IMG/VR virus record: IMGVR_UViG_3300049845_000321 | Location: 1 to 41,652 of that record | From: a virus | DNA length: 41,652 nucleotides | Direction: 5' to 3' (one strand) | Part shown: positions 1 to 41,652 of the stretch, piece by piece | How positions within the stretch are numbered: position 1 is the stretch's first letter | Layout of the letters: each line of letters starts with the position of its first letter | Notes under the pieces: generated by a model | The model's database searches: none | Told to the model about the DNA's origin: nothing | Seen by the model: only the letters and a program-made list of their open reading frames with translations | Made by a program: the position numbers and the translations under genes

Positions 1-104
1 CGACCCTTAAGCAACGCCTCCATGTTCTTGGCGTCGTTGATACAGCCGCGCAGATCGCTACCGGTGCCCGTGTAGTTGATGCCTACAATGAATGCTCGTT
101 TCAT
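1..104 (-). CDS. Metacaspase-like (peptidase C14) protein, N-terminus only
   Basis: The gene runs off the left edge, so only about 34 residues are visible. They begin MKRAFIVGINY, continue with a GTGSDLRGC turn and then INDAKNMEALL. This is the first beta strand and first helix of caspase-fold C14 peptidases (the pattern is ALLIGINY followed by LRGCINDAKNM). The catalytic His and Cys lie outside the window. The start is ATG at 104 with AGGAGA upstream, and a late-promoter octamer sits at 125-133. In cells metacaspases are Arg/Lys-specific cysteine proteases; the role in a phage is unknown. Family recognition is good, activity is unproven. Confidence 0.65.
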   Translation of the reverse strand, partial: MKRAFIVGINYTGTGSDLRGCINDAKNMEALLKG

Positions 105-124
105 GCTTGTCTCCTGGTTGTATA

Positions 125-133
125 GTATTTAGG
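125..133 (-). promoter_or_regulatory. Late-promoter motif CCTAAATAC
   Basis: A T4-like late octamer (core TAAATA), 21 bases before the start of the metacaspase-like gene. Confidence 0.6.
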
Positions 134-149
134 AGACAAGGGCCCAGGA

Positions 150-878
150 TCACTTCTTCCTGAAAGCGAGCAGCGCTGCTAAGCCAGCCAGCATCAACAT
201 CCAGGTCTTAGGCTCCGGAATCGCTGGAATTGGGGGATCGATTGGCGGGATTGGTTCCCATGGACGGATGCAGCATCCACCAAAGGTTGGGGGCTCATAA
301 GGTGGGATGGATGGCGGTCCCCAATCCCATCCACGGCCAAGTGGTGGTAGCGGAAAGTCCTCGTCCTCCCATGGCACGATTGGTGGTGGCGGCTCTAAAC
401 CAAATCCGCCACCTGGAGGTGGAATCACCTGCCCATACGGTTCCATGGGAGCCAGTGGATCGAGCCCTCCACCACCCACTGATCCGGGGGTTGTCATGCG
501 CTTGATGCGCGTGACCCGGCTGACGTTGTTGCAGACGGTTGGAACGATCAAGCAGTGCTCGTCTTCGCAGTACACCAGCCCGCGCTCAACGGCGTTCTCT
601 TTCCACTTTGACCGAGTGACTGTGCGACACAGCCGATTTCCGCCAAAGTGCATGTCACGAAGCTCTATGAACTCATTCGTGCCGACGATCTCGTCTCGAC
701 GGATCTCCACGACCTCGTCGAACTGGTGCTTCTCCATCCGACGCTGCAGGCGAGCGCGAGTTTCAGCCGGAATGTCCTTGTACGCGTGAACGGCCATCGG
801 CACTGAACCCCGATAGGGGTTAGCGCCAGGGTTGTCCCAGGAGCAGGCTGAGACGATGGCTAGAACAGCGAGTGACAT
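150..878 (-). CDS. PEP-CTERM-tailed exported protein
   Basis: 242 residues. The N-terminus is a very short hydrophobic stretch ending LAIVSAC, which fits a lipobox but lacks the usual positive n-region. A stop codon lies immediately upstream in frame, so no longer start exists. The middle is rich in Pro and Gly (PPPGGG, EPPPPIVPW). The tail is PAIPEPKTW, then a hydrophobic segment, then FRKK. This is the PEP-CTERM sorting signal, which host exosortase recognises in many Gram-negative bacteria. The inference is export and processing by the host surface-anchoring machinery. The start ATG abuts the promoter motif, so the start is slightly uncertain. Confidence 0.7.
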   Translation of the reverse strand: MSLAVLAIVSACSWDNPGANPYRGSVPMAVHAYKDIPAETRARLQRRMEKHQFDEVVEIRRDEIVGTNEFIELRDMHFGGNRLCRTVTRSKWKENAVERGLVYCEDEHCLIVPTVCNNVSRVTRIKRMTTPGSVGGGGLDPLAPMEPYGQVIPPPGGGFGLEPPPPIVPWEDEDFPLPPLGRGWDWGPPSIPPYEPPTFGGCCIRPWEPIPPIDPPIPAIPEPKTWMLMLAGLAALLAFRKK

Positions 879-881
879 CCC

Positions 882-891
882 TTATTTAGGG
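882..891 (-). promoter_or_regulatory. Late-promoter motif CCCTAAATAA in a small dyad
   Basis: It reads CCCTAAATAAGGG on the minus strand directly before the PEP-CTERM gene. It overlaps the TAA stop of the upstream nucleotidase gene. Confidence 0.55.
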
Positions 892-1364
892 AGCGACCTC
901 TTTACCAATTCCACGAAGTCCCTCCATGAGTGCTCGGCCCTTGAGACGTCAAACACATGCAACGTTCCACGGAACAGGCGAGCGTTGGCTTTGTGAGGAC
1001 GGTCGTCTGTCAGAAAGTCCCCTTCTGTGCCCAGCAAGGACTTGTCATGTGTCAAGATCACACGATCCTCGAGGAAAGGAAAGTGCTGACGGTACCAGAG
1101 AACCTTCTCGGTGTAGGCGTACGGAGAGTTCGTTGGTGTTTTGGTCAACACCCAGAGCCTCAGCAGATCAGCTTGGTCGAGGGCCCAGAGCTCTTTGATG
1201 GCCTCAGCGGCTCCTGGTGTGACGTTAAGCCAGAGATAGATCCCTGGCAGCATCTTGAAGTCATCGGTGTGCATGCCGGACTTTTCAAGTGCTTCGTCAA
1301 AGTCGGCAACAGGACCGTCTGAATCAAGGAAAACGTTGATCTCGGTCTTGCTGGGTGTCGTCAT
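882..1364 (-). CDS. 5'(3')-deoxyribonucleotidase-like HAD phosphatase
   Basis: 160 residues. HAD motif I is FLDSDGPVADF, with the Asp nucleophile and general acid Asp. Motif II is VLTKTPT, and motif IV is LTDDRPHKAN near residue 117. The arrangement matches the NT5C-type nucleotidases that phages use to dephosphorylate deoxynucleotide monophosphates. The start is ATG at 1364 with AGGA upstream. The final TAA forms part of the next promoter. Family is fairly sure, substrate is inferred. Confidence 0.75.
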   Translation of the reverse strand: MTTPSKTEINVFLDSDGPVADFDEALEKSGMHTDDFKMLPGIYLWLNVTPGAAEAIKELWALDQADLLRLWVLTKTPTNSPYAYTEKVLWYRQHFPFLEDRVILTHDKSLLGTEGDFLTDDRPHKANARLFRGTLHVFDVSRAEHSWRDFVELVKRSLPK

Positions 1365-1470
1365 GCTTTTCCTGAGGGTCGTAAGGGTGTTGGCGTGCGT
1401 ACGACACCGCCCTGGCTAGGTCCCTAACGAGTTGGCCGAGACCAGTCAGCCAGTTTAAGAGCGCTTTCAT
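1324..1470 (-). CDS. Small protein of unknown function (48 aa)
   Basis: Begins MKALLNWLTGLGQL. Its ATG overlaps the TGA of the upstream membrane-protein gene (ATGA), and its end overlaps the nucleotidase start by 41 bases. The N-terminal half could form an amphipathic helix; the tail is hydrophilic and rich in Gln and Asp. There is no separate ribosome site, so translation would be by coupling. It may be spurious. Confidence 0.35.
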   Translation of the reverse strand: MKALLNWLTGLGQLVRDLARAVSYARQHPYDPQEKHDDTQQDRDQRFP

Positions 1471-1856
1471 TCGAACTTGATCGGAAAGCAGTACTTGCCA
1501 GCGATCGAGTCCTTGATTGCTGCCACGGTCTTGACCTCTGAAACGACTTTGGCACCTTTGAACAGGGACACACAGATCAAGTAAAGGATTGCTGCTGCCA
1601 CGATGATCATGGTGATTTGTGTGAAGTCCCCGGGACTGATCCACACCCCATGGATTAACATCGCCGTGATCCACAAGAATGGGTCAACGATCAGCAGCCC
1701 AGCGATTGATCCAAGGCCGATGATCACAGCGATCGCTGCCAGACCAATGACGATGTTCTTGATGAGCTCGCAGATGTTGGTTTCATCGTACGATAGACTA
1801 CCGTACGTGTTGGCGACTCTATACAGCAAGCCTCGCTTCAGGACACGCTCTTCCAT
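1467..1856 (-). CDS. Small multi-pass membrane protein, unknown
   Basis: About 129 residues from ATG 1856, which follows GAGGTGATC three bases after the aldolase stop. Three hydrophobic stretches are visible at about residues 34-56, 60-80 and 84-104. The C-terminal tail is hydrophilic and positively charged. No family was recognised. It lies between the aldolase and a 48-residue ORF in one operon. Confidence 0.65.
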   Translation of the reverse strand: MEERVLKRGLLYRVANTYGSLSYDETNICELIKNIVIGLAAIAVIIGLGSIAGLLIVDPFLWITAMLIHGVWISPGDFTQITMIIVAAAILYLICVSLFKGAKVVSEVKTVAAIKDSIAGKYCFPIKFE

Positions 1857-1858
1857 GA

Positions 1859-2527
1859 TCACCTCGAAAGAAGAAAGATCTCGCAGATGTGGTTCAGGCG
1901 CTCAATGTGCTCGAACGCTTCCCATGGGTCGGTGCCGACCGACACCGCTCCATGTTTGTCCATCGCCACGACGTCGCACAGCAGCTCGTTGCCACCGTTA
2001 AGCATGATCTGCTCAACGCCATCGGCCAAGGCCTGTGAGATCGGCGGTACGTATCCGAGGATCTTGCCGACCTTGGTGTAGCGAAAGATTTCCGGGAACT
2101 GGGCCGCCAGATCCATCATCTCTTCGGACCTGTCATAGCGATTCTGCGGGCGTTCCATCAGGTACCGCGTCGCCGCAATGACATGCGTTGGGTGCAGGTG
2201 CAACACCACACGAGGGTGTTTGGTCTTCGAGAGGTCGCGCTGCAGGTACCAGTGCATTGGCAGCTCGCCAGTCGGCTTGAGCCCTCTGTTGAGTTGCTGT
2301 TTGAGCAGGCCCTCGTCGGCATTCAGCCATCGATCACGCGACCAGCCTTTGCTGTCGATGTCGAGCTTGATGCACATGTCCGGCACCATCTCGTTCTTTC
2401 GGACGCCTGACGGTGTCACATAGAACCAGTCCTGTTCGGGGCGCCTGTAAGAGGCATTTCCATCGCGAGTGGTGATCCACCCACGTCGGTACGCCTCCTT
2501 GAAGACGTCACAGACCTCGTGCAGCAT
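1859..2527 (-). CDS. Class II aldolase/adducin-family protein
   Basis: 222 residues. Recognisable motifs are GWITTRDGNASYR near the N-terminus, YVTPSGVRK, the metal-binding LHLHPTHV near residue 108 and a C-terminal DKHGAVSVGTDPWEAF helix. This is the order seen in fuculose-phosphate aldolase, ribulose-phosphate epimerase and MtnB-type enzymes, which are zinc-dependent. Substrate is unknown. The start ATG 2527 is one base after the stop of the basic protein upstream. It looks like an auxiliary metabolic gene. Confidence 0.75.
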   Translation of the reverse strand: MLHEVCDVFKEAYRRGWITTRDGNASYRRPEQDWFYVTPSGVRKNEMVPDMCIKLDIDSKGWSRDRWLNADEGLLKQQLNRGLKPTGELPMHWYLQRDLSKTKHPRVVLHLHPTHVIAATRYLMERPQNRYDRSEEMMDLAAQFPEIFRYTKVGKILGYVPPISQALADGVEQIMLNGGNELLCDVVAMDKHGAVSVGTDPWEAFEHIERLNHICEIFLLSR

Positions 2528-2528
2528 C

Positions 2529-2783
2529 TCAATCTTCGTCGGGGTTGACGATCGATGCCTTACCGGCTTTTCGCAGGATCTCTCGACCGCTGGTCTTCTC
2601 TTTCGGAGCGGTGCCCTTGAGGATCTCCGCCAGGGCCTTCTGGGTGGCGGGATTGGTGCGGTACGTCACGCGCTTGCCGTGCTTTGGGGTGGTGCGGGCT
2701 GGGCCCTTCTCCCCATTCTTGTGCATGGCGGTAATGGCCTTGCGACGAGCGATGTTCCTGGCGTTCTTGGACTGGCGAGTCAT
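2529..2783 (-). CDS. Small basic protein, unknown
   Basis: 84 residues, strongly basic in the first two thirds (MTRQSKNARNIARRKAI) and acidic at the end. This composition is typical of nucleic-acid-binding or head-internal phage proteins, but no family is recognised. The start has AGGAGA seven bases upstream. The gene is the first of a run that continues into the aldolase. Confidence 0.6.
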   Translation of the reverse strand: MTRQSKNARNIARRKAITAMHKNGEKGPARTTPKHGKRVTYRTNPATQKALAEILKGTAPKEKTSGREILRKAGKASIVNPDED

Positions 2784-2843
2784 TTGTTCTCCTAACAGGT
2801 GTATTGTACGACCACAGCGCCATCGTGATCGTACATCCGTGGG

Positions 2844-3911
2844 TTAAAGATCACAGATCTCTTTGATGATGGCTAGACGCTTTGCGCGGATAGCCTGCCC
2901 CAGCTCAGGGCCTTCCTTTGAACTGAATTCGGCGGCGCGAACCTGTCGTACCTGCTCAACGCAGCCAAGCACTCTATCGGCACGCAGCTGGGTCAGGCCT
3001 GCTGCCTCGTGAATCAAGATCACCCAGATCAGATCCTGAAAAGGGCCTGAGTGCTCTTGAAGACCACCAGCCTGCGTAATTAGGTTCAGGACGTGCTCAG
3101 AGGTGACGCCTTTCCTAAGAACCTCTGCGTACTTGGCGCAGCTCCGTACACGTTGGTTGCTGACCTTCGGTAGCGCCTTGACCAGGGAACCCAGACCGAC
3201 GCAAAAGCGCTCATTTGCTGGGATAGATGACAACGACCGAAGGAGGCGCTCGTGCCCGCGTTGCGGCAGATCTGGCAGCATCTGACTCAGCAAGGTGGAG
3301 CCATGCACGGCACCAAGCTCGTAAAGCTCGAAGATGAACCTTGTGGGGTGATCGGTGCTGAAGCCCTTTTCTAGCTCCATCCAGATCCGTTCACCCGCCA
3401 ACGTGTTCAGCTCACCAGAACTGCAGAGCTGCCGACACAGCGATCGAGTTTCAGGCGCGATCTTCCAGTTCAGGCGTGCCGCAAACCGAGCCAGCCGGAG
3501 TACTCGAAGTGGATCTTCGACGAACGCTGGAGACGTGTGCTGCAGGATCTGATTTCGCAGGTGATTCACCCCGCCAAATGGATCGATCAAAGAACCATCA
3601 GGCGCAATCGCCATGGCATTCACCGTCAGATCCCGTCGAGCCAGGTCCTGCTCAATGGTGACGTCCTCGGTGCTGACCTCAAAACCATGGTACCCAACAC
3701 CGACCTTGCGTTCCACGCGAGCGAGGGCGTACTCCTCACCAGTATTGGGGTGCAGGAAAACAGGAAAGTCGATGCCTACTTGCTGGTACCCTCGATCGAT
3801 GAGCGCCTGCACGTCTTCCGGAGTCGCACCAACGATCACCCAGTCACGGTCCTTTGGTTCGAGACCCAACTGCATGTCTCGAACAGCACCGCCAACTAGG
3901 TAGGTTTTCAT
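2844..3911 (-). CDS. cca: CCA-adding enzyme (tRNA nucleotidyltransferase)
   Basis: 355 residues, close to bacterial class II CCA enzymes. Visible are the GGAVRD signature, the catalytic DRDWV carboxylates, the ARVERKVG segment, EQDLARRDLTVNAMA, the DPFGG loop and the LRVLRLARFAARL helix. It adds or repairs the 3' CCA of tRNAs. Here it matches a phage tRNA array in which several tRNAs (for example 18658-18731 and 18741-18814) lack an encoded CCA. The start ATG overlaps the upstream stop (TGATG). Confidence 0.93.
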   Translation of the reverse strand: MKTYLVGGAVRDMQLGLEPKDRDWVIVGATPEDVQALIDRGYQQVGIDFPVFLHPNTGEEYALARVERKVGVGYHGFEVSTEDVTIEQDLARRDLTVNAMAIAPDGSLIDPFGGVNHLRNQILQHTSPAFVEDPLRVLRLARFAARLNWKIAPETRSLCRQLCSSGELNTLAGERIWMELEKGFSTDHPTRFIFELYELGAVHGSTLLSQMLPDLPQRGHERLLRSLSSIPANERFCVGLGSLVKALPKVSNQRVRSCAKYAEVLRKGVTSEHVLNLITQAGGLQEHSGPFQDLIWVILIHEAAGLTQLRADRVLGCVEQVRQVRAAEFSSKEGPELGQAIRAKRLAIIKEICDL

Positions 3912-4300
3912 CAGCCCCCAAGCAACAACTTGCGTACGTCGATCACAATGCAGATGCTGTGTGTGCCCTGATTATGGGGCTCATCCCAGGACCAACATCC
4001 TGGGATGATGTGTTGTTCGGTCAACAGGGAGTTGATCGAGATCTCAGCGTTTCGGTCAGTCATGATGTGACCAACGTCATTCGAGTTGTACCCTGTCAGG
4101 TGAATGCAAACGCAGCAGTCGGGCCATTCTGCATCTGGGTGTGAAGCCATGAGCACATCGAGCTCGTCGATCTGATATGTTCTGGCCAGATCGTGCTGCC
4201 CGTACTCACCGTTTCCATCGATACCGAAGCACGCAAGTTCCTTGTTCAGGAGGGAGCGTTCCATCAGGATCGTCACGTCTCGTTCTAGTTCTCTCAGCAT
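3911..4300 (-). CDS. Hypothetical protein
   Basis: About 129 residues from ATG 4300 (MLRELERDVTILMERS). It has a helical start, then a mixed region with several Cys and Trp (DCCVCIHL, GCWSWDEP). No family was recognised. A longer TTG start at 4345 is possible, but it would overlap the upstream gene by 40 bases without a ribosome site. Confidence 0.5.
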   Translation of the reverse strand: MLRELERDVTILMERSLLNKELACFGIDGNGEYGQHDLARTYQIDELDVLMASHPDAEWPDCCVCIHLTGYNSNDVGHIMTDRNAEISINSLLTEQHIIPGCWSWDEPHNQGTHSICIVIDVRKLLLGG

Positions 4301-4304
4301 CTGT

Positions 4305-4520
4305 TTATTGTATTCGTACGATCCACTCGGCGGACCCAATGTCAAGATCAGCGCTCAGAATTTTCGCGTCACCAACACGCTTAGCGACCTGGGCAATGAT
4401 CCAGGCACGTTCATCTGGAAGCATGCCAAGTTCGGCGTCCTCAAAGAGGTGATCAGCAATGACGTCCTCTTGCTCTGGCGAGCATGGGACACGCAACTCA
4501 CTTGGCCTTGCTGAACTCAT
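4305..4520 (-). CDS. Small hypothetical protein
   Basis: 71 residues from ATG 4520, overlapping the 3' end of the next upstream gene by 23 bases. It is acidic, ends WIVRIQ, and its stop is four bases before the next start. No family was recognised. The start was chosen by overlap geometry. Confidence 0.45.
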   Translation of the reverse strand: MSSARPSELRVPCSPEQEDVIADHLFEDAELGMLPDERAWIIAQVAKRVGDAKILSADLDIGSAEWIVRIQ

Positions 4521-4743
4521 CGTGCAGCTCTTGCAGATCTTGAGCGGCATACTGAAGACCCTTGAGTTGAGTGAACGTCGTCCCCAACTTCTCTTTTTCC
4601 TTGCGCTCAATGAACTTAGGAACTAGAAGTCTTAGGTCGCCAATCGCTTCTTCGATGCTACCAAGCGCGTCCCTGAACAGCTTATCAGGATTCTCTTCTG
4701 GGGCGTCTGTCACGGCGGACTTGTCAAGTTCAACCAGCTTCAT
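4498..4743 (-). CDS. Small helical protein, unknown
   Basis: 81 residues, charged and predicted almost wholly helical (GSIEEAIGDLRLLVPKFIER). The ribosome site AGGA lies before ATG 4743. Its own late-promoter motif (4766-4775) sits inside the end of the phosphatase gene, so it can be expressed separately. Confidence 0.6.
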   Translation of the reverse strand: MKLVELDKSAVTDAPEENPDKLFRDALGSIEEAIGDLRLLVPKFIERKEKEKLGTTFTQLKGLQYAAQDLQELHDEFSKAK

Positions 4744-5572
4744 TATCGGTCCTTTGGTCAGGTCCGATATTTATGACGACAGGTTTAAGGTTTGCGACAC
4801 CGCTCTCGCGAGCCTGCACCAGCTCCCCTGTCTCAATGTTCATGCAAGTCAGACCGGCCCATTTCCGATCACCTGACATGAACGCGCCAGTGTCGATGTT
4901 GAGCTGACCACCGCCAGCGCCCTTGATGTGCAGCGGGGCCTGAACTGGAGTATGCCCCGAGATCACCAAGCTCAGGTTATCACCTATTGGGAAGCTCGCT
5001 GAGTTGATGCTTGCGGCGCGCTGGATCTTGGTCTCTCGGTTCCTGATGTCAACACCGTAGAATGGGCCAATGGTGCTCAAGAGCCGAACCTGGTTTTCAT
5101 CGGCAAGATCAGCGTCGGTTAGCTTTCGACCGGGCGGCAGCTCGGCGTGCACGATGTGTACGATCGACTGGTCTTTTTTCTGCAGGGTGATAAGGTACGG
5201 TCGAGTTGCAGCAAGACGTGCCACATCAAACAAGAGGATCTTTTCAACCTGTGTCGCCCACATGCCACCGTTGTAGTACCAGTTCTCTCGCCAGAAGGCG
5301 TCGTCGTGCAGCACCGCGCGGATCATCATCTGCTCGTGGTTCGACGTCACCGCATGAAACCATGTCTCGTACAGCAGCTCAGCACAGCGCATCGAATCTG
5401 GACCACGATCTACCAGATCGCCGACGCTGAACATGCGGTCTACTGTTGGGTCGAAATCAATGTGCTTCAGGAGCTTCTCAAAGAGCTCGTACATGCCGTG
5501 CAGGTCACCGATTACGAAGTCGCGGCCGACGTAGTTTGCACCGTACCTCATCAGCGCTGGAGTAGCCAACAT
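4730..5572 (-). CDS. Ser/Thr protein phosphatase-like metallophosphatase
   Basis: 280 residues with the PPP-family metal motifs in order: GDLHG (about residue 23), GDLVDRGPDS (about 51), SNHEQM (about 77) and SGHTPVQ (about 203). This matches lambda-type protein phosphatases, which use two metals to hydrolyse phosphoesters; diadenosine tetraphosphatase activity is an alternative. The start ATG 5572 has GGAGGG upstream. The gene overlaps its neighbours at both ends. Confidence 0.85.
   Translation of the reverse strand: MLATPALMRYGANYVGRDFVIGDLHGMYELFEKLLKHIDFDPTVDRMFSVGDLVDRGPDSMRCAELLYETWFHAVTSNHEQMMIRAVLHDDAFWRENWYYNGGMWATQVEKILLFDVARLAATRPYLITLQKKDQSIVHIVHAELPPGRKLTDADLADENQVRLLSTIGPFYGVDIRNRETKIQRAASINSASFPIGDNLSLVISGHTPVQAPLHIKGAGGGQLNIDTGAFMSGDRKWAGLTCMNIETGELVQARESGVANLKPVVINIGPDQRTDNEAG
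4766..4775 (-). promoter_or_regulatory. Late-promoter motif CATAAATATC
   Basis: Lies within the 3' end of the phosphatase gene, 23 bases before ATG 4743. Confidence 0.5.
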
Positions 5573-5886
5573 CTTCCCTCCTTCAAGAGCACTTTCCTCG
5601 CGCTGAAGATCGGCTCTTCCCCGAGCATGAAGCTCGGCCCCTTGTACGGGTTGTACTTGATCTGTTCTAGCACGCCTTCGTGGTCGTCCAGTTTCACCTG
5701 CTCGGCGACCACGAAGGCGTGCACGTTCTTCTGTTTCTCCAGGAGGACACGCGCGCGCCCTCCTGGATTCACCTTGAACTGCACGTTCTCAAGGACGGCG
5801 GTCTGTACGTGCTGGATCACGCGACCAAGATGACGAACGGAAAAGCCGCCCGTCCTTAGGTTGCGATAGACGTACAGTCGCGGCAC
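5551..5886 (-). CDS. Conserved phage protein, unknown function
   Basis: About 111 residues from GTG 5886, two bases after the upstream stop. Sequence features are YRNLRTGGFSVRHLGRVIQH, VNPGGRARVL and KQKNVHAFVV. These resemble a small family often seen in phage genomes without known function. A longer in-frame start exists upstream but would overlap the membrane-protein gene. Confidence 0.6.
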   Translation of the reverse strand: MPRLYVYRNLRTGGFSVRHLGRVIQHVQTAVLENVQFKVNPGGRARVLLEKQKNVHAFVVAEQVKLDDHEGVLEQIKYNPYKGPSFMLGEEPIFSARKVLLKEGRCWLLQR

Positions 5887-5887
5887 A

Positions 5888-6568
5888 TCAGACCTTGAAG
5901 CTGTCTGAGAACACCATGCGCACGAACCGGCCAGAGATCGAGGCAATGGTGGCGCTGACCCACTCGAACACTATGTTCATCAGATCACCGAAGAACAACG
6001 ACAGCGCGTAAAACGGCCAGAAGAATGTCCAGGCACCGATGTGACATGCAAGCTCTGCACGGTCGACCTTTGGTTCTGGCCGTAGGTGACCACGTTCGAG
6101 CTCGATGAACGTTCCACTCAGGTTCTGATGATTGATGAACGAGTCGACGAGGTCCTTGCCGTGCTGCTCTGCCAGCTCGCTTGACTGCAGGATCTCCTTG
6201 ACCGTGAAGTCCCGGCGCTCCTTGTCTACGGTAATGGTTCTCCTGGAGGGCAGGTACTCCTGCCAGGCAGCCTCCATCTTCTTGGCGATCCGCCGTACTC
6301 CAACGCCGAACTCGACGAAGCAGTACGCGATCCCGATACCGAAGTAAGCCGCGATCGGCAGCAGGAACTCAGCCGAGATCAGGTACGCACCAAGACCGGC
6401 GAAGGTCCATTCTTCTGGTAGAAGAACCCAGACCAGGAAGGCACCACCTAGGACGAAGACCCACCACTTGACTGACTCCTCAGCTCTTCGGTCGAAGGCG
6501 ATGCCGATCAGCATAAGGATGATGAAGCACGCGATTGCCGCAAGTTCTAGTAACGCAAATCCAAACAT
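5888..6568 (-). CDS. Membrane protein, unknown
   Basis: About 226 residues from ATG 6568 with GGAGG upstream. There are three hydrophobic helices in the first 90 residues, a long charged middle domain (RRTITVDKERRDFTVKEIL) and one or two hydrophobic segments near residues 170-200. No family was recognised. It begins a minus-strand run opposite the divergent glycosyltransferase gene. Confidence 0.6.
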   Translation of the reverse strand: MFGFALLELAAIACFIILMLIGIAFDRRAEESVKWWVFVLGGAFLVWVLLPEEWTFAGLGAYLISAEFLLPIAAYFGIGIAYCFVEFGVGVRRIAKKMEAAWQEYLPSRRTITVDKERRDFTVKEILQSSELAEQHGKDLVDSFINHQNLSGTFIELERGHLRPEPKVDRAELACHIGAWTFFWPFYALSLFFGDLMNIVFEWVSATIASISGRFVRMVFSDSFKV

Positions 6569-6618
6569 GAATCCCTCCAAAAGGAGATCTCATTCTAGCT
6601 GATCGGTGACCTAGCGCT

Positions 6619-6628
6619 CCTAAATATC
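6619..6628 (+). promoter_or_regulatory. Late-promoter motif CCTAAATATC (plus strand)
   Basis: Twelve bases before the plus-strand glycosyltransferase start. Its flipped orientation with a flipped gene supports the octamer being a real promoter. Confidence 0.65.
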
Positions 6629-6639
6629 AGGACAAACAA

Positions 6640-7719
6640 ATGACGGCAACCATGGACGCACTTTTCATTCTCAAGCGCCGAGAGGACTACGGGGCTGATC
6701 CTTCGTTCGGGAACTCGTATCAGATTGCCACCGGAATGTGGAACTCGGCGATGTTCATGGTTCAGGAGCTCAACCGACGCGGGTTGGTCACGGACATCGA
6801 CATGGTGATCGATGGGAATGGTATCGACGCGGTGGTCACCACAGGGAACCCAAAGATCGTGGTCCTTGAAGGAATCTGGGTCACACCAGCAAAGCTTGCC
6901 GAGCTGATGTCGCTTGGTCGTCACGCTGGTCGAATCTGGGTGACACGCGTGCACTCAGAGATTCCATTTTTGGCTGGCGAAGGCATCGCCATGGAATGGA
7001 TCGCGCAGTACCTGGCACTTGGCGGCATCGTTGCACCAAACGCGCCACGGGCGCATGATCAGCTGAGGGCCTTCGCGCACTCACTCGGGTTCACCAGCGA
7101 GCAGATCAACGAGCTGCTGCCGATGTTGCCGAACTGCTTCCCAACCGACTTTAGGCCGATCACCAGTGCCGAGCTTGACACCAGCTCAAAGCCCGTGCTC
7201 GATATCGCGTGCTTCGGTGCCTATCGTCCACTGAAGAACCACCTGCAGCAGGCGCTGATCGCGATCCGCTTTGCCGAGAGCCTTGGAAAGACGGTTCGCT
7301 TTCACGTGAACAACCGCCAAGATTCTGGTGGTGCGCCGGTGTACAAGAACGTCTTGAAAACCTTTGAGGCCCTGCCAGCTGGTTCACACGAGCTGGTGCT
7401 TCACCCCTGGGAGAACAGGGAGACCTTTCTGTCTTCCCTGGAACAAACTGACCTGCTGATGCAGCTGTCGTTCAGTGAGACCTTCAACATCGTCGCCGCT
7501 GACGCCACATGGGTCGGCAGGCCAGTGCTGGCCTCGGCCGAGATCCCTTGGCTGTACCCCATCACGGGTGAGCCGGCGAACCACCTTCAAAGCCTGAAGG
7601 CCTTGGAGACGATCTGGTCGAATAAGTCGTTCTTCATCAACCAGAACCGCACGCGTCTGCGCGCGTACGCAAATCGCAGTGGTGACATCTGGGAACGGTA
7701 CGTCTTAGCGCGAGTCTAA
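6640..7719 (+). CDS. Glycosyltransferase, GT-B (group 1) type
   Basis: 359 residues. The C-terminal domain shows the GT4-like core: FGAYRPLKNHLQQ, LHPWENRETFL, and SFSETFNIVAADA with the EX7E-like acid stretch, then GRPVLASAEIPWL. The N-terminal half is weaker. It would transfer a sugar from a nucleotide donor to phage DNA, virion protein or host surface; the acceptor is unknown. It is one of only three recognised plus-strand genes. Its 3' end overlaps the convergent membrane protease-like gene by 15 bases. Confidence 0.75.
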   Translation: MTATMDALFILKRREDYGADPSFGNSYQIATGMWNSAMFMVQELNRRGLVTDIDMVIDGNGIDAVVTTGNPKIVVLEGIWVTPAKLAELMSLGRHAGRIWVTRVHSEIPFLAGEGIAMEWIAQYLALGGIVAPNAPRAHDQLRAFAHSLGFTSEQINELLPMLPNCFPTDFRPITSAELDTSSKPVLDIACFGAYRPLKNHLQQALIAIRFAESLGKTVRFHVNNRQDSGGAPVYKNVLKTFEALPAGSHELVLHPWENRETFLSSLEQTDLLMQLSFSETFNIVAADATWVGRPVLASAEIPWLYPITGEPANHLQSLKALETIWSNKSFFINQNRTRLRAYANRSGDIWERYVLARV

Positions 7720-8217
7720 GAACCGCATCGCGATTCTGCCGGAGATCAGAATCGTTGGGATCAAGATCAGCGCCGCTGGGATGAACGAGATTGGGTGCAT
7801 CATCGCGAAGACCAAGTCCTGAGATGAGGGCATGGCGGCGATCCAGCTACAGGCACCTAAGTACACGTACAACACCAGGCCCTTGAAAGTCTTAGCATTG
7901 GCGGCCGCCACGATGAAGCTTACTGTGATCGGTAGCAACAACAGCGGCGCGAAGCCGATCATGGCGGCGTTCCATGGGCTTGGACGTGCGTACACTGAAC
8001 CAAGTGAGTTCCCGCTTGGGATGATGGTGAAGTTCTCGGGGTCACCACCTGTCGCGAGAGCGACCAAGTAATGCATGAGCTCGTGCAGGAAGGTGCCGGG
8101 CAGGTTCAGCGCTGCGAACAGCCAAAAGCCGATTGCATCAAGTGCGGCTAGCTCCCTGAACAGGGCGCTCAGCGAGTACGTGCCAAGCGCCAACGAGCTG
8201 AACAACAGGTACTTCAA
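7705..8217 (-). CDS. Membrane protein with HExxH motif (M50-like)
   Basis: 170 residues, mostly hydrophobic with about four membrane segments. The motif FLHELMHYL at about residue 43 is the HExxH zinc site of M50-type intramembrane metalloproteases, with SSQDL later as a possible third ligand. The start appears to be TTG 8217 in a TTGA overlap with the upstream stop. Protease function is inferred from the motif only. Confidence 0.55.
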   Translation of the reverse strand: MKYLLFSSLALGTYSLSALFRELAALDAIGFWLFAALNLPGTFLHELMHYLVALATGGDPENFTIIPSGNSLGSVYARPSPWNAAMIGFAPLLLLPITVSFIVAAANAKTFKGLVLYVYLGACSWIAAMPSSQDLVFAMMHPISFIPAALILIPTILISGRIAMRFLDSR

Positions 8218-8465
8218 CCTTTAGCGCCTTGGGTCTCGTCCTTGGCAATGTACTTCCAGAACGCCTCATTCACGTTCTGCTGGACCTCGCTGTCCTTGCG
8301 CTCACCGTTCGCGGTGCTGTGTGACGCCACCCATGCGTCCATGCGCTTCAGGCAGTCGATCACCGCGGCCTCATTCATGGTGATGGTGCGGTGCAGATTG
8401 ATCTGCCAAGCCAGCGCTCGCCAGGCTGCGATCTCCTCCTTTGGAGTTGGCTTACGGTACCTCAT
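8214..8465 (-). CDS. Small hypothetical protein
   Basis: 83 residues, ATGA-coupled to the upstream 59-residue gene. It is hydrophilic and helical (KEEIAAWRALAWQINLH). No family was recognised. Confidence 0.55.
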   Translation of the reverse strand: MRYRKPTPKEEIAAWRALAWQINLHRTITMNEAAVIDCLKRMDAWVASHSTANGERKDSEVQQNVNEAFWKYIAKDETQGAKG

Positions 8466-8641
8466 TTGCGCTTCGTGGCAACCTTGGCCATCAAGGCGTC
8501 GGCGAACTCGGCGATGAGCTCACCGAGGACCTCGTCAGTCAGGTCCTCGATTGGGATCTCGAAGCGATCGCCGCTTGGGACCTTGAAGGTCACCGTGTCA
8601 GGAATTGGGAGCGGCTCGACGTCGAATAGTGCTTTTGCCAT
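8462..8641 (-). CDS. Small acidic protein (59 aa), unknown
   Basis: Reads MAKALFDVEPLPIPDTV and continues with an IEDLTDEVLGELIAEF helix and a basic end. It fills a gap that would otherwise be empty. It starts two bases after the upstream stop and ends in an ATGA overlap with the next gene, which supports it being real. No family was recognised. Confidence 0.6.
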   Translation of the reverse strand: MAKALFDVEPLPIPDTVTFKVPSGDRFEIPIEDLTDEVLGELIAEFADALMAKVATKRK

Positions 8642-8643
8642 GA

Positions 8644-9132
8644 TTAGTACAAGGTGTCACGTTTACCCTTACGGGCGAGATATCGCTTTGAGCGCAGCCG
8701 GAGCTTCTCAATGCGGTCGTCTTCCGACTCTTCATTGTCGGGCGGGAAGGCTTTGACCTGTGGAACCGTCATTCCCTCGGCGGTTCGCCGCGCGACCTTG
8801 CGCTGAAGGATGGCCGCAGCGGCCGCACGGTTCTTCATGGTCTTGATCTCGCCGACCAGGATGTTGACCACGAGATGGCCGATATGTTCGTCCTTGAAGG
8901 ACTTGCCAGCTTCTCGTGCTCGGTGATCGAGCAATGTCATGAGCTTCGAGAACGAGGAGGTCTTGAGCTCATCCGTCTGGTAATGGCAGGCCAGCACATC
9001 GTTCATGAGCTCGCGCTGAGAGTGCAGCGCGCGGCCGACCTTGCGAATCGTCATGACATCGTTGCGCTCATTGAGCAGCGCCGCAAGATACATCGCGGCC
9101 GGTGACTTTCCAAAGGTCGTCAGGCTGATCAC
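8644..9132 (-). CDS. Hypothetical protein, helical and basic at the end
   Basis: About 162 residues from GTG 9132, which overlaps the upstream TGA. The middle is predicted helical. The end is rich in Arg and Lys (RIEKLRLRSKRYLARKGK), suggesting nucleic-acid contact. No family was recognised. Internal ATGs are alternative starts. Confidence 0.5.
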   Translation of the reverse strand: MISLTTFGKSPAAMYLAALLNERNDVMTIRKVGRALHSQRELMNDVLACHYQTDELKTSSFSKLMTLLDHRAREAGKSFKDEHIGHLVVNILVGEIKTMKNRAAAAAILQRKVARRTAEGMTVPQVKAFPPDNEESEDDRIEKLRLRSKRYLARKGKRDTLY

Positions 9133-9725
9133 AACAGGATCACTCCAGGTTCCTTGAGACACAACAGCTTGCACACCTGCGTGTAGTCGGCGTAGCTCAG
9201 GCCATGGTCGGGGTTTACACGAACAAGCGGTTGGTCAGCACCAAAGTCCGCGCTGTCGTCAAGAATCGCGTACGGCGAGTCATCGTCAACGATGCCGTTC
9301 TCGTACGCCATGTTCATCCAGCTCTCGACCTCTTCACCACGCGGTCGATGAGAATCTGGGGTGATGCTGAATGAGGTCGGAACATGAACGCCCAGCGCCT
9401 CAAGGTACATCCTGAGGTGTTGCAGATGCGTCGCTGAACCGCGTGAAACCTTCTCGTTCGTGAAGTACAAGCGGTGGGAGCTTGATAGCACGAGCACAAT
9501 GTCCGGATCGCTATCCAGAAGCTTGTTCACCAACGCCACACAGACAGGATCGACGGTTCGAAGGCTGTACTCAACGACATACGGCAGCCCAATGATCTGT
9601 GGCTCTTCGACCTTCATCAAGGCTCGAACGAGCTCAGAGCTCTCTGGTGTCGGGCCGATCTTGACTGCCACCGACCGAGCACTGTTCAGCACGCCGTCGA
9701 TGTCGAGGAACAGGAATTTCTTCAC
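9129..9725 (-). CDS. HAD-domain protein (SAK-type HAD)
   Basis: 198 residues. Motifs are FLDIDGVLN at the start, VLVLSSSHR (motif II Ser), RPRGEEVESW and YAILDDSADF (motif IV), then a late VNPDHGLS. This order fits the HAD domain found in RNA-repair 'Swiss army knife' proteins and many phages. It is probably a phosphatase acting on nucleic-acid ends or nucleotides. The start is GTG 9725 in a GTGA overlap. Confidence 0.7.
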   Translation of the reverse strand: MKKFLFLDIDGVLNSARSVAVKIGPTPESSELVRALMKVEEPQIIGLPYVVEYSLRTVDPVCVALVNKLLDSDPDIVLVLSSSHRLYFTNEKVSRGSATHLQHLRMYLEALGVHVPTSFSITPDSHRPRGEEVESWMNMAYENGIVDDDSPYAILDDSADFGADQPLVRVNPDHGLSYADYTQVCKLLCLKEPGVILL

Positions 9726-9997
9726 AGCTCAGGTCCGGCGGCGAGCAGCGCATCAACCTTGGCACGCAGCTCGTTCCGCTGCCTTGCGCCAAGATTCACC
9801 AGGCAGTGCTTGCCGTTGGCATCGATCTCAAATGCCATCTCATCACCGAGACGAAGATCAAGCGCGTCCTGCATCTCTGGTGAAAACACGATCAGCGCAC
9901 TACCATCTGGTTCCTCGTGGAACTGGACCTCTGGCCCCTCTGGATCGTACTCGAACTTGGCTGGCTCGGTTTTCAAACGGATGGTGGTGATGTCCAT
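9722..9997 (-). CDS. Small protein with AbrB-like segment
   Basis: 91 residues. The segment FSPEMQDALDLRLGDEMAFEI resembles the swapped-hairpin DNA-binding fold of AbrB/MazE proteins (PKEIREALGLKPGDEVEF in the family). The match is short, so DNA binding is only a suggestion. The start overlaps the upstream gene by 25 bases. Confidence 0.45.
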   Translation of the reverse strand: MDITTIRLKTEPAKFEYDPEGPEVQFHEEPDGSALIVFSPEMQDALDLRLGDEMAFEIDANGKHCLVNLGARQRNELRAKVDALLAAGPEL

Positions 9998-10314
9998 GGT
10001 TTCTGGGCTGCTATGATGCTGTGATCGAGCTTGTTGTCGAGAACCGAGTCAAGCCACCAATGCGGAAAGCGCTCATCATCGTACAGCTCCCACTTGAAGA
10101 TCAGGCCTGCTGCTAGGTCCTCTCGCCACATTGTGACTTGGAGGTTCAGGTACTGCTTGCCAACCGCATACCCGTTGTTTGGACTGAGCCTGGTGCCGTA
10201 CGACTCGTGGTTGTACAGCGAGAGCAGCGCCTCATCACTGAAATCCAACCGGTGCGACCAGCTGTCCGCGAACACGCGGTACAGCGCGGCCATACGCTTG
10301 AATTTCTTGGACAC
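9973..10314 (-). CDS. Hypothetical protein
   Basis: 113 residues, rich in Tyr and Trp (FPHWWLDSVLDNKLDHS). No family was recognised. The start is GTG 10314 or ATG 10293; neither has a well-spaced ribosome site. An AAGGAGG site at about 10376 sits before a six-codon ORF (ATG 10370), so the 5' end may be altered. Confidence 0.5.
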   Translation of the reverse strand: MSKKFKRMAALYRVFADSWSHRLDFSDEALLSLYNHESYGTRLSPNNGYAVGKQYLNLQVTMWREDLAAGLIFKWELYDDERFPHWWLDSVLDNKLDHSIIAAQKPWTSPPSV

Positions 10315-10400
10315 TCCGTTGATTGAGTGTCGTGGGATCCCGTTGTGGTTTACGCTTGGCGCGGTGACATAGCATCCTCCTTCATGGTCATCGTATCATC

Positions 10401-10595
10401 TCAGCCGAACAGCATTTGCTTTGGGTTGGGTTGCGCAAGCGCTCGGAGCTCGCTGAGCTGCAGCACATGTCCCTCGAACACGACGTACTTGTTCTGCAAG
10501 GCCTCGTGTGTTTGGATCAGGTTGTTCACCTGAGCCTTGAGGCGAGCCAGGGCAGATGGGTCGAGCGCGGAGAGCGAAGAGTATTGAACAAGCAT
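10401..10595 (-). CDS. Small coiled-coil protein
   Basis: 64 residues from ATG 10595 with GGAGG upstream. The heptad-like helix ALARLKAQVNNLIQTHEAL is followed by LQLSELRAL. No family was recognised. It has its own late promoter within a perfect dyad. Confidence 0.6.
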   Translation of the reverse strand: MLVQYSSLSALDPSALARLKAQVNNLIQTHEALQNKYVVFEGHVLQLSELRALAQPNPKQMLFG

Positions 10596-10610
10596 GTGGT
10601 CCTCCTGTGA

Positions 10611-10626
10611 CACCGTATTTACGGTG
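10611..10626 (-). promoter_or_regulatory. Late promoter GTAAATAC inside a 7-bp dyad
   Basis: The 16 bases CACCGTAAATACGGTG form two 7-base arms around the promoter core, before the 64-residue coiled-coil gene. Confidence 0.6.
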
Positions 10627-10647
10627 CTCGGCGACACGAGGAACCAC

Positions 10648-10669
10648 CGAGGGGCCCTAGGGCCCCTCG
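10648..10669. terminator. Perfect hairpin, probable terminator
   Basis: Two 10-base GC-rich arms (cgaggggccc and its complement) separated by two bases, between the coiled-coil gene and hsp20. There is no T-run on either side. Confidence 0.5.
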
Positions 10670-10716
10670 TCTGTTAGGCACTACAACCGGACGACCGGGG
10701 GTGCCCTATCGTCGCC

Positions 10717-11151
10717 TCAGCTGATAGGGATCAGCTTGACAGGCGTGCTCTGCTGCTCGACCTTGTTGATCCGAACGTGCAGCATACCGTCCTGCACGGT
10801 CGCGGTACCGACCTCCATCTCTGGAGACAGGTTGAACGAGCGTACAAAGGACCGAGCGGCGATGCCCTGACGAATCAGCTCGAACCCCTCTGGGCGTTCC
10901 TTGGTTCGGTTGTCACCACGAATGTGTAGCACGCCGGCACGGGTGTCGTGCTCGAGCGTGATGTGTTCCTTCGTGAAGCCCGCGACAGCGAGCTCGATCG
11001 TGTACCCGTTCTCGTCGCGGTACAGGTTGTACGGCGGGAAGCCGGTCGCTGCGCTCAGGTCTTGCGCACCGGTCTCGAGCAGGCGCTCGAGGTCACTGAA
11101 CAGGTTCTCGAAGCCGAGGTAACGGCCAGACAATGGATGAAGACGTGTCAT
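10717..11151 (-). CDS. Small heat-shock protein Hsp20
   Basis: 144 residues from ATG 11151 with GGAGG upstream. The alpha-crystallin domain starts at FPPYNLYRDENGYTIELAV and includes TKEHITLEHD, HIRGDNRT, RSFVRSFNLSP and HVRINK. It would act as an ATP-independent holdase. Hsp20 is common in T4-like and cyanophage genomes. The late promoter is at 11234-11241, leaving a leader of about 80 bases. Confidence 0.9.
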   Translation of the reverse strand: MTRLHPLSGRYLGFENLFSDLERLLETGAQDLSAATGFPPYNLYRDENGYTIELAVAGFTKEHITLEHDTRAGVLHIRGDNRTKERPEGFELIRQGIAARSFVRSFNLSPEMEVGTATVQDGMLHVRINKVEQQSTPVKLIPIS

Positions 11152-11233
11152 CACTCCTCCTAGTTGAAGCAAGTTGAAGAAAGCGGTCCCCGAAGGCGAC
11201 CTCAGCCGAGCACCCAAGGGCATGCTCGGCTGA

Positions 11234-11241
11234 GTATTTAG
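11234..11241 (-). promoter_or_regulatory. Late-promoter motif CTAAATAC
   Basis: Upstream of hsp20. Confidence 0.55.
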
Positions 11242-11257
11242 ATCCACTGAAAGTGGA

Positions 11258-11497
11258 TTAGTTCCACCAAGATGGCTTGGGGAAGCGCTCCGTGAAGGTC
11301 AACTCGGCTCTTGGCTCTTCGTCGATGCGCGATGCATCTGGCCAGAACTCCTTGAGGTTCGCGTCCTTGGGCAGGTAAGCGACAACGACGGCGCTGTCGG
11401 CCGCGTACCCAGTGCACCAGTACGGCCCAACCGCCGGCCACTTGACAGGACGGTAGTCGTTCTGGTCCGTATGGAACCTGTAGCGAATCCAGCTCAT
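11258..11497 (-). CDS. Hypothetical protein rich in Trp and Tyr
   Basis: 79 residues (MSWIRYRFHTDQNDYRPVKW). No family was recognised. A 14-codon ORF at 11509-11553 with a good GGAGG site precedes it by 11 bases and may be a leader peptide. Confidence 0.55.
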   Translation of the reverse strand: MSWIRYRFHTDQNDYRPVKWPAVGPYWCTGYAADSAVVVAYLPKDANLKEFWPDASRIDEEPRAELTFTERFPKPSWWN

Positions 11498-11564
11498 CGT
11501 GTGAGCTCAGGAGTTGATGTTGAGAACTTCATTGCGAACAGTGATATTCATCCGACCTCCGGTC

Positions 11565-11574
11565 AGTAAATAGG
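11565..11574 (+). promoter_or_regulatory. Late-promoter motif AGTAAATAGG (plus strand)
   Basis: 24 bases before the plus-strand GIY-YIG gene. Confidence 0.5.
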
Positions 11575-11597
11575 GGAACCTTTTGGAGCATTGTACC

Positions 11598-12242
11598 ATG
11601 GACAGAAAAGCGGCGCAACGAACTTATCACTACCTGTATAAGATCACCCGGGACGATGGCAAGTACTACATCGGGATTCACAGTACAGACGACCTGAACG
11701 ATGGGTACTTTGGAAGCGGCAAGCGTCTTTGGAAGTCTATCAAGAGACACGGCAAGGATCGGCACAAGATGACGATTCTTGAGTTCGCGTCGGCACGAAG
11801 CGCCGTGAAAGAACTCGAGAAGGCGTTGGTGACCCATGAGATGCTGCGCGATCCGTTGTGTATGAACCTCGCGGAGGGTGGAGGTGCTGGGCCTATGCGC
11901 CACACAGAGGCCTCGCGCAAGAAAATGTCAGCGGCTCGCAAAGGTGTGCCAAAGTCCGAGGCGCACAGAAATGCGATCTCAGCGGCGCACAAGGGGAAGG
12001 TGGGGCACAAACTTTCGGATGAAGCGAGAGCCAAGGTCTCTGCTGCACTCCGCCTTCGCGTGGTCTCAGATGAAACAAAGAAGCGGATGTCAGAAACTCA
12101 GAAGGGCAGGCCAAGAACTATCTTGGCCTGCCCTCATTGCGGAAAGTCGGGTGGTAACTCCAATATGCGGAGGTACCACTTCGAGAACTGTCAGCGAGCC
12201 GACTTGCCCTCCGTGAACTTCTTCCCCACATTCGGCCAGTAG
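11598..12242 (+). CDS. GIY-YIG homing endonuclease (Seg-like)
   Basis: 214 residues. The N-terminal GIY-YIG core reads YLYKITRDDGKYYIGIHST and YFGSG. It is followed by four NUMOD3-type DNA-binding repeats (HTEASRKKMSAARKG and similar) and a C-terminal CPHCG zinc-finger-like segment. It lies opposite to its neighbours and overlaps the convergent VWA gene by 52 bases, which fits a mobile insertion. The nearest relative in the window is 26818-27495. Confidence 0.88.
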   Translation: MDRKAAQRTYHYLYKITRDDGKYYIGIHSTDDLNDGYFGSGKRLWKSIKRHGKDRHKMTILEFASARSAVKELEKALVTHEMLRDPLCMNLAEGGGAGPMRHTEASRKKMSAARKGVPKSEAHRNAISAAHKGKVGHKLSDEARAKVSAALRLRVVSDETKKRMSETQKGRPRTILACPHCGKSGGNSNMRRYHFENCQRADLPSVNFFPTFGQ

Positions 12243-13477
12243 AGGAGTTGGGTGCCGCCCGTGACCTTGCGGTTCACGGAGGTCGACTGCACGAACACCT
12301 GCCACTTGCCGGCGGTGTCTGGCCGAACGCGTGCATCTCCCCAGCGCGGCAGGCCAATCAGGTCACGAGCTTCAGGACCACAGTGCACCGCACCGGTCTC
12401 CTTGTTCCGGATGGCAACGAGCTTGTAATCCTGGATCTTGTCCTCGGTCTTGACCAGCTGGTAGAACGCAGCGCCCTTGAGCATCGCACCACCATTGAGC
12501 CGCTTCTCCACGAAGTCGCGGATCTGCATCTCGTTCTCAGCGTTCGAGATCGGCCAGAAGCTGACCTCAGCGCTGATATCACCGAGCTTCTGCACGTCGG
12601 CCTCGGTGACGTTCGCGACGCTCGTGTAGAACGTGCGGGTGCTCTTGACGCCGAGCTTGCGGTTCGCGTAAAAGTCGCTCATCGCCGTGTTGTGCTGCTT
12701 GGCGGCGACCTCCATGCCACGGCTCGATAGCTCCCACTCCAGGATGTTGCCAGGGTCGATGCCCATGTTCGCAAGCGACCGAGCGTCGCCCTTCGGAACA
12801 CGGAAGACGACGGTCCAACGGTCGGTGGCCTGCAGCTTCTTGATGCGCGCGGCGAGCTGTTGACCACCGCGAGCCCCCGTGACGTTGTCCTGGCCGTCGG
12901 TCGTGGCCGCGAACAGGAACGTGGTTTCCTGGTCGTTCGCATCGGGCAGCGATTCAGCCAGATTCATGGCGTCCTCGATCGCCATGAACAGTGGGGTGTC
13001 GTGCCCCGGCGCCTTGTAAGCACCACGAGGTAGCGGGCGAACATCGTGCACGGAGACCAGCGTCTCCTTACGGCGGAAGCCGCCGCCGACCTCGTACACC
13101 GTCAACACGGTCTGCACATCATGGTCGATCGAGGCCTTCTGCGAAGACGTCAGCATGCTGTTGTAGTCGGCCTCGGCGGCTGCTACTCGGCCGCCCATCG
13201 AACCACTGTGGTCGCGGAAAGCGAAGAGGTACGTCTTGGGCTGCTTGGTTGGAGCAGGGGACGGGTTGGTCACCGCGGCCACCACAGGGTTAGGTGCCTT
13301 CTGGACCAGTGTTGGCTGCGGGGTCTTGGCCTGCAGCTCATGCATCAGGTCGATGCAACGCTGCTCGGCTGAGGTGCGATCACGGAACTTGATGATCGGC
13401 CTACGATGGGCGTTGTAGAACGCGAGCAGCTCGGAGGTCTTTGCGGCTTGGATAGCCTGAACGGTAGTGAAGATCAT
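12191..13477 (-). CDS. VWA-domain protein
   Basis: 428 residues from ATG 13477 with GGAG upstream. The N-terminal 60 residues (FYNAHRRPIIKFRDRTSAEQR) resemble a short helical module common in phage and bacterial proteins. A Pro-rich linker leads to a VWA domain whose MIDAS motif is DHSGSMGG at about residue 88, with TTDGQDN further on. A mixed C-terminal domain follows. VWA domains bind metal and mediate protein contacts; the partner is unknown. A second VWA protein lies at 37708-38613. Confidence 0.75.
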   Translation of the reverse strand: MIFTTVQAIQAAKTSELLAFYNAHRRPIIKFRDRTSAEQRCIDLMHELQAKTPQPTLVQKAPNPVVAAVTNPSPAPTKQPKTYLFAFRDHSGSMGGRVAAAEADYNSMLTSSQKASIDHDVQTVLTVYEVGGGFRRKETLVSVHDVRPLPRGAYKAPGHDTPLFMAIEDAMNLAESLPDANDQETTFLFAATTDGQDNVTGARGGQQLAARIKKLQATDRWTVVFRVPKGDARSLANMGIDPGNILEWELSSRGMEVAAKQHNTAMSDFYANRKLGVKSTRTFYTSVANVTEADVQKLGDISAEVSFWPISNAENEMQIRDFVEKRLNGGAMLKGAAFYQLVKTEDKIQDYKLVAIRNKETGAVHCGPEARDLIGLPRWGDARVRPDTAGKWQVFVQSTSVNRKVTGGTQLLYWPNVGKKFTEGKSAR

Positions 13478-13508
13478 GTGAAACTCCAAAGGACAAAGTG
13501 ATAAAGTT

Positions 13509-13531
13509 ACGGGTGCCAGTTTGGCACCCGT
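13509..13531. other. Strong leader hairpin
   Basis: 10-base perfect arms (ACGGGTGCCA) with a 3-base loop, immediately downstream of the late promoter of the VWA gene. It would form at the 5' end of that mRNA, or act as a terminator. Confidence 0.5.
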
Positions 13532-13539
13532 ATTTACAA
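13530..13539 (-). promoter_or_regulatory. Late-promoter motif TTGTAAATAC
   Basis: Upstream of the VWA gene, touching the strong hairpin. Confidence 0.55.
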
Positions 13540-13603
13540 CTGCCGGCTGACCACGATCACATTTTAGACCGAAGCCTCAACCCGTGTTGGGCCTGTTTCG
13601 GGT

Positions 13604-13978
13604 TCAGCTCTTGACCGGAAAGTACTGTGTAACGACGACCTCGCGGGGCTCGACCAGCTCCCAACCGCTGTTCCACTCAGTGCCGTTGTAGGACTCGTAG
13701 TACCCGGTAGCGCGCACGTACGCCTCGACCTTTCCATCAATGTTCACGGTCATGACCCGCTCAACATGGCTGCCGTCGCCTTCTCCGCCGCCCTCGCTGT
13801 ACTCGAGCTTGAGGTACACCTTGTGGCCATCGATCTCGACAACGTCTTCTTCGTCGAGCTCCTCGATCTCGTACACGTTGTCGGCTTCCATTTCGAAGTC
13901 ATTGGCCTCGTTGAACGCCTTCAGGAAGGCGGCCATGAAGTCGTCGGCGTCGGTGCGGGCAAGTTCAAGAATGCTCAT
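13604..13978 (-). CDS. Hypothetical protein, tandem paralogue A
   Basis: 124 residues from ATG 13978 with AGGAG upstream. It shares the segment GGGEGDG...V...TGYYESYNG...VEPREVVVTQY with the next gene, so the two are tandem duplicates. It is acidic with a Glu/Asp-rich stretch near residue 38. Function unknown. Confidence 0.6.
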   Translation of the reverse strand: MSILELARTDADDFMAAFLKAFNEANDFEMEADNVYEIEELDEEDVVEIDGHKVYLKLEYSEGGGEGDGSHVERVMTVNIDGKVEAYVRATGYYESYNGTEWNSGWELVEPREVVVTQYFPVKS

Positions 13979-13979
13979 G

Positions 13980-14315
13980 TCAAACTCCTTGGGTGTACAC
14001 GGGTGAAGAAACTTCGCGATAGCGGGTGATGGTGACCTCAAATGGCTCAACCTGGTAGACAGCGTTGTCCCAGTACGACTCATCCCAAGAGTTGTACGTG
14101 CCTGTGCAGCGGAACAGACACTCATCACCAGTTGAGACCTCAACCAGCCTGAAGACCTTTGAGATTGGCGCGCCGTCACCTTCGCCACCATCGGTGACAA
14201 TGCAGGTCGCTTTGAAGCCACCAAGGGTCATCGACCTGCTTTCTTCTAGGTTGATGCACAGGTCTCGAACGTTGATGTGCTCGAAGAATGAGTTGATCAT
14301 CTCAATTGGCTTCAT
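13980..14315 (-). CDS. Hypothetical protein, tandem paralogue B
   Basis: 111 residues. GGEGDGAP, TGTYNSWDESYW and VEPFEVTITRY align with the downstream paralogue. The start overlaps the upstream stop (ATGA), with GGAAG before it. Function unknown. Confidence 0.6.
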   Translation of the reverse strand: MKPIEMINSFFEHINVRDLCINLEESRSMTLGGFKATCIVTDGGEGDGAPISKVFRLVEVSTGDECLFRCTGTYNSWDESYWDNAVYQVEPFEVTITRYREVSSPVYTQGV

Positions 14316-15082
14316 AATGCTTCCAGCGCCTTACGGATTGTGGTCAGATAAACAGGTCGGAGGGTGTTTCGCAGCTCGAACGAGTTCTCAACGAGGAAAC
14401 GTGCGAACCAGCCTTTGGTCATTGATGTGCACAGCAAGAAGTGCGCACGCTTGACCGCAGCCAGAATGTCGCTGTTCTTTGCGTGCTTGTTCAGCTTGGC
14501 ACGCTCAATCGCGGTGGCCATTATTTCTTCTAGAGCGGTGTGCAGCTGCAGCTCCTTGGGAAGAGCGAAGAACATGTCCTTGCTAACCCAGGCAGTGTTG
14601 TGATCTGGCCGCACGCGCTCATGGAGAGGGCGGCCATGCAGGGCCACCAGCTCATGCAACCGCTCATGATCATGCTCACGTGGTACGGCGTCATTGAAGA
14701 ACTGATCCATGGTCTTGGTCATGTTGACCTTCTTCTGGCCATGAACGCGCGTCCAAACCGGGATCAAGATCTCATGCAGCCCATCAAGGACCTGCGCGCC
14801 TTTACGCTGCAGGAACCAGATATCGAAGATGGTCTTGTCCCAGTGCACATCCCAGTACGAGTGACTAAGCTTCAGTGTCAGCAGCACGTTTGGATCTGCA
14901 AAGACCGGATTGGTGTTGACCGCAATGATCGCCTCAGCGGCCTCATGCCACTGCGCATCTACAACACAGTGCTGGCTGTGATTTCCGCTGATCTTCGCGG
15001 GTGTCAGCAGGTCAATGTCAGATGGCTGACGCGCATCTGAAAACCAGTGGTAAGCTGCCGTAGAACCAATGATGAGCCACAT
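14312..15082 (-). CDS. Nucleotidyltransferase-fold protein
   Basis: 256 residues. The N-terminus LIIGSTAAYHWFSDARQPSDIDLL has the GS...DxD arrangement of minimal nucleotidyltransferases. HDHERLHELVALHGRPLHER is a conserved-looking His-rich middle. Similar proteins occur in large T4-like phages. Substrate is unknown. No ribosome site is evident before ATG 15082. Confidence 0.6.
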   Translation of the reverse strand: MWLIIGSTAAYHWFSDARQPSDIDLLTPAKISGNHSQHCVVDAQWHEAAEAIIAVNTNPVFADPNVLLTLKLSHSYWDVHWDKTIFDIWFLQRKGAQVLDGLHEILIPVWTRVHGQKKVNMTKTMDQFFNDAVPREHDHERLHELVALHGRPLHERVRPDHNTAWVSKDMFFALPKELQLHTALEEIMATAIERAKLNKHAKNSDILAAVKRAHFLLCTSMTKGWFARFLVENSFELRNTLRPVYLTTIRKALEAL

Positions 15083-15101
15083 GATGTATCATACGGCAAC
15101 G

Positions 15102-15117
15102 GTAGGATAGCTCCTAC
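15102..15117. terminator. Small perfect hairpin
   Basis: Arms GTAGGA and TCCTAC with loop TAGC, between the genes at 14312 and 15131. There is no T-run. Confidence 0.3.
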
Positions 15118-15130
15118 GAGAACTTGGACG

Positions 15131-15607
15131 TCACCGTGTTTGGATACCAGTTAGCAGATCAAGCTCGTACAAAAAAGTCGTGGTCTGCCATAGAGGATGG
15201 CACTCGTGGTACAGATACACCCTGACCTTGTCACCAGCAGGGAAGATCCAGATTTCGCCAAGCGACTGCTGACCCAGCGACCTTGATGGTGGAAGCTTAG
15301 GCGTGCCACCTTTACGGGGATCGGCGAAGTACACGCCACCTTGGTGCCAGGTTCCATCTCTCAAGACCATGGCCGTGATACCTTTCCAGGAACAAAGGCG
15401 ATCTTTTGAACCAGAAGCTGCGACATGAATTACATCACCCTCGCGATCATACTTCAGTGCAGTTGCGTGCACGTTGCTGAACACAGGGAAGAGCAGTGTC
15501 TCTACCTTCGGCCCCTGAAAGAAAAAGACGATAGTGGTCATCGACAAAATGGCGATGAACGTAACCGACCATAAGGCGGCATTTGAGATGGTTTTAAGAA
15601 AACCCAT
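15131..15607 (-). CDS. Membrane-anchored protein, unknown
   Basis: 158 residues from ATG 15607 with GGAGC upstream. One membrane helix at about residues 10-32, then a soluble domain probably outside the membrane. No family was recognised. Its late promoter directly follows the RNase P RNA gene. Confidence 0.6.
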   Translation of the reverse strand: MGFLKTISNAALWSVTFIAILSMTTIVFFFQGPKVETLLFPVFSNVHATALKYDREGDVIHVAASGSKDRLCSWKGITAMVLRDGTWHQGGVYFADPRKGGTPKLPPSRSLGQQSLGEIWIFPAGDKVRVYLYHECHPLWQTTTFLYELDLLTGIQTR

Positions 15608-15629
15608 GGATCGCTCCAACGATTTTCTC

Positions 15630-15638
15630 TATTTAGGG
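15630..15638 (-). promoter_or_regulatory. Late-promoter motif CCCTAAATA
   Basis: Between the 3' end of the RNase P RNA and the membrane-protein gene. Confidence 0.55.
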
Positions 15639-15639
15639 A

Positions 15640-16065
15640 TGACAACACCTCATAGCCGGGGTTCTGGTTGATTTCCCATCATTCATCTACGTGGTCTTTG
15701 CCCGAAGGTCTTTGCCACGTCCTCGCCGGGTTTCAATCCGGGTCATGGGTGCCACAACCCGTTCCCTCGGCGAGCAGCGTCAACGGGAACTGTTTGTGTT
15801 GCTGCGGGATCGTTGTCGTACGAACGAGGTTCCAGCACTCAAGCGTCATTCGTGCAACCTTCACTGGCTTACGATGCACGACACTTCGGCACTTGAGGAC
15901 CTCTCCGACAGAGCGATGAGTCCTGCTCTGTGCAGCCCCGAACTTCCTCAAGCCACGTAGGCCAACGGCACACTGACAGACTTCATGGACCTTGCGATCT
16001 CCATCTGAGGCTCACCGTTGTTATCGTTGTCGCCTACCTGACCTGCGATGGGTCGGGTGTTGTCA
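15640..16065 (-). ncRNA. rnpB: RNase P RNA
   Basis: About 426 bases with no convincing ORF. The ends pair as a 10-bp P1 helix (TGACAACACC with GGTGTTGTCA). The P4 5' side and following bases read GAGGAAGTTCGGGGC then TGCACAGAGCAGG, close to the universal GAGGAAAGUCCGGGC...ACAGGGCAGG. The 3' part reads TAGATGAATGA, then CCAGAACCCCGGCTATG, matching AGAUGAAUGA...ACAGAACCCGGCUUAU of bacterial RNase P RNA. Middle regions are divergent. It would cleave 5' leaders of tRNA precursors, presumably with the host protein subunit. It follows three tRNAs and a P-loop gene in one transcript, and its 5' end overlaps that gene's stop codon. Confidence 0.85.
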
Positions 16066-16281
16066 AATCTTATTTGACGTGGTGAGCTCAGTGATCACCA
16101 CGTGCTGGCCGGCCAGACGGGCCGCCGCAGTTTCGTCTGAGACGCCCGTCTTGTCGACTAGGTGAGTCTCCTCACCTTGAAGATCTACGATGCAACCGAG
16201 CTCACGCAGCTTGCGCGCGATTTCGACCATCAGGTACCCTTTACCGGAATGGATCGGCCCTGTAATTTGAACTTGGATCAT
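16063..16281 (-). CDS. Small P-loop protein
   Basis: 72 residues. MIQVQITGPIHSGKGYLMVE is a Walker-A-like loop (GPxxSGKG) followed by a helix. The chain ends before any Walker B motif, so it is a minimal NTP-binding protein. The ribosome site is AGGAGA. It lies between tRNA-Leu(UAG) and RNase P RNA, suggesting co-expression with RNA processing; the function is unknown. Confidence 0.6.
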   Translation of the reverse strand: MIQVQITGPIHSGKGYLMVEIARKLRELGCIVDLQGEETHLVDKTGVSDETAAARLAGQHVVITELTTSNKI

Positions 16282-16297
16282 GCTTCTCTCCTTGTGG

Positions 16298-16382
16298 TGC
16301 GCGGGGCGGGACTCGAACCCGCATGCCCATTACAGGCGTCAGAACCTAAATCTGGTGCGTCTACCTATTTCGCCACCCGCGC
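16298..16382 (-). tRNA. tRNA-Leu(UAG)
   Basis: 7-bp acceptor, Leu-type D arm, loop TTTAGGT, long variable arm, A73 and encoded CCA. Confidence 0.93.
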
Positions 16383-16389
16383 AAACTGG

Positions 16390-16461
16390 TCCCACCGACA
16401 GGAATCGAACCTGTGTCTCGAGCTTAGGAGGCCCGCGTATTCTCCACTATACGACAGTGAG
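16390..16461 (-). tRNA. tRNA-Arg(CCU)
   Basis: Acceptor CTCACTG pairs CGGTGGG with wobbles. Anticodon loop CTCCTAA. CCA encoded. Confidence 0.92.
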
Positions 16462-16488
16462 GTTGGTGTCCGGAGCGGCACTGAGTGG

Positions 16489-16562
16489 TACGGGCGGTGG
16501 GCCTCGAACCCACAAAACCAGGATTTTAAGTCCCGTACCTATGCCAATTCGGTTACGCCCGC
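16489..16562 (-). tRNA. tRNA-Leu(UAA) with a short variable loop
   Basis: Loop CTTAAAA gives anticodon UAA. The variable loop is about five bases instead of the long arm normal for leucine tRNAs. A73 and encoded CCA. Confidence 0.85.
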
Positions 16563-16608
16563 TTCAGACTCTGAGCGATTTTTCTTTTATGCTCAGGAGA
16601 TTTTGGTT

Positions 16609-16618
16609 GTATTTACGT
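16609..16618 (-). promoter_or_regulatory. Late-promoter motif ACGTAAATAC
   Basis: Upstream of the tRNA-Leu/Arg/Leu, P-loop gene and RNase P RNA run. The surrounding TGGTAGACGTAAATA is repeated before the HNH gene at 22579. Confidence 0.5.
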
Positions 16619-16624
16619 CTACCA

Positions 16625-17290
16625 TCACCACAGCAGATCAAGATCGCCCTGCATAGCTCGTGCAGTGCTGATCTCTCGACCCGTCAAATGATCCTTGGTT
16701 CGATCGTCCTGGAAGCGGTACGTTCGACGTTTGTCACCGCGTTCACCAGAACCCACCTGGTTCCTCCGAAGCTCGGAACGTGATGAGCTCTGTGTCTGCA
16801 GGAGCTGCGTGTCCAGGCGGGCCAGGATCGTCGCCCTGGCCTCAGCCAGAGAATTCTCCCTGGACCGACACTGCGCCGATGCCGTGACGCCAGACGACAG
16901 GTGCACGATGCGACATGAGTTCTGGTGCTTGTTCCGGTGCTGACCTCCCGCACCGGTCCCGCTGTACCACTCGATCTTGAAATCACGATCATTGAACTGC
17001 ACTGATCGACGTTCAAGCGGGTCGAGGACCGCCACCGTGACGGTGCTTGAATGCACACGCCCTCGACGCTCAGTTGGCGGGATGCGCTGGATGCGATGGC
17101 CGCCTGCTTCGTTCTTAAGCTCCGCCAGATCGGCGCCGGCTATCTCGATTGAGATGCACTCGCCTTCCGACAGGCGGGCAGTTCAGCCGAGCTTGCCGGC
17201 AAGCTTGATGTACGCGGCGGCCAAGTCCTTTGCAAAGAGCTTGGCGTCGTCGCCGCCTTCAGCGGCGCGAATTTCGATGATGCGCTTCAT
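16625..17290 (-). CDS. RF1-type peptide chain release factor, interrupted by in-frame UGA
   Basis: ATG 17290 has GGAG upstream. The first 35 codons (MKRIIEIRAAEGGDDAKLFA) match the start of release-factor domain 2. A TGA follows at 17185-17183, and the same frame then runs 185 codons to the true end. That part has GGHRIQRIPPTERRGRVH, where PPT occupies the PxT position of RF1-type (UAA/UAG) factors. It also has GTGAGGQHRNK with the catalytic GGQ, and a normal C-terminus GERGDKRRTYRF. Domain 1 is absent, making it about 221 residues against about 360 for RF1. Frameshifting to either other frame meets a stop, so only readthrough of UGA gives a full protein. It may be recoded or broken. Confidence 0.8.
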
Positions 17291-17311
17291 GGTGATCTCC
17301 AACATGGACGT

Positions 17312-17321
17312 GGTATTTATG
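17312..17321 (-). promoter_or_regulatory. Late-promoter motif CATAAATACC
   Basis: Overlaps the encoded CCA of tRNA-Ser(GCU), 22 bases before the release-factor start. Confidence 0.5.
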
Positions 17322-17322
17322 G

Positions 17323-17412
17323 CGGTGAGTGTGGGATTCGAACCCACGGTCCGGATTTCTCCGGACAACACCTTAGCAGGGTGCCGATTTAAGCCAGCTC
17401 ATCCAACTCACC
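17323..17412 (-). tRNA. tRNA-Ser(GCU)
   Basis: Loop CTGCTAA, long variable arm, perfect GGTGAGT acceptor, G73 and CCA. Confidence 0.93.
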
Positions 17413-17712
17413 ATTTGCTTGTAGAAGACGGCGAGGGTGTCAAGCCTCGCAAGTTCAATCATGACTGGTTATTATGCGACTCGACTCAGCAAGCTAGCTA
17501 GGCTCGCGTCAAACGTCAAGGGGCTGCTAACCCACGGACTTGGTTGTGTGACCATTTGTCCACCGATCGCTCCATCGCCGGCTACAGCTCGCTCAGACGA
17601 CTTCACGTGCACTACCTCATCATGACCTAGCTACCTGAACAGCTGCCTGCCCAGTGCCTTGCCCGCCACAACAAACGGATTTATCGGCCACGTCTTCTAC
17701 AAACAAACATCT
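17413..17712 (-). ncRNA. Unidentified structured RNA region
   Basis: 300 bases between two serine tRNAs with no credible ORF. Its ends pair through a perfect 12-bp helix (TTGTAGAAGACG with CGTCTTCTACAA), and an internal hairpin GCGAGG/CCTCGC lies near the 3' end. I could not match it to RNase P, tmRNA, 6S or SRP RNA. Confidence 0.4.
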
Positions 17713-17715
17713 TGG

Positions 17716-17804
17716 CGGTAACGGTGAGATTTGAACTCACGGCCAGGTTTCCCCAGCTCCGCTTTTCGAGAGCGGTGCAATAAGCCAGACTCTGCCACGT
17801 TACC
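17716..17804 (-). tRNA. tRNA-Ser(CGA)
   Basis: Loop CTCGAAA, long variable arm, G73, CCA encoded. Confidence 0.92.
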
Positions 17805-17813
17805 TTAGTTTGG

Positions 17814-17896
17814 AGCTGGCGGTCGGATTCGAACCGACGAGGGATTACTCCGCATGCTTACAAGGCATGTGCCGTCAACCACTTGGCTACACCAGC
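17814..17896 (-). tRNA. tRNA-Thr(UGU) with an extended variable region
   Basis: Anticodon stem CATGC/GCATG with loop CTTGTAA gives UGU. The variable region is about 14 bases with a small GAG/CTC stem, unlike normal threonine tRNAs. U73 and CCA. Confidence 0.75.
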
Positions 17897-17902
17897 ATGA
17901 AA

Positions 17903-18035
17903 ATGACAACAAAGTATCGATGATCGATGGATAAACGGGTGCGTCTACCGATTTCGCCATAAGAGCTTTCGCCCTTAGCAGGACTCGAACCTGCGTATCC
18001 CCGTGCTTGGATAACCGTTCATCTTCGGTTGTCAT
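17903..18035 (-). other. Permuted insert flanking the permuted tRNA-Leu
   Basis: On the minus strand the order is: insert 3' half (ATGACAACCG, hairpin, GGTTATC), tRNA 3' half, GAAA, tRNA 5' half, insert 5' half (CATCG...CTTTGTTGTCAT). The outer ends pair over 8 bp (ATGACAAC with GTTGTCAT). The same insert lies in normal order inside the tRNAs at 18944 and 19958. Confidence 0.7.
17933..18009 (-). tRNA. Circularly permuted tRNA-Leu(CAA)
   Basis: The 3' half (18009-17971) comes before the 5' half (17966-17933). Acceptor strands TAAGGGC and GCTCTTA pair over 7 bp and are joined by GAAA. Anticodon stem strands CCCGT and ACGGG pair perfectly across the permutation, giving loop TTCAAGC with anticodon CAA. 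The D arm is Leu-type and the T arm is GCAGG/CCTGC. No CCA is encoded. Confidence 0.7.
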
Positions 18036-18042
18036 GTCTTGG

Positions 18043-18114
18043 TAGGTCCGGGGAATTCTGAGATCCCGACCCTCGCCTTGTAATGGCGACGCTCTACCTC
18101 TGAGCTACGGACCC
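18043..18114 (-). tRNA. tRNA-Val(UAC)
   Basis: Acceptor, D arm and anticodon arm (TCGCC/GGCGA, loop ATTACAA) are normal. The T arm is degenerate (loop CTCAGAA). CCA encoded. Confidence 0.8.
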
Positions 18115-18124
18115 AAGTTCTTGG

Positions 18125-18206
18125 TCCCCAGAGTCGGACTCGAACCGACACGCCTTTCGGCAACAGATTTTGAGTCTGCCGCGTCTACCGATTCCGCCAT
18201 CTGGGG
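18125..18206 (-). tRNA. tRNA-Leu(CAA)
   Basis: Normal gene order, loop CTCAAAA, long variable arm, A73, CCA. Same anticodon as the permuted copy. Confidence 0.92.
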
Positions 18207-18255
18207 ATGGAGCCGGCTTGAGGGATGCACCTCAAGGATCACCCGGCAATAGTGG

Positions 18256-18332
18256 AAGCGGAGGCGGGATTTGAACCGCGCGATCTCCGGCTTATGAGGC
18301 CGGCGGGGACGTCCAGGCTCCCCCACTCCGCA
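18256..18332 (-). tRNA. Initiator-type tRNA-fMet(CAU)
   Basis: Unpaired first acceptor position (T1 with T72), as in bacterial initiators. The D arm (GAGCCTGGACG) and AGATCG before the T arm resemble fMet. Loop CTCATAA. The T stem is poorly paired. Confidence 0.75.
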
Positions 18333-18568
18333 ATAGATCTCTGCGCCTTCTCTTTCCATCGAGAACACGGCTTCCAGGCTTCACCCTGACAGCAAGTCAG
18401 TTCTTCGTCACGACCTGAACTGACAACAACCCGGAGCTGCACTATTCGCATTGAGACCTTTTGGATCTCGCGGGTCCTCAACTCGCTACCCACCAGATAT
18501 CACACGACTGGCCACGCGGCGTCTTTCAAGTCAAAGGGCAAACTACCACAAGCACTCCGTGGCCGAGG
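18333..18568 (-). other. Non-coding spacer, nothing certain
   Basis: About 236 bases between tRNA-fMet and tRNA-Gly(UCC). Some small dyads are visible (CAGTTC/GAACTG), but no gene is supported. Confidence 0.3.
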
Positions 18569-18575
18569 GAACTGG

Positions 18576-18648
18576 AGCGGGTGATCGGATTCGAACCGAC
18601 GACATGCTGCTTGGAAGGCAGCAGCTCTACCAACTGAGCTACACCCGC
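18576..18648 (-). tRNA. tRNA-Gly(UCC)
   Basis: Standard cloverleaf, loop CTTCCAA, U73, CCA. Confidence 0.95.
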
Positions 18649-18657
18649 ATGTTTGGA

Positions 18658-18731
18658 TGCGACGGGCAGGATTCGAACCTGCGACCTCTAGGTTATGAGC
18701 CTAGCGCTCTACCAGACTGAGCTACCCCGCA
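18658..18731 (-). tRNA. tRNA-Met(CAU), elongator-like
   Basis: Good D, anticodon (CTAGG/CCTAG) and T arms. The acceptor is imperfect with a probable 2-base bulge. CCA is not encoded, so the phage CCA enzyme would be needed. Confidence 0.8.
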
Positions 18732-18740
18732 ATTGATTTG

Positions 18741-18814
18741 TAGGCCGTGTTGGACTTGAACCAACGACCAAAGGATTATGAGTCCTCTGCTCTGACCAAC
18801 TGAGCTAACGGCCC
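18741..18814 (-). tRNA. tRNA-Ile2(CAU)
   Basis: The body closely follows bacterial tRNA-Ile2 (AGAGCAG...CTCATAA...TTTGGTCG), whose C34 becomes lysidine to read AUA. The encoded 3' end is ACAA rather than ACCA. Confidence 0.85.
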
Positions 18815-18820
18815 GATTGG

Positions 18821-18891
18821 TTGGACTGTTGGGAATCGAACCCAAGTCCGCCCCTTATAAGGAGGCCGCTCTACCATTGAGCTACAGTCCC
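18821..18891 (-). tRNA. tRNA-Ile(UAU)
   Basis: Loop CTTATAA gives UAU, reading AUA directly. It has G1 opposite A72, A73 and CCA. Two different AUA readers therefore lie side by side. Confidence 0.87.
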
Positions 18892-18943
18892 GTGACTGCG
18901 CTCCGTATTCGTTCAGTGTTCATCGAGAATCTCCGGAAAGTGG

Positions 18944-19071
18944 CGCCGATGGATGGGATTCGAACCCATCCTCCTCCCGCTTGACAGGCGATAACCATCT
19001 TGCGGACGGTCACTTGCGTGACAAAAGGTGAAGACGATGTTTTAGGCGCTCGGCCACTGAGCTACATCGGC
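18944..19071 (-). tRNA. Interrupted tRNA (Asp GUC-like), 128 bases
   Basis: Acceptor GCCGATG/CATCGGC, D arm GCTC/GAGC, T arm with six pairs, G73 and CCA all fit one tRNA. About 57 extra bases sit between the D arm and the anticodon region. The insert has a GTCAC-GCAA-GTGAC hairpin and ends GACCG-N9-TGGTTATC. The anticodon is probably GUC (CTGTCAA) but cannot be fixed without knowing the exact ends of the insert. Confidence 0.65.
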
Positions 19072-19117
19072 GTGTTTGGGTGGGAGTAAACTCCCGAGGT
19101 CGTGCTTCCGCCGCCTC

Positions 19118-19699
19118 TTATGAATTTGCAAGCTTCTGAGCTACCTTGAAGGCCTCAGCAAATGGTCCTGAAGCTGGAACATCCTTCCACTGCAGCTTGC
19201 CTCCAGTCACCTCAGCGAACTTCTTAGCTTTGGTGTGAAAGATGAACAGCGCCTCAGTATGTCCACCGTCAGAAACCAGGCGATCACCACCAGTTTTCGT
19301 CGTGGTCTGTACATACACTCTGTTTTTCAGAACGAGACCGACGGCTTCGGGTGCAGGCTTCAGGATGTTCGCAGAATCGTACATAAACTCCAACCGTCCA
19401 CCCTCCATACCGATCTTGAATTTGTCGGTCTCGGAGTGAAAGGCCTGCCACTTCGGTGCCGCCTCTCCGAACTTCGAAGTTGCAGCATCGGCCTTCGCGA
19501 CCGCAGCTGCTTTGTTGTCTTGCGCACCGTCAGCTGATGCCTTTGCATCACCTGCCGCACCGAGCATCGATGCGGCAGCAAGACCGGCGAGAGCGAGGCC
19601 CTTGAGCTTGTTTAAGAAACCGGCCTCTAACAAAGCCTGCTCGATCTGGTGCTCCAGCAGGGCATAGTCGGTTTGATCGAACAGTTCGCTAACACGCAT
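19118..19699 (-). CDS. Protein with internal hydrophobic segment, unknown
   Basis: 193 residues from ATG 19699 with GGAG upstream. The N-terminus MRVSELFDQTDY is amphipathic, then LKGLALAGLAAASMLGAAG forms a hydrophobic stretch resembling an export or membrane signal, followed by an Ala-rich linker. The soluble domain begins near residue 70. It shares the M(K/R)V.ELF start with 32891-33358. It sits within the tRNA array under its own promoter dyad. Confidence 0.6.
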   Translation of the reverse strand: MRVSELFDQTDYALLEHQIEQALLEAGFLNKLKGLALAGLAAASMLGAAGDAKASADGAQDNKAAAVAKADAATSKFGEAAPKWQAFHSETDKFKIGMEGGRLEFMYDSANILKPAPEAVGLVLKNRVYVQTTTKTGGDRLVSDGGHTEALFIFHTKAKKFAEVTGGKLQWKDVPASGPFAEAFKVAQKLANS

Positions 19700-19714
19700 T
19701 TGAAACTCCACAGT

Positions 19715-19730
19715 TTGCGTATTTACGCAA
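19715..19730 (-). promoter_or_regulatory. Late promoter in a perfect 7-bp dyad
   Basis: TTGCGTAAATACGCAA, 16 bases before the gene at 19699. Confidence 0.65.
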
Positions 19731-19741
19731 GGCAAGAGTGG

Positions 19742-19814
19742 AGCGGGTAACGGGGCTCGAACCCGTGACCTCAACCTTGGCAAGGTTGCGCTCTACCAAC
19801 TGAGCTACACCCGC
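19742..19814 (-). tRNA. tRNA-Gly(GCC)
   Basis: Standard cloverleaf, loop TTGCCAA, U73, CCA. Confidence 0.95.
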
Positions 19815-19877
19815 GTGCTGCGATCGTTGCCGATCACGTAACTCCTCGTACACATGGCACGTGAGCTAAAAATCTGG

Positions 19878-19949
19878 TCAGAGCACCGGGAGTTGAACCC
19901 GGACTACTACCTTCCCGAGGTAATCGGCTGCCGCACGCCTCCTGCTCTG
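19878..19949 (-). tRNA. tRNA-Pro(GGG), C33
   Basis: C1-G72 acceptor as in proline tRNAs. Stem TTACC/GGTAG with loop TCGGGAA. Position 33 is C instead of U. CCA encoded. Confidence 0.75.
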
Positions 19950-19957
19950 TATCTTGG

Positions 19958-20092
19958 TGGAGTCACCTAGGATTCGAACCTAGGTCAGCCGTAAGGCGCC
20001 GCCTTCACATGGATAACCATTCGCAAGCGGTTCGTCAGAACAAAGGGCGCGAACGACCTTTTTCGGTGGGTTTTCCAACTCCCTCTGACTCC
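19958..20092 (-). tRNA. Interrupted tRNA of uncertain identity, 135 bases
   Basis: Acceptor GGAGTCA/TGACTCC, D arm GGG/CCC, six-pair T stem CCTAGG, A73 and CCA belong to one tRNA, with a hairpin (GCC TTAC GGC) in the variable region. An insert between D arm and anticodon arm ends GAACCG-N8-TGGTTATC, as at 18944. A GTG in ATGTGAA is one anticodon candidate. Confidence 0.55.
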
Positions 20093-20101
20093 ATAAATTG
20101 G

Positions 20102-20183
20102 TGCGGATAGTCGGAGTCGAACCGACACGCCTTACGGCACAGAGTTCTGAGCCCTGCGGGTCTACCAATTCCCCCATATCCGC
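20102..20183 (-). tRNA. tRNA-Leu(CAG)
   Basis: Loop CTCAGAA, long variable arm, GCGGATA acceptor, A73, CCA. Confidence 0.94.
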
Positions 20184-20187
20184 GCTG

Positions 20188-20565
20188 TTATGCTGCAATC
20201 TTGCGGCGCCACGATCTTGTGGAGCCTTTGTTCTTACTTCCGTAATTTTCCGTCTGCGAATGGCAGTTCGGACAAAGCAATTCTAGATTTGGCAGGACGT
20301 TATTTGTGGCAATGCCGTCCTTGTGATTCACTTGCAAAGTAAGAGGTTTCCCGTTCCACTCATTACCAACACCACATGAATTGCATTTCGATCCGAGCAA
20401 GTCTTCTATCATGGATTTAGACCACGACCTAAACTGCAGGTGCCGACCCATGTACTTGCCGTCAAGAAAATCTTGTCTGCGCTGTTCATTCTGCGCCGCT
20501 TGCTGACAAGCATTTGAGCAGAACTTTAGGTTGGTCGTTTCGACGGCACAGTACAGGCACTTCAT
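20188..20565 (-). CDS. HNH endonuclease
   Basis: 125 residues. An N-terminal zinc motif (CLYC...CSNAC), then a second pair CNSCG. The HNH core is LQVNHKDGIATNN and LELLCPNCHSQTEN. A probable homing nuclease placed between tRNA-Ala and tRNA-Leu(CAG), ending five bases before the latter. Confidence 0.85.
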   Translation of the reverse strand: MKCLYCAVETTNLKFCSNACQQAAQNEQRRQDFLDGKYMGRHLQFRSWSKSMIEDLLGSKCNSCGVGNEWNGKPLTLQVNHKDGIATNNVLPNLELLCPNCHSQTENYGSKNKGSTRSWRRKIAA

Positions 20566-20585
20566 CTTCTGTCCATAATCAGTGG

Positions 20586-20658
20586 TGGAGGCGGACGGGA
20601 TCGAACCGACGACATCTACCTTGCAAGGGTAGCGCTCTCCCAGCTGAGCTACACCCCC
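20586..20658 (-). tRNA. tRNA-Ala(UGC)
   Basis: Loop CTTGCAA. The acceptor has the G3-U70 pair that defines alanine identity. CCA encoded. Confidence 0.95.
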
Positions 20659-20670
20659 ACTGAAAACTTA

Positions 20671-20694
20671 CTGCGTGAAGGGACTCGCACCCTT
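20671..20694 (-). pseudogene. tRNA 3' fragment
   Basis: A perfect T arm (AAGGG/CCCTT, loop TGCGAGT) followed by CACGCAG with no matching 5' half nearby and no CCA. Probably a tRNA remnant just downstream of the gene at 20703. Confidence 0.4.
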
Positions 20695-20702
20695 CGAATC
20701 TT

Positions 20703-20918
20703 TCAGCAGCAGCCTGCGTCTTGCATCACGTACACCGCCTCTTCTCCACCATCGACTTGGCGAACCTCATCGGGGGTATCTGGGTCGCCGAACTTAACGC
20801 CCTGCGCTTCTGCCAGCTCTCTCGCTCGAGCTTCATCTTCTGCGAAGACGATCAGCCCACCACCGGAGTGATAGTTGCTCGTCAACTCATCAATGTAGCT
20901 CCACACAAACACCTTCAT
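20703..20918 (-). CDS. Small hypothetical protein
   Basis: 71 residues from ATG 20918 with AAGGAG upstream. MKVFVWSYIDELTSNYHSGG then EDEARARELAEAQG is a beta-then-helix pattern seen in short phage proteins, also in 30176-30382. It ends in CC. Confidence 0.6.
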   Translation of the reverse strand: MKVFVWSYIDELTSNYHSGGGLIVFAEDEARARELAEAQGVKFGDPDTPDEVRQVDGGEEAVYVMQDAGCC

Positions 20919-21002
20919 GGTTTTCTCCTTGGTTGAAAATCGCTCTTCCAAGTTACCATGAAGTAGGCCCGATCTGACGATCGAGGTTCCACCACCCAGT
21001 CA

Positions 21003-21602
21003 TCAGGAGGACTGGGACTCAGCAAATCTTCGCACTTGAGTGTGCGAGACGTTCCACTTTTCAGAGAGCATCTTGATAGATCCGCGTTTTGGATAGCCTG
21101 ATCTATCAAGATCCTCTAATCTCTGCGCCAATGTTTTGGCATCTAGTCTAGACCCATTGTTCTGACTGATCTTCTTTCTAGATGTCTCGGTATGAGTGAA
21201 GCTTTTTCCCTTGGTGGGCGGGCTCTTCGGCCCCCAAAGACCTGCTGCCCTCTTCTTTTTCATTTCTACAGAGTGAGCTGCCTTTTTGAACTCGCTCCAT
21301 CTCAGACCGGCTCTATTGACGAAATCCCAACCACCTTCACCACCAACTTTTAGGTTGTATGTGTTTTCATCTGCAACCCATTCAGGTGTCACCAATTCCG
21401 CTTCTGCGGAGAACATTTCGTCAACTGAATTGCATTCTCGAAGCACTTTTCTCTCGAAACTGGCGGCACCGTATTTCACGAGTGCTTTCTTGAAGAGAAT
21501 TCCGCTCCCAAGATAGCAGCAGTAGTCATGCGAGCAACAGTGCGCCCCACGATACTTCTTGCCATTAACCAGATTTGTGGTTTCGTAAACTATGAACTTC
21601 AT
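21003..21602 (-). CDS. GIY-YIG homing endonuclease, divergent
   Basis: 199 residues from ATG 21602. The core reads FIVYETTNLVNGKKYRGAHC with YLGSG, so the second motif is YRG instead of YIG. A NUMOD-like KGKSFTHTETSRKKIS and a C-terminal helix-turn-helix (IKMLSEKWNVSHTQVRRFAE) follow. The ribosome site is buried in an 11-bp hairpin with a late promoter in its loop. Confidence 0.8.
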   Translation of the reverse strand: MKFIVYETTNLVNGKKYRGAHCCSHDYCCYLGSGILFKKALVKYGAASFERKVLRECNSVDEMFSAEAELVTPEWVADENTYNLKVGGEGGWDFVNRAGLRWSEFKKAAHSVEMKKKRAAGLWGPKSPPTKGKSFTHTETSRKKISQNNGSRLDAKTLAQRLEDLDRSGYPKRGSIKMLSEKWNVSHTQVRRFAESQSS

Positions 21603-21604
21603 AT

Positions 21605-21639
21605 GAACCTCCGATCTGTATTTAGCAAATCGGAGGTTC
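21605..21639 (-). promoter_or_regulatory. Ribosome-site hairpin with late promoter in the loop
   Basis: Arms gaacctccgat and atcggaggttc (11 bp) enclose GCTAAATAC. Read-through mRNA would hide GGAGG; mRNA started at the late promoter lacks the 5' arm and exposes it. Confidence 0.65.
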
Positions 21640-21645
21640 GATTGG

Positions 21646-21719
21646 TCCGGGATGCAGGCTTCGATCCTGCGGCCCCTAGTTCCCAAAACTAGTGCTCTAC
21701 CAGACTGAGCTAATCCCGG
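21646..21719 (-). tRNA. tRNA-Pro(UGG)
   Basis: C1-G72, stem CTAGT/ACTAG, loop TTTGGGA, unusual T loop ATCGAAG, CCA. Confidence 0.9.
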
Positions 21720-21803
21720 GAAGTTCACATTAGTTGACAACAAAAGGACGCGTGACCGAGTTTCGTCCAAAGATAACGATCACACAGCGGTTGTCAATTC
21801 TGG

Positions 21804-21890
21804 CGGGCAAGGTGGGATTCGAACCCACGGGCCGATTTCTCGACCGGCGGTTTTCAAGACCGCTCCGTTAGACCACTCCGGCACCTGCCC
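21804..21890 (-). tRNA. tRNA-Ser(UGA)
   Basis: Loop CTTGAAA, long variable arm, G73, CCA. Confidence 0.94.
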
Positions 21891-21900
21891 AAAAATCTGG

Positions 21901-21974
21901 TCTGGGTGAGAGGACTTGAACCTCCAGCAACCGCCGTCCAATGGCGACCGTCTCCCAATTGACACTACACCCAG
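21901..21974 (-). tRNA. tRNA-Pro(UGG), divergent second copy
   Basis: C1-G72 acceptor CTGGGTG, stem TCGCC/GGCGG, loop ATTGGAC giving UGG. The D arm is unusual. A73, CCA. Confidence 0.7.
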
Positions 21975-22050
21975 TTATTCAGTTCGTTTTCTGCTCTCAC
22001 TGATTCGCTTGAGTGAATCAGAGGTATGGTTCCTGCAAATGTTCCGGTGG

Positions 22051-22132
22051 TGCGGCTGAGAGGACTCGAACCTCCACACCTTTCGGTACTACCCCCTCAA
22101 GATAGCGCGTCTACCAATTTCGCCACAGCCGC
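22051..22132 (-). tRNA. tRNA-Leu(GAG)
   Basis: Loop TTGAGGG, long variable arm, A73, CCA. Its first 36 bases overlap the end of the HNH gene. Confidence 0.92.
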
Positions 22133-22579
22133 TCTGTTCTTTCCTTTGCTGAAGGTGTGAGTTTGCGTATGGCAGTTGGGGCAAACCATGCGCAAATTTT
22201 CAAGCGAGTTATTCGTACGATCTCCATCCTTATGGTCCAGCTGAAGCACCAATCTCTTGCCGTTCCACAAGGGGCCTTGCCAGCATTCCTCGCATTCCTC
22301 TTTCTTCAGCCCCGCGGCGAGAAGCTTCTTCTTGATCGCCGCGCTGCTCATCATTTTCTCTCCAGAGAGAATCGACTCGATCGAGACTCTCCGTCGTGGA
22401 CGGGGTTTTGAAGTTCCGCGGCCACCCTGATTTGGAGAATACACCCCATGTTCTTTGCAGCGCCTAATGAAAGTGGTGTACATCAGCCCAAGCTTTTGGG
22501 AAGCCTGAACAGCCGACATTGTACTTTCAATTGCCTCGAGCAGCTGCTCTTTTGAGACCTCAATCTTTCCACGTGCCAT
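22097..22579 (-). CDS. HNH endonuclease with N-terminal helix-turn-helix
   Basis: 160 residues from ATG 22579 with GAGGAG upstream. The N-terminal helix-turn-helix is LLEAIESTMSAVQASQKLGL, the zinc pair CEECW, and the HNH core LQLDHKDGDRTNN and LRMVCPNCHTQTH. Its last 12 codons are read from the 5' part of tRNA-Leu(GAG), as if the gene had landed directly against the tRNA. Confidence 0.85.
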   Translation of the reverse strand: MARGKIEVSKEQLLEAIESTMSAVQASQKLGLMYTTFIRRCKEHGVYSPNQGGRGTSKPRPRRRVSIESILSGEKMMSSAAIKKKLLAAGLKKEECEECWQGPLWNGKRLVLQLDHKDGDRTNNSLENLRMVCPNCHTQTHTFSKGKNRAAVAKLVDALS

Positions 22580-22601
22580 TGGTAAACTCCTCAGTGTTGA
22601 G

Positions 22602-22611
22602 GTATTTACGT
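22602..22611 (-). promoter_or_regulatory. Late-promoter motif ACGTAAATAC
   Basis: Before the HNH gene. Flanking TGGTAGAC pairs with GTTTACCA around the ribosome site (one mismatch). Confidence 0.55.
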
Positions 22612-22628
22612 CTACCAAATGGTCTTGG

Positions 22629-22700
22629 TCAGGGTACTTGGAGTTGAACCAAGACTACTGCGCTCCGGACGCAATCGGCTACCACACGCCTTCTACCCTG
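22629..22700 (-). tRNA. tRNA-Pro(CGG), C33
   Basis: C1-G72 acceptor CAGGGTA, stem TTGCG/CGCAG, loop TCCGGAG with C at 33. CCA encoded. An Arg(CCG) reading needs a much weaker stem. Confidence 0.7.
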
Positions 22701-22711
22701 TTATTCGTTGG

Positions 22712-22798
22712 CGGAGACGATGGGATTCGAACCCATGGGCCACTTTCACGGCCTCCACCTTTCCAAGGTGGCGCGATCGGCCACTCTGCCACGTCTCC
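22712..22798 (-). tRNA. tRNA-Ser(GGA)
   Basis: Loop TTGGAAA, long variable arm, G73, CCA. Confidence 0.94.
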
Positions 22799-22809
22799 TA
22801 AAATCTTGG

Positions 22810-22882
22810 TGGACCAGGAGGGAATCTAACCCTACTCACAACACGCTTGCAAGGCGCGTCGGCAACCACAATGCTCTAGCCC
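22810..22882 (-). tRNA. tRNA-Ala(UGC), divergent second copy
   Basis: Acceptor GGGCTAG/CTGGTCC keeps G3-U70. Stem CGCGC/GCGTG, loop CTTGCAA. D and T loops are atypical. Confidence 0.72.
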
Positions 22883-23080
22883 TACGCATACGAAGCAGGT
22901 ACTACGTCGAGAGCCGCCTGGCCGGCGCTCAATCGCTGTTCGCTGCTCGTTTCGGCCGGGGTTTCACCGGAACCGAGGCGCTCACCGACTGTTGATGTAA
23001 TCGCGTGAGTGTTGCCGCACAACCAACCTGGCATGGTAGGCTCGGCGAGCGCTTCGATCACGATCTTTCGATCGTCCTCA

Positions 23081-23632
23081 TCAGTGCGTTTTTCTTCTAA
23101 GCTTTGCCCCATCCAAGAATGTCGGATCATAGCGCTTCAGGTACCGGACAACGCTTTGCGGTGCGATGTCTAGAGCGCGAGCAGCTTCCTCTATCCAACC
23201 ATACCTTGTTTTGTCTATCTGGGACTTTCGTAAGACTGCTACGGCAGACTCCGCTTTGGCGGCACGTTTCATCGCCTTCACCATCCTACCTTTTTCAAGG
23301 CTTTCCAACTTCACGGTTAAGACTTTGCCGCAGAACTGCCTTTTGGCTTTTATTCTTGGTGAAACGTTGTAATGCTCTTTCCATCTATCCCCGACAACTT
23401 CCGCAAAAGACTTCAGATCTTCATATTTCAAAAGACCATTGTGAGCTTTACGATGACAGTTGGGGCAGAGATAAGTCAGGTTTTCTGACGAATCTGTTCC
23501 GCCTTTAGACACGGGGATTCTATGGTGAACATCTCCTCGACATTCGTTCCAGCCACAAACAAAACACCCAAGATTCATTCGTGAGATGATCTTGGTGATG
23601 GTTCGTTTGCTACATTCAAAGATTGAATCCAT
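23081..23632 (-). CDS. HNH endonuclease with C-terminal helix-turn-helix
   Basis: 183 residues from ATG 23632. Zinc and HNH motifs are CFVCGWNECRGDVHHRIPVS and LTYLCPNCHRKAHN. The C-terminus has EEAARALDIAPQSVVRYLKR. No clear ribosome site. The start codon lies inside a small hairpin (GAATCC/GGATTC) that also holds the late octamer. It lies between tRNA-Ala and tRNA-Tyr. Confidence 0.82.
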   Translation of the reverse strand: MDSIFECSKRTITKIISRMNLGCFVCGWNECRGDVHHRIPVSKGGTDSSENLTYLCPNCHRKAHNGLLKYEDLKSFAEVVGDRWKEHYNVSPRIKAKRQFCGKVLTVKLESLEKGRMVKAMKRAAKAESAVAVLRKSQIDKTRYGWIEEAARALDIAPQSVVRYLKRYDPTFLDGAKLRRKTH

Positions 23633-23650
23633 GCCGTATTTAGCGGATTC
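23625..23650 (-). promoter_or_regulatory. Late promoter GCTAAATAC in a hairpin with the start codon
   Basis: 6-base arms around promoter and ATG of the HNH gene. Confidence 0.5.
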
Positions 23651-23661
23651 GAACACACTGG

Positions 23662-23748
23662 TGGGTGCGGTAGGAGTTGAACCTACACAGACTTATTTGT
23701 ATGCGGGAGGGTTACAGCCTCTTGAGCTCGCCAATGCTCAGCGCACCC
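23662..23748 (-). tRNA. tRNA-Tyr(GUA)
   Basis: Loop CTGTAAC, long variable region, GGGTGCG acceptor, A73, CCA. Confidence 0.88.
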
Positions 23749-23758
23749 GTAGAAATCT

Positions 23759-23890
23759 GGTCAAACAAAAACGGTGTCGGGTATTTGCTCTACCCCCGCC
23801 ACGGCTACTCTTTCGAGTTGAGCGTGCCCGAATCGAACGGGCCAGGTTTCATTATGGCAGAAAGATAACCAACAATCCAACGGTTCAACC
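23759..23890 (-). other. Second candidate permuted tRNA-like element
   Basis: On the minus strand: GGTTGAACCG, hairpin, TTGGTTATC, then a tRNA 3' half with T arm GCCCG/CGGGC, ACTC-GAAA-GAGT closing the acceptor, a possible 5' half, and TTTTTGTTTGACC. GGTTGAA and TTTGACC pair over 7 bp, as the outer stem does at 17903. The 5' half lacks a clean D arm, so identity is open. Confidence 0.45.
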
Positions 23891-23962
23891 ATTCCAAATG
23901 ACTCGACGAACATTGACCGGCAGCAGTGCGAACCGGTTGCAGGCCTAGTCATTTGGAATGGT
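23888..23962 (-). repeat. 16-bp perfect inverted repeat after tRNA-Val
   Basis: Arms accattccaaatgact and its complement enclose 43 bases. The right arm begins in the ACCA end of tRNA-Val(GAC). Confidence 0.7.
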
Positions 23963-24033
23963 ACCCACGGTTGGAATCGGACCAACGGCCTCTTCGATGT
24001 CAACGAAGCGCTCTACCATTGAGCTACGCGGGT
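23962..24033 (-). tRNA. tRNA-Val(GAC)
   Basis: Stem CTTCG/CGAAG, loop TTGACAT, T loop TCCGATT, A73, CCA. First tRNA of the array transcript. Confidence 0.88.
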
Positions 24034-24444
24034 AAGAACGTGCAGACAAATTCGCGAGACTGTCTACCTATCATCAGGTAGGTCAAGCCAAGCTTCATCA
24101 AGCTGCACGCTTGAATGACGTCCAAGTTGTTAAAGATCATCGCTGAAGACCGTTGTCATTCAGCGTCAGTACATTCATTCTATTCGTATCATCACCAGCT
24201 GCACTGAACGTCTGGGTCAGATACCACCCGAGGGTCTCGGCTTTCGCCTTGACCCTCGGTGCTGTTTCGGCTTGCGCTTACTTTAGCGGAGGGCCACCTC
24301 GATCAGAGGATACGCGGCCGACGCGGGCACGGAACTACCGAGCCCGACTGGGCTCAATAGTGTGACGGCGGTTGAGGCAACGTACGACATGATTGAAGGC
24401 TGAATCTCTTGTGGTCTTCGAATGAAGAGTGTGAACTATACCAC
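24034..24444 (-). ncRNA. Structured leader of the tRNA array with boxA-like site
   Basis: About 410 bases without a gene. From 5' to 3': a GAGCCC/GGGCTC hairpin, then a 9-bp stem CCGAGGGTC/GACCCTCGG capped by GGC-GAAA-GCC. Next come GCTGAA/TTCAGC and GATCTTTAACAA at about 24138-24127, which matches rrn boxA (TGCTCTTTAACA). The hairpin just before it would be boxB. This suggests Nus-factor antitermination for the long tRNA transcript. Confidence 0.5.
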
Positions 24445-24454
24445 GTATTTAGCG
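24445..24454 (-). promoter_or_regulatory. Late-promoter motif CGCTAAATAC
   Basis: Starts the leader and tRNA array. Confidence 0.55.
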
Positions 24455-24488
24455 CGTTGTGACGAAAAGTTGCGGGCCTCACCCAGGT

Positions 24489-24656
24489 TCAGGGCTTAGC
24501 TTGCAGCTGTTGAACTTGCGCCTCCAGCGCCTCGATGCGCAGGTTCTGCGCCTTGGCGGTCTTGAATTGGTACCAGATCGGCACAAAGGTCACTGCGAGA
24601 ACGATGACTGCTGCGATGCCAGAGGCCAAGCCGGCCTTCTTGAGGAGCTCCATCAT
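24489..24656 (-). CDS. Small membrane protein with coiled-coil tail (55 aa)
   Basis: MMELLKKAGLASG, then a membrane helix (IAAVIVLAVTFVPIWY), then a heptad helix (IEALEAQVQQLQA). It starts two bases after the upstream stop. The size and one-helix layout recall spanin- or holin-accessory-like proteins, but this is only a guess. Confidence 0.6.
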   Translation of the reverse strand: MMELLKKAGLASGIAAVIVLAVTFVPIWYQFKTAKAQNLRIEALEAQVQQLQAKP

Positions 24657-24658
24657 GA

Positions 24659-25312
24659 TCAGTCCAGTCGAAGATCAACAAGGTTGTTGTTCTGGCTCTT
24701 GAGGAGCTTAAAGCTCCCACGGTAGAAACCACCAGGCATTGGGGGCAGCGCCTCCTCAGCTTTCATATCGGCGCTGATCTCGAAGCACAGACCCCAGAAC
24801 CCCATGTTCTGATCTTGGTAGTCTTTCCAGATCCTGTTGTACGCCTCTTGGTGCTCATCATTGTCCATGTCATGCTCTTCGCCAGTTTCCTCTTCCCAGG
24901 TCCTGTCAAAGGCTGCATTGAACTCATCGTCAGATGTCCAAGCGTCGAAGCCAATGAAGAGCACATCGCGCTTCGGGTCATACCCGAGGTAAACCTCTTG
25001 GACCTCATCATCCTCGAAGAGCGCGTCCCATTGAACGTCCGCCATCTCCCCGTCCGGCAGCTCGACCTCGAGCGAGGCCTCGGCATTGTACCCATCGGCG
25101 ATGTACGCCTTGGCAGCTTCCTCGGCCTTCTCGTACGCCTCACCTAGACCACCGTCATCGAAGAACCGCATGCCGTGCCAAACAAGACGCTTGCCGCCCC
25201 AAAGCTTCTGGAGCGCCTCACCGTGCTTCTTTGGGAAGAATTTGATGACGTCGGCCAGCTCCATTGGAACCTCGGCCTCGCGTAGTTGAAGCAGCTCTTT
25301 CAGCACATTCAT
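24659..25312 (-). CDS. Acidic hypothetical protein
   Basis: 217 residues from ATG 25312 with AGGAGA upstream. The N-terminus MNVLKELLQLREAEV is amphipathic, and much of the rest is acidic (FEDDEVQEVY, EEETGEEHDMDNDEH). No family was recognised. Confidence 0.6.
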   Translation of the reverse strand: MNVLKELLQLREAEVPMELADVIKFFPKKHGEALQKLWGGKRLVWHGMRFFDDGGLGEAYEKAEEAAKAYIADGYNAEASLEVELPDGEMADVQWDALFEDDEVQEVYLGYDPKRDVLFIGFDAWTSDDEFNAAFDRTWEEETGEEHDMDNDEHQEAYNRIWKDYQDQNMGFWGLCFEISADMKAEEALPPMPGGFYRGSFKLLKSQNNNLVDLRLD

Positions 25313-25331
25313 TTGGATCTCCTGACAGGAT

Positions 25332-25345
25332 GCTGTATTTACAGC
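25332..25345 (-). promoter_or_regulatory. Late promoter in a 6-bp dyad
   Basis: GCTGTAAATACAGC before the acidic protein gene. Confidence 0.6.
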
Positions 25346-25657
25346 TTAGCCGTGCAGGATGCTGCCGCCGGTTTGAGGTGGGATCAGCAGACCGGTGACG
25401 TTCTGGATGTACGAGGTTGCGACCTCATCCAGGAGCTCAAGTGGCGGGCTGGACAGGGTGTGATCGTACAGCTCGATCTCCTGGTCTTCCTTGATGATCA
25501 TCGACCATGGGGCGAACCCCATGGTCGGCGAACCGTCTGGGGTGCGCATGATGTGCACCTGCAAAGGACGACGAACGACGTACCCACGACCGGTTTCCTT
25601 GAGGAGCTCGGCCACGAGCTCCACGTTGTTGGTCAGCTTGAACAGGTGCACTTTCAT
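25346..25657 (-). CDS. Conserved small phage protein
   Basis: 103 residues (KVHLFKLTNNVELVAELLKE, then GFAPWSMIIKEDQEIELYDH). The beta-rich pattern resembles short Sm-like proteins of T4-type cyanophages; function unknown. It starts two bases after the outer-membrane protein stop. Confidence 0.55.
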   Translation of the reverse strand: MKVHLFKLTNNVELVAELLKETGRGYVVRRPLQVHIMRTPDGSPTMGFAPWSMIIKEDQEIELYDHTLSSPPLELLDEVATSYIQNVTGLLIPPQTGGSILHG

Positions 25658-25659
25658 GA

Positions 25660-26241
25660 TCAGAACCCGTAGGTGAGCGCGACTTGCAGGCCGTTCACGG
25701 CGCCACCAAGTTCACGCGAGTGGAAGACGCCAGTGCGAACCGACAGGTTCTTCATGGCAGCGAAGTCAACGCCAGCAGCCACTCGGTTCTGGGCCGTGTC
25801 GCCAACCGAGTCGAAGGTGTTTAGATGACGGTACGCCACGAACGCCCCGAGACGCGGGGCAACAGGTGCGCTGAACTCACCGGTCAGGGTGAAGAACTGC
25901 AGGTTCCCAGCGAAACCAGAGCCGCTTGGATCGACCTGATTCAGACGTCCAACTGCGGCGCGGCCCATGAGCGTGCCATGCGTGAGCTTCACGCTGTTCG
26001 AGTACGCAAGCTCAAAGCCCAGCGTATCATCTTGGACACCTGATGCTCGGGCCCGGTTGCCGATGATGCCGGCGTCGAAGACCCCGAGTGCCGTGGGTAC
26101 CGCGATCGTCGTGACGACTTCCTGCACGCTGGCGTTCTTCACCCCTGCGACATTGCCGTACTCGTACGAAACCGTGCCAGTGACCTGAGCTGCAGCTGCA
26201 AGACTGAAGGTGGCCAGAACGGCGGCGATAAGCTTCTTCAT
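25660..26241 (-). CDS. Outer-membrane beta-barrel protein
   Basis: 193 residues. Signal peptide MKKLIAAVLATFSLAAAAQ, then alternating strands (TGTVSYEYGN, RLGAFVAYRHL) and the terminal LQVALTYGF with the C-terminal Phe used by the BAM machinery. Probably an 8-stranded porin-like barrel. A phage might use it to mask receptors or exclude superinfection. The ribosome site is AGGAGA. Confidence 0.75.
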   Translation of the reverse strand: MKKLIAAVLATFSLAAAAQVTGTVSYEYGNVAGVKNASVQEVVTTIAVPTALGVFDAGIIGNRARASGVQDDTLGFELAYSNSVKLTHGTLMGRAAVGRLNQVDPSGSGFAGNLQFFTLTGEFSAPVAPRLGAFVAYRHLNTFDSVGDTAQNRVAAGVDFAAMKNLSVRTGVFHSRELGGAVNGLQVALTYGF

Positions 26242-26819
26242 GAGATTCTCCTAAGGAAAGTTTGAAGATGTCCAAGAAGGACAGAATTTGGCAAGTCGAT
26301 ATTTAGCACTGCAGCATTGACCTCTAGATCCATCAACCCGAAACTTTCCGTCTTAACCGCGTCATCAAGCAACACCGCGGTGATCTTGGTGCCGTGCATA
26401 TGTGTCACGCGATGACGTTGTCGCATGTACAGACGGAACGCTCCCTGCTTGCTCCAGAACGCGCTCATCTCTGAGAAGTCGACGAGATCAACTGCGAGCC
26501 CCATCTCTCGGCAACAGGCCGGCAAGATCTGATCATCCACCGTGGGCTTCGAAGCGATCACCATCCCAAGCTCGGCCTCGATCATTGGCTGGACGAACTT
26601 GGTGAACAGCGTAAGCTCGCGCTCGTTCCAAAGCGCGAATGAGAACAGGTGCAAGCTGTCTGGTCGAAAGAGCTCCTTGATGTGCTTGATCTTCTCGACA
26701 TTGATCAAGCCGGTGTTGTGCCAACCATCAACCACTGGGGTGATGATGGTGTCCTCAAGATCCAGATGGAGCTCTCTAACATTTTTGCTAAATACCTGGT
26801 CAATCAAAGGAGACTCCAT
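26238..26819 (-). CDS. HAD-like protein, 5' end disturbed by homing gene
   Basis: LHLDLEDTIITPV resembles HAD motif I, LFSFALW motif II and AVLLDDAV motif IV. The ORF can only start at ATG 26819, inside the start region of the opposite-strand homing gene and without a ribosome site. The true start may have been lost or moved by that insertion. Confidence 0.5.
   Translation of the reverse strand: MESPLIDQVFSKNVRELHLDLEDTIITPVVDGWHNTGLINVEKIKHIKELFRPDSLHLFSFALWNERELTLFTKFVQPMIEAELGMVIASKPTVDDQILPACCREMGLAVDLVDFSEMSAFWSKQGAFRLYMRQRHRVTHMHGTKITAVLLDDAVKTESFGLMDLEVNAAVLNIDLPNSVLLGHLQTFLRRIS
26298..26307 (-). promoter_or_regulatory. Late-promoter motif GCTAAATATC
   Basis: Inside the HAD-like gene, upstream of the outer-membrane protein gene. 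Confidence 0.5.
26787..26796 (+). promoter_or_regulatory. Late-promoter motif GCTAAATACC (plus strand)
   Basis: 21 bases before the plus-strand GIY-YIG gene. Confidence 0.55.
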
Positions 26820-27495
26820 GGATAGAGCAGATCAGCGGAAGTTCCACTACATCTACAAGATCACCCGCGAAGATGGGAAATACTATATCGGTCTTCATTC
26901 TACCAACAATCTTGATGATGGTTACTTTGGTTCGGGTCAAATGTTGTGGCATTCAATTAAGAAATATGGTAAAGACAAACACAAGAAGACCATTCTCGAA
27001 TTCCTGCCATCGCGCCACCATCTTAAATCACGTGAAGCAGAGCTAGTTAATAGCAACACGTTGCTAGATCCCCTCTGCATGAATCTCAGAATTGGAGGCG
27101 GAGCAAGTGCAACAGACATGGGGAAGTCTAGTCGCGAGAAAATATCTGAAGCCCAAAAGCGACGCGACCCATCTACACGCAAACATTCTGAAGAGACTAA
27201 GCGGAAGATTGCCTTGTCAAATCGAAAACCAAAGGACCCTTTAGCAGTTAGAAGATCCGTTGATTCTAAGCTTAGCAAGTTAACACCAGAGATCAGGGCT
27301 AAGCTTGGAGGAAATCGTGGAAAGACAATGTCTGACGAACAGAAAACCAAAATTTCTGTAGGTGTTCGAGCTTCAATAACGCCAGAAATTCGGTCAGCCG
27401 CCTCAACCCGGGCGAAATCGATGTGGACAGCCGAAAGACGTGCGTCCCATGCAGCTAAAATGCGAGCTTACCACGCTCGCAAAGGACTGCAGTAA
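26818..27495 (+). CDS. GIY-YIG homing endonuclease (Seg-like)
   Basis: 225 residues with AAAGGAG upstream. YIYKITREDGKYYIGLHST and YFGSG are nearly the same as in 11598-12242. NUMOD3 repeats follow (HSEETKRKIALSNRKP, MSDEQKTKISVGVRAS). Opposite to its neighbours and lower in GC than they are, so a recent mobile insertion is likely. Confidence 0.9.
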   Translation: MDRADQRKFHYIYKITREDGKYYIGLHSTNNLDDGYFGSGQMLWHSIKKYGKDKHKKTILEFLPSRHHLKSREAELVNSNTLLDPLCMNLRIGGGASATDMGKSSREKISEAQKRRDPSTRKHSEETKRKIALSNRKPKDPLAVRRSVDSKLSKLTPEIRAKLGGNRGKTMSDEQKTKISVGVRASITPEIRSAASTRAKSMWTAERRASHAAKMRAYHARKGLQ

Positions 27496-27786
27496 TCACA
27501 CGCGGTCCTTCAGCCGGCCAGCCAGCTCGTTGAGCTGTTCAATCTCAATCGTGCTGGCCTTTTCTTTGGGCTCCAAGCAGTGCTTGGCAAGCTCCAAGGT
27601 CACCATGCGCAGCGAGTTCTCAGCCAGGCGTGAGGCAATCAGCACCTTCTGATTTCCGGGCGTCACATCTACCTGGGTGAACCAAACGTACTGATTGCCA
27701 AGACGGTTGGGTTCTGGATAGAACCCTTCCGTGAAGACTGAGGTTGCTGCGGGTAACAGCTTTGCTTTGTACCAAACACGAGTCAT
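27496..27786 (-). CDS. Hypothetical protein
   Basis: 96 residues (MTRVWYKAKLLPAATSVFTE), with AAAGGA upstream. No family was recognised. It ends directly against the convergent homing gene. Confidence 0.55.
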   Translation of the reverse strand: MTRVWYKAKLLPAATSVFTEGFYPEPNRLGNQYVWFTQVDVTPGNQKVLIASRLAENSLRMVTLELAKHCLEPKEKASTIEIEQLNELAGRLKDRV

Positions 27787-27820
27787 GATCGTCCTTTCGC
27801 AGGACGTGTTCGGATTGTAC

Positions 27821-28096
27821 TCAGCAAACCGTGCTCTTGACCTGCCGTTTTAGGTTGTACTGCCGATCGGCCTCGCGTCTCATGTCGTACCGCAGCGTAC
27901 CATGCTGCACGATCTCTTCTCGCAGGCGAGTGAGCTCTCGCTGCTGCTTGTACGGATAGACGGAGGTGCGCTGCACGTTCTTGAACTCAGCCTTCTGTGC
28001 TCGAATCTGGCGCACCAAGGACTGATGGTGCTCAGACCAGCGACGCTGTGCGGCCAGGTAGGTGTCACGATCGGTGAAGTTCATCAGGTCATTCAT
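27821..28096 (-). CDS. Small helical phage protein
   Basis: 91 residues from ATG 28096, overlapping the HD-domain gene. FTDRDTYLAAQRRWSEHHQS and RLREEIVQHGTLRYDMRREA form long charged helices. Similar proteins are common in phages; function unknown. Confidence 0.6.
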   Translation of the reverse strand: MNDLMNFTDRDTYLAAQRRWSEHHQSLVRQIRAQKAEFKNVQRTSVYPYKQQRELTRLREEIVQHGTLRYDMRREADRQYNLKRQVKSTVC

Positions 28097-28658
28097 ATCC
28101 AAGCTCCTTAAGGATGATTGAGCCGCAGCGATCAAGGCGCTTGAACTTGATCTTGAAGCTCTCCGAGGTCATGCCACCGAACATGGTGGCGTTGGCGTGC
28201 AGCTCACACAGCGAGGTGATGAGCAGCTCAAGCGCGAACGGGGTGTGCGCAAAGTCCTTGGCACTAGCAGGTCGCAGCAGATGGCAGTCCATGTCACGAC
28301 GAATCAGCTCGCCAATGATTGGATCTCCACCAAGCGCCAACCAAATTCGGGATGACGCTTCTGCGTGATTGGGATAATGGACACGACCATCGGCATCGAC
28401 CACCCGGGTGCTGGGCTTGCCGCAGTCATGCCACAGCTGGTACCGCATGAGCAGATCAACCTGCGGATGCAGGGCAGCTCGAATGCGATCTTGATTCTGC
28501 GTGAACCAGGCTGGCAGCTGCCAAGTCATGGCTGGCTCGTCACGCATCAGGTCTCGGAAGCGAGCAGCGACAAGCTCGCCGTGCTCCCAGTACGAGAGAC
28601 CTTTTGACTGAAAACCTGCCTTCATAGCGGTCTTCAGCTCGTCGAAGGAAGAGTACAT
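28089..28658 (-). CDS. HD-domain phosphohydrolase-like protein
   Basis: 189 residues. LWHDCGKPS (HD motif), PNHAEASSRIWL (second His) and RRDMDCHLL (third His) are in the HD order for nucleotide phosphohydrolases. An AAGGAG site is followed by ATG ATG ATG TAG before the real ATG, an odd start region. Confidence 0.65.
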   Translation of the reverse strand: MYSSFDELKTAMKAGFQSKGLSYWEHGELVAARFRDLMRDEPAMTWQLPAWFTQNQDRIRAALHPQVDLLMRYQLWHDCGKPSTRVVDADGRVHYPNHAEASSRIWLALGGDPIIGELIRRDMDCHLLRPASAKDFAHTPFALELLITSLCELHANATMFGGMTSESFKIKFKRLDRCGSIILKELGYE

Positions 28659-28734
28659 CTACATCATCATGAGAGCTCCTTGGAGGTGGCGAAGAATACA
28701 GGCATTAGGTGACAAATAGCGTTCGCGCTTGGGG

Positions 28735-29295
28735 TCAACCGGCGTCGCCTGGTGTCGTCGGAAAGTGCTGTCTGTGGTACTCCGACAGGTACGCCTTGGC
28801 GTCAGGTGGCAGCATGGCCAGCACCTCATCCAGCGACCTTCGGACCCAGGTCTCTCCGTCCTTGTAGAAGAACGCGCGCTCGATGGCGTGCAGCACTGCC
28901 TTCCCTGGGTATGTCCCAAAGGTGTTGATACCAAGCATGCCCTCGGCCAGGCACTTCGAGCACGTCATTGGGAAGGCCGTGCAGTCACCAAGATGACTGC
29001 CCTGCAGCTCCTCAAGGTAGTGCTTCAAGAGCCCATCCACTCGCTTGTTGAGCTTGCTGTCGTCCTCAATCCATCGATCGGGGTCAAGCACCTTCTTGGC
29101 TTCTTCCACGGCCTGCTCAAGTGAAAGCGCCTTCAACGGCCCCATGTCGCGGAGTCGCGCGGTGAGGTCAAAGTACGCCCCATAAATCATGTCCTCGTAT
29201 TCTTCGAGCTTGATCTTCAACCGAAGGAGCTCGATCTCGTGTGGCTCTAGTTCGACCTTGGTGTCGAGTGGATTCTCTGCATAGGTGATCTTCAC
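28735..29295 (-). CDS. Hypothetical protein with Cys pair
   Basis: 186 residues from GTG 29295 with AAGGAG upstream. Charged helical first half, then CTAFPMTCSKCLAEGM with a possible metal site. No family was recognised. Confidence 0.55.
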   Translation of the reverse strand: MKITYAENPLDTKVELEPHEIELLRLKIKLEEYEDMIYGAYFDLTARLRDMGPLKALSLEQAVEEAKKVLDPDRWIEDDSKLNKRVDGLLKHYLEELQGSHLGDCTAFPMTCSKCLAEGMLGINTFGTYPGKAVLHAIERAFFYKDGETWVRRSLDEVLAMLPPDAKAYLSEYHRQHFPTTPGDAG

Positions 29296-29765
29296 TTGGT
29301 TTCTCCTTGTAGCTGTGCAAGCTCGGCTTGCAGTCGAGCGATCTCTCGCTCCTTACGCTCACGCTCCTGACGTGCCTTCTTCTGGCCTTCTGTTTCGAGC
29401 TTGGCACGAAGCTCGGCTTCGAACTTCTCGGGCTCCCCGTTGATGATGTGTTTGTTGAGCTTGAAGTTGCCTTCCATGCTGTCGCTGTCACCACACCGGC
29501 CACGGTACCAGAGCTGACACTCGATCACGGGCGTGTCGCTAGCACCCTCGTAGTACCCTCCCACCTCAAGCTCGATCCAGTCATAGTACCGGTACTGTCT
29601 GTACTCGTAATGCTCGAGCAAGCCGCATTCGGTTGCGATGCGTTTGGTGATTTCCACCTGCTGCTTGGCGAGGGGCATGAGGGCGTCCTTGGCTTTGTCA
29701 AATGCTTCGCTGGCCTCGTAGAAGGCACGGGCGGCGTTGGTGGCGGTCTTGATGAGGTCGTTCAT
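29292..29765 (-). CDS. Hypothetical protein with coiled-coil C-terminus
   Basis: 157 residues from ATG 29765 with GGAG upstream. A helical start, a central YRQYRYYDWIELEV strand region and a tail of charged heptads (RKEREIARLQAELAQLQ). Unknown. Confidence 0.55.
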   Translation of the reverse strand: MNDLIKTATNAARAFYEASEAFDKAKDALMPLAKQQVEITKRIATECGLLEHYEYRQYRYYDWIELEVGGYYEGASDTPVIECQLWYRGRCGDSDSMEGNFKLNKHIINGEPEKFEAELRAKLETEGQKKARQERERKEREIARLQAELAQLQGETK

Positions 29766-30094
29766 TTGGTGCTCCAAAGTCTAAGGTCTGAGAGATGATG
29801 CCGTTGCTCCTCGGTAAGCGTGCAGGCGATAGCCGTCAAGCCCCATTCTTGGTAGGGCTCGTGGAACTCCGAGGTGGGAATGCCGACGTGATTGAGACGA
29901 GCGCGAAGGCTTTCGAGCGCGTGCTTGTCTCGACAGGTCAGGGCGATGTAGGAAGGATGGTGGTCGGCGGGGCGACCGTGCTGATAGGCGTACTCAATGG
30001 CGGCGTGGCCAGCTTGAATAGCCTGCTGCGCGATGGGGAGATCGCGGCGAGAGATGGCGTACAGGTAGTGCTTGTTGCGGATCTACAGCTGCAT
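29762..30094 (-). CDS. PTH2-like peptidyl-tRNA hydrolase, in-frame UAG near the start
   Basis: ATG 30094 (GGAG upstream) reads ATG CAG CTG TAG and then 107 more codons. The body has YLYAISRRDLPIAQQAIQAG, HAAIEYAYQHG and a late FHEPYQEWGLTAIACTL. This is the pattern of the PTH2 family, with its basic loop, His helix and final TA strand; these enzymes free tRNA from peptidyl-tRNA. No usual start codon lies between the UAG and the first conserved residues, so the gene is recoded, uses a rare start, or is broken. The stop overlaps the next ATG (ATGA). Confidence 0.6.
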
Positions 30095-30114
30095 GATGGT
30101 CTCCATGGTTGGTT

Positions 30115-30175
30115 GCAGTGCTGGTACGTCTATTTTAGACCCGGCCGAGATCGAGCGGCTAAAGTTTTTTCGGGT
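30115..30175 (-). other. Dyad-rich intergenic region
   Basis: The bases after the upstream stop read ACCCGAAAAAAC, and CGGGT follows later. GTCTAAAATAGAC is a promoter-like dyad. A similar arrangement occurs at 13560-13605 and 41098-41133. Confidence 0.35.
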
Positions 30176-30382
30176 TCATTGAATGGCCTCGTGGGCCTCG
30201 AACTCGTGCAGCCAGTAACTGTCGCCTCCGGGCTCTGTGGGCGGGGCCAGCTCGCGCTCAAGCTTCACCTGCGCCTCATCCTCGTCATTGGCCCAGACAA
30301 GGCGAAAGTCCTTTTCGCCTTTGCGAGTGCGGCCCATGTACGGGGTGTAGTCAAGCTTGAAGGTGCACAGGAAAAGTTTCAT
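30176..30382 (-). CDS. Small hypothetical protein
   Basis: 68 residues (MKLFLCTFKLDYTPYMG, then NDEDEAQVKLERELA), a beta-then-helix pattern like 20703-20918. TGATG-coupled to the upstream gene. Confidence 0.55.
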   Translation of the reverse strand: MKLFLCTFKLDYTPYMGRTRKGEKDFRLVWANDEDEAQVKLERELAPPTEPGGDSYWLHEFEAHEAIQ

Positions 30383-30810
30383 CACAGAACCTGCAGCTTG
30401 GAAAAATCACGCACGAAGCAATTCTGGTACCACAGCCGCCCGGTCTCGCTTTCCTGGGTCAGGCCACGTTCGTTCTTCTCACGTTGTTGTTCGTCTTCAG
30501 ACTTGACGATGAAGCAGGAACTTGACGGTGTGCATTGGATGATGTACACCGACTGCGTGACAATGCGGACCTTCTTGAGGTTCGGGCAAAAGCGCTCCAG
30601 CCGCTTGTACAACGAACGCTCCTCGACGATGTTCATCCAGCGCTCAGGGTAGAAGAGCTCGATCTCGGTGATGGTGTCGTCGACGCGCTCCTCATCGAAC
30701 ACCTGACGTAGTACATGCTGGCCGAGGTGCAGCATGTACTCCAGGTTCTCGTCACGCATGTGCGGCCGACGCTGAATGCAGACCTGAAGCTCGAATGGAA
30801 AGTTCTTCAT
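30382..30810 (-). CDS. Hypothetical protein
   Basis: 142 residues (MKNFPFELQVCIQRRPHMRD). Mixed composition with a Gln/Glu/Arg-rich stretch near residue 108. ATGA-coupled. No family was recognised. Confidence 0.5.
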   Translation of the reverse strand: MKNFPFELQVCIQRRPHMRDENLEYMLHLGQHVLRQVFDEERVDDTITEIELFYPERWMNIVEERSLYKRLERFCPNLKKVRIVTQSVYIIQCTPSSSCFIVKSEDEQQREKNERGLTQESETGRLWYQNCFVRDFSKLQVL

Positions 30811-31058
30811 AAGTCAGCGATCCTGTACCAGAACTTCTGCTTGCAGTTCTGGAACATCGGGTTGTTCTGTGGAACGCGCTTGCGGAGCACGACCTCGCCC
30901 CATACCCAGATCTCCTCCAGCGTTCTGACGGGATACCACGCGAACCACCCGTGCCAGTTCGTTTTCTGGTGCTCTGGGCAGTACCGAGTGATCCCCTCTG
31001 CTGGAAGATCGCACTCAAGGCAGCTTGAATGACGCGATGAAGGCTGGGTCCCAGGCAT
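30807..31058 (-). CDS. Small protein with CxxC-CxxH zinc-like motif
   Basis: 83 residues. CLECDLPAEGITRYCPEHQ suggests a zinc ribbon, followed by Trp-rich WHGWFAWYPV. Its start lies 44 bases inside the upstream gene. Confidence 0.5.
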   Translation of the reverse strand: MPGTQPSSRHSSCLECDLPAEGITRYCPEHQKTNWHGWFAWYPVRTLEEIWVWGEVVLRKRVPQNNPMFQNCKQKFWYRIADL

Positions 31059-31437
31059 TTGTTGGAAGTTGGTATGATGGCCAGCCGCGCAGCGCAGCGT
31101 TCAGGTCCTCGAGGCTCTCGCAGAGCACGTCTGGAACGAAGACATGCCCGTACCCAGTGCTTTGGATCTTGTGCTCTGTAGCGTACAGGACCTTGTCAAA
31201 GTCCCCGAACTGGGTGGCCGTGATGTCAAGAATCATACCGCCGCGGCGGAGATGCACGTGCTCGTCGTTCACCGCGATCTTGGTCGCGATGCCATGGTCT
31301 TTGAGGACCCGGTACAGGTGTGCGTTCGCGATGGCGCACATGCCGTGCAGGTCCCGACCGAACTTGACGTCACGCTTACTGGCTTCTTCAGCCCACTCGC
31401 GCACGCGCCCGGACAGCTCAAGGATCCTGAGTCTCAC
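31015..31437 (-). CDS. Hypothetical protein with possible Cys-His-Asp triad
   Basis: 140 residues from GTG 31437 (GTGA overlap). GMCAIANAHLYRVLKDHG, then HVHLRRGGMILDITATQFG, is an order seen in transglutaminase/NlpC-like folds. Enzymatic function is a suggestion only. Confidence 0.45.
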   Translation of the reverse strand: MRLRILELSGRVREWAEEASKRDVKFGRDLHGMCAIANAHLYRVLKDHGIATKIAVNDEHVHLRRGGMILDITATQFGDFDKVLYATEHKIQSTGYGHVFVPDVLCESLEDLNAALRGWPSYQLPTNAWDPAFIASFKLP

Positions 31438-31784
31438 ATCCGTTCCCAGACCTTTGTGAACCGCGCGACGTGATCTTGGAGGTCAGGAGGCAGCTCTTCC
31501 TCGTCTACCAACATGATGATCCCGCTGAACTTGCCGATCGCCATCGCAGTGTTGCGGGCGGAACTGACGTCGCGGTACTGCTCGTGCTGCCGAATCCACA
31601 TCTCAGCGGCGAGCGCTTGTGCACGCGCCAACGCGAAAATTTGCGCGTGTGAAATTTGCGGTGCGCTTTTTGCCGCGGTGATTTTTTCCGCGGCGTCACG
31701 GAGCAGAGCACTGAGGCGCTCATCGTCCACCGTGCCAGCCACCTGGCGGAGCACCTCGGGGCTGAGCTCGGTGCTAGCGTCCAT
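31434..31784 (-). CDS. Helical hypothetical protein
   Basis: 116 residues from ATG 31784 (MDASTELSPEVLRQVAGTV). Ala-rich helices (IFALARAQALAAEMWIRQHE). No family was recognised. Confidence 0.5.
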   Translation of the reverse strand: MDASTELSPEVLRQVAGTVDDERLSALLRDAAEKITAAKSAPQISHAQIFALARAQALAAEMWIRQHEQYRDVSSARNTAMAIGKFSGIIMLVDEEELPPDLQDHVARFTKVWERM

Positions 31785-31959
31785 GTCCGTTCCAGAGACG
31801 CTGTCGAAGCTGCTCGTGGTACACGTCCCAGAAGATCTCATCACGGTCCTTCCAGGGCTGGTTGTGACTGATGATCGACGCCATCTCCCCGTCGGAGAGC
31901 TGAGGGGTGTATGTGCCAGAAGGCTGCGGGACCTGAACTGGAGGAACGTAGGTGCTCAT
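31774..31959 (-). CDS. Small hypothetical protein
   Basis: 61 residues from ATG 31959 with GGAG upstream. Pro-rich first third, then SDGEMASIISHNQPWKDRDE. It directly follows tRNA-Arg(UCU). Confidence 0.5.
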   Translation of the reverse strand: MSTYVPPVQVPQPSGTYTPQLSDGEMASIISHNQPWKDRDEIFWDVYHEQLRQRLWNGHGR

Positions 31960-31975
31960 CACAACTCCAAAGTGG

Positions 31976-32048
31976 TGGCCAAGACGGGGATCGAACCCGT
32001 GACCGTGGGATTTAGAGTCCCGGCTCTAACCAACTGAGCTACTTGGCC
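31976..32048 (-). tRNA. tRNA-Arg(UCU)
   Basis: Standard cloverleaf, loop CTCTAAA, A73, CCA. It lies apart from the array, downstream of tmRNA. Confidence 0.93.
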
Positions 32049-32089
32049 GTGATGGCATTCTACCACGCCGATCGGACTGCAGATGTAAC

Positions 32090-32112
32090 AAGGGGTCTGT
32101 TTCCAGACCCCT
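32090..32112. terminator. Strong hairpin after the tmRNA coding piece
   Basis: AGGGGTCTG/CAGACCCCT with a four-base loop. Likely the 3' border of the tmRNA coding piece or a terminator. Confidence 0.5.
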
Positions 32113-32490
32113 CGGACCGTTCTTTGATACGGTGGTTCTACCGCACCGGGAGCCGTTTCTTAGGCGGCTACGCGGAAGTTGTCATCGTTTGCAGATGATT
32201 GATTTGCTTCATCGTGAGGAGGTCCTCACCGGCGATCGCCTGCCGAGTCGCGTATCATCGTCTCCGTAACCCTGTCGAAACCTTGGCCGGCCCATGACAA
32301 AGAACACTGAGGGCATAGGAAGAACCAACTTCCCAATGTGTCTCCCACCTGGATACAGCCGAAGCCATACTGGTTCCCAGGTAAATCTCTAGTGCTCTTT
32401 GTGGTGGACCGGGCGGGAGTCGAACCCGCGTCCAGAATCCTTCAAGTCAGTCCGAATTACGACCATCACCGCTTGCGCGGTAGCTCTATT
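32113..32490 (-). ncRNA. ssrA: tmRNA, circularly permuted (two-piece)
   Basis: The acceptor piece comes first (about 32490-32402). It ends TCTGGACGCGGG, TTCGACT, CCCGC, CCGGTCC, A73, CCA. The coding piece starts at 32293 with GGGCCGG, which pairs with CCGGTCC and has the G3-U70 alanine signal. GGTTTCGACAGGG follows, as in tmRNA 5' ends. The tag reads GCA to TAA at 32192-32160 and encodes ANDDNFRVAA, close to ANDENYALAA. The spacer between pieces folds on itself (ACAAAGAGCACT with AGTGTTCTTTGT). It would free stalled ribosomes and tag the peptide for ClpXP. Confidence 0.88.
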
Positions 32491-32528
32491 TTAGCTCTGT
32501 TTTGCGAGTTGAGCAGCTCTTGTTCAGG

Positions 32529-32888
32529 TCAGTCGTCCTCGTCGTCCCGCATCATGTGATGCAGTTGATCTCCGATGACCTGATCGATCGCATCGCCAAC
32601 TTCCTCGGCAGCCAGGCCGGCCGCCTCGAAGGTCTGAGAGTCATCAACCTCTTCTCCATCCTCGTCTTCACCACGCCATTCGACCTTGATCTCTTTGTCA
32701 AGGAATGTGATCCGCACGTCGAGCTGGACTCCCATGGTCGAGGCGCTGAAGGTCATCTGCTTTTCATCGCCTTCAACGCTCTCGTCAGGATCAAATGAAC
32801 CAACAGTGCCCTGCGTGTTCAAGTAATCGACAAGATCCTTCATGCTGAAGGCGATGCCTGACGGCTTCTTGATCTCTTCGAGCTTCAT
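32529..32888 (-). CDS. Acidic hypothetical protein
   Basis: 119 residues (MKLEEIKKPSGIAFSMKDLV), a central beta region (QLDVRITFLDKEIKVEW) and an acidic tail. Starts two bases after the upstream stop. Unknown. Confidence 0.55.
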   Translation of the reverse strand: MKLEEIKKPSGIAFSMKDLVDYLNTQGTVGSFDPDESVEGDEKQMTFSASTMGVQLDVRITFLDKEIKVEWRGEDEDGEEVDDSQTFEAAGLAAEEVGDAIDQVIGDQLHHMMRDDEDD

Positions 32889-32890
32889 GG

Positions 32891-33358
32891 TCAGTACCTG
32901 CTGTCGTAGTAGTCTGGTGGATCGAAGTCATCACTGTGATCGATGGCATCGTCGAAATTCTCGTCCATGTCCTTCTCAAGCCACTTGTTTACTTGATCGG
33001 TGAACAGCTCCTTGTCAGTGAAGGTCTTGATGACTTTTCCTTCATCATCAACGACCGTCGCGCCCTTGTTCAGGTCGGTTCCTTTGGCGATCTTGCCGAT
33101 CACCTCACCGTCTTCGTTGTAGAACTTGGCATCTTTCAACAGGACAATTGGGCCTACATCGGTGATCTGAGCAGGGTGGTCTTCACGAGCGTACCCCATG
33201 CCATAAGGGTGCATGGTAAAGTCGGCAGGATCGTAGTTGAAATCAATGCTGATGTCCACTATACTGAAGCCAAGATCGATCCAGTACTCAACGCCCTTGA
33301 GAACCATTTCCTCATGATAGGATGGTTCCCTGCGCTCGAAAAGCTCTTTGACCTTCAC
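32891..33358 (-). CDS. Hypothetical protein with M.VKELF start
   Basis: 155 residues from GTG 33358 with AGGGG upstream, chosen because the late promoter lies at 33380-33389. It begins (M)KVKELFERREPSYHEE, like the N-terminus of 19118-19699. It ends in Asp/Tyr-rich sequence. Confidence 0.55.
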   Translation of the reverse strand: MKVKELFERREPSYHEEMVLKGVEYWIDLGFSIVDISIDFNYDPADFTMHPYGMGYAREDHPAQITDVGPIVLLKDAKFYNEDGEVIGKIAKGTDLNKGATVVDDEGKVIKTFTDKELFTDQVNKWLEKDMDENFDDAIDHSDDFDPPDYYDSRY

Positions 33359-33379
33359 ATCAAACCCCTGAAGTTTCAG

Positions 33380-33389
33380 GTATTTAGAA
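33380..33389 (-). promoter_or_regulatory. Late-promoter motif TTCTAAATAC
   Basis: Followed by a CCTGAA/TTCAGG hairpin and the GTG start at 33358. Confidence 0.55.
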
Positions 33390-33770
33390 CGAGAAGGTTG
33401 TCCGACGTTCTTCGAGTAGCTCAGATAGCGCCCGAGCCTGGTTGATCGAGCTCGTGGCAAACCGATCAGTCAGCACACGACCAGCTGACGCCTGGCGTAG
33501 CTCTTCGAGAAGGCCTGGGTTTTCGAGCGCCCATTGACGCCAGAGTCCCAGGTACGCTGTCCAAAGTTCGTCGGGAGTCTTGCCGTTTAGCGGTGGCTTG
33601 CCTTTACCATCCATCCAGCGATCAGTGATCGCACGGTAGCCCTTGACGTCGAGCTGATACGCCTCTTCGATCGTGCGGCCGTCAGCTAACTTGGCGTACA
33701 GCGCGCTGAAACGACTGTCACCCTGGGACGAGCACTCGTACCCGAAGGGATGGTGTCGTGCCCAGCTCAT
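33384..33770 (-). CDS. Conserved hypothetical protein
   Basis: 128 residues. SRFSALYAKLADGRTIEEAY, LDVKGYR and INQARALSELL are characteristic of a family found in phages and bacteria, function not known to me. ATGA-coupled. Confidence 0.6.
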   Translation of the reverse strand: MSWARHHPFGYECSSQGDSRFSALYAKLADGRTIEEAYQLDVKGYRAITDRWMDGKGKPPLNGKTPDELWTAYLGLWRQWALENPGLLEELRQASAGRVLTDRFATSSINQARALSELLEERRTTFSF

Positions 33771-34024
33771 TGGATTGGATGGCCCTTTTTCGAAGGATCG
33801 TCGTATGGGTGCATAGCGCCAGCCGGCCGATCCTGCGCGGCGTAGTAGATCTCATCCTCAACCGCGATCACCATGACGGATTCCATCGTCTGGTTGTACG
33901 GCACGTCCTCGTCGGGCTGTCGGTGCTTGATGATCGCGCACTTCGTGTCCATGCCGGCTTTTGCCCGATCGAGCTTGGAAAGCAAGGTCAACAGGTTTCG
34001 GCGGCTCAGGTGCAGGGTGTCCAT
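33767..34024 (-). CDS. Conserved hypothetical protein
   Basis: 85 residues from ATG 34024 (TAATG overlap). LHLSRRNLLTLLSKLDRAKAG is a recognisable conserved start of a small phage family. Function unknown. Confidence 0.6.
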   Translation of the reverse strand: MDTLHLSRRNLLTLLSKLDRAKAGMDTKCAIIKHRQPDEDVPYNQTMESVMVIAVEDEIYYAAQDRPAGAMHPYDDPSKKGHPIQ

Positions 34025-34341
34025 TAGAACTGGGCTCTTCTGTAGTACTCTTGACGCAGCAACTCGCCAAGCTTGGTGTCGATCGAAGAGCTCGAACGAC
34101 CAAAGTGCCAAGCAAGACGAGCAATGTCCTCTGCTGTCAATTGTACTTGTGGGCGCTCCAAGAGCCCACGAAACCGACGGATCAGTTCATCCTGTTCAGT
34201 GCTAGACCAGCGAGCACCAGCCCTGGGCGTTTGCCCCCATTCGACACTTACGCCAAGGTGAACCGGTGGGCCAAGCTTCAGCTTGCGCTCAGCGTCCTTA
34301 AGACGAAAGAACCGCTGTAGGTGTTCTTCACGGTAGGGCAT
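34024..34341 (-). CDS. Possible DNA-binding protein
   Basis: 105 residues. RWSSTEQDELIRRFRGLLE then TAEDIARLAWHFGRSSSSID looks like a SANT/GcrA-type helix-turn-helix. The ribosome site is weak. Confidence 0.45.
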   Translation of the reverse strand: MPYREEHLQRFFRLKDAERKLKLGPPVHLGVSVEWGQTPRAGARWSSTEQDELIRRFRGLLERPQVQLTAEDIARLAWHFGRSSSSIDTKLGELLRQEYYRRAQF

Positions 34342-34420
34342 AGGCTCGATTCACCCAGGCGACGCCGGTTGCACTATGTGCCGACCGACACAGTGCCTAT
34401 CACCTCTCAAACCGGCACCA

Positions 34421-34849
34421 TCAGAGGCCACCCGGCTCGATGAAGCTTACCGGCACCCGATGCTTGGCGGCGTGCTCGAGCTCGCCGCGCACGCCCTTCG
34501 AGGTGTTGTAGATGTCGTCCATGGCGTAAACCGGCTTGCGCCAGCCCTCGTACATCAGGACCCACACCTCGTCGCAGCGCTCGATAAGCCGGCGGCAGTG
34601 GTTGCCCCACTGCTCCCAGTTCGGTTCGACGTCCATGTGCGGTAGCAGGCAGTAATCCTGAACCATTGGGGCGACGAACGTGATGTGCGGGTCGAGCTGG
34701 TGCAGCCTCGCCATGTCCTTGTACACCGCTTCGCGCAGCCGCCCGGTCTCGACGCTCTCTCGAAGGGTTGAGCCCTTCGTCGGCATGGCCAGGAAGACAA
34801 CCTTGCCGGCGGTTTTCTTCGGGTGGTCGTTGGCAAAAAGAACGGTCAT
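34421..34849 (-). CDS. DUF1937-like nucleoside-processing protein
   Basis: 142 residues. VVFLAMPTKG at the start, CDEVWVLMYEGWRKP in the middle and SKGVRGELEHAAKHRVPVSF at the end match the nucleoside 2-deoxyribosyltransferase-like DUF1937 layout. Next to nadV it may act on nucleosides or nicotinamide compounds, which is inference. Confidence 0.6.
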   Translation of the reverse strand: MTVLFANDHPKKTAGKVVFLAMPTKGSTLRESVETGRLREAVYKDMARLHQLDPHITFVAPMVQDYCLLPHMDVEPNWEQWGNHCRRLIERCDEVWVLMYEGWRKPVYAMDDIYNTSKGVRGELEHAAKHRVPVSFIEPGGL

Positions 34850-34863
34850 GATTTTCCCAGTTG

Positions 34864-34889
34864 GGGGTCGGACTTCACAGTCCGACCCC
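34864..34889. terminator. Perfect 11-bp hairpin
   Basis: GGGGTCGGACT/AGTCCGACCCC with loop TCAC between nadV and the DUF1937-like gene. No T-run. Confidence 0.45.
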
Positions 34890-34896
34890 GTTCATG

Positions 34897-36417
34897 TCAG
34901 ACCGCAGCGCGGGCCCGAGCTTCGTCAAGGGTCGTCTTGTTGTACAGCGTGCCGGTGTGGTACATCAGGACGTGCAGGTCCTCAAACTCCTCGTTCAGCG
35001 GCCCTTGATCGAGACGAGCGGCCATGAGCTCACCCGTGACTCGGCTTCGAACGGTGGTCATCAGACCTTCCTTCGACTTCTTGCCAGGGTCGGTCACCGG
35101 GTCCTTGGCGATGCCTTCCCATTCACCATCTTCGTACAGCAGGGCCGAGCCCTTCTGGGCGAACTTCAGCGTGTCGCGGTTGACCTTCTGCAGCAGCGCA
35201 CCACCGCTGCCGAAGACCATGCAGTCCGCGCTGTACCCCATGGACAGGATGTTCCCGATCATGGTAAGCATGTTCAGGCGGTCGACGCCATCGCCGTAGA
35301 TGATGCCGACGTGCTTGATGCTCTTGAAGCCGCGCTCGTTCACCGTGTACCCGAAGGCGGTCTCTTGCAGGCGGAGAAGGCGAGGCACGACCTCGAGCAT
35401 GTCGCCACTGTCCGGACGGAAGACGACCTTGGCCCTCGAGGCGATGATGGCGTCGCGGAACTCAGTGCACAACAGCTCGGCGCAGCGCCACATGTCCTTG
35501 CCGTCGATGACGATCGATAGGATGGCGCCCTCGACAGCGTTCGCAAGCATGGCCTTGATGTACTCACGCTCACCATCGATGTCCAGCCCGAACGAGCACT
35601 CGACGCTGTGCTCGGTGGCGAACACCGAGAACATCGACATCGCGCTGTCGTAGTAGTTGTTCAGGGTCAGGATGCCCTCGATGGTGTCCGAGCCCATGAA
35701 CATCAGACCATGCGCGGCTCCACCGACCTCGGCCTGTTCGCCGACCGTGACGCCACGACCGCCGAAGTCGTGCAGTGCGAACTCGAGGTTCGCCAGCGCG
35801 GCGCCAGAGATCGTGTAGAACCGCTTGAGCTCCTTCTTGGTCGTGCGGTCCAGGGTGGCGATGGTCGTCGGGTACCAGTACCCACGAAGCAGCACGGTCT
35901 CGATGCCGCTCGACATCCAGAACAGGTCGGGGTCCAGCACCGTCACCGAGTAGATCGGCATGGAACCACGGATCACGGTGCCATCGGGTACGGCGCGGAT
36001 GATCGCGGGGATCATGCCACCGTACACGTTCACCACCTTCTCCCAGGACTTTCGGTCGAACAGCGGTCGCCCGAAGTGCGCCAGAGCGAAGGCCTCGGCC
36101 GCGTCGACATCGGCCATCGTGATAGGGCGGAAGAACATCTTGTTCACGATGATCTGTCCGCCGAACACCGTGACCTCCCGATCGCTCGGGATGCGAGCCT
36201 CGGCGTATGAGGACATGCCGACGACCTTGCGCTTGTTCGGGCGCCTGTTCAGCTCCGCGAACATGAAGGGGTGGGTGAACTTGTAGCTGTCGGTCCTGAA
36301 GATCAGGCTGATGACAGGGTCATTGATGGGCGCGTACGGCACATCAGTTGACTTCGGCGCGAGCAGGGCTCGAACGTCGAACTTCGTGCTGATAGCACGG
36401 GCTTGTACTCGATTCAT
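34897..36417 (-). CDS. nadV: Nicotinamide phosphoribosyltransferase
   Basis: 506 residues, the usual Nampt length. Visible landmarks are FRTDSYKFTHP near the start, LHDFGGRGVTVGEQ, FMGSDT, ATEHS, VFRPDSGDM, GIIYGDGV, FGSGGALLQ and KDPVTDPGKKSKEG. It makes nicotinamide mononucleotide from nicotinamide and PRPP. With the NMNAT-Nudix protein at 39869 it gives NAD+ in two steps. The ribosome site is GAGGAG. Confidence 0.95.
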   Translation of the reverse strand: MNRVQARAISTKFDVRALLAPKSTDVPYAPINDPVISLIFRTDSYKFTHPFMFAELNRRPNKRKVVGMSSYAEARIPSDREVTVFGGQIIVNKMFFRPITMADVDAAEAFALAHFGRPLFDRKSWEKVVNVYGGMIPAIIRAVPDGTVIRGSMPIYSVTVLDPDLFWMSSGIETVLLRGYWYPTTIATLDRTTKKELKRFYTISGAALANLEFALHDFGGRGVTVGEQAEVGGAAHGLMFMGSDTIEGILTLNNYYDSAMSMFSVFATEHSVECSFGLDIDGEREYIKAMLANAVEGAILSIVIDGKDMWRCAELLCTEFRDAIIASRAKVVFRPDSGDMLEVVPRLLRLQETAFGYTVNERGFKSIKHVGIIYGDGVDRLNMLTMIGNILSMGYSADCMVFGSGGALLQKVNRDTLKFAQKGSALLYEDGEWEGIAKDPVTDPGKKSKEGLMTTVRSRVTGELMAARLDQGPLNEEFEDLHVLMYHTGTLYNKTTLDEARARAAV

Positions 36418-36441
36418 GGTAGAGCTCCTCTAACCATTAAC

Positions 36442-36487
36442 GTCAGCGGTCTATCCACTGACTGGTGATTGAGACACGGCAATCACC
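36442..36487. terminator. Two tandem hairpins between purA and nadV
   Basis: GGTGATTG/CAATCACC (8 bp) and a GTCAG/CTGAC hairpin. Possible attenuation of nadV. Confidence 0.4.
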
Positions 36488-36501
36488 ATACCGTACGGGC
36501 A

Positions 36502-37698
36502 TCATACTACCCAATTCACATTACTCGCCGTTGGTCCCAAAGACACTGCGAGTATTTTCAGGTTCAGTTCTTGCTCGATCAGACCGGGCAGGTCTGACGG
36601 GTCGATTTGCTCGGTCAGCTTCATCGCCCCGGCGCCGTGCGTCACGACTTTGACCTGTCCATGGATCTGATCAAGACATGTCAAGGCGATGACCGGCGGA
36701 TTGATGGTGACGCCCGTGACCTGCGACAGCACGCGCGCTCGATCTCGATCAGCGTTGATGAAGTACCGCATCATTGGCAGGTTCAGAGGTGCGTACCGCA
36801 GCGAGCCCTGCCACGCGTTCGGTTGATTCGTTGGGTCCAGTGGGTTTGGACCATCATGGAACGGGATGTGCTCGCAGGGCAGCTCACCAGCACCGTGTCT
36901 CGTCAGATACGCGCGGGTGACGTACACCGGCGTCAGGCTCTTGATGCCGACCTCGTGTGCGTGCATGATCGCATATGGCAGCCCGGTCATGGAACGGGTC
37001 ACATGTGGGAACTTGCCCATGAATTCATCGAGCGCGAGACCTTGAGCGCCTTCGTATACGACCTCGTCATCATCGAGTCTCGACGAGAAGTTGAAGCACT
37101 TGTCGAGAACCTCGTAGATGTCGTTTGCATGCTCCTGGATGGAGACCTCCATCATCGGCTTGAACAGCTCGTGCCCCAGGTACTGCTCAAGCTCACGTGC
37201 TCGAACCTGCTCCTGAAACCAATCGAAGGCCTTGGTGACGTCTTTGGCAATCGAGAGCCGGCTCATCGCGGTGCTGATAGGCACCACCTTGTGTCGATTC
37301 ACGGTCTCGTTGATGCCCACGCCACATGACCCGTGTCGTTGGCTGCCGCGCGCCATCTCGGTCATGGCGTTCAGCATCATCTCGAAGATCGTGCTGACAC
37401 GCGCTCTGGCGTCAATGAAGATCGGACCAGCCGATGCGCCCAGAACCTTGAGCTCCTTTCGCAGGAGCAGTGGGTTCACGATGAACTGCGAGGTCAGAAG
37501 GGTGCGAGCACCGGCGAAAGCACCCGCACCGACATGGCCAAAGACGTGGCGGCGCGGTCCGTCGACAACGGTGTGCCCGGCTTGAGCACCACCGTTGAAG
37601 CGCGCCACGTACGGCGCACCAGTACGTCGGACCAGGGCATCGGTGATGAGCCCCTTGCCCTCATCGCCGAAGTTCGCGCCAATCACCACGAAGGCCAT
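36502..37698 (-). CDS. purA: Adenylosuccinate synthetase-like protein
   Basis: 398 residues. GANFGDEGKGLITDAL (GTP loop with the catalytic Asp), NGGAQAGHTV, SQRHGSCGVGINETVNRH, EGAQGLALDEFMGKFPHVT and a late ALTCLDQIHG follow PurA order. It would join IMP and aspartate. PurZ, the 2-aminoadenine version in some phages, usually lacks the Asp of GDEGKG; it is present here, so AMP synthesis is favoured. The ribosome site is AAGGAGC. Confidence 0.85.
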   Translation of the reverse strand: MAFVVIGANFGDEGKGLITDALVRRTGAPYVARFNGGAQAGHTVVDGPRRHVFGHVGAGAFAGARTLLTSQFIVNPLLLRKELKVLGASAGPIFIDARARVSTIFEMMLNAMTEMARGSQRHGSCGVGINETVNRHKVVPISTAMSRLSIAKDVTKAFDWFQEQVRARELEQYLGHELFKPMMEVSIQEHANDIYEVLDKCFNFSSRLDDDEVVYEGAQGLALDEFMGKFPHVTRSMTGLPYAIMHAHEVGIKSLTPVYVTRAYLTRHGAGELPCEHIPFHDGPNPLDPTNQPNAWQGSLRYAPLNLPMMRYFINADRDRARVLSQVTGVTINPPVIALTCLDQIHGQVKVVTHGAGAMKLTEQIDPSDLPGLIEQELNLKILAVSLGPTASNVNWVV

Positions 37699-37707
37699 GT
37701 TCGCTCC

Positions 37708-38613
37708 TTAGCCCTTCAGGGCGTTCTGGAAGGCGTGTCGCAGCACCGCTGGGTTCTGGCTGCGCTCGATCACGTCCTGGATGTACGCGCCATTCGCGAT
37801 CTCCATCGTCGCCAGCACCACCTCGGTGAGGTACTGTGGATCACTCAGGAAGATCGCGTTGTTCCCGAGCATGCGGGTCCAGGAGTCGCCGACCGAGCGG
37901 TTGTTGAACCCGTGCTCGACGACGACGTGGAAGACCTGGAACTTCTGCTGGGCGGACCGCAGGCTCTGCTCGGGCGATGTGTCCTCGTACGACCCGGGGC
38001 CGAAGATCGTTTCCAGGTCACGCTTGGAGACCTTGTTGAACGGTGCGGGCTCGTCGCCGAACGTGAACAGGAAGCCAGGCTTGCCGTTCTTCTCGAAGTT
38101 CTCGAGGTACGTGTACCGGCCAGCGAAGTACCAGGCCAGGTCGTAGCTCTCGGACCCGTTTCCACCGCCGTTGCCGACGAGCCACATCTGCCGCAGCTGC
38201 TCGACGATGCGCAGATCGGGCTCGAAGTACGAGACCTGCAGTGCACCATGTCCTTGCGCGAACACGTCGTCGATGCCCATGAACATCACGTGCGGGTCCG
38301 ACACCGCACCCGTCTCATGGATCTTGGTCATGAGCTTTGGGAGCTCTTCCTTGGCGATCAGCTCGGCGATCGAGCCCATCGACCCGGTGACATCGAGCCC
38401 AAGGATGATCGGCGTCGGGTTGGGGTTCGCGTCGCTGATGATGCTCTCGCGGAGCTGCAGCCCCTTGCGCTCGCCCTTGCCGACCTTGACGTTCCTCGGA
38501 TCGAGCTTCTCATTCACGCTGTGCGAGAACACCTTGTCGCGAGACGCTGACTTGTAGTTCGTCGTCTTCGCGTACGACCTGTAGTCGTCGTCATTCCACC
38601 TGCTGTTTCCCAT
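37708..38613 (-). CDS. VWA-domain protein
   Basis: 301 residues. MIDAS motif LGLDVTGSMG at about residue 73, VMFMGIDDVFA later, and FLFTFGDEPAP. The N-terminus is basic and polar. Partner unknown; it may chelate and organise a complex with the genes downstream. Confidence 0.75.
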   Translation of the reverse strand: MGNSRWNDDDYRSYAKTTNYKSASRDKVFSHSVNEKLDPRNVKVGKGERKGLQLRESIISDANPNPTPIILGLDVTGSMGSIAELIAKEELPKLMTKIHETGAVSDPHVMFMGIDDVFAQGHGALQVSYFEPDLRIVEQLRQMWLVGNGGGNGSESYDLAWYFAGRYTYLENFEKNGKPGFLFTFGDEPAPFNKVSKRDLETIFGPGSYEDTSPEQSLRSAQQKFQVFHVVVEHGFNNRSVGDSWTRMLGNNAIFLSDPQYLTEVVLATMEIANGAYIQDVIERSQNPAVLRHAFQNALKG

Positions 38614-38616
38614 TTC

Positions 38617-39021
38617 TCAGTCTCCTTGTGCGCACTTCCGTGCGATGCGCTCGTACACCGCGCCAACAACTCTGGCGTTGAACGACGAGCTCCAGCTGAA
38701 ATCACGAGGGTTGATGACCGGCTGGACCTCGACCACCAACACCTGATCTTGACCAGCTTGCTTGGACAGCTCGTCAATGATCTCTTTGACCTGTGGTACT
38801 TCCCTCGCGGCAACGTACCCAAGCTTGTTCTGTCCGTCATGCAGCATCACGGCGTTCTTGTCGAACCTGTTGTTGACATCAGGGACGAGGAACAGCAGCT
38901 GCTCGTGTACTGGTCGGCTTGAGGCCGCGATGATCTTGTCGAAGGAGTTGGCATGGTGCCGCATTCCCACGATGGTGATCGAAGCGAGCTTCGCGCTGAC
39001 TGACGGCTCAAGTGAGTACAC
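38617..39021 (-). CDS. HIRAN-domain protein
   Basis: 134 residues. LVPDVNNRFDKNAVMLHD and KLGYVAAREVPQVKEIIDEL match the HIRAN domain, which binds DNA 3' ends in repair helicases. It stands alone here. The start GTG 39021 lies in a CACGGAG/CTCCGTG hairpin. Confidence 0.7.
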   Translation of the reverse strand: MYSLEPSVSAKLASITIVGMRHHANSFDKIIAASSRPVHEQLLFLVPDVNNRFDKNAVMLHDGQNKLGYVAAREVPQVKEIIDELSKQAGQDQVLVVEVQPVINPRDFSWSSSFNARVVGAVYERIARKCAQGD

Positions 39022-39068
39022 GGAGCTATAGTACCTCCTCCGTGCCTCACTGAGCCGGCCACCTTCGG

Positions 39069-39869
39069 TCAGCGCCCCTTGAAAGGGGGCTTGTTGCCCA
39101 TCAGGCTGTCGAACGGAGTGTCCCCACCGCCTTTGAGCATACTGAGCATGAGCATGGTCTGCACCATGTTCCCGGCCCCAGCGGTCTGGCCGTTCGTCAT
39201 CTGCATCAGCATGAGCGGCATCATCTTGTCCATGATGTCACCGTCACCACCGCCCATCATCATGAGCGGCAGCAGCATGCCCTGCATCTGGCCCAGATCG
39301 CCTTGGCCGCCCGGCAGCATGCTCACCAGCGAGCGCAGCACCATGACACCGGACTCGAAGCCCATGAGCGAGACCTTGGGCGGGTTCCAGCTCGTGGTCT
39401 CGCCGTTCGGCTTCATGAGCTTGAACTTGTACGTCGTGGCGCCGTCCTTCTCGCTCTCGGTCTTGTCGATGACCCAGGCGATGTTGTTCCTGGCACCACG
39501 GTAGATGATGTCACCGACCTGCACCCCGTTCTTCGGGGTGGCCTGTGCGAACGCGGGCAGCGCCATGCCGAACTCGTCCATCAGGTTCAAGTTCACCTGC
39601 GCCTCGTCGCCGACACCCTCGAGCGTGGCGATGCCCTCGTCGGTCTGCACACCGATCTTGCCGCTCAACAGGTCCCACACGACGCCGTCCGCGCGGCGGA
39701 ACATGCGGGACATGATCTTGTCTGCACCCGGGAAGTTCATGAAGCTCTCCTTGTGGCCAGTGGAAGGACTCACGCCAGCTGGCCGGGCCGGTGGAGTGGA
39801 AACTTGACGTGGGAACTTCCAACCGCTCCCAGCGTCATCGTCGTACATTTGATCGTATGTGTCGCCCAT
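39069..39869 (-). CDS. Met-rich hypothetical protein
   Basis: 266 residues from ATG 39869 with AGGAG upstream. The middle GVQVGDIIYRGARNN looks beta-rich. The C-terminal third is very rich in Met, Leu and Gly (LLPLMMMGGGDGDIMDKMM). No family was recognised. Confidence 0.55.
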   Translation of the reverse strand: MGDTYDQMYDDDAGSGWKFPRQVSTPPARPAGVSPSTGHKESFMNFPGADKIMSRMFRRADGVVWDLLSGKIGVQTDEGIATLEGVGDEAQVNLNLMDEFGMALPAFAQATPKNGVQVGDIIYRGARNNIAWVIDKTESEKDGATTYKFKLMKPNGETTSWNPPKVSLMGFESGVMVLRSLVSMLPGGQGDLGQMQGMLLPLMMMGGGDGDIMDKMMPLMLMQMTNGQTAGAGNMVQTMLMLSMLKGGGDTPFDSLMGNKPPFKGR

Positions 39870-41032
39870 CAGAAACTCCTGCTGTCCATTGAGTTCACCG
39901 CCCATTCGCTGATCGACAGGTGGTCCTCGAACCAGCGGTCGGTCTGCTCTAGCGCGTCGTTGATCGGGACCCAGAACGCGTCCGCGGTCTCGACAATCTC
40001 CTTGCCGCCCGACTCGTACGCCGGGACGTTCATGCCCTTGACCTTCGGTAGCGGCTTGGTGTCATCCAAGCGGAACAGGAAGGCCGTGGTGATGGTGCGA
40101 CCACGCAACGAGCGTTCGGGGTGATCGAAGATCTCCTTGTCACGGATCGACCCGTTCAGGATCTGCCATGTGAGCTCCTCGGCCTTCTTGCCCTCGGCAA
40201 GGCGAATGCCCGTCTCCTCGACGAGCTCACGAATCGCGCCTTGGCGCAGACGGTCCTTGGGCTTCAAGAACCCGCCAGGCAGGGCCCACAGCCCGCGGCC
40301 CGGCATGTTCGCACGCTCGACCAGCAGGATGTGTCCGGACTGGATGACCACGGCGTCGGTCGTCACGAACACTGGCTCGTACGGTGCGGACTCCCAGCCT
40401 TTGCGGTAGTTCTTGAGGAACTCGTACTCGTACACGAGCTCATCGTACGCCTGAGTCTTCGAGAACTTGTCGAGGAAGTGCAGCGTGCTCTTCGGCACCA
40501 TGCGCGCCATGCGACCTGCGAGCTCGAGATTGACGCTCGTGGAGAACATCCAGTCGCGAATGAGGGTTGCGCTGACGTTGGTGTCGTCTTGGGTGTACGG
40601 CGGCACCAAGGCTTTGGGCCACTGCGGGAAGGACTCGAGGTACCAGGTCGTGTCATCGCGATTCGACCCGGTCAGCCGGATGTTGGTCAGGATCGTGTTC
40701 CGCTGCAGGCAGAACTTGGTGATCGCGCGCTTGACGACGCGCTGAACTTGTCGAATCCAAAGCGCGTCGTTGTACAGGTAGTCGCGAATCGGCAGTACAA
40801 CGAGTTCACCGCGCTTCTCACGAGAGTCCTGCGTGGTTCGCCACGCCATGATCATGTCATGGCGTTCGTCGAACGTCAGGGGGTTCTTGGTGTTCCGTGC
40901 GCCGCCGCTGCTGCCGACGAGGACGATGACCAGCTTGCTCGTCTTGAGCGCCTGATCAAGGACGTACGCGTGTCCGTTGTGGAAGGGGTTGAAACGGCCG
41001 ATGTAGACCGTGACGTCTGTCGCTTGCGCCAT
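39869..41032 (-). CDS. nadM: NMN adenylyltransferase-Nudix fusion
   Basis: 387 residues. N-terminal NMNAT domain with YIGRFNPFHNGH at the start and a later NVSATLIRDWM. Around residue 220 a Nudix domain begins. Its box is GGFLKPKDRLRQGAIREL then VEETGI, with Asp at the usual first Glu. It makes NAD+ from nicotinamide mononucleotide and ATP; the Nudix part may cleave ADP-ribose compounds. Such fusions accompany phage Nampt. Confidence 0.92.
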   Translation of the reverse strand: MAQATDVTVYIGRFNPFHNGHAYVLDQALKTSKLVIVLVGSSGGARNTKNPLTFDERHDMIMAWRTTQDSREKRGELVVLPIRDYLYNDALWIRQVQRVVKRAITKFCLQRNTILTNIRLTGSNRDDTTWYLESFPQWPKALVPPYTQDDTNVSATLIRDWMFSTSVNLELAGRMARMVPKSTLHFLDKFSKTQAYDELVYEYEFLKNYRKGWESAPYEPVFVTTDAVVIQSGHILLVERANMPGRGLWALPGGFLKPKDRLRQGAIRELVEETGIRLAEGKKAEELTWQILNGSIRDKEIFDHPERSLRGRTITTAFLFRLDDTKPLPKVKGMNVPAYESGGKEIVETADAFWVPINDALEQTDRWFEDHLSISEWAVNSMDSRSF

Positions 41033-41089
41033 CCGGAGCTCTCCGTTTGGTAGTTGATACCTTGGCGTCTATCGCCTTGGCTTGGTGCA

Positions 41090-41099
41090 TTATTTATCG
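41090..41099 (-). promoter_or_regulatory. Late-promoter motif CGATAAATAA
   Basis: Before the NMNAT-Nudix gene. CTCCG just upstream could pair with CGGAG at its ribosome site. Confidence 0.5.
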
Positions 41100-41130
41100 G
41101 AGCCCGCTGAACGACAAATCCGTTTTGGGT

Positions 41131-41475
41131 TCAGAGCTTGACCCACCCCATCGGGGCGCACAGCCACTGTCCGCCGTTGAAGAGGTTGTTCCCGAGATCG
41201 ACGACGTCGCCGACCGACAGCGACCGCCCGCGGCCGTAGGCCTTGACGCGCTCGTCTTGGCGGCTCGGGTTGTTCGTCAGGTCGAAGCACTCTTCGGCCA
41301 GGGCCTCCTCGTCGGCGTACTCACCCGCGTTCAGGATCACCGTGACCTTCTGGTACTTGGTCAGGTTCGCGCGTACCAGGTTGGGAAGCTTGTCACCGGC
41401 GAAGTACGCGTCGGCCATCATGGTGTGCGGGGCCAGCATGATGATGGCCTCCACAGGAATGTTCGACTTGATCAT
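41131..41475 (-). CDS. Hypothetical protein
   Basis: 114 residues (MIKSNIPVEAIIMLAPHTMM). Mixed helices and strands (KYQKVTVILNAGEYADEEAL). It starts one base after the upstream stop. No family was recognised. Confidence 0.5.
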   Translation of the reverse strand: MIKSNIPVEAIIMLAPHTMMADAYFAGDKLPNLVRANLTKYQKVTVILNAGEYADEEALAEECFDLTNNPSRQDERVKAYGRGRSLSVGDVVDLGNNLFNGGQWLCAPMGWVKL

Positions 41476-41476
41476 G

Positions 41477-41652
41477 TCACCACACCTCGCACATGTTGGG
41501 GTACTTGCCGGTCGTGTTCAGGATCTGCAGGGCACGTTCGCCAGCCAGCTTGGCGGCGGCCTCGTCGAACCAGATGAAGCCGGTGGTCAGCTCGGCCGAC
41601 AGGTACTCGAGATCGTCGCTGGCGACGAAGGTCTGGAACGTGCAGGCCCACT
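41477..41652 (-). CDS. Partial hypothetical protein, C-terminus
   Basis: The last 57 codons of a gene entering from the right edge (FVASDDLEYLSAELTTGFIW, ending MCEVW). No family was recognised. Confidence 0.5.
   Translation of the reverse strand, partial: WACTFQTFVASDDLEYLSAELTTGFIWFDEAAAKLAGERALQILNTTGKYPNMCEVW

Follow-up and report, generated by a model that had tools for sequence, protein, structure and literature searches.

An insert belonging to a conserved RNA element of approximately 50 to 60 nt was confirmed inside a tRNA gene (site B) of IMGVR_UViG_3300049845_000321, an uncultivated-virus record of 41.7 kb that was analysed over its full length of 41,652 nucleotides (referred to as the window). 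Sequence comparison across viral contigs suggests that this insert is an excised tRNA intron of an undescribed class, which occurs in both linear and permuted forms, and we assign this reading a probability of approximately 0.8. The same comparison defines the element as a structured RNA family of its own, whose place is the 5′ side of tRNA anticodon arms. It matches none of the known intron classes and would point to an undescribed route by which large uncultivated phages cut and rejoin RNA.

Site B lies in a long tRNA array on the minus strand of the window. The preliminary description had located a feature at 19958–20092, which is indeed present, although the tRNA gene runs from 19955 to 20092 and the insert itself from 20013 to 20063 (51 nt; both on the minus strand). 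The gene has a Tyr-like body with an intact acceptor stem (GGAGTCA/TGACTCC); D, variable and T arms are present as well, the variable arm being long, and CCA is encoded. The 51 extra nucleotides separate the D arm from the anticodon. On the minus strand, the signatures quoted in the preliminary description, 5′ GGTCGTTCGCGCCCTTTGTTC and 3′ GAACCGCTTGCGAATGGTTATC, fall within the tRNA gene, and the intron follows the layout AAAAAGGUCG-P3-CCUUUG-P4-CCG-P3′-AUGGUUAU. As encoded, site B yielded no tRNA call by ARAGORN. Joining the exons at the junction that an ARAGORN junction grid located at 29^30 of the tRNA gave a tRNA score of 107.9, and the joined exons aligned through the junction, ungapped, with a phage tRNA that has no intron (81.6% over 38 nt). 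Because the joined sequence presents an AUGUGAA loop on a perfect CCGCC/GGCGG stem, the anticodon is GUG. The joined tRNA thus carries a GUG (His) anticodon on a Tyr-like body (long variable arm, A73), while its relatives read GUA (Tyr). A second Tyr-like tRNA, with a GTA anticodon, was overlooked by ARAGORN at 23659–23748 of the window. The heptamer GGTTATC is by itself unremarkable (5 occurrences in the window versus 2.27 expected), and the composite motif GAACCG-N6..10-GGTTATC occurs twice in the 41.7 kb and not at all in the reversed control.

The preliminary description had grouped three sites with shared ends. All three are present, and sites A and B are indeed tRNAs with an insert, but the stretch at 17903–18035 (site C) turned out to be a circularly permuted tRNA gene, flanked on either side by one part of the element, and the window holds two further sites at 23760–23889 and 21735–21796. 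Site A is a tRNA-Asp(GUC) gene with a linear intron of 54 nt (gene 18941–19071, intron 18991–19044, both on the minus strand; junction 28^29 of the tRNA). Its joined exons score 115.4 and align through the junction, ungapped, with an intron-less tRNA in L012 (82.5% over 40 nt). Site C (17904–18034, minus strand) is a circularly permuted tRNA-Leu(CAA) that was not called by ARAGORN as encoded and reads as a tRNA only after rotation (score 115.9). Rotation and sequence place its 3′ half at 17971–18009 and its 5′ half at 17934–17966, with a GAAA loop at 17967–17970 joining the acceptor 3′ strand TAAGGGC to the 5′ strand GCTCTTA. Upstream of the 3′ half lies the 3′ part of the intron (18010–18034; P4 strand UGACAA, CCG, a P3 strand and CGGUUAUC), and downstream of the 5′ half lies its 5′ part (17904–17933; UAUCC...AUCGAUACUUUG and P4 strand UUGUCA), both following the same core pattern; the former also gave a weak match to model R2 (E 0.057). 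Since the hairpin that closes the element within A and B is built from the two outer ends in site C, site C is a circular permutation of the A/B arrangement. Site D (23760–23889, minus strand; R2 78.1 bits, E 7.8e-16) is an RNA of a class referred to as class F, in a permuted shell, and site E (21735–21796, minus strand; R2 21.5 bits, E 0.0075) is a short permuted shell without a tRNA, located between tRNA-Ser and tRNA-Pro.

Elsewhere in the window, we noted a release-factor-like ORF (16622–17299; RF-1 domain, GGQ) with an in-frame TGA near its start, a permuted tmRNA (32160–32464) adjoining a tRNA with a CUA anticodon (31973–32048), which ARAGORN assigns to Pyl and which might be an amber suppressor, and a 2-aminoadenylosuccinate synthetase-like gene (PurZ family; 36502–37698) that could mean a modified-base genome.

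A search pattern based on the three window sites plus the T-arm retrieved 65 loci from viral contigs, and a seed alignment of 32 distinct linear copies led to the covariance model R1. Sites A and B were part of this seed, so their 64.0 and 56.5 bits are training-set scores; copies outside the seed were recovered with E values of 1e-13 to 1e-8. The consensus of the 32 copies reads AAAACAUCG, a P3 strand, NN-C-UUUUG, the P4 hairpin, CCG-NNN, the other P3 strand and YGGUUAUC. P3 comprises 8 bp and P4 at least 4 bp, and two internal loops are conserved, namely 5′ AAA(A)NNNCG... with NNCUUUUG, and 3′ CCGNNN with YGGUUAUC. Fifteen columns of this RNA of approximately 55 nt are invariant, several of them unpaired. 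In the 32 seed introns, 96.9% of the P3/P4 cells are paired and 53 double changes were counted versus 13.4 in shuffles, while sliding the alignment as a control brought pairing down to 16–56%. Extending the count to 50 distinct introns left pairing at 97.0% and raised the double changes to 97 versus 24.2 in shuffles, a value that none of 500 shuffles matched. The existence of one insert family with shared signatures in independent tRNAs, as put forward in the preliminary description, is therefore borne out by its wide occurrence in viral contigs and its strong covariation, and the model search that had been proposed there returned both further copies and compensatory changes. P3 and P4 are absent from the minimum-energy fold of single whole pre-tRNAs, which counts against our preferred reading; covariation was preferred over such single-sequence folding.

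Scans of viral contigs brought the number of distinct linear copies to 50, spread over dozens of contigs. When whole records were searched, between one and four copies turned up in 13 of the 15 large ones, which measure 164 to 368 kb, and copies were also present in 14 of 25 other records. Among 22 whole genomes of cultured phages, picked for their tRNA clusters, KptA or related proteins, R1 found none, while the positive control G016 was detected; likewise, blastn of one intron against 50,697 phage records gave no match. A pattern scan of bacterial and archaeal genomes yielded 32 matches, which is near the estimated chance level, and none of these was convincing by R1 (best E 0.08). An extra pattern (AAACGTCG...) was found in 0 viral contigs.

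Excision was examined by joining the flanks of the element at all 16 x 17 offset combinations and scoring the products by tRNA quality alone. The best 3′ junction fell at UUA^, UUAU^ or UUAUC^ in 26.4 of the 32 copies (ties being shared and 17 offsets tested), and the best 5′ junction mostly directly before the A-run. Exact removal of the intron restored a tRNA cloverleaf in 50 of 52 linear copies, covering most amino-acid types, and one of the two exceptions (L154 20–74) is truncated by the contig end. The element was found in many different tRNAs, on the 5′ side of the anticodon arm at about position 27 to 34. Relative to the core, the 3′ junction shifts by up to two nucleotides, and we take this variation to be real because the anticodon stem forces the choice in several copies: L018 and L042 need UUA^UC, while L025 and L034 need UUAUC^. 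The Rfam tRNA model spans some of the interrupted genes, such as that at L006 5816–5944 (50.9 bits). A further stretch of L006, at 11801–12142, is a candidate for a bacterial class A RNase P RNA encoded by a phage, with a score under the gathering threshold (48.6 bits, E 2.4e-12).

A custom search revealed about 40 elements in the permuted order, so that the same core is kept in a linear and a permuted topology. Besides site C, true permuted tRNAs were obtained after rotation at L063 (Gly; 113.9), L059 (111.4), L062 (109.5) and L045 (108.7), the latter three being Leu-like, and none of these five was read as a tRNA by ARAGORN as encoded. L025 7953 looks by eye like a permuted Gly tRNA, unconfirmed by ARAGORN. 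The acceptor strands of the permuted tRNAs are linked by GAAA, GTAA, AAT or a longer loop, and no CCA is encoded. At L009 4035 and L040 5843, an apparently complete tRNA in normal order lies inside a permuted shell.

Cargos other than decoding tRNAs comprise class F, a class G, and short shells. The conserved class F RNAs combine a T-arm (GUUCGAUUC) with a D-loop-like stem-loop carrying UGG...GG, lack both an acceptor stem and CCA, and show covariation in their outer helix, P3 and T-stem. At E < 1e-12, class F was present in 20 of 34 records, nearly always as a single copy; most of the intron-bearing records have one such strong copy, and G004 and G006 (two large intron-less records) gave no strong matches; further examples lie at L016 4450, L023 2389 and L053 917. 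Among cultured phages, Myxococcus phage Mx1 (OR576727.2) shows a weak class F-like match in its tRNA cluster at 45522–45623 (L169/L170; 24.7 bits, E 0.006), with GUCUUC/GAAGAC and UUUUGUCAC present and the UUAUC motif changed, which might offer a cultured model. Class G (L014 1423, L015 442, L016 1772, L021 1798, L043 8220, L060 1056 and L115 143) is a conserved RNA in a permuted shell with a T-loop-like hairpin and, in place of the acceptor, a GNRA-closed hairpin. The short shells (site E; L008 9464, L023 3991, L046 1386 and L049 8491) retain both conserved internal loops around a short cargo, often with TTGACAA/TTGTCA as outer stem, and cannot yield a tRNA. Such short shells without a tRNA fall outside the intron explanation and count against it.

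If the element is indeed an intron, the anticodon hairpin could form within the 3′ exon of the folded pre-tRNA, from which the intron hairpin would project as a side arm. Two cuts would be made at the base of this arm, one directly before the A-run and one within UUA^U^C^. The anticodon stem and the tRNA fold would keep the two exon ends next to each other for joining, probably by a phage RNA ligase. In permuted genes, the core would form between the two ends of the transcript, and joining would produce a circular pre-tRNA that may be opened at the GAAA acceptor loop by RNase P and 3′ processing. CCA would subsequently be added by an enzyme such as the CCA-adding enzyme (tRNA nucleotidyltransferase) of the window (2844–3911, minus strand; phrog_2244, E 3.8e-93), which would suit the permuted tRNAs since these encode no CCA.

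With regard to the cutting itself, the invariant unpaired bases speak for a ribozyme-like core, as does its persistence in linear and permuted genes alike, and the conserved RNA may be a small ribozyme that makes the cuts, a proposition that we rate just short of even odds. The 3′ junction variation of up to two nucleotides would be unusual for a ribozyme and argues against this part. The flexible junction, together with the ligases and KptA, favours a protein or mixed route, and we therefore lean only slightly towards the RNA core, with a protein nuclease being almost as likely.

In the protein-catalysed alternative, which is a serious contender while falling short of probable, the core would be the recognition site of a phage or host endonuclease that reads the tRNA elbow, after which Rnl1 or Rnl2 and, where present, KptA would heal and seal the exons. 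A measuring enzyme would suit the variable 3′ junction, and most of the larger permuted cargos keep a T-arm, to which class F adds its D-loop-like element. Moreover, members of RNA ligase families were found in all but one of the 13 large records that bear introns. However, Rnl1-type (T4) and Rnl2-type ligases were each present in 13 of 16 records, intron-less jumbo records included, and neither type was found in G014 (175 kb, perhaps incomplete), which carries four introns, so that no protein partner could be pinned down. RtcB was absent from 15 records, as was an archaeal EndA-type endonuclease (PF01974), which was detected in four archaeal controls; both absences weigh against this alternative.

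KptA was present in 7 of the 13 large intron-bearing records (G001, G002, G005, G007, G008, G011 and G012) and in neither of two intron-less ones, and occurs in 94 of 50,697 records of deposited phages. After tRNA splicing in yeast and plants, KptA/Tpt1 removes the 2′-phosphate that remains at the junction, which finishes the process in yeast. KptA might be a splicing enzyme of intron-bearing jumbo phages, which, given the small numbers and the relatedness of these phages, we regard as a lead. In a review, phage KptA was attributed to the repair of tRNAs cut by host nucleases, with introns unmentioned (PMC9503650).

Fully autonomous self-splicing, in which the core of 51–60 nt would both cut and join the exons without any protein, appears unlikely. 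It would accommodate the 15 invariant columns in a 55-nt RNA, the identical core of the linear and permuted forms, and the failure to find a universal protein partner. The flexible junction and the retention of several RNA ligases by some phages speak against it, as does the size of the core, since we know of no self-splicing intron anywhere near as small. Equally doubtful is the wider proposition that the core could be by far the smallest self-splicing ribozyme known, a class apart from groups I and II, which would occur naturally both in linear form and as permuted intron–exon genes that yield circular pre-tRNAs in phages, and whose shell would also yield conserved circular non-coding RNAs (classes F and G).

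The element might also stay in, as an extra arm of non-decoding tRNA-like RNAs (such as decoys for host anticodon nucleases) or of decayed tRNAs. Excision is indeed inferred from comparing sequences, and class F and the short shells are clearly non-decoding. Nevertheless, full anticodon stems are regained when the exons are joined, with hardly any shift of the junction across tRNAs of most amino-acid types, and decay would not preserve the P3/P4 covariation, which makes this alternative quite improbable.

Recent spread of a mobile DNA or RNA element, for which several sites per genome in different tRNAs and the HNH endonuclease genes between the tRNAs might be cited, is the least credible explanation, as the insert contains no gene, 50 of 52 linear copies sit in tRNAs, and intron identity within genomes equals that between genomes (0.62 versus 0.61; permutation p 0.27). 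The suggestion in the preliminary description that the element is mobile or spreading is thus not supported in any recent sense. No near-identical recent copies were found within a genome, and several of the closest intron pairs come from one and the same tRNA in different phages, which together with the equal identities points to old residence in tRNA genes. Nearly every linear copy was located in the anticodon arm of a tRNA, which agrees better with an ancient class of tRNA-bound introns than with a promiscuous element. The HNH endonuclease ORFs of the window are located at 20188–20565 (weak), 21003–21770, 22097–22618 and 23081–23656; by eye, the ORF at 21003–21770 appears GIY-YIG-like, yet it has no Pfam match.

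If our preferred reading of an excised tRNA intron is true, the family would constitute a further intron class beside group I, group II, spliceosomal and BHB/EndA introns, and its permuted members would be, as far as the literature found shows, the first such tRNA genes from beyond the algae and archaea. The role of the RNA ligases and KptA of large phages is usually ascribed to tRNA repair, and the element would be a candidate substrate for these enzymes. An RNA of approximately 55 nt within a 130-nt pre-tRNA makes for a simple in vitro system, and should the core prove catalytic, it could provide a very small tool for splicing or the production of circular RNA.

With both gathering and relaxed thresholds, Rfam returned only tRNA, tmRNA and chance matches at the sites examined. 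Group I introns also interrupt bacterial tRNA genes, and occur in phages as well, but they are about 200 nt or more in length with a known core. The phage element, at only 51–60 nt, is far shorter and lacks the Rfam core, and a group I intron was rejected since no Rfam group I match appeared at any threshold used. Archaeal and eukaryotic tRNA introns are likewise short and located in the anticodon arm of many tRNAs; they are found at 37/38, whereas the phage introns sit at about 27–34, upstream of the anticodon or where it starts, with strong sequence conservation and a different structure. A bulge-helix-bulge (BHB) intron, with a 4-bp helix between two 3-nt bulges around the splice sites, was rejected as well, since none of 22 introns with junctions had 4 of 4 central pairs (best 2 canonical, or 3 in a relaxed register) and no EndA was found in the 15 records searched.

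Neither permuted tRNA genes nor introns of this kind were found described for phages or bacteria, in a literature search that covered subscription journals and preprints thinly, and a 2014 review lists permuted tRNA genes in six algae and one archaeon only (PMC3978253). In Cyanidioschyzon merolae, other algae and one archaeon, permuted tRNA genes share with those of the phages the leading 3′ half, the short acceptor spacer, the inferred circular intermediate and the non-encoded CCA (PMC3978253, PMC3218864). The algal and archaeal genes rely on a bulge-helix-bulge motif and EndA, whereas the phage genes have a conserved sequence core and neither of the two was found in the copies and records tested. 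A known small ribozyme was rejected, as there was no Rfam match to any such family. Hammerhead, twister and hairpin ribozymes are nevertheless similar in their size of about 50–60 nt, in their conserved unpaired loop bases and in a core that occurs in circular permutations, but the phage element would differ from these small self-cleaving ribozymes in needing two cuts and a ligation.

What the first reader, a model, noticed from the sequence alone, without database searches (positions are those of the whole stretch)
29762..30094. PTH2-like gene with in-frame UAG at codon 4
The full domain follows the amber codon with no ordinary start after it, and a ribosome site plus ATG precede it. A second translation-quality gene with an internal stop makes deliberate recoding more plausible. 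UAG is the codon an RF1-type factor reads, so the two genes could be linked.
Basis: partly seen in the sequence, partly recalled or inferred. Interest (0 to 1): 0.7.

Follow-up and report, generated by a model that had tools for sequence, protein, structure and literature searches.

The report
Amber-locked tRNA-rescue genes in phages
In many large bacterial viruses two tRNA-related genes (a peptidyl-tRNA-hydrolase-like enzyme and an HD-hydrolase partner) carry a stop codon just after their start codon, and almost all of these viruses also encode a transfer RNA that can read that stop, so the genes are probably switched on only when the virus's own tRNA is working.

Summary
On the minus strand, ATG CAG CTG TAG (30094-30083) opens a 106-codon frame with a PTH2 fold; the next possible start is a TTG 82 codons in. 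It is not decay. All nine distinct close relatives have UAG in the same place, as do many distant phages, among them the cultured GAP32, CBB, BF, XbC2, ME3, Arash and pT24. The HD-hydrolase partner gene also starts ATG-x-UAG when it stands apart (window 28670-28659). Fusions in either domain order (pT24, XacN1, CM1) carry one UAG at their own N-terminus. The base after UAG is A or G in 39 of 40 cases, never U. UAG remains an ordinary terminator elsewhere in the genomes tested. The missing partner is a tRNA with anticodon CUA at 32048-31973, 1.9 kb upstream; nearly all amber-module phages carry one, usually within 0.2-4 kb. I infer a translational lock opened by the phage's own suppressor tRNA: gene-specific, not genome-wide recoding, and apparently undescribed. 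The RF1-type gene has UGA, not UAG, conserved in 80 of 80 relatives at a Trp position. Decoding itself is unproven.

The parts
29762..30094 (-). PTH2-like gene: ATG CAG CTG TAG then 106 codons, stop TGA 29764-29762
30083..30085 (-). in-frame amber codon TAG (codon 4), followed by A
   Evidence: conserved in relatives
30101..30104 (-). Shine-Dalgarno-like GGAG, 6 nt before the ATG
28089..28670 (-). HD-hydrolase partner gene: ATG ATG ATG TAG ATG TAC ..., SD AGGAG 28680-28676, stop TGA 28091-28089
28659..28661 (-). in-frame amber codon TAG of the HD gene
31973..32048 (-). tRNA with anticodon CUA (amber reader), normal cloverleaf, A73, encoded CCA; labelled tRNA-Pyl by ARAGORN only because of its anticodon
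   Evidence: ARAGORN; Rfam tRNA 61.6 bits
32069..32494 (-). phage tmRNA, tag ANDDNFRVAA, next to the amber tRNA (neighbour; role in the module inferred only)
16625..17290 (-). RF1-type release factor gene with in-frame UGA (related stop-gated gene; membership in this module not shown)
17183..17185 (-). in-frame TGA (codon 36) of the RF1-type gene, at the Trp position of RF1

Best explanation
The PTH2-like gene and its HD-hydrolase partner form a phage module for tRNA or ribosome rescue whose translation is locked by a UAG placed 1 to 6 codons after the start codon. Ribosomes initiate normally at the ATG and reach UAG almost at once. Host RF1 normally terminates there, giving only a 1- to 7-residue peptide. 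Full-length enzyme is made when the phage-encoded tRNA(CUA) is present and charged and wins against RF1. The lock therefore couples production of the two enzymes to the activity of the phage's own tRNAs, in time and in amount. Shown here: the conserved UAG with its in-frame start and downstream domain; the same UAG on the separate HD gene and at the N-terminus of fusions in either domain order; the suppression-friendly base after UAG; the phage tRNA(CUA); UAG kept as an ordinary terminator elsewhere. Inferred: that this tRNA decodes the codon, the identity of the inserted residue, the timing, and the substrate of the two enzymes (by fold, peptidyl-tRNA and a tRNA-end or nucleotide phosphoester).
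For: UAG conserved in 9 of 9 distinct close relatives and 4 distant metagenomic lineages, in GAP32, CBB, BF, XbC2, Kaldavass and Arash and in ME3, pT24 and six uncultured huge phages. 40 amber starts verified by script: base after UAG A31 G8 C1 U0, with an SD-like site before the ATG in most. No alternative start for 20 or more codons in almost all PTH2 genes, none at all in L002 and BF. The HD partner has its own UAG when separate and none when it overlaps PTH2; fusions have a single N-terminal UAG. tRNA-CTA: exactly one in GAP32, ME3 and pT24, two in G002; also CBB, BF, XbC2, CM1, XacN1, Arash, Kaldavass, LR756500, LR756501, LR756511 and most metagenomic loci. Absent from the tRNA clusters of RaK2, PX29, Aeh1, AS-zj and Hallingskeid, whose PTH2-like genes have no UAG. 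Linkage of tRNA to gene combined P 4e-6 under uniform placement. Canonical PTH2 paralogues in the same phages have no stop. UAG still terminates 3-16% of genes.
Against: No expression or proteomic data. No tRNA-CTA found in LR745206 or LR756502 despite amber starts, and only an 8-nt-loop 'tcta' tRNA in LR756504. In XacN1 and CM1 the tRNA lies 100-200 kb away. L013-L015 and L018 have a tRNA-CTA beside a PTH2 gene without UAG, and DLP5 has a tRNA-CTA but no module. The group-level association of UAG with tRNA-CTA, on hand-made groups, is only P 0.02. In mycobacteriophages ATG/GTG-TAG-GTG occurs, but SD spacing favours the GTG after the stop. Some HD genes have an ATG 1-13 codons after the UAG.
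Confidence: 0.78

Rival explanations
1. The UAG senses RF1 activity rather than the suppressor tRNA: low-level readthrough by near-cognate host tRNAs rises when RF1 is scarce or ribosomes are stressed, and PTH2/HD are made as a rescue response. The tRNA(CUA) only sets the gain.
For: LR745206 and LR756502 have the UAG but no detected tRNA-CTA. The RF1-type gene has a comparable UGA at a Trp codon with no UCA tRNA in the window. The base after the stop favours readthrough of both.
Against: Nearly all amber-module phages do carry tRNA-CTA, mostly close by.
Confidence: 0.12
2. The short ATG-x-UAG frame is a leader minigene: ribosomes terminate and the enzyme is started separately at a non-ATG codon or by reinitiation, with peptidyl-tRNA drop-off at the minigene as the signal.
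For: Minigenes of 2-7 codons are known to cause peptidyl-tRNA drop-off (own knowledge). Codons after UAG are often AUU, GUU or AUC. Some HD genes, window included, have an ATG soon after the stop.
Against: The minigene is in frame in every case. The codon after UAG also includes AAC, AAU, ACA and AGC. No ordinary start follows in most PTH2 genes.
Confidence: 0.07
3. The phage uses a genome-wide alternative code with UAG as sense, and PTH2 is simply one of the recoded genes.
For: Phages of this size with code 15 and tRNA-CTA exist (PMC13037316, PMC9523058). LR756501 has a second in-frame TAG in its PTH2.
Against: UAG terminates 3-16% of genes in GAP32, ME3, pT24 and G002, without long open frames after it. 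In GAP32 the PTH2 gene stands out among start-proximal in-frame TAGs, most others having an ATG, GTG or TTG within a few codons.
Confidence: 0.02
4. Pseudogene or sequencing error.
For: None beyond the stop itself.
Against: Conserved UAG in independent isolates and metagenomes, intact frame, conserved residues, confident fold.
Confidence: 0.01

Closest known systems
Code-15 phages (crAss-like, Lak and others) that use a phage suppressor tRNA(CUA) to read UAG as Gln
   Same: phage-encoded tRNA(CUA); UAG read inside genes; standard-code host
   Different: here UAG remains a terminator and the gate is one UAG per cistron, next to the start, in a tRNA-rescue module
prfB (RF2) autoregulation by an in-frame UGA and +1 frameshift
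   Same: early in-frame stop in a gene for translation termination or rescue, so that termination efficiency sets expression
   Different: no frameshift here: the frame continues directly, and a dedicated suppressor tRNA is present. The phage RF1-type gene with UGA is the nearer analogue
Pyrrolysine system (UAG in methylamine methyltransferase genes plus tRNA-Pyl)
   Same: dedicated tRNA(CUA) and UAG in particular genes
   Different: the tRNAs here are ordinary cloverleaves of very diverse sequence; the UAG lies in a disordered N-terminus (pLDDT about 65), not in an active site; no Pyl genes were looked for
Jumbo-phage PTH2 described by Iyer et al. 2021 (PMC7824862)
   Same: PTH2-type peptidyl-tRNA hydrolase, proposed to clear cloven peptidyl-tRNA at the ribosome
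   Different: the passages found mention no amber codon, suppressor tRNA or HD fusion; the amber-started genes are unannotated or annotated from internal starts in deposited genomes
Orphan CUA suppressor tRNAs of XacN1 (PMC5852040), Summit (PMC9022506), RsoM2USA (PMC8504454)
   Same: phage tRNA(CUA) with no target known to the authors
   Different: in XacN1 the HD-PTH2 fusion ORF364 begins ATG AAG TAG and is a candidate target; DLP5, the close relative of Summit, has no such module

Membership tests
PTH2 (PF01981) | sequence match above the Pfam gathering score | tested here: not met
   16.8 bits against cut-off 23, E 0.0081; the profile of A2 against PDB PTH2 gives E 0.008
PTH2 (PF01981) | PTH2 fold | tested here: met
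   model pLDDT 90; 13 PDB hits at E<=0.001, all PTH2 fold, TM 0.64-0.76
PTH2 (PF01981) | conserved active-site residues | tested here: inconclusive
   QxxHA and a Thr are invariant, but the DAG motif reads EP[YD] and the GK lysine aligns to other residues; activity untested
HD superfamily hydrolase | H...HD...H...D metal motif and fold | tested here: met
   H28, H79-D80, H100, D124 and H128 invariant; model pLDDT 95; best structural match residues 249-446 of a tRNA processing enzyme, Z 13.9, then PgpH and PhnZ HD domains; no Pfam hit
amber suppressor tRNA | tRNA cloverleaf with anticodon CUA | tested here: met
amber suppressor tRNA | charged and active on UAG in the cell | not testable with these tools
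   needs an experiment
code-15 recoded phage | UAG no longer used as terminator, in-frame UAG in many genes | tested here: not met
   for relatives GAP32, ME3, pT24 and G002; the window alone is too small
prfB-type programmed frameshift | coding resumes in the +1 frame after the stop | tested here: not met
   PTH2, HD and RF1-type frames all continue in frame 0
release factor RF1 | PCRF and RF-1 domains, GGQ, PxT motif | tested here: met
   PF03462 5.7e-21, PF00472 2.4e-17; RF1 structures score 134 bits against 76 for RF2; GGQ and PPT present; the UGA aligns to Trp
pyrrolysine system | PylRS and pyrrolysine biosynthesis genes | not tested
   the label tRNA-Pyl comes from ARAGORN's anticodon naming only

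The most novel reading that the evidence does not exclude
Large phages run a stop-codon control circuit over their own translation-quality machinery. A UAG gate opened by a phage suppressor tRNA controls PTH2-like/HD tRNA-rescue enzymes, and a UGA gate controls a phage RF1-type factor, which in turn competes for UAG. Each gate would read out release-factor and tRNA activity during infection.
Probability: 0.3. Interest if true: 0.95.

Novelty: new variant of a known kind. Interest (0 to 1): 0.86.

Why it matters
Many phages carry amber suppressor tRNAs whose purpose their discoverers could not find (XacN1, Summit). This gives a concrete, conserved target for a large share of them, in phages that do not recode their genome. 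It shows a stop codon used as a residue-independent lock at the start of a gene: the same lock appears on separate genes and on fusions of both domain orders. It makes the question of what phage suppressor tRNAs are for directly testable in cultured phages. It also shows that standard gene callers systematically lose the start of these genes, and that stop codons inside phage translation genes should be checked for conservation before being called errors.

Tried and rejected
Plus-strand reading of the coordinates: no gene. Genome-wide code change: rejected by terminal TAG use and the lack of long frames after TAG. Alternative start after the UAG: none in most PTH2 genes. A residue-specific role of the UAG: unlikely, because the fusions XacN1/CM1 (HD-PTH2) and pT24 (PTH2-HD) put UAG before different domains and the tRNAs are unrelated in acceptor stem and discriminator base. 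First anticodon pattern for whole records used too long a gap and missed most tRNAs; redone and checked with ARAGORN. A viral-contig scan with the HD protein alone found nothing; HD homologues came from loci already held and from cultured phages. Test on the orphan suppressor of DLP5: no PTH2 or HD module, so the module does not explain every phage tRNA(CUA). Literature: searches gave no paper on an amber codon in phage PTH2; the held library lacks subscription journals and preprints, so absence there is weak evidence of novelty. The amino acid carried by the tRNA could not be settled: discriminator base A in most, G in several.

Full report
What is in the window. The finding lies on the minus strand of a 41,652-base virus record. 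ATG CAG CTG TAG starts at 30094, the UAG is 30085-30083, and the frame runs a further 106 codons to TGA at 29764-29762. A GGAG sits 6 nt before the ATG. There is no later ATG; the first alternative start is a TTG at codon 82. The protein scores weakly against Pfam PTH2, but its AlphaFold2 model (pLDDT 90) matches only PTH2-fold structures with significance. It is best called a divergent PTH2-like protein: QxxHA and a late Thr are invariant, the canonical DAG motif is EP[YD], and the GK lysine is not conserved.

The UAG is conserved. A scan of viral contigs with this protein, mostly through internal peptide patterns, gave 28 loci. All nine distinct close relatives (L002-L012, 65-75% identical) read ATG, one to five variable codons, UAG, then the domain. 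Four distant AT-rich lineages (L019, L020, L021, L027) do the same. Cultured phages CBB, GAP32, XbC2, BF, Kaldavass and Arash, ME3, pT24 and six uncultured huge phages also have it. Deposited annotations miss the gene or start it inside the domain. Forty amber starts were verified by script: the base after UAG is A in 31, G in 8, C in 1 and U in none, the context that favours suppression (own knowledge).

The UAG belongs to the start of a module, not to one protein. A partner gene encodes an HD-superfamily hydrolase with invariant metal-motif residues, pLDDT 95 and its closest structural match in residues 249-446 of a tRNA processing enzyme, Z 13.9. Where it stands apart from PTH2 it has its own UAG: window ATG ATG ATG TAG at 28670-28659, L002-L011 and LR745206. 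Where it overlaps the end of PTH2 (GAP32 group, Arash, ME3) it has an ordinary start. Where the two are fused there is one UAG, at the N-terminus of the fusion, whether the order is PTH2-HD (pT24) or HD-PTH2 (XacN1, CM1). In the annotated collection every record with the HD partner belongs to a phage group with an amber-started module.

The decoder. The window encodes a tRNA with anticodon CUA at 32048-31973, same strand, 1.9 kb upstream, next to a tmRNA. Whole-genome scans find one tRNA-CTA in GAP32, ME3 and pT24 and two in G002, the 368-kb close relative, 0.4-3.1 kb from the amber gene. CBB, BF and XbC2 have it within 4 kb; CM1 and XacN1 have it far away. RaK2, PX29, Aeh1, AS-zj and Hallingskeid, whose PTH2-like genes lack the UAG, show no tRNA-CTA in their tRNA clusters. 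The tRNAs are very different from one another in acceptor stem and discriminator base, so the inserted residue probably varies. Together with the low-confidence, disordered N-terminus of the model, this argues for a lock rather than a special residue.

It is gene-specific. In GAP32, ME3, pT24 and G002, TAG ends 3.1, 8.5, 11.9 and 15.7% of the longer genes, without the long downstream frames that recoding would leave. In GAP32 the PTH2 gene stands out among start-proximal in-frame TAGs, most others having an ordinary start a few codons later. Canonical PTH2 paralogues in the same phages carry no stop.

Mechanism proposed. Initiation at ATG, early termination at UAG by RF1 in the host's default state, and full-length PTH2-like and HD enzymes once the phage tRNA(CUA) is made and charged. 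The enzymes plausibly clear peptidyl-tRNA and damaged tRNA ends, as suggested for jumbo-phage PTH2 in general (PMC7824862). The lock would tie them to the stage when phage tRNAs are active. Decoding, timing and substrates are inferred.

Related observation. The RF1-type gene of the window (17290-16625, minus) has an in-frame UGA at codon 36. All 80 best relatives in viral contigs have UGA at the same codon, after Gly, followed by A (56), G (19) or C (5) and never U. The codon aligns to a Trp of RF1. No UCA tRNA was found in the window, so leaky Trp insertion is the simplest reading. This may be a second gate in the same circuit, but the coupling is untested.

Limits. Two amber-bearing genomes lack a detected tRNA-CTA, and one has only an 8-nt-loop form. 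L013-L015 and L018 have the tRNA beside an amber-free PTH2. DLP5 has the tRNA and no module. Mycobacteriophage genes read ATG/GTG-TAG-GTG with an adjacent tRNA-CTA, but the SD spacing favours the GTG. The association test by groups is modest (P 0.02) and the linkage test assumes uniform placement. No expression data exist here. The literature search covers open-licence papers only; XacN1 and Summit authors looked for suppressor targets and found none.

Noticed in passing
window 17290-16625 (-), UGA 17185-17183; L273-L352: Phage RF1-type release factor gene with in-frame UGA at a Trp position, conserved in 80 of 80 relatives; deserves a study of its own.
   Followed up: partly
window 32494-32069 (-): Phage tmRNA with tag ANDDNFRVAA that matches both Rfam permuted tmRNA and beta tmRNA models; it lies directly next to the CUA tRNA.
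   Followed up: no
L054-L057 (mycobacteriophages Alice, ScoobyDoobyDoo, Phabba, Cane17): PTH2 gene reads ATG-TAG-GTG or GTG-TAG-GTG with a tRNA-CTA 0.1-0.25 kb downstream; about 190 mycobacteriophage records carry this PTH2 homologue.
   Followed up: partly
L043, L044 (Lak phages B1 and A1): A tRNA with anticodon UUA (ochre reader) lies about 0.7 kb upstream of the PTH2-like gene in Lak phages.
   Followed up: no
LR756504 (W22) near 280876, locus L237: tRNA with an 8-nt anticodon loop called 'tcta' by ARAGORN in a phage whose PTH2 starts ATG ACA TAG; a possible four-base or unusual amber reader.
   Followed up: no
L037 (LR756501): PTH2-like gene with a second in-frame TAG about 34 codons after the first, in a phage with two tRNA-CTA genes.
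   Followed up: no
XacN1 AP018399 ORF364 (L045): HD-PTH2 fusion begins ATG AAG TAG upstream of the annotated start; candidate target of the XacN1 CUA suppressors that the authors could not assign.
   Followed up: yes
window 16295-24033 (-): Dense array of more than 20 tRNA genes covering many amino acids.
   Followed up: no
window 26542-27495 (+) and 11583-12242 (+): Two plus-strand ORFs with a YKITRDDGKYYIGIHS-like motif, probably GIY-YIG homing endonucleases (by eye, not tested).
   Followed up: no
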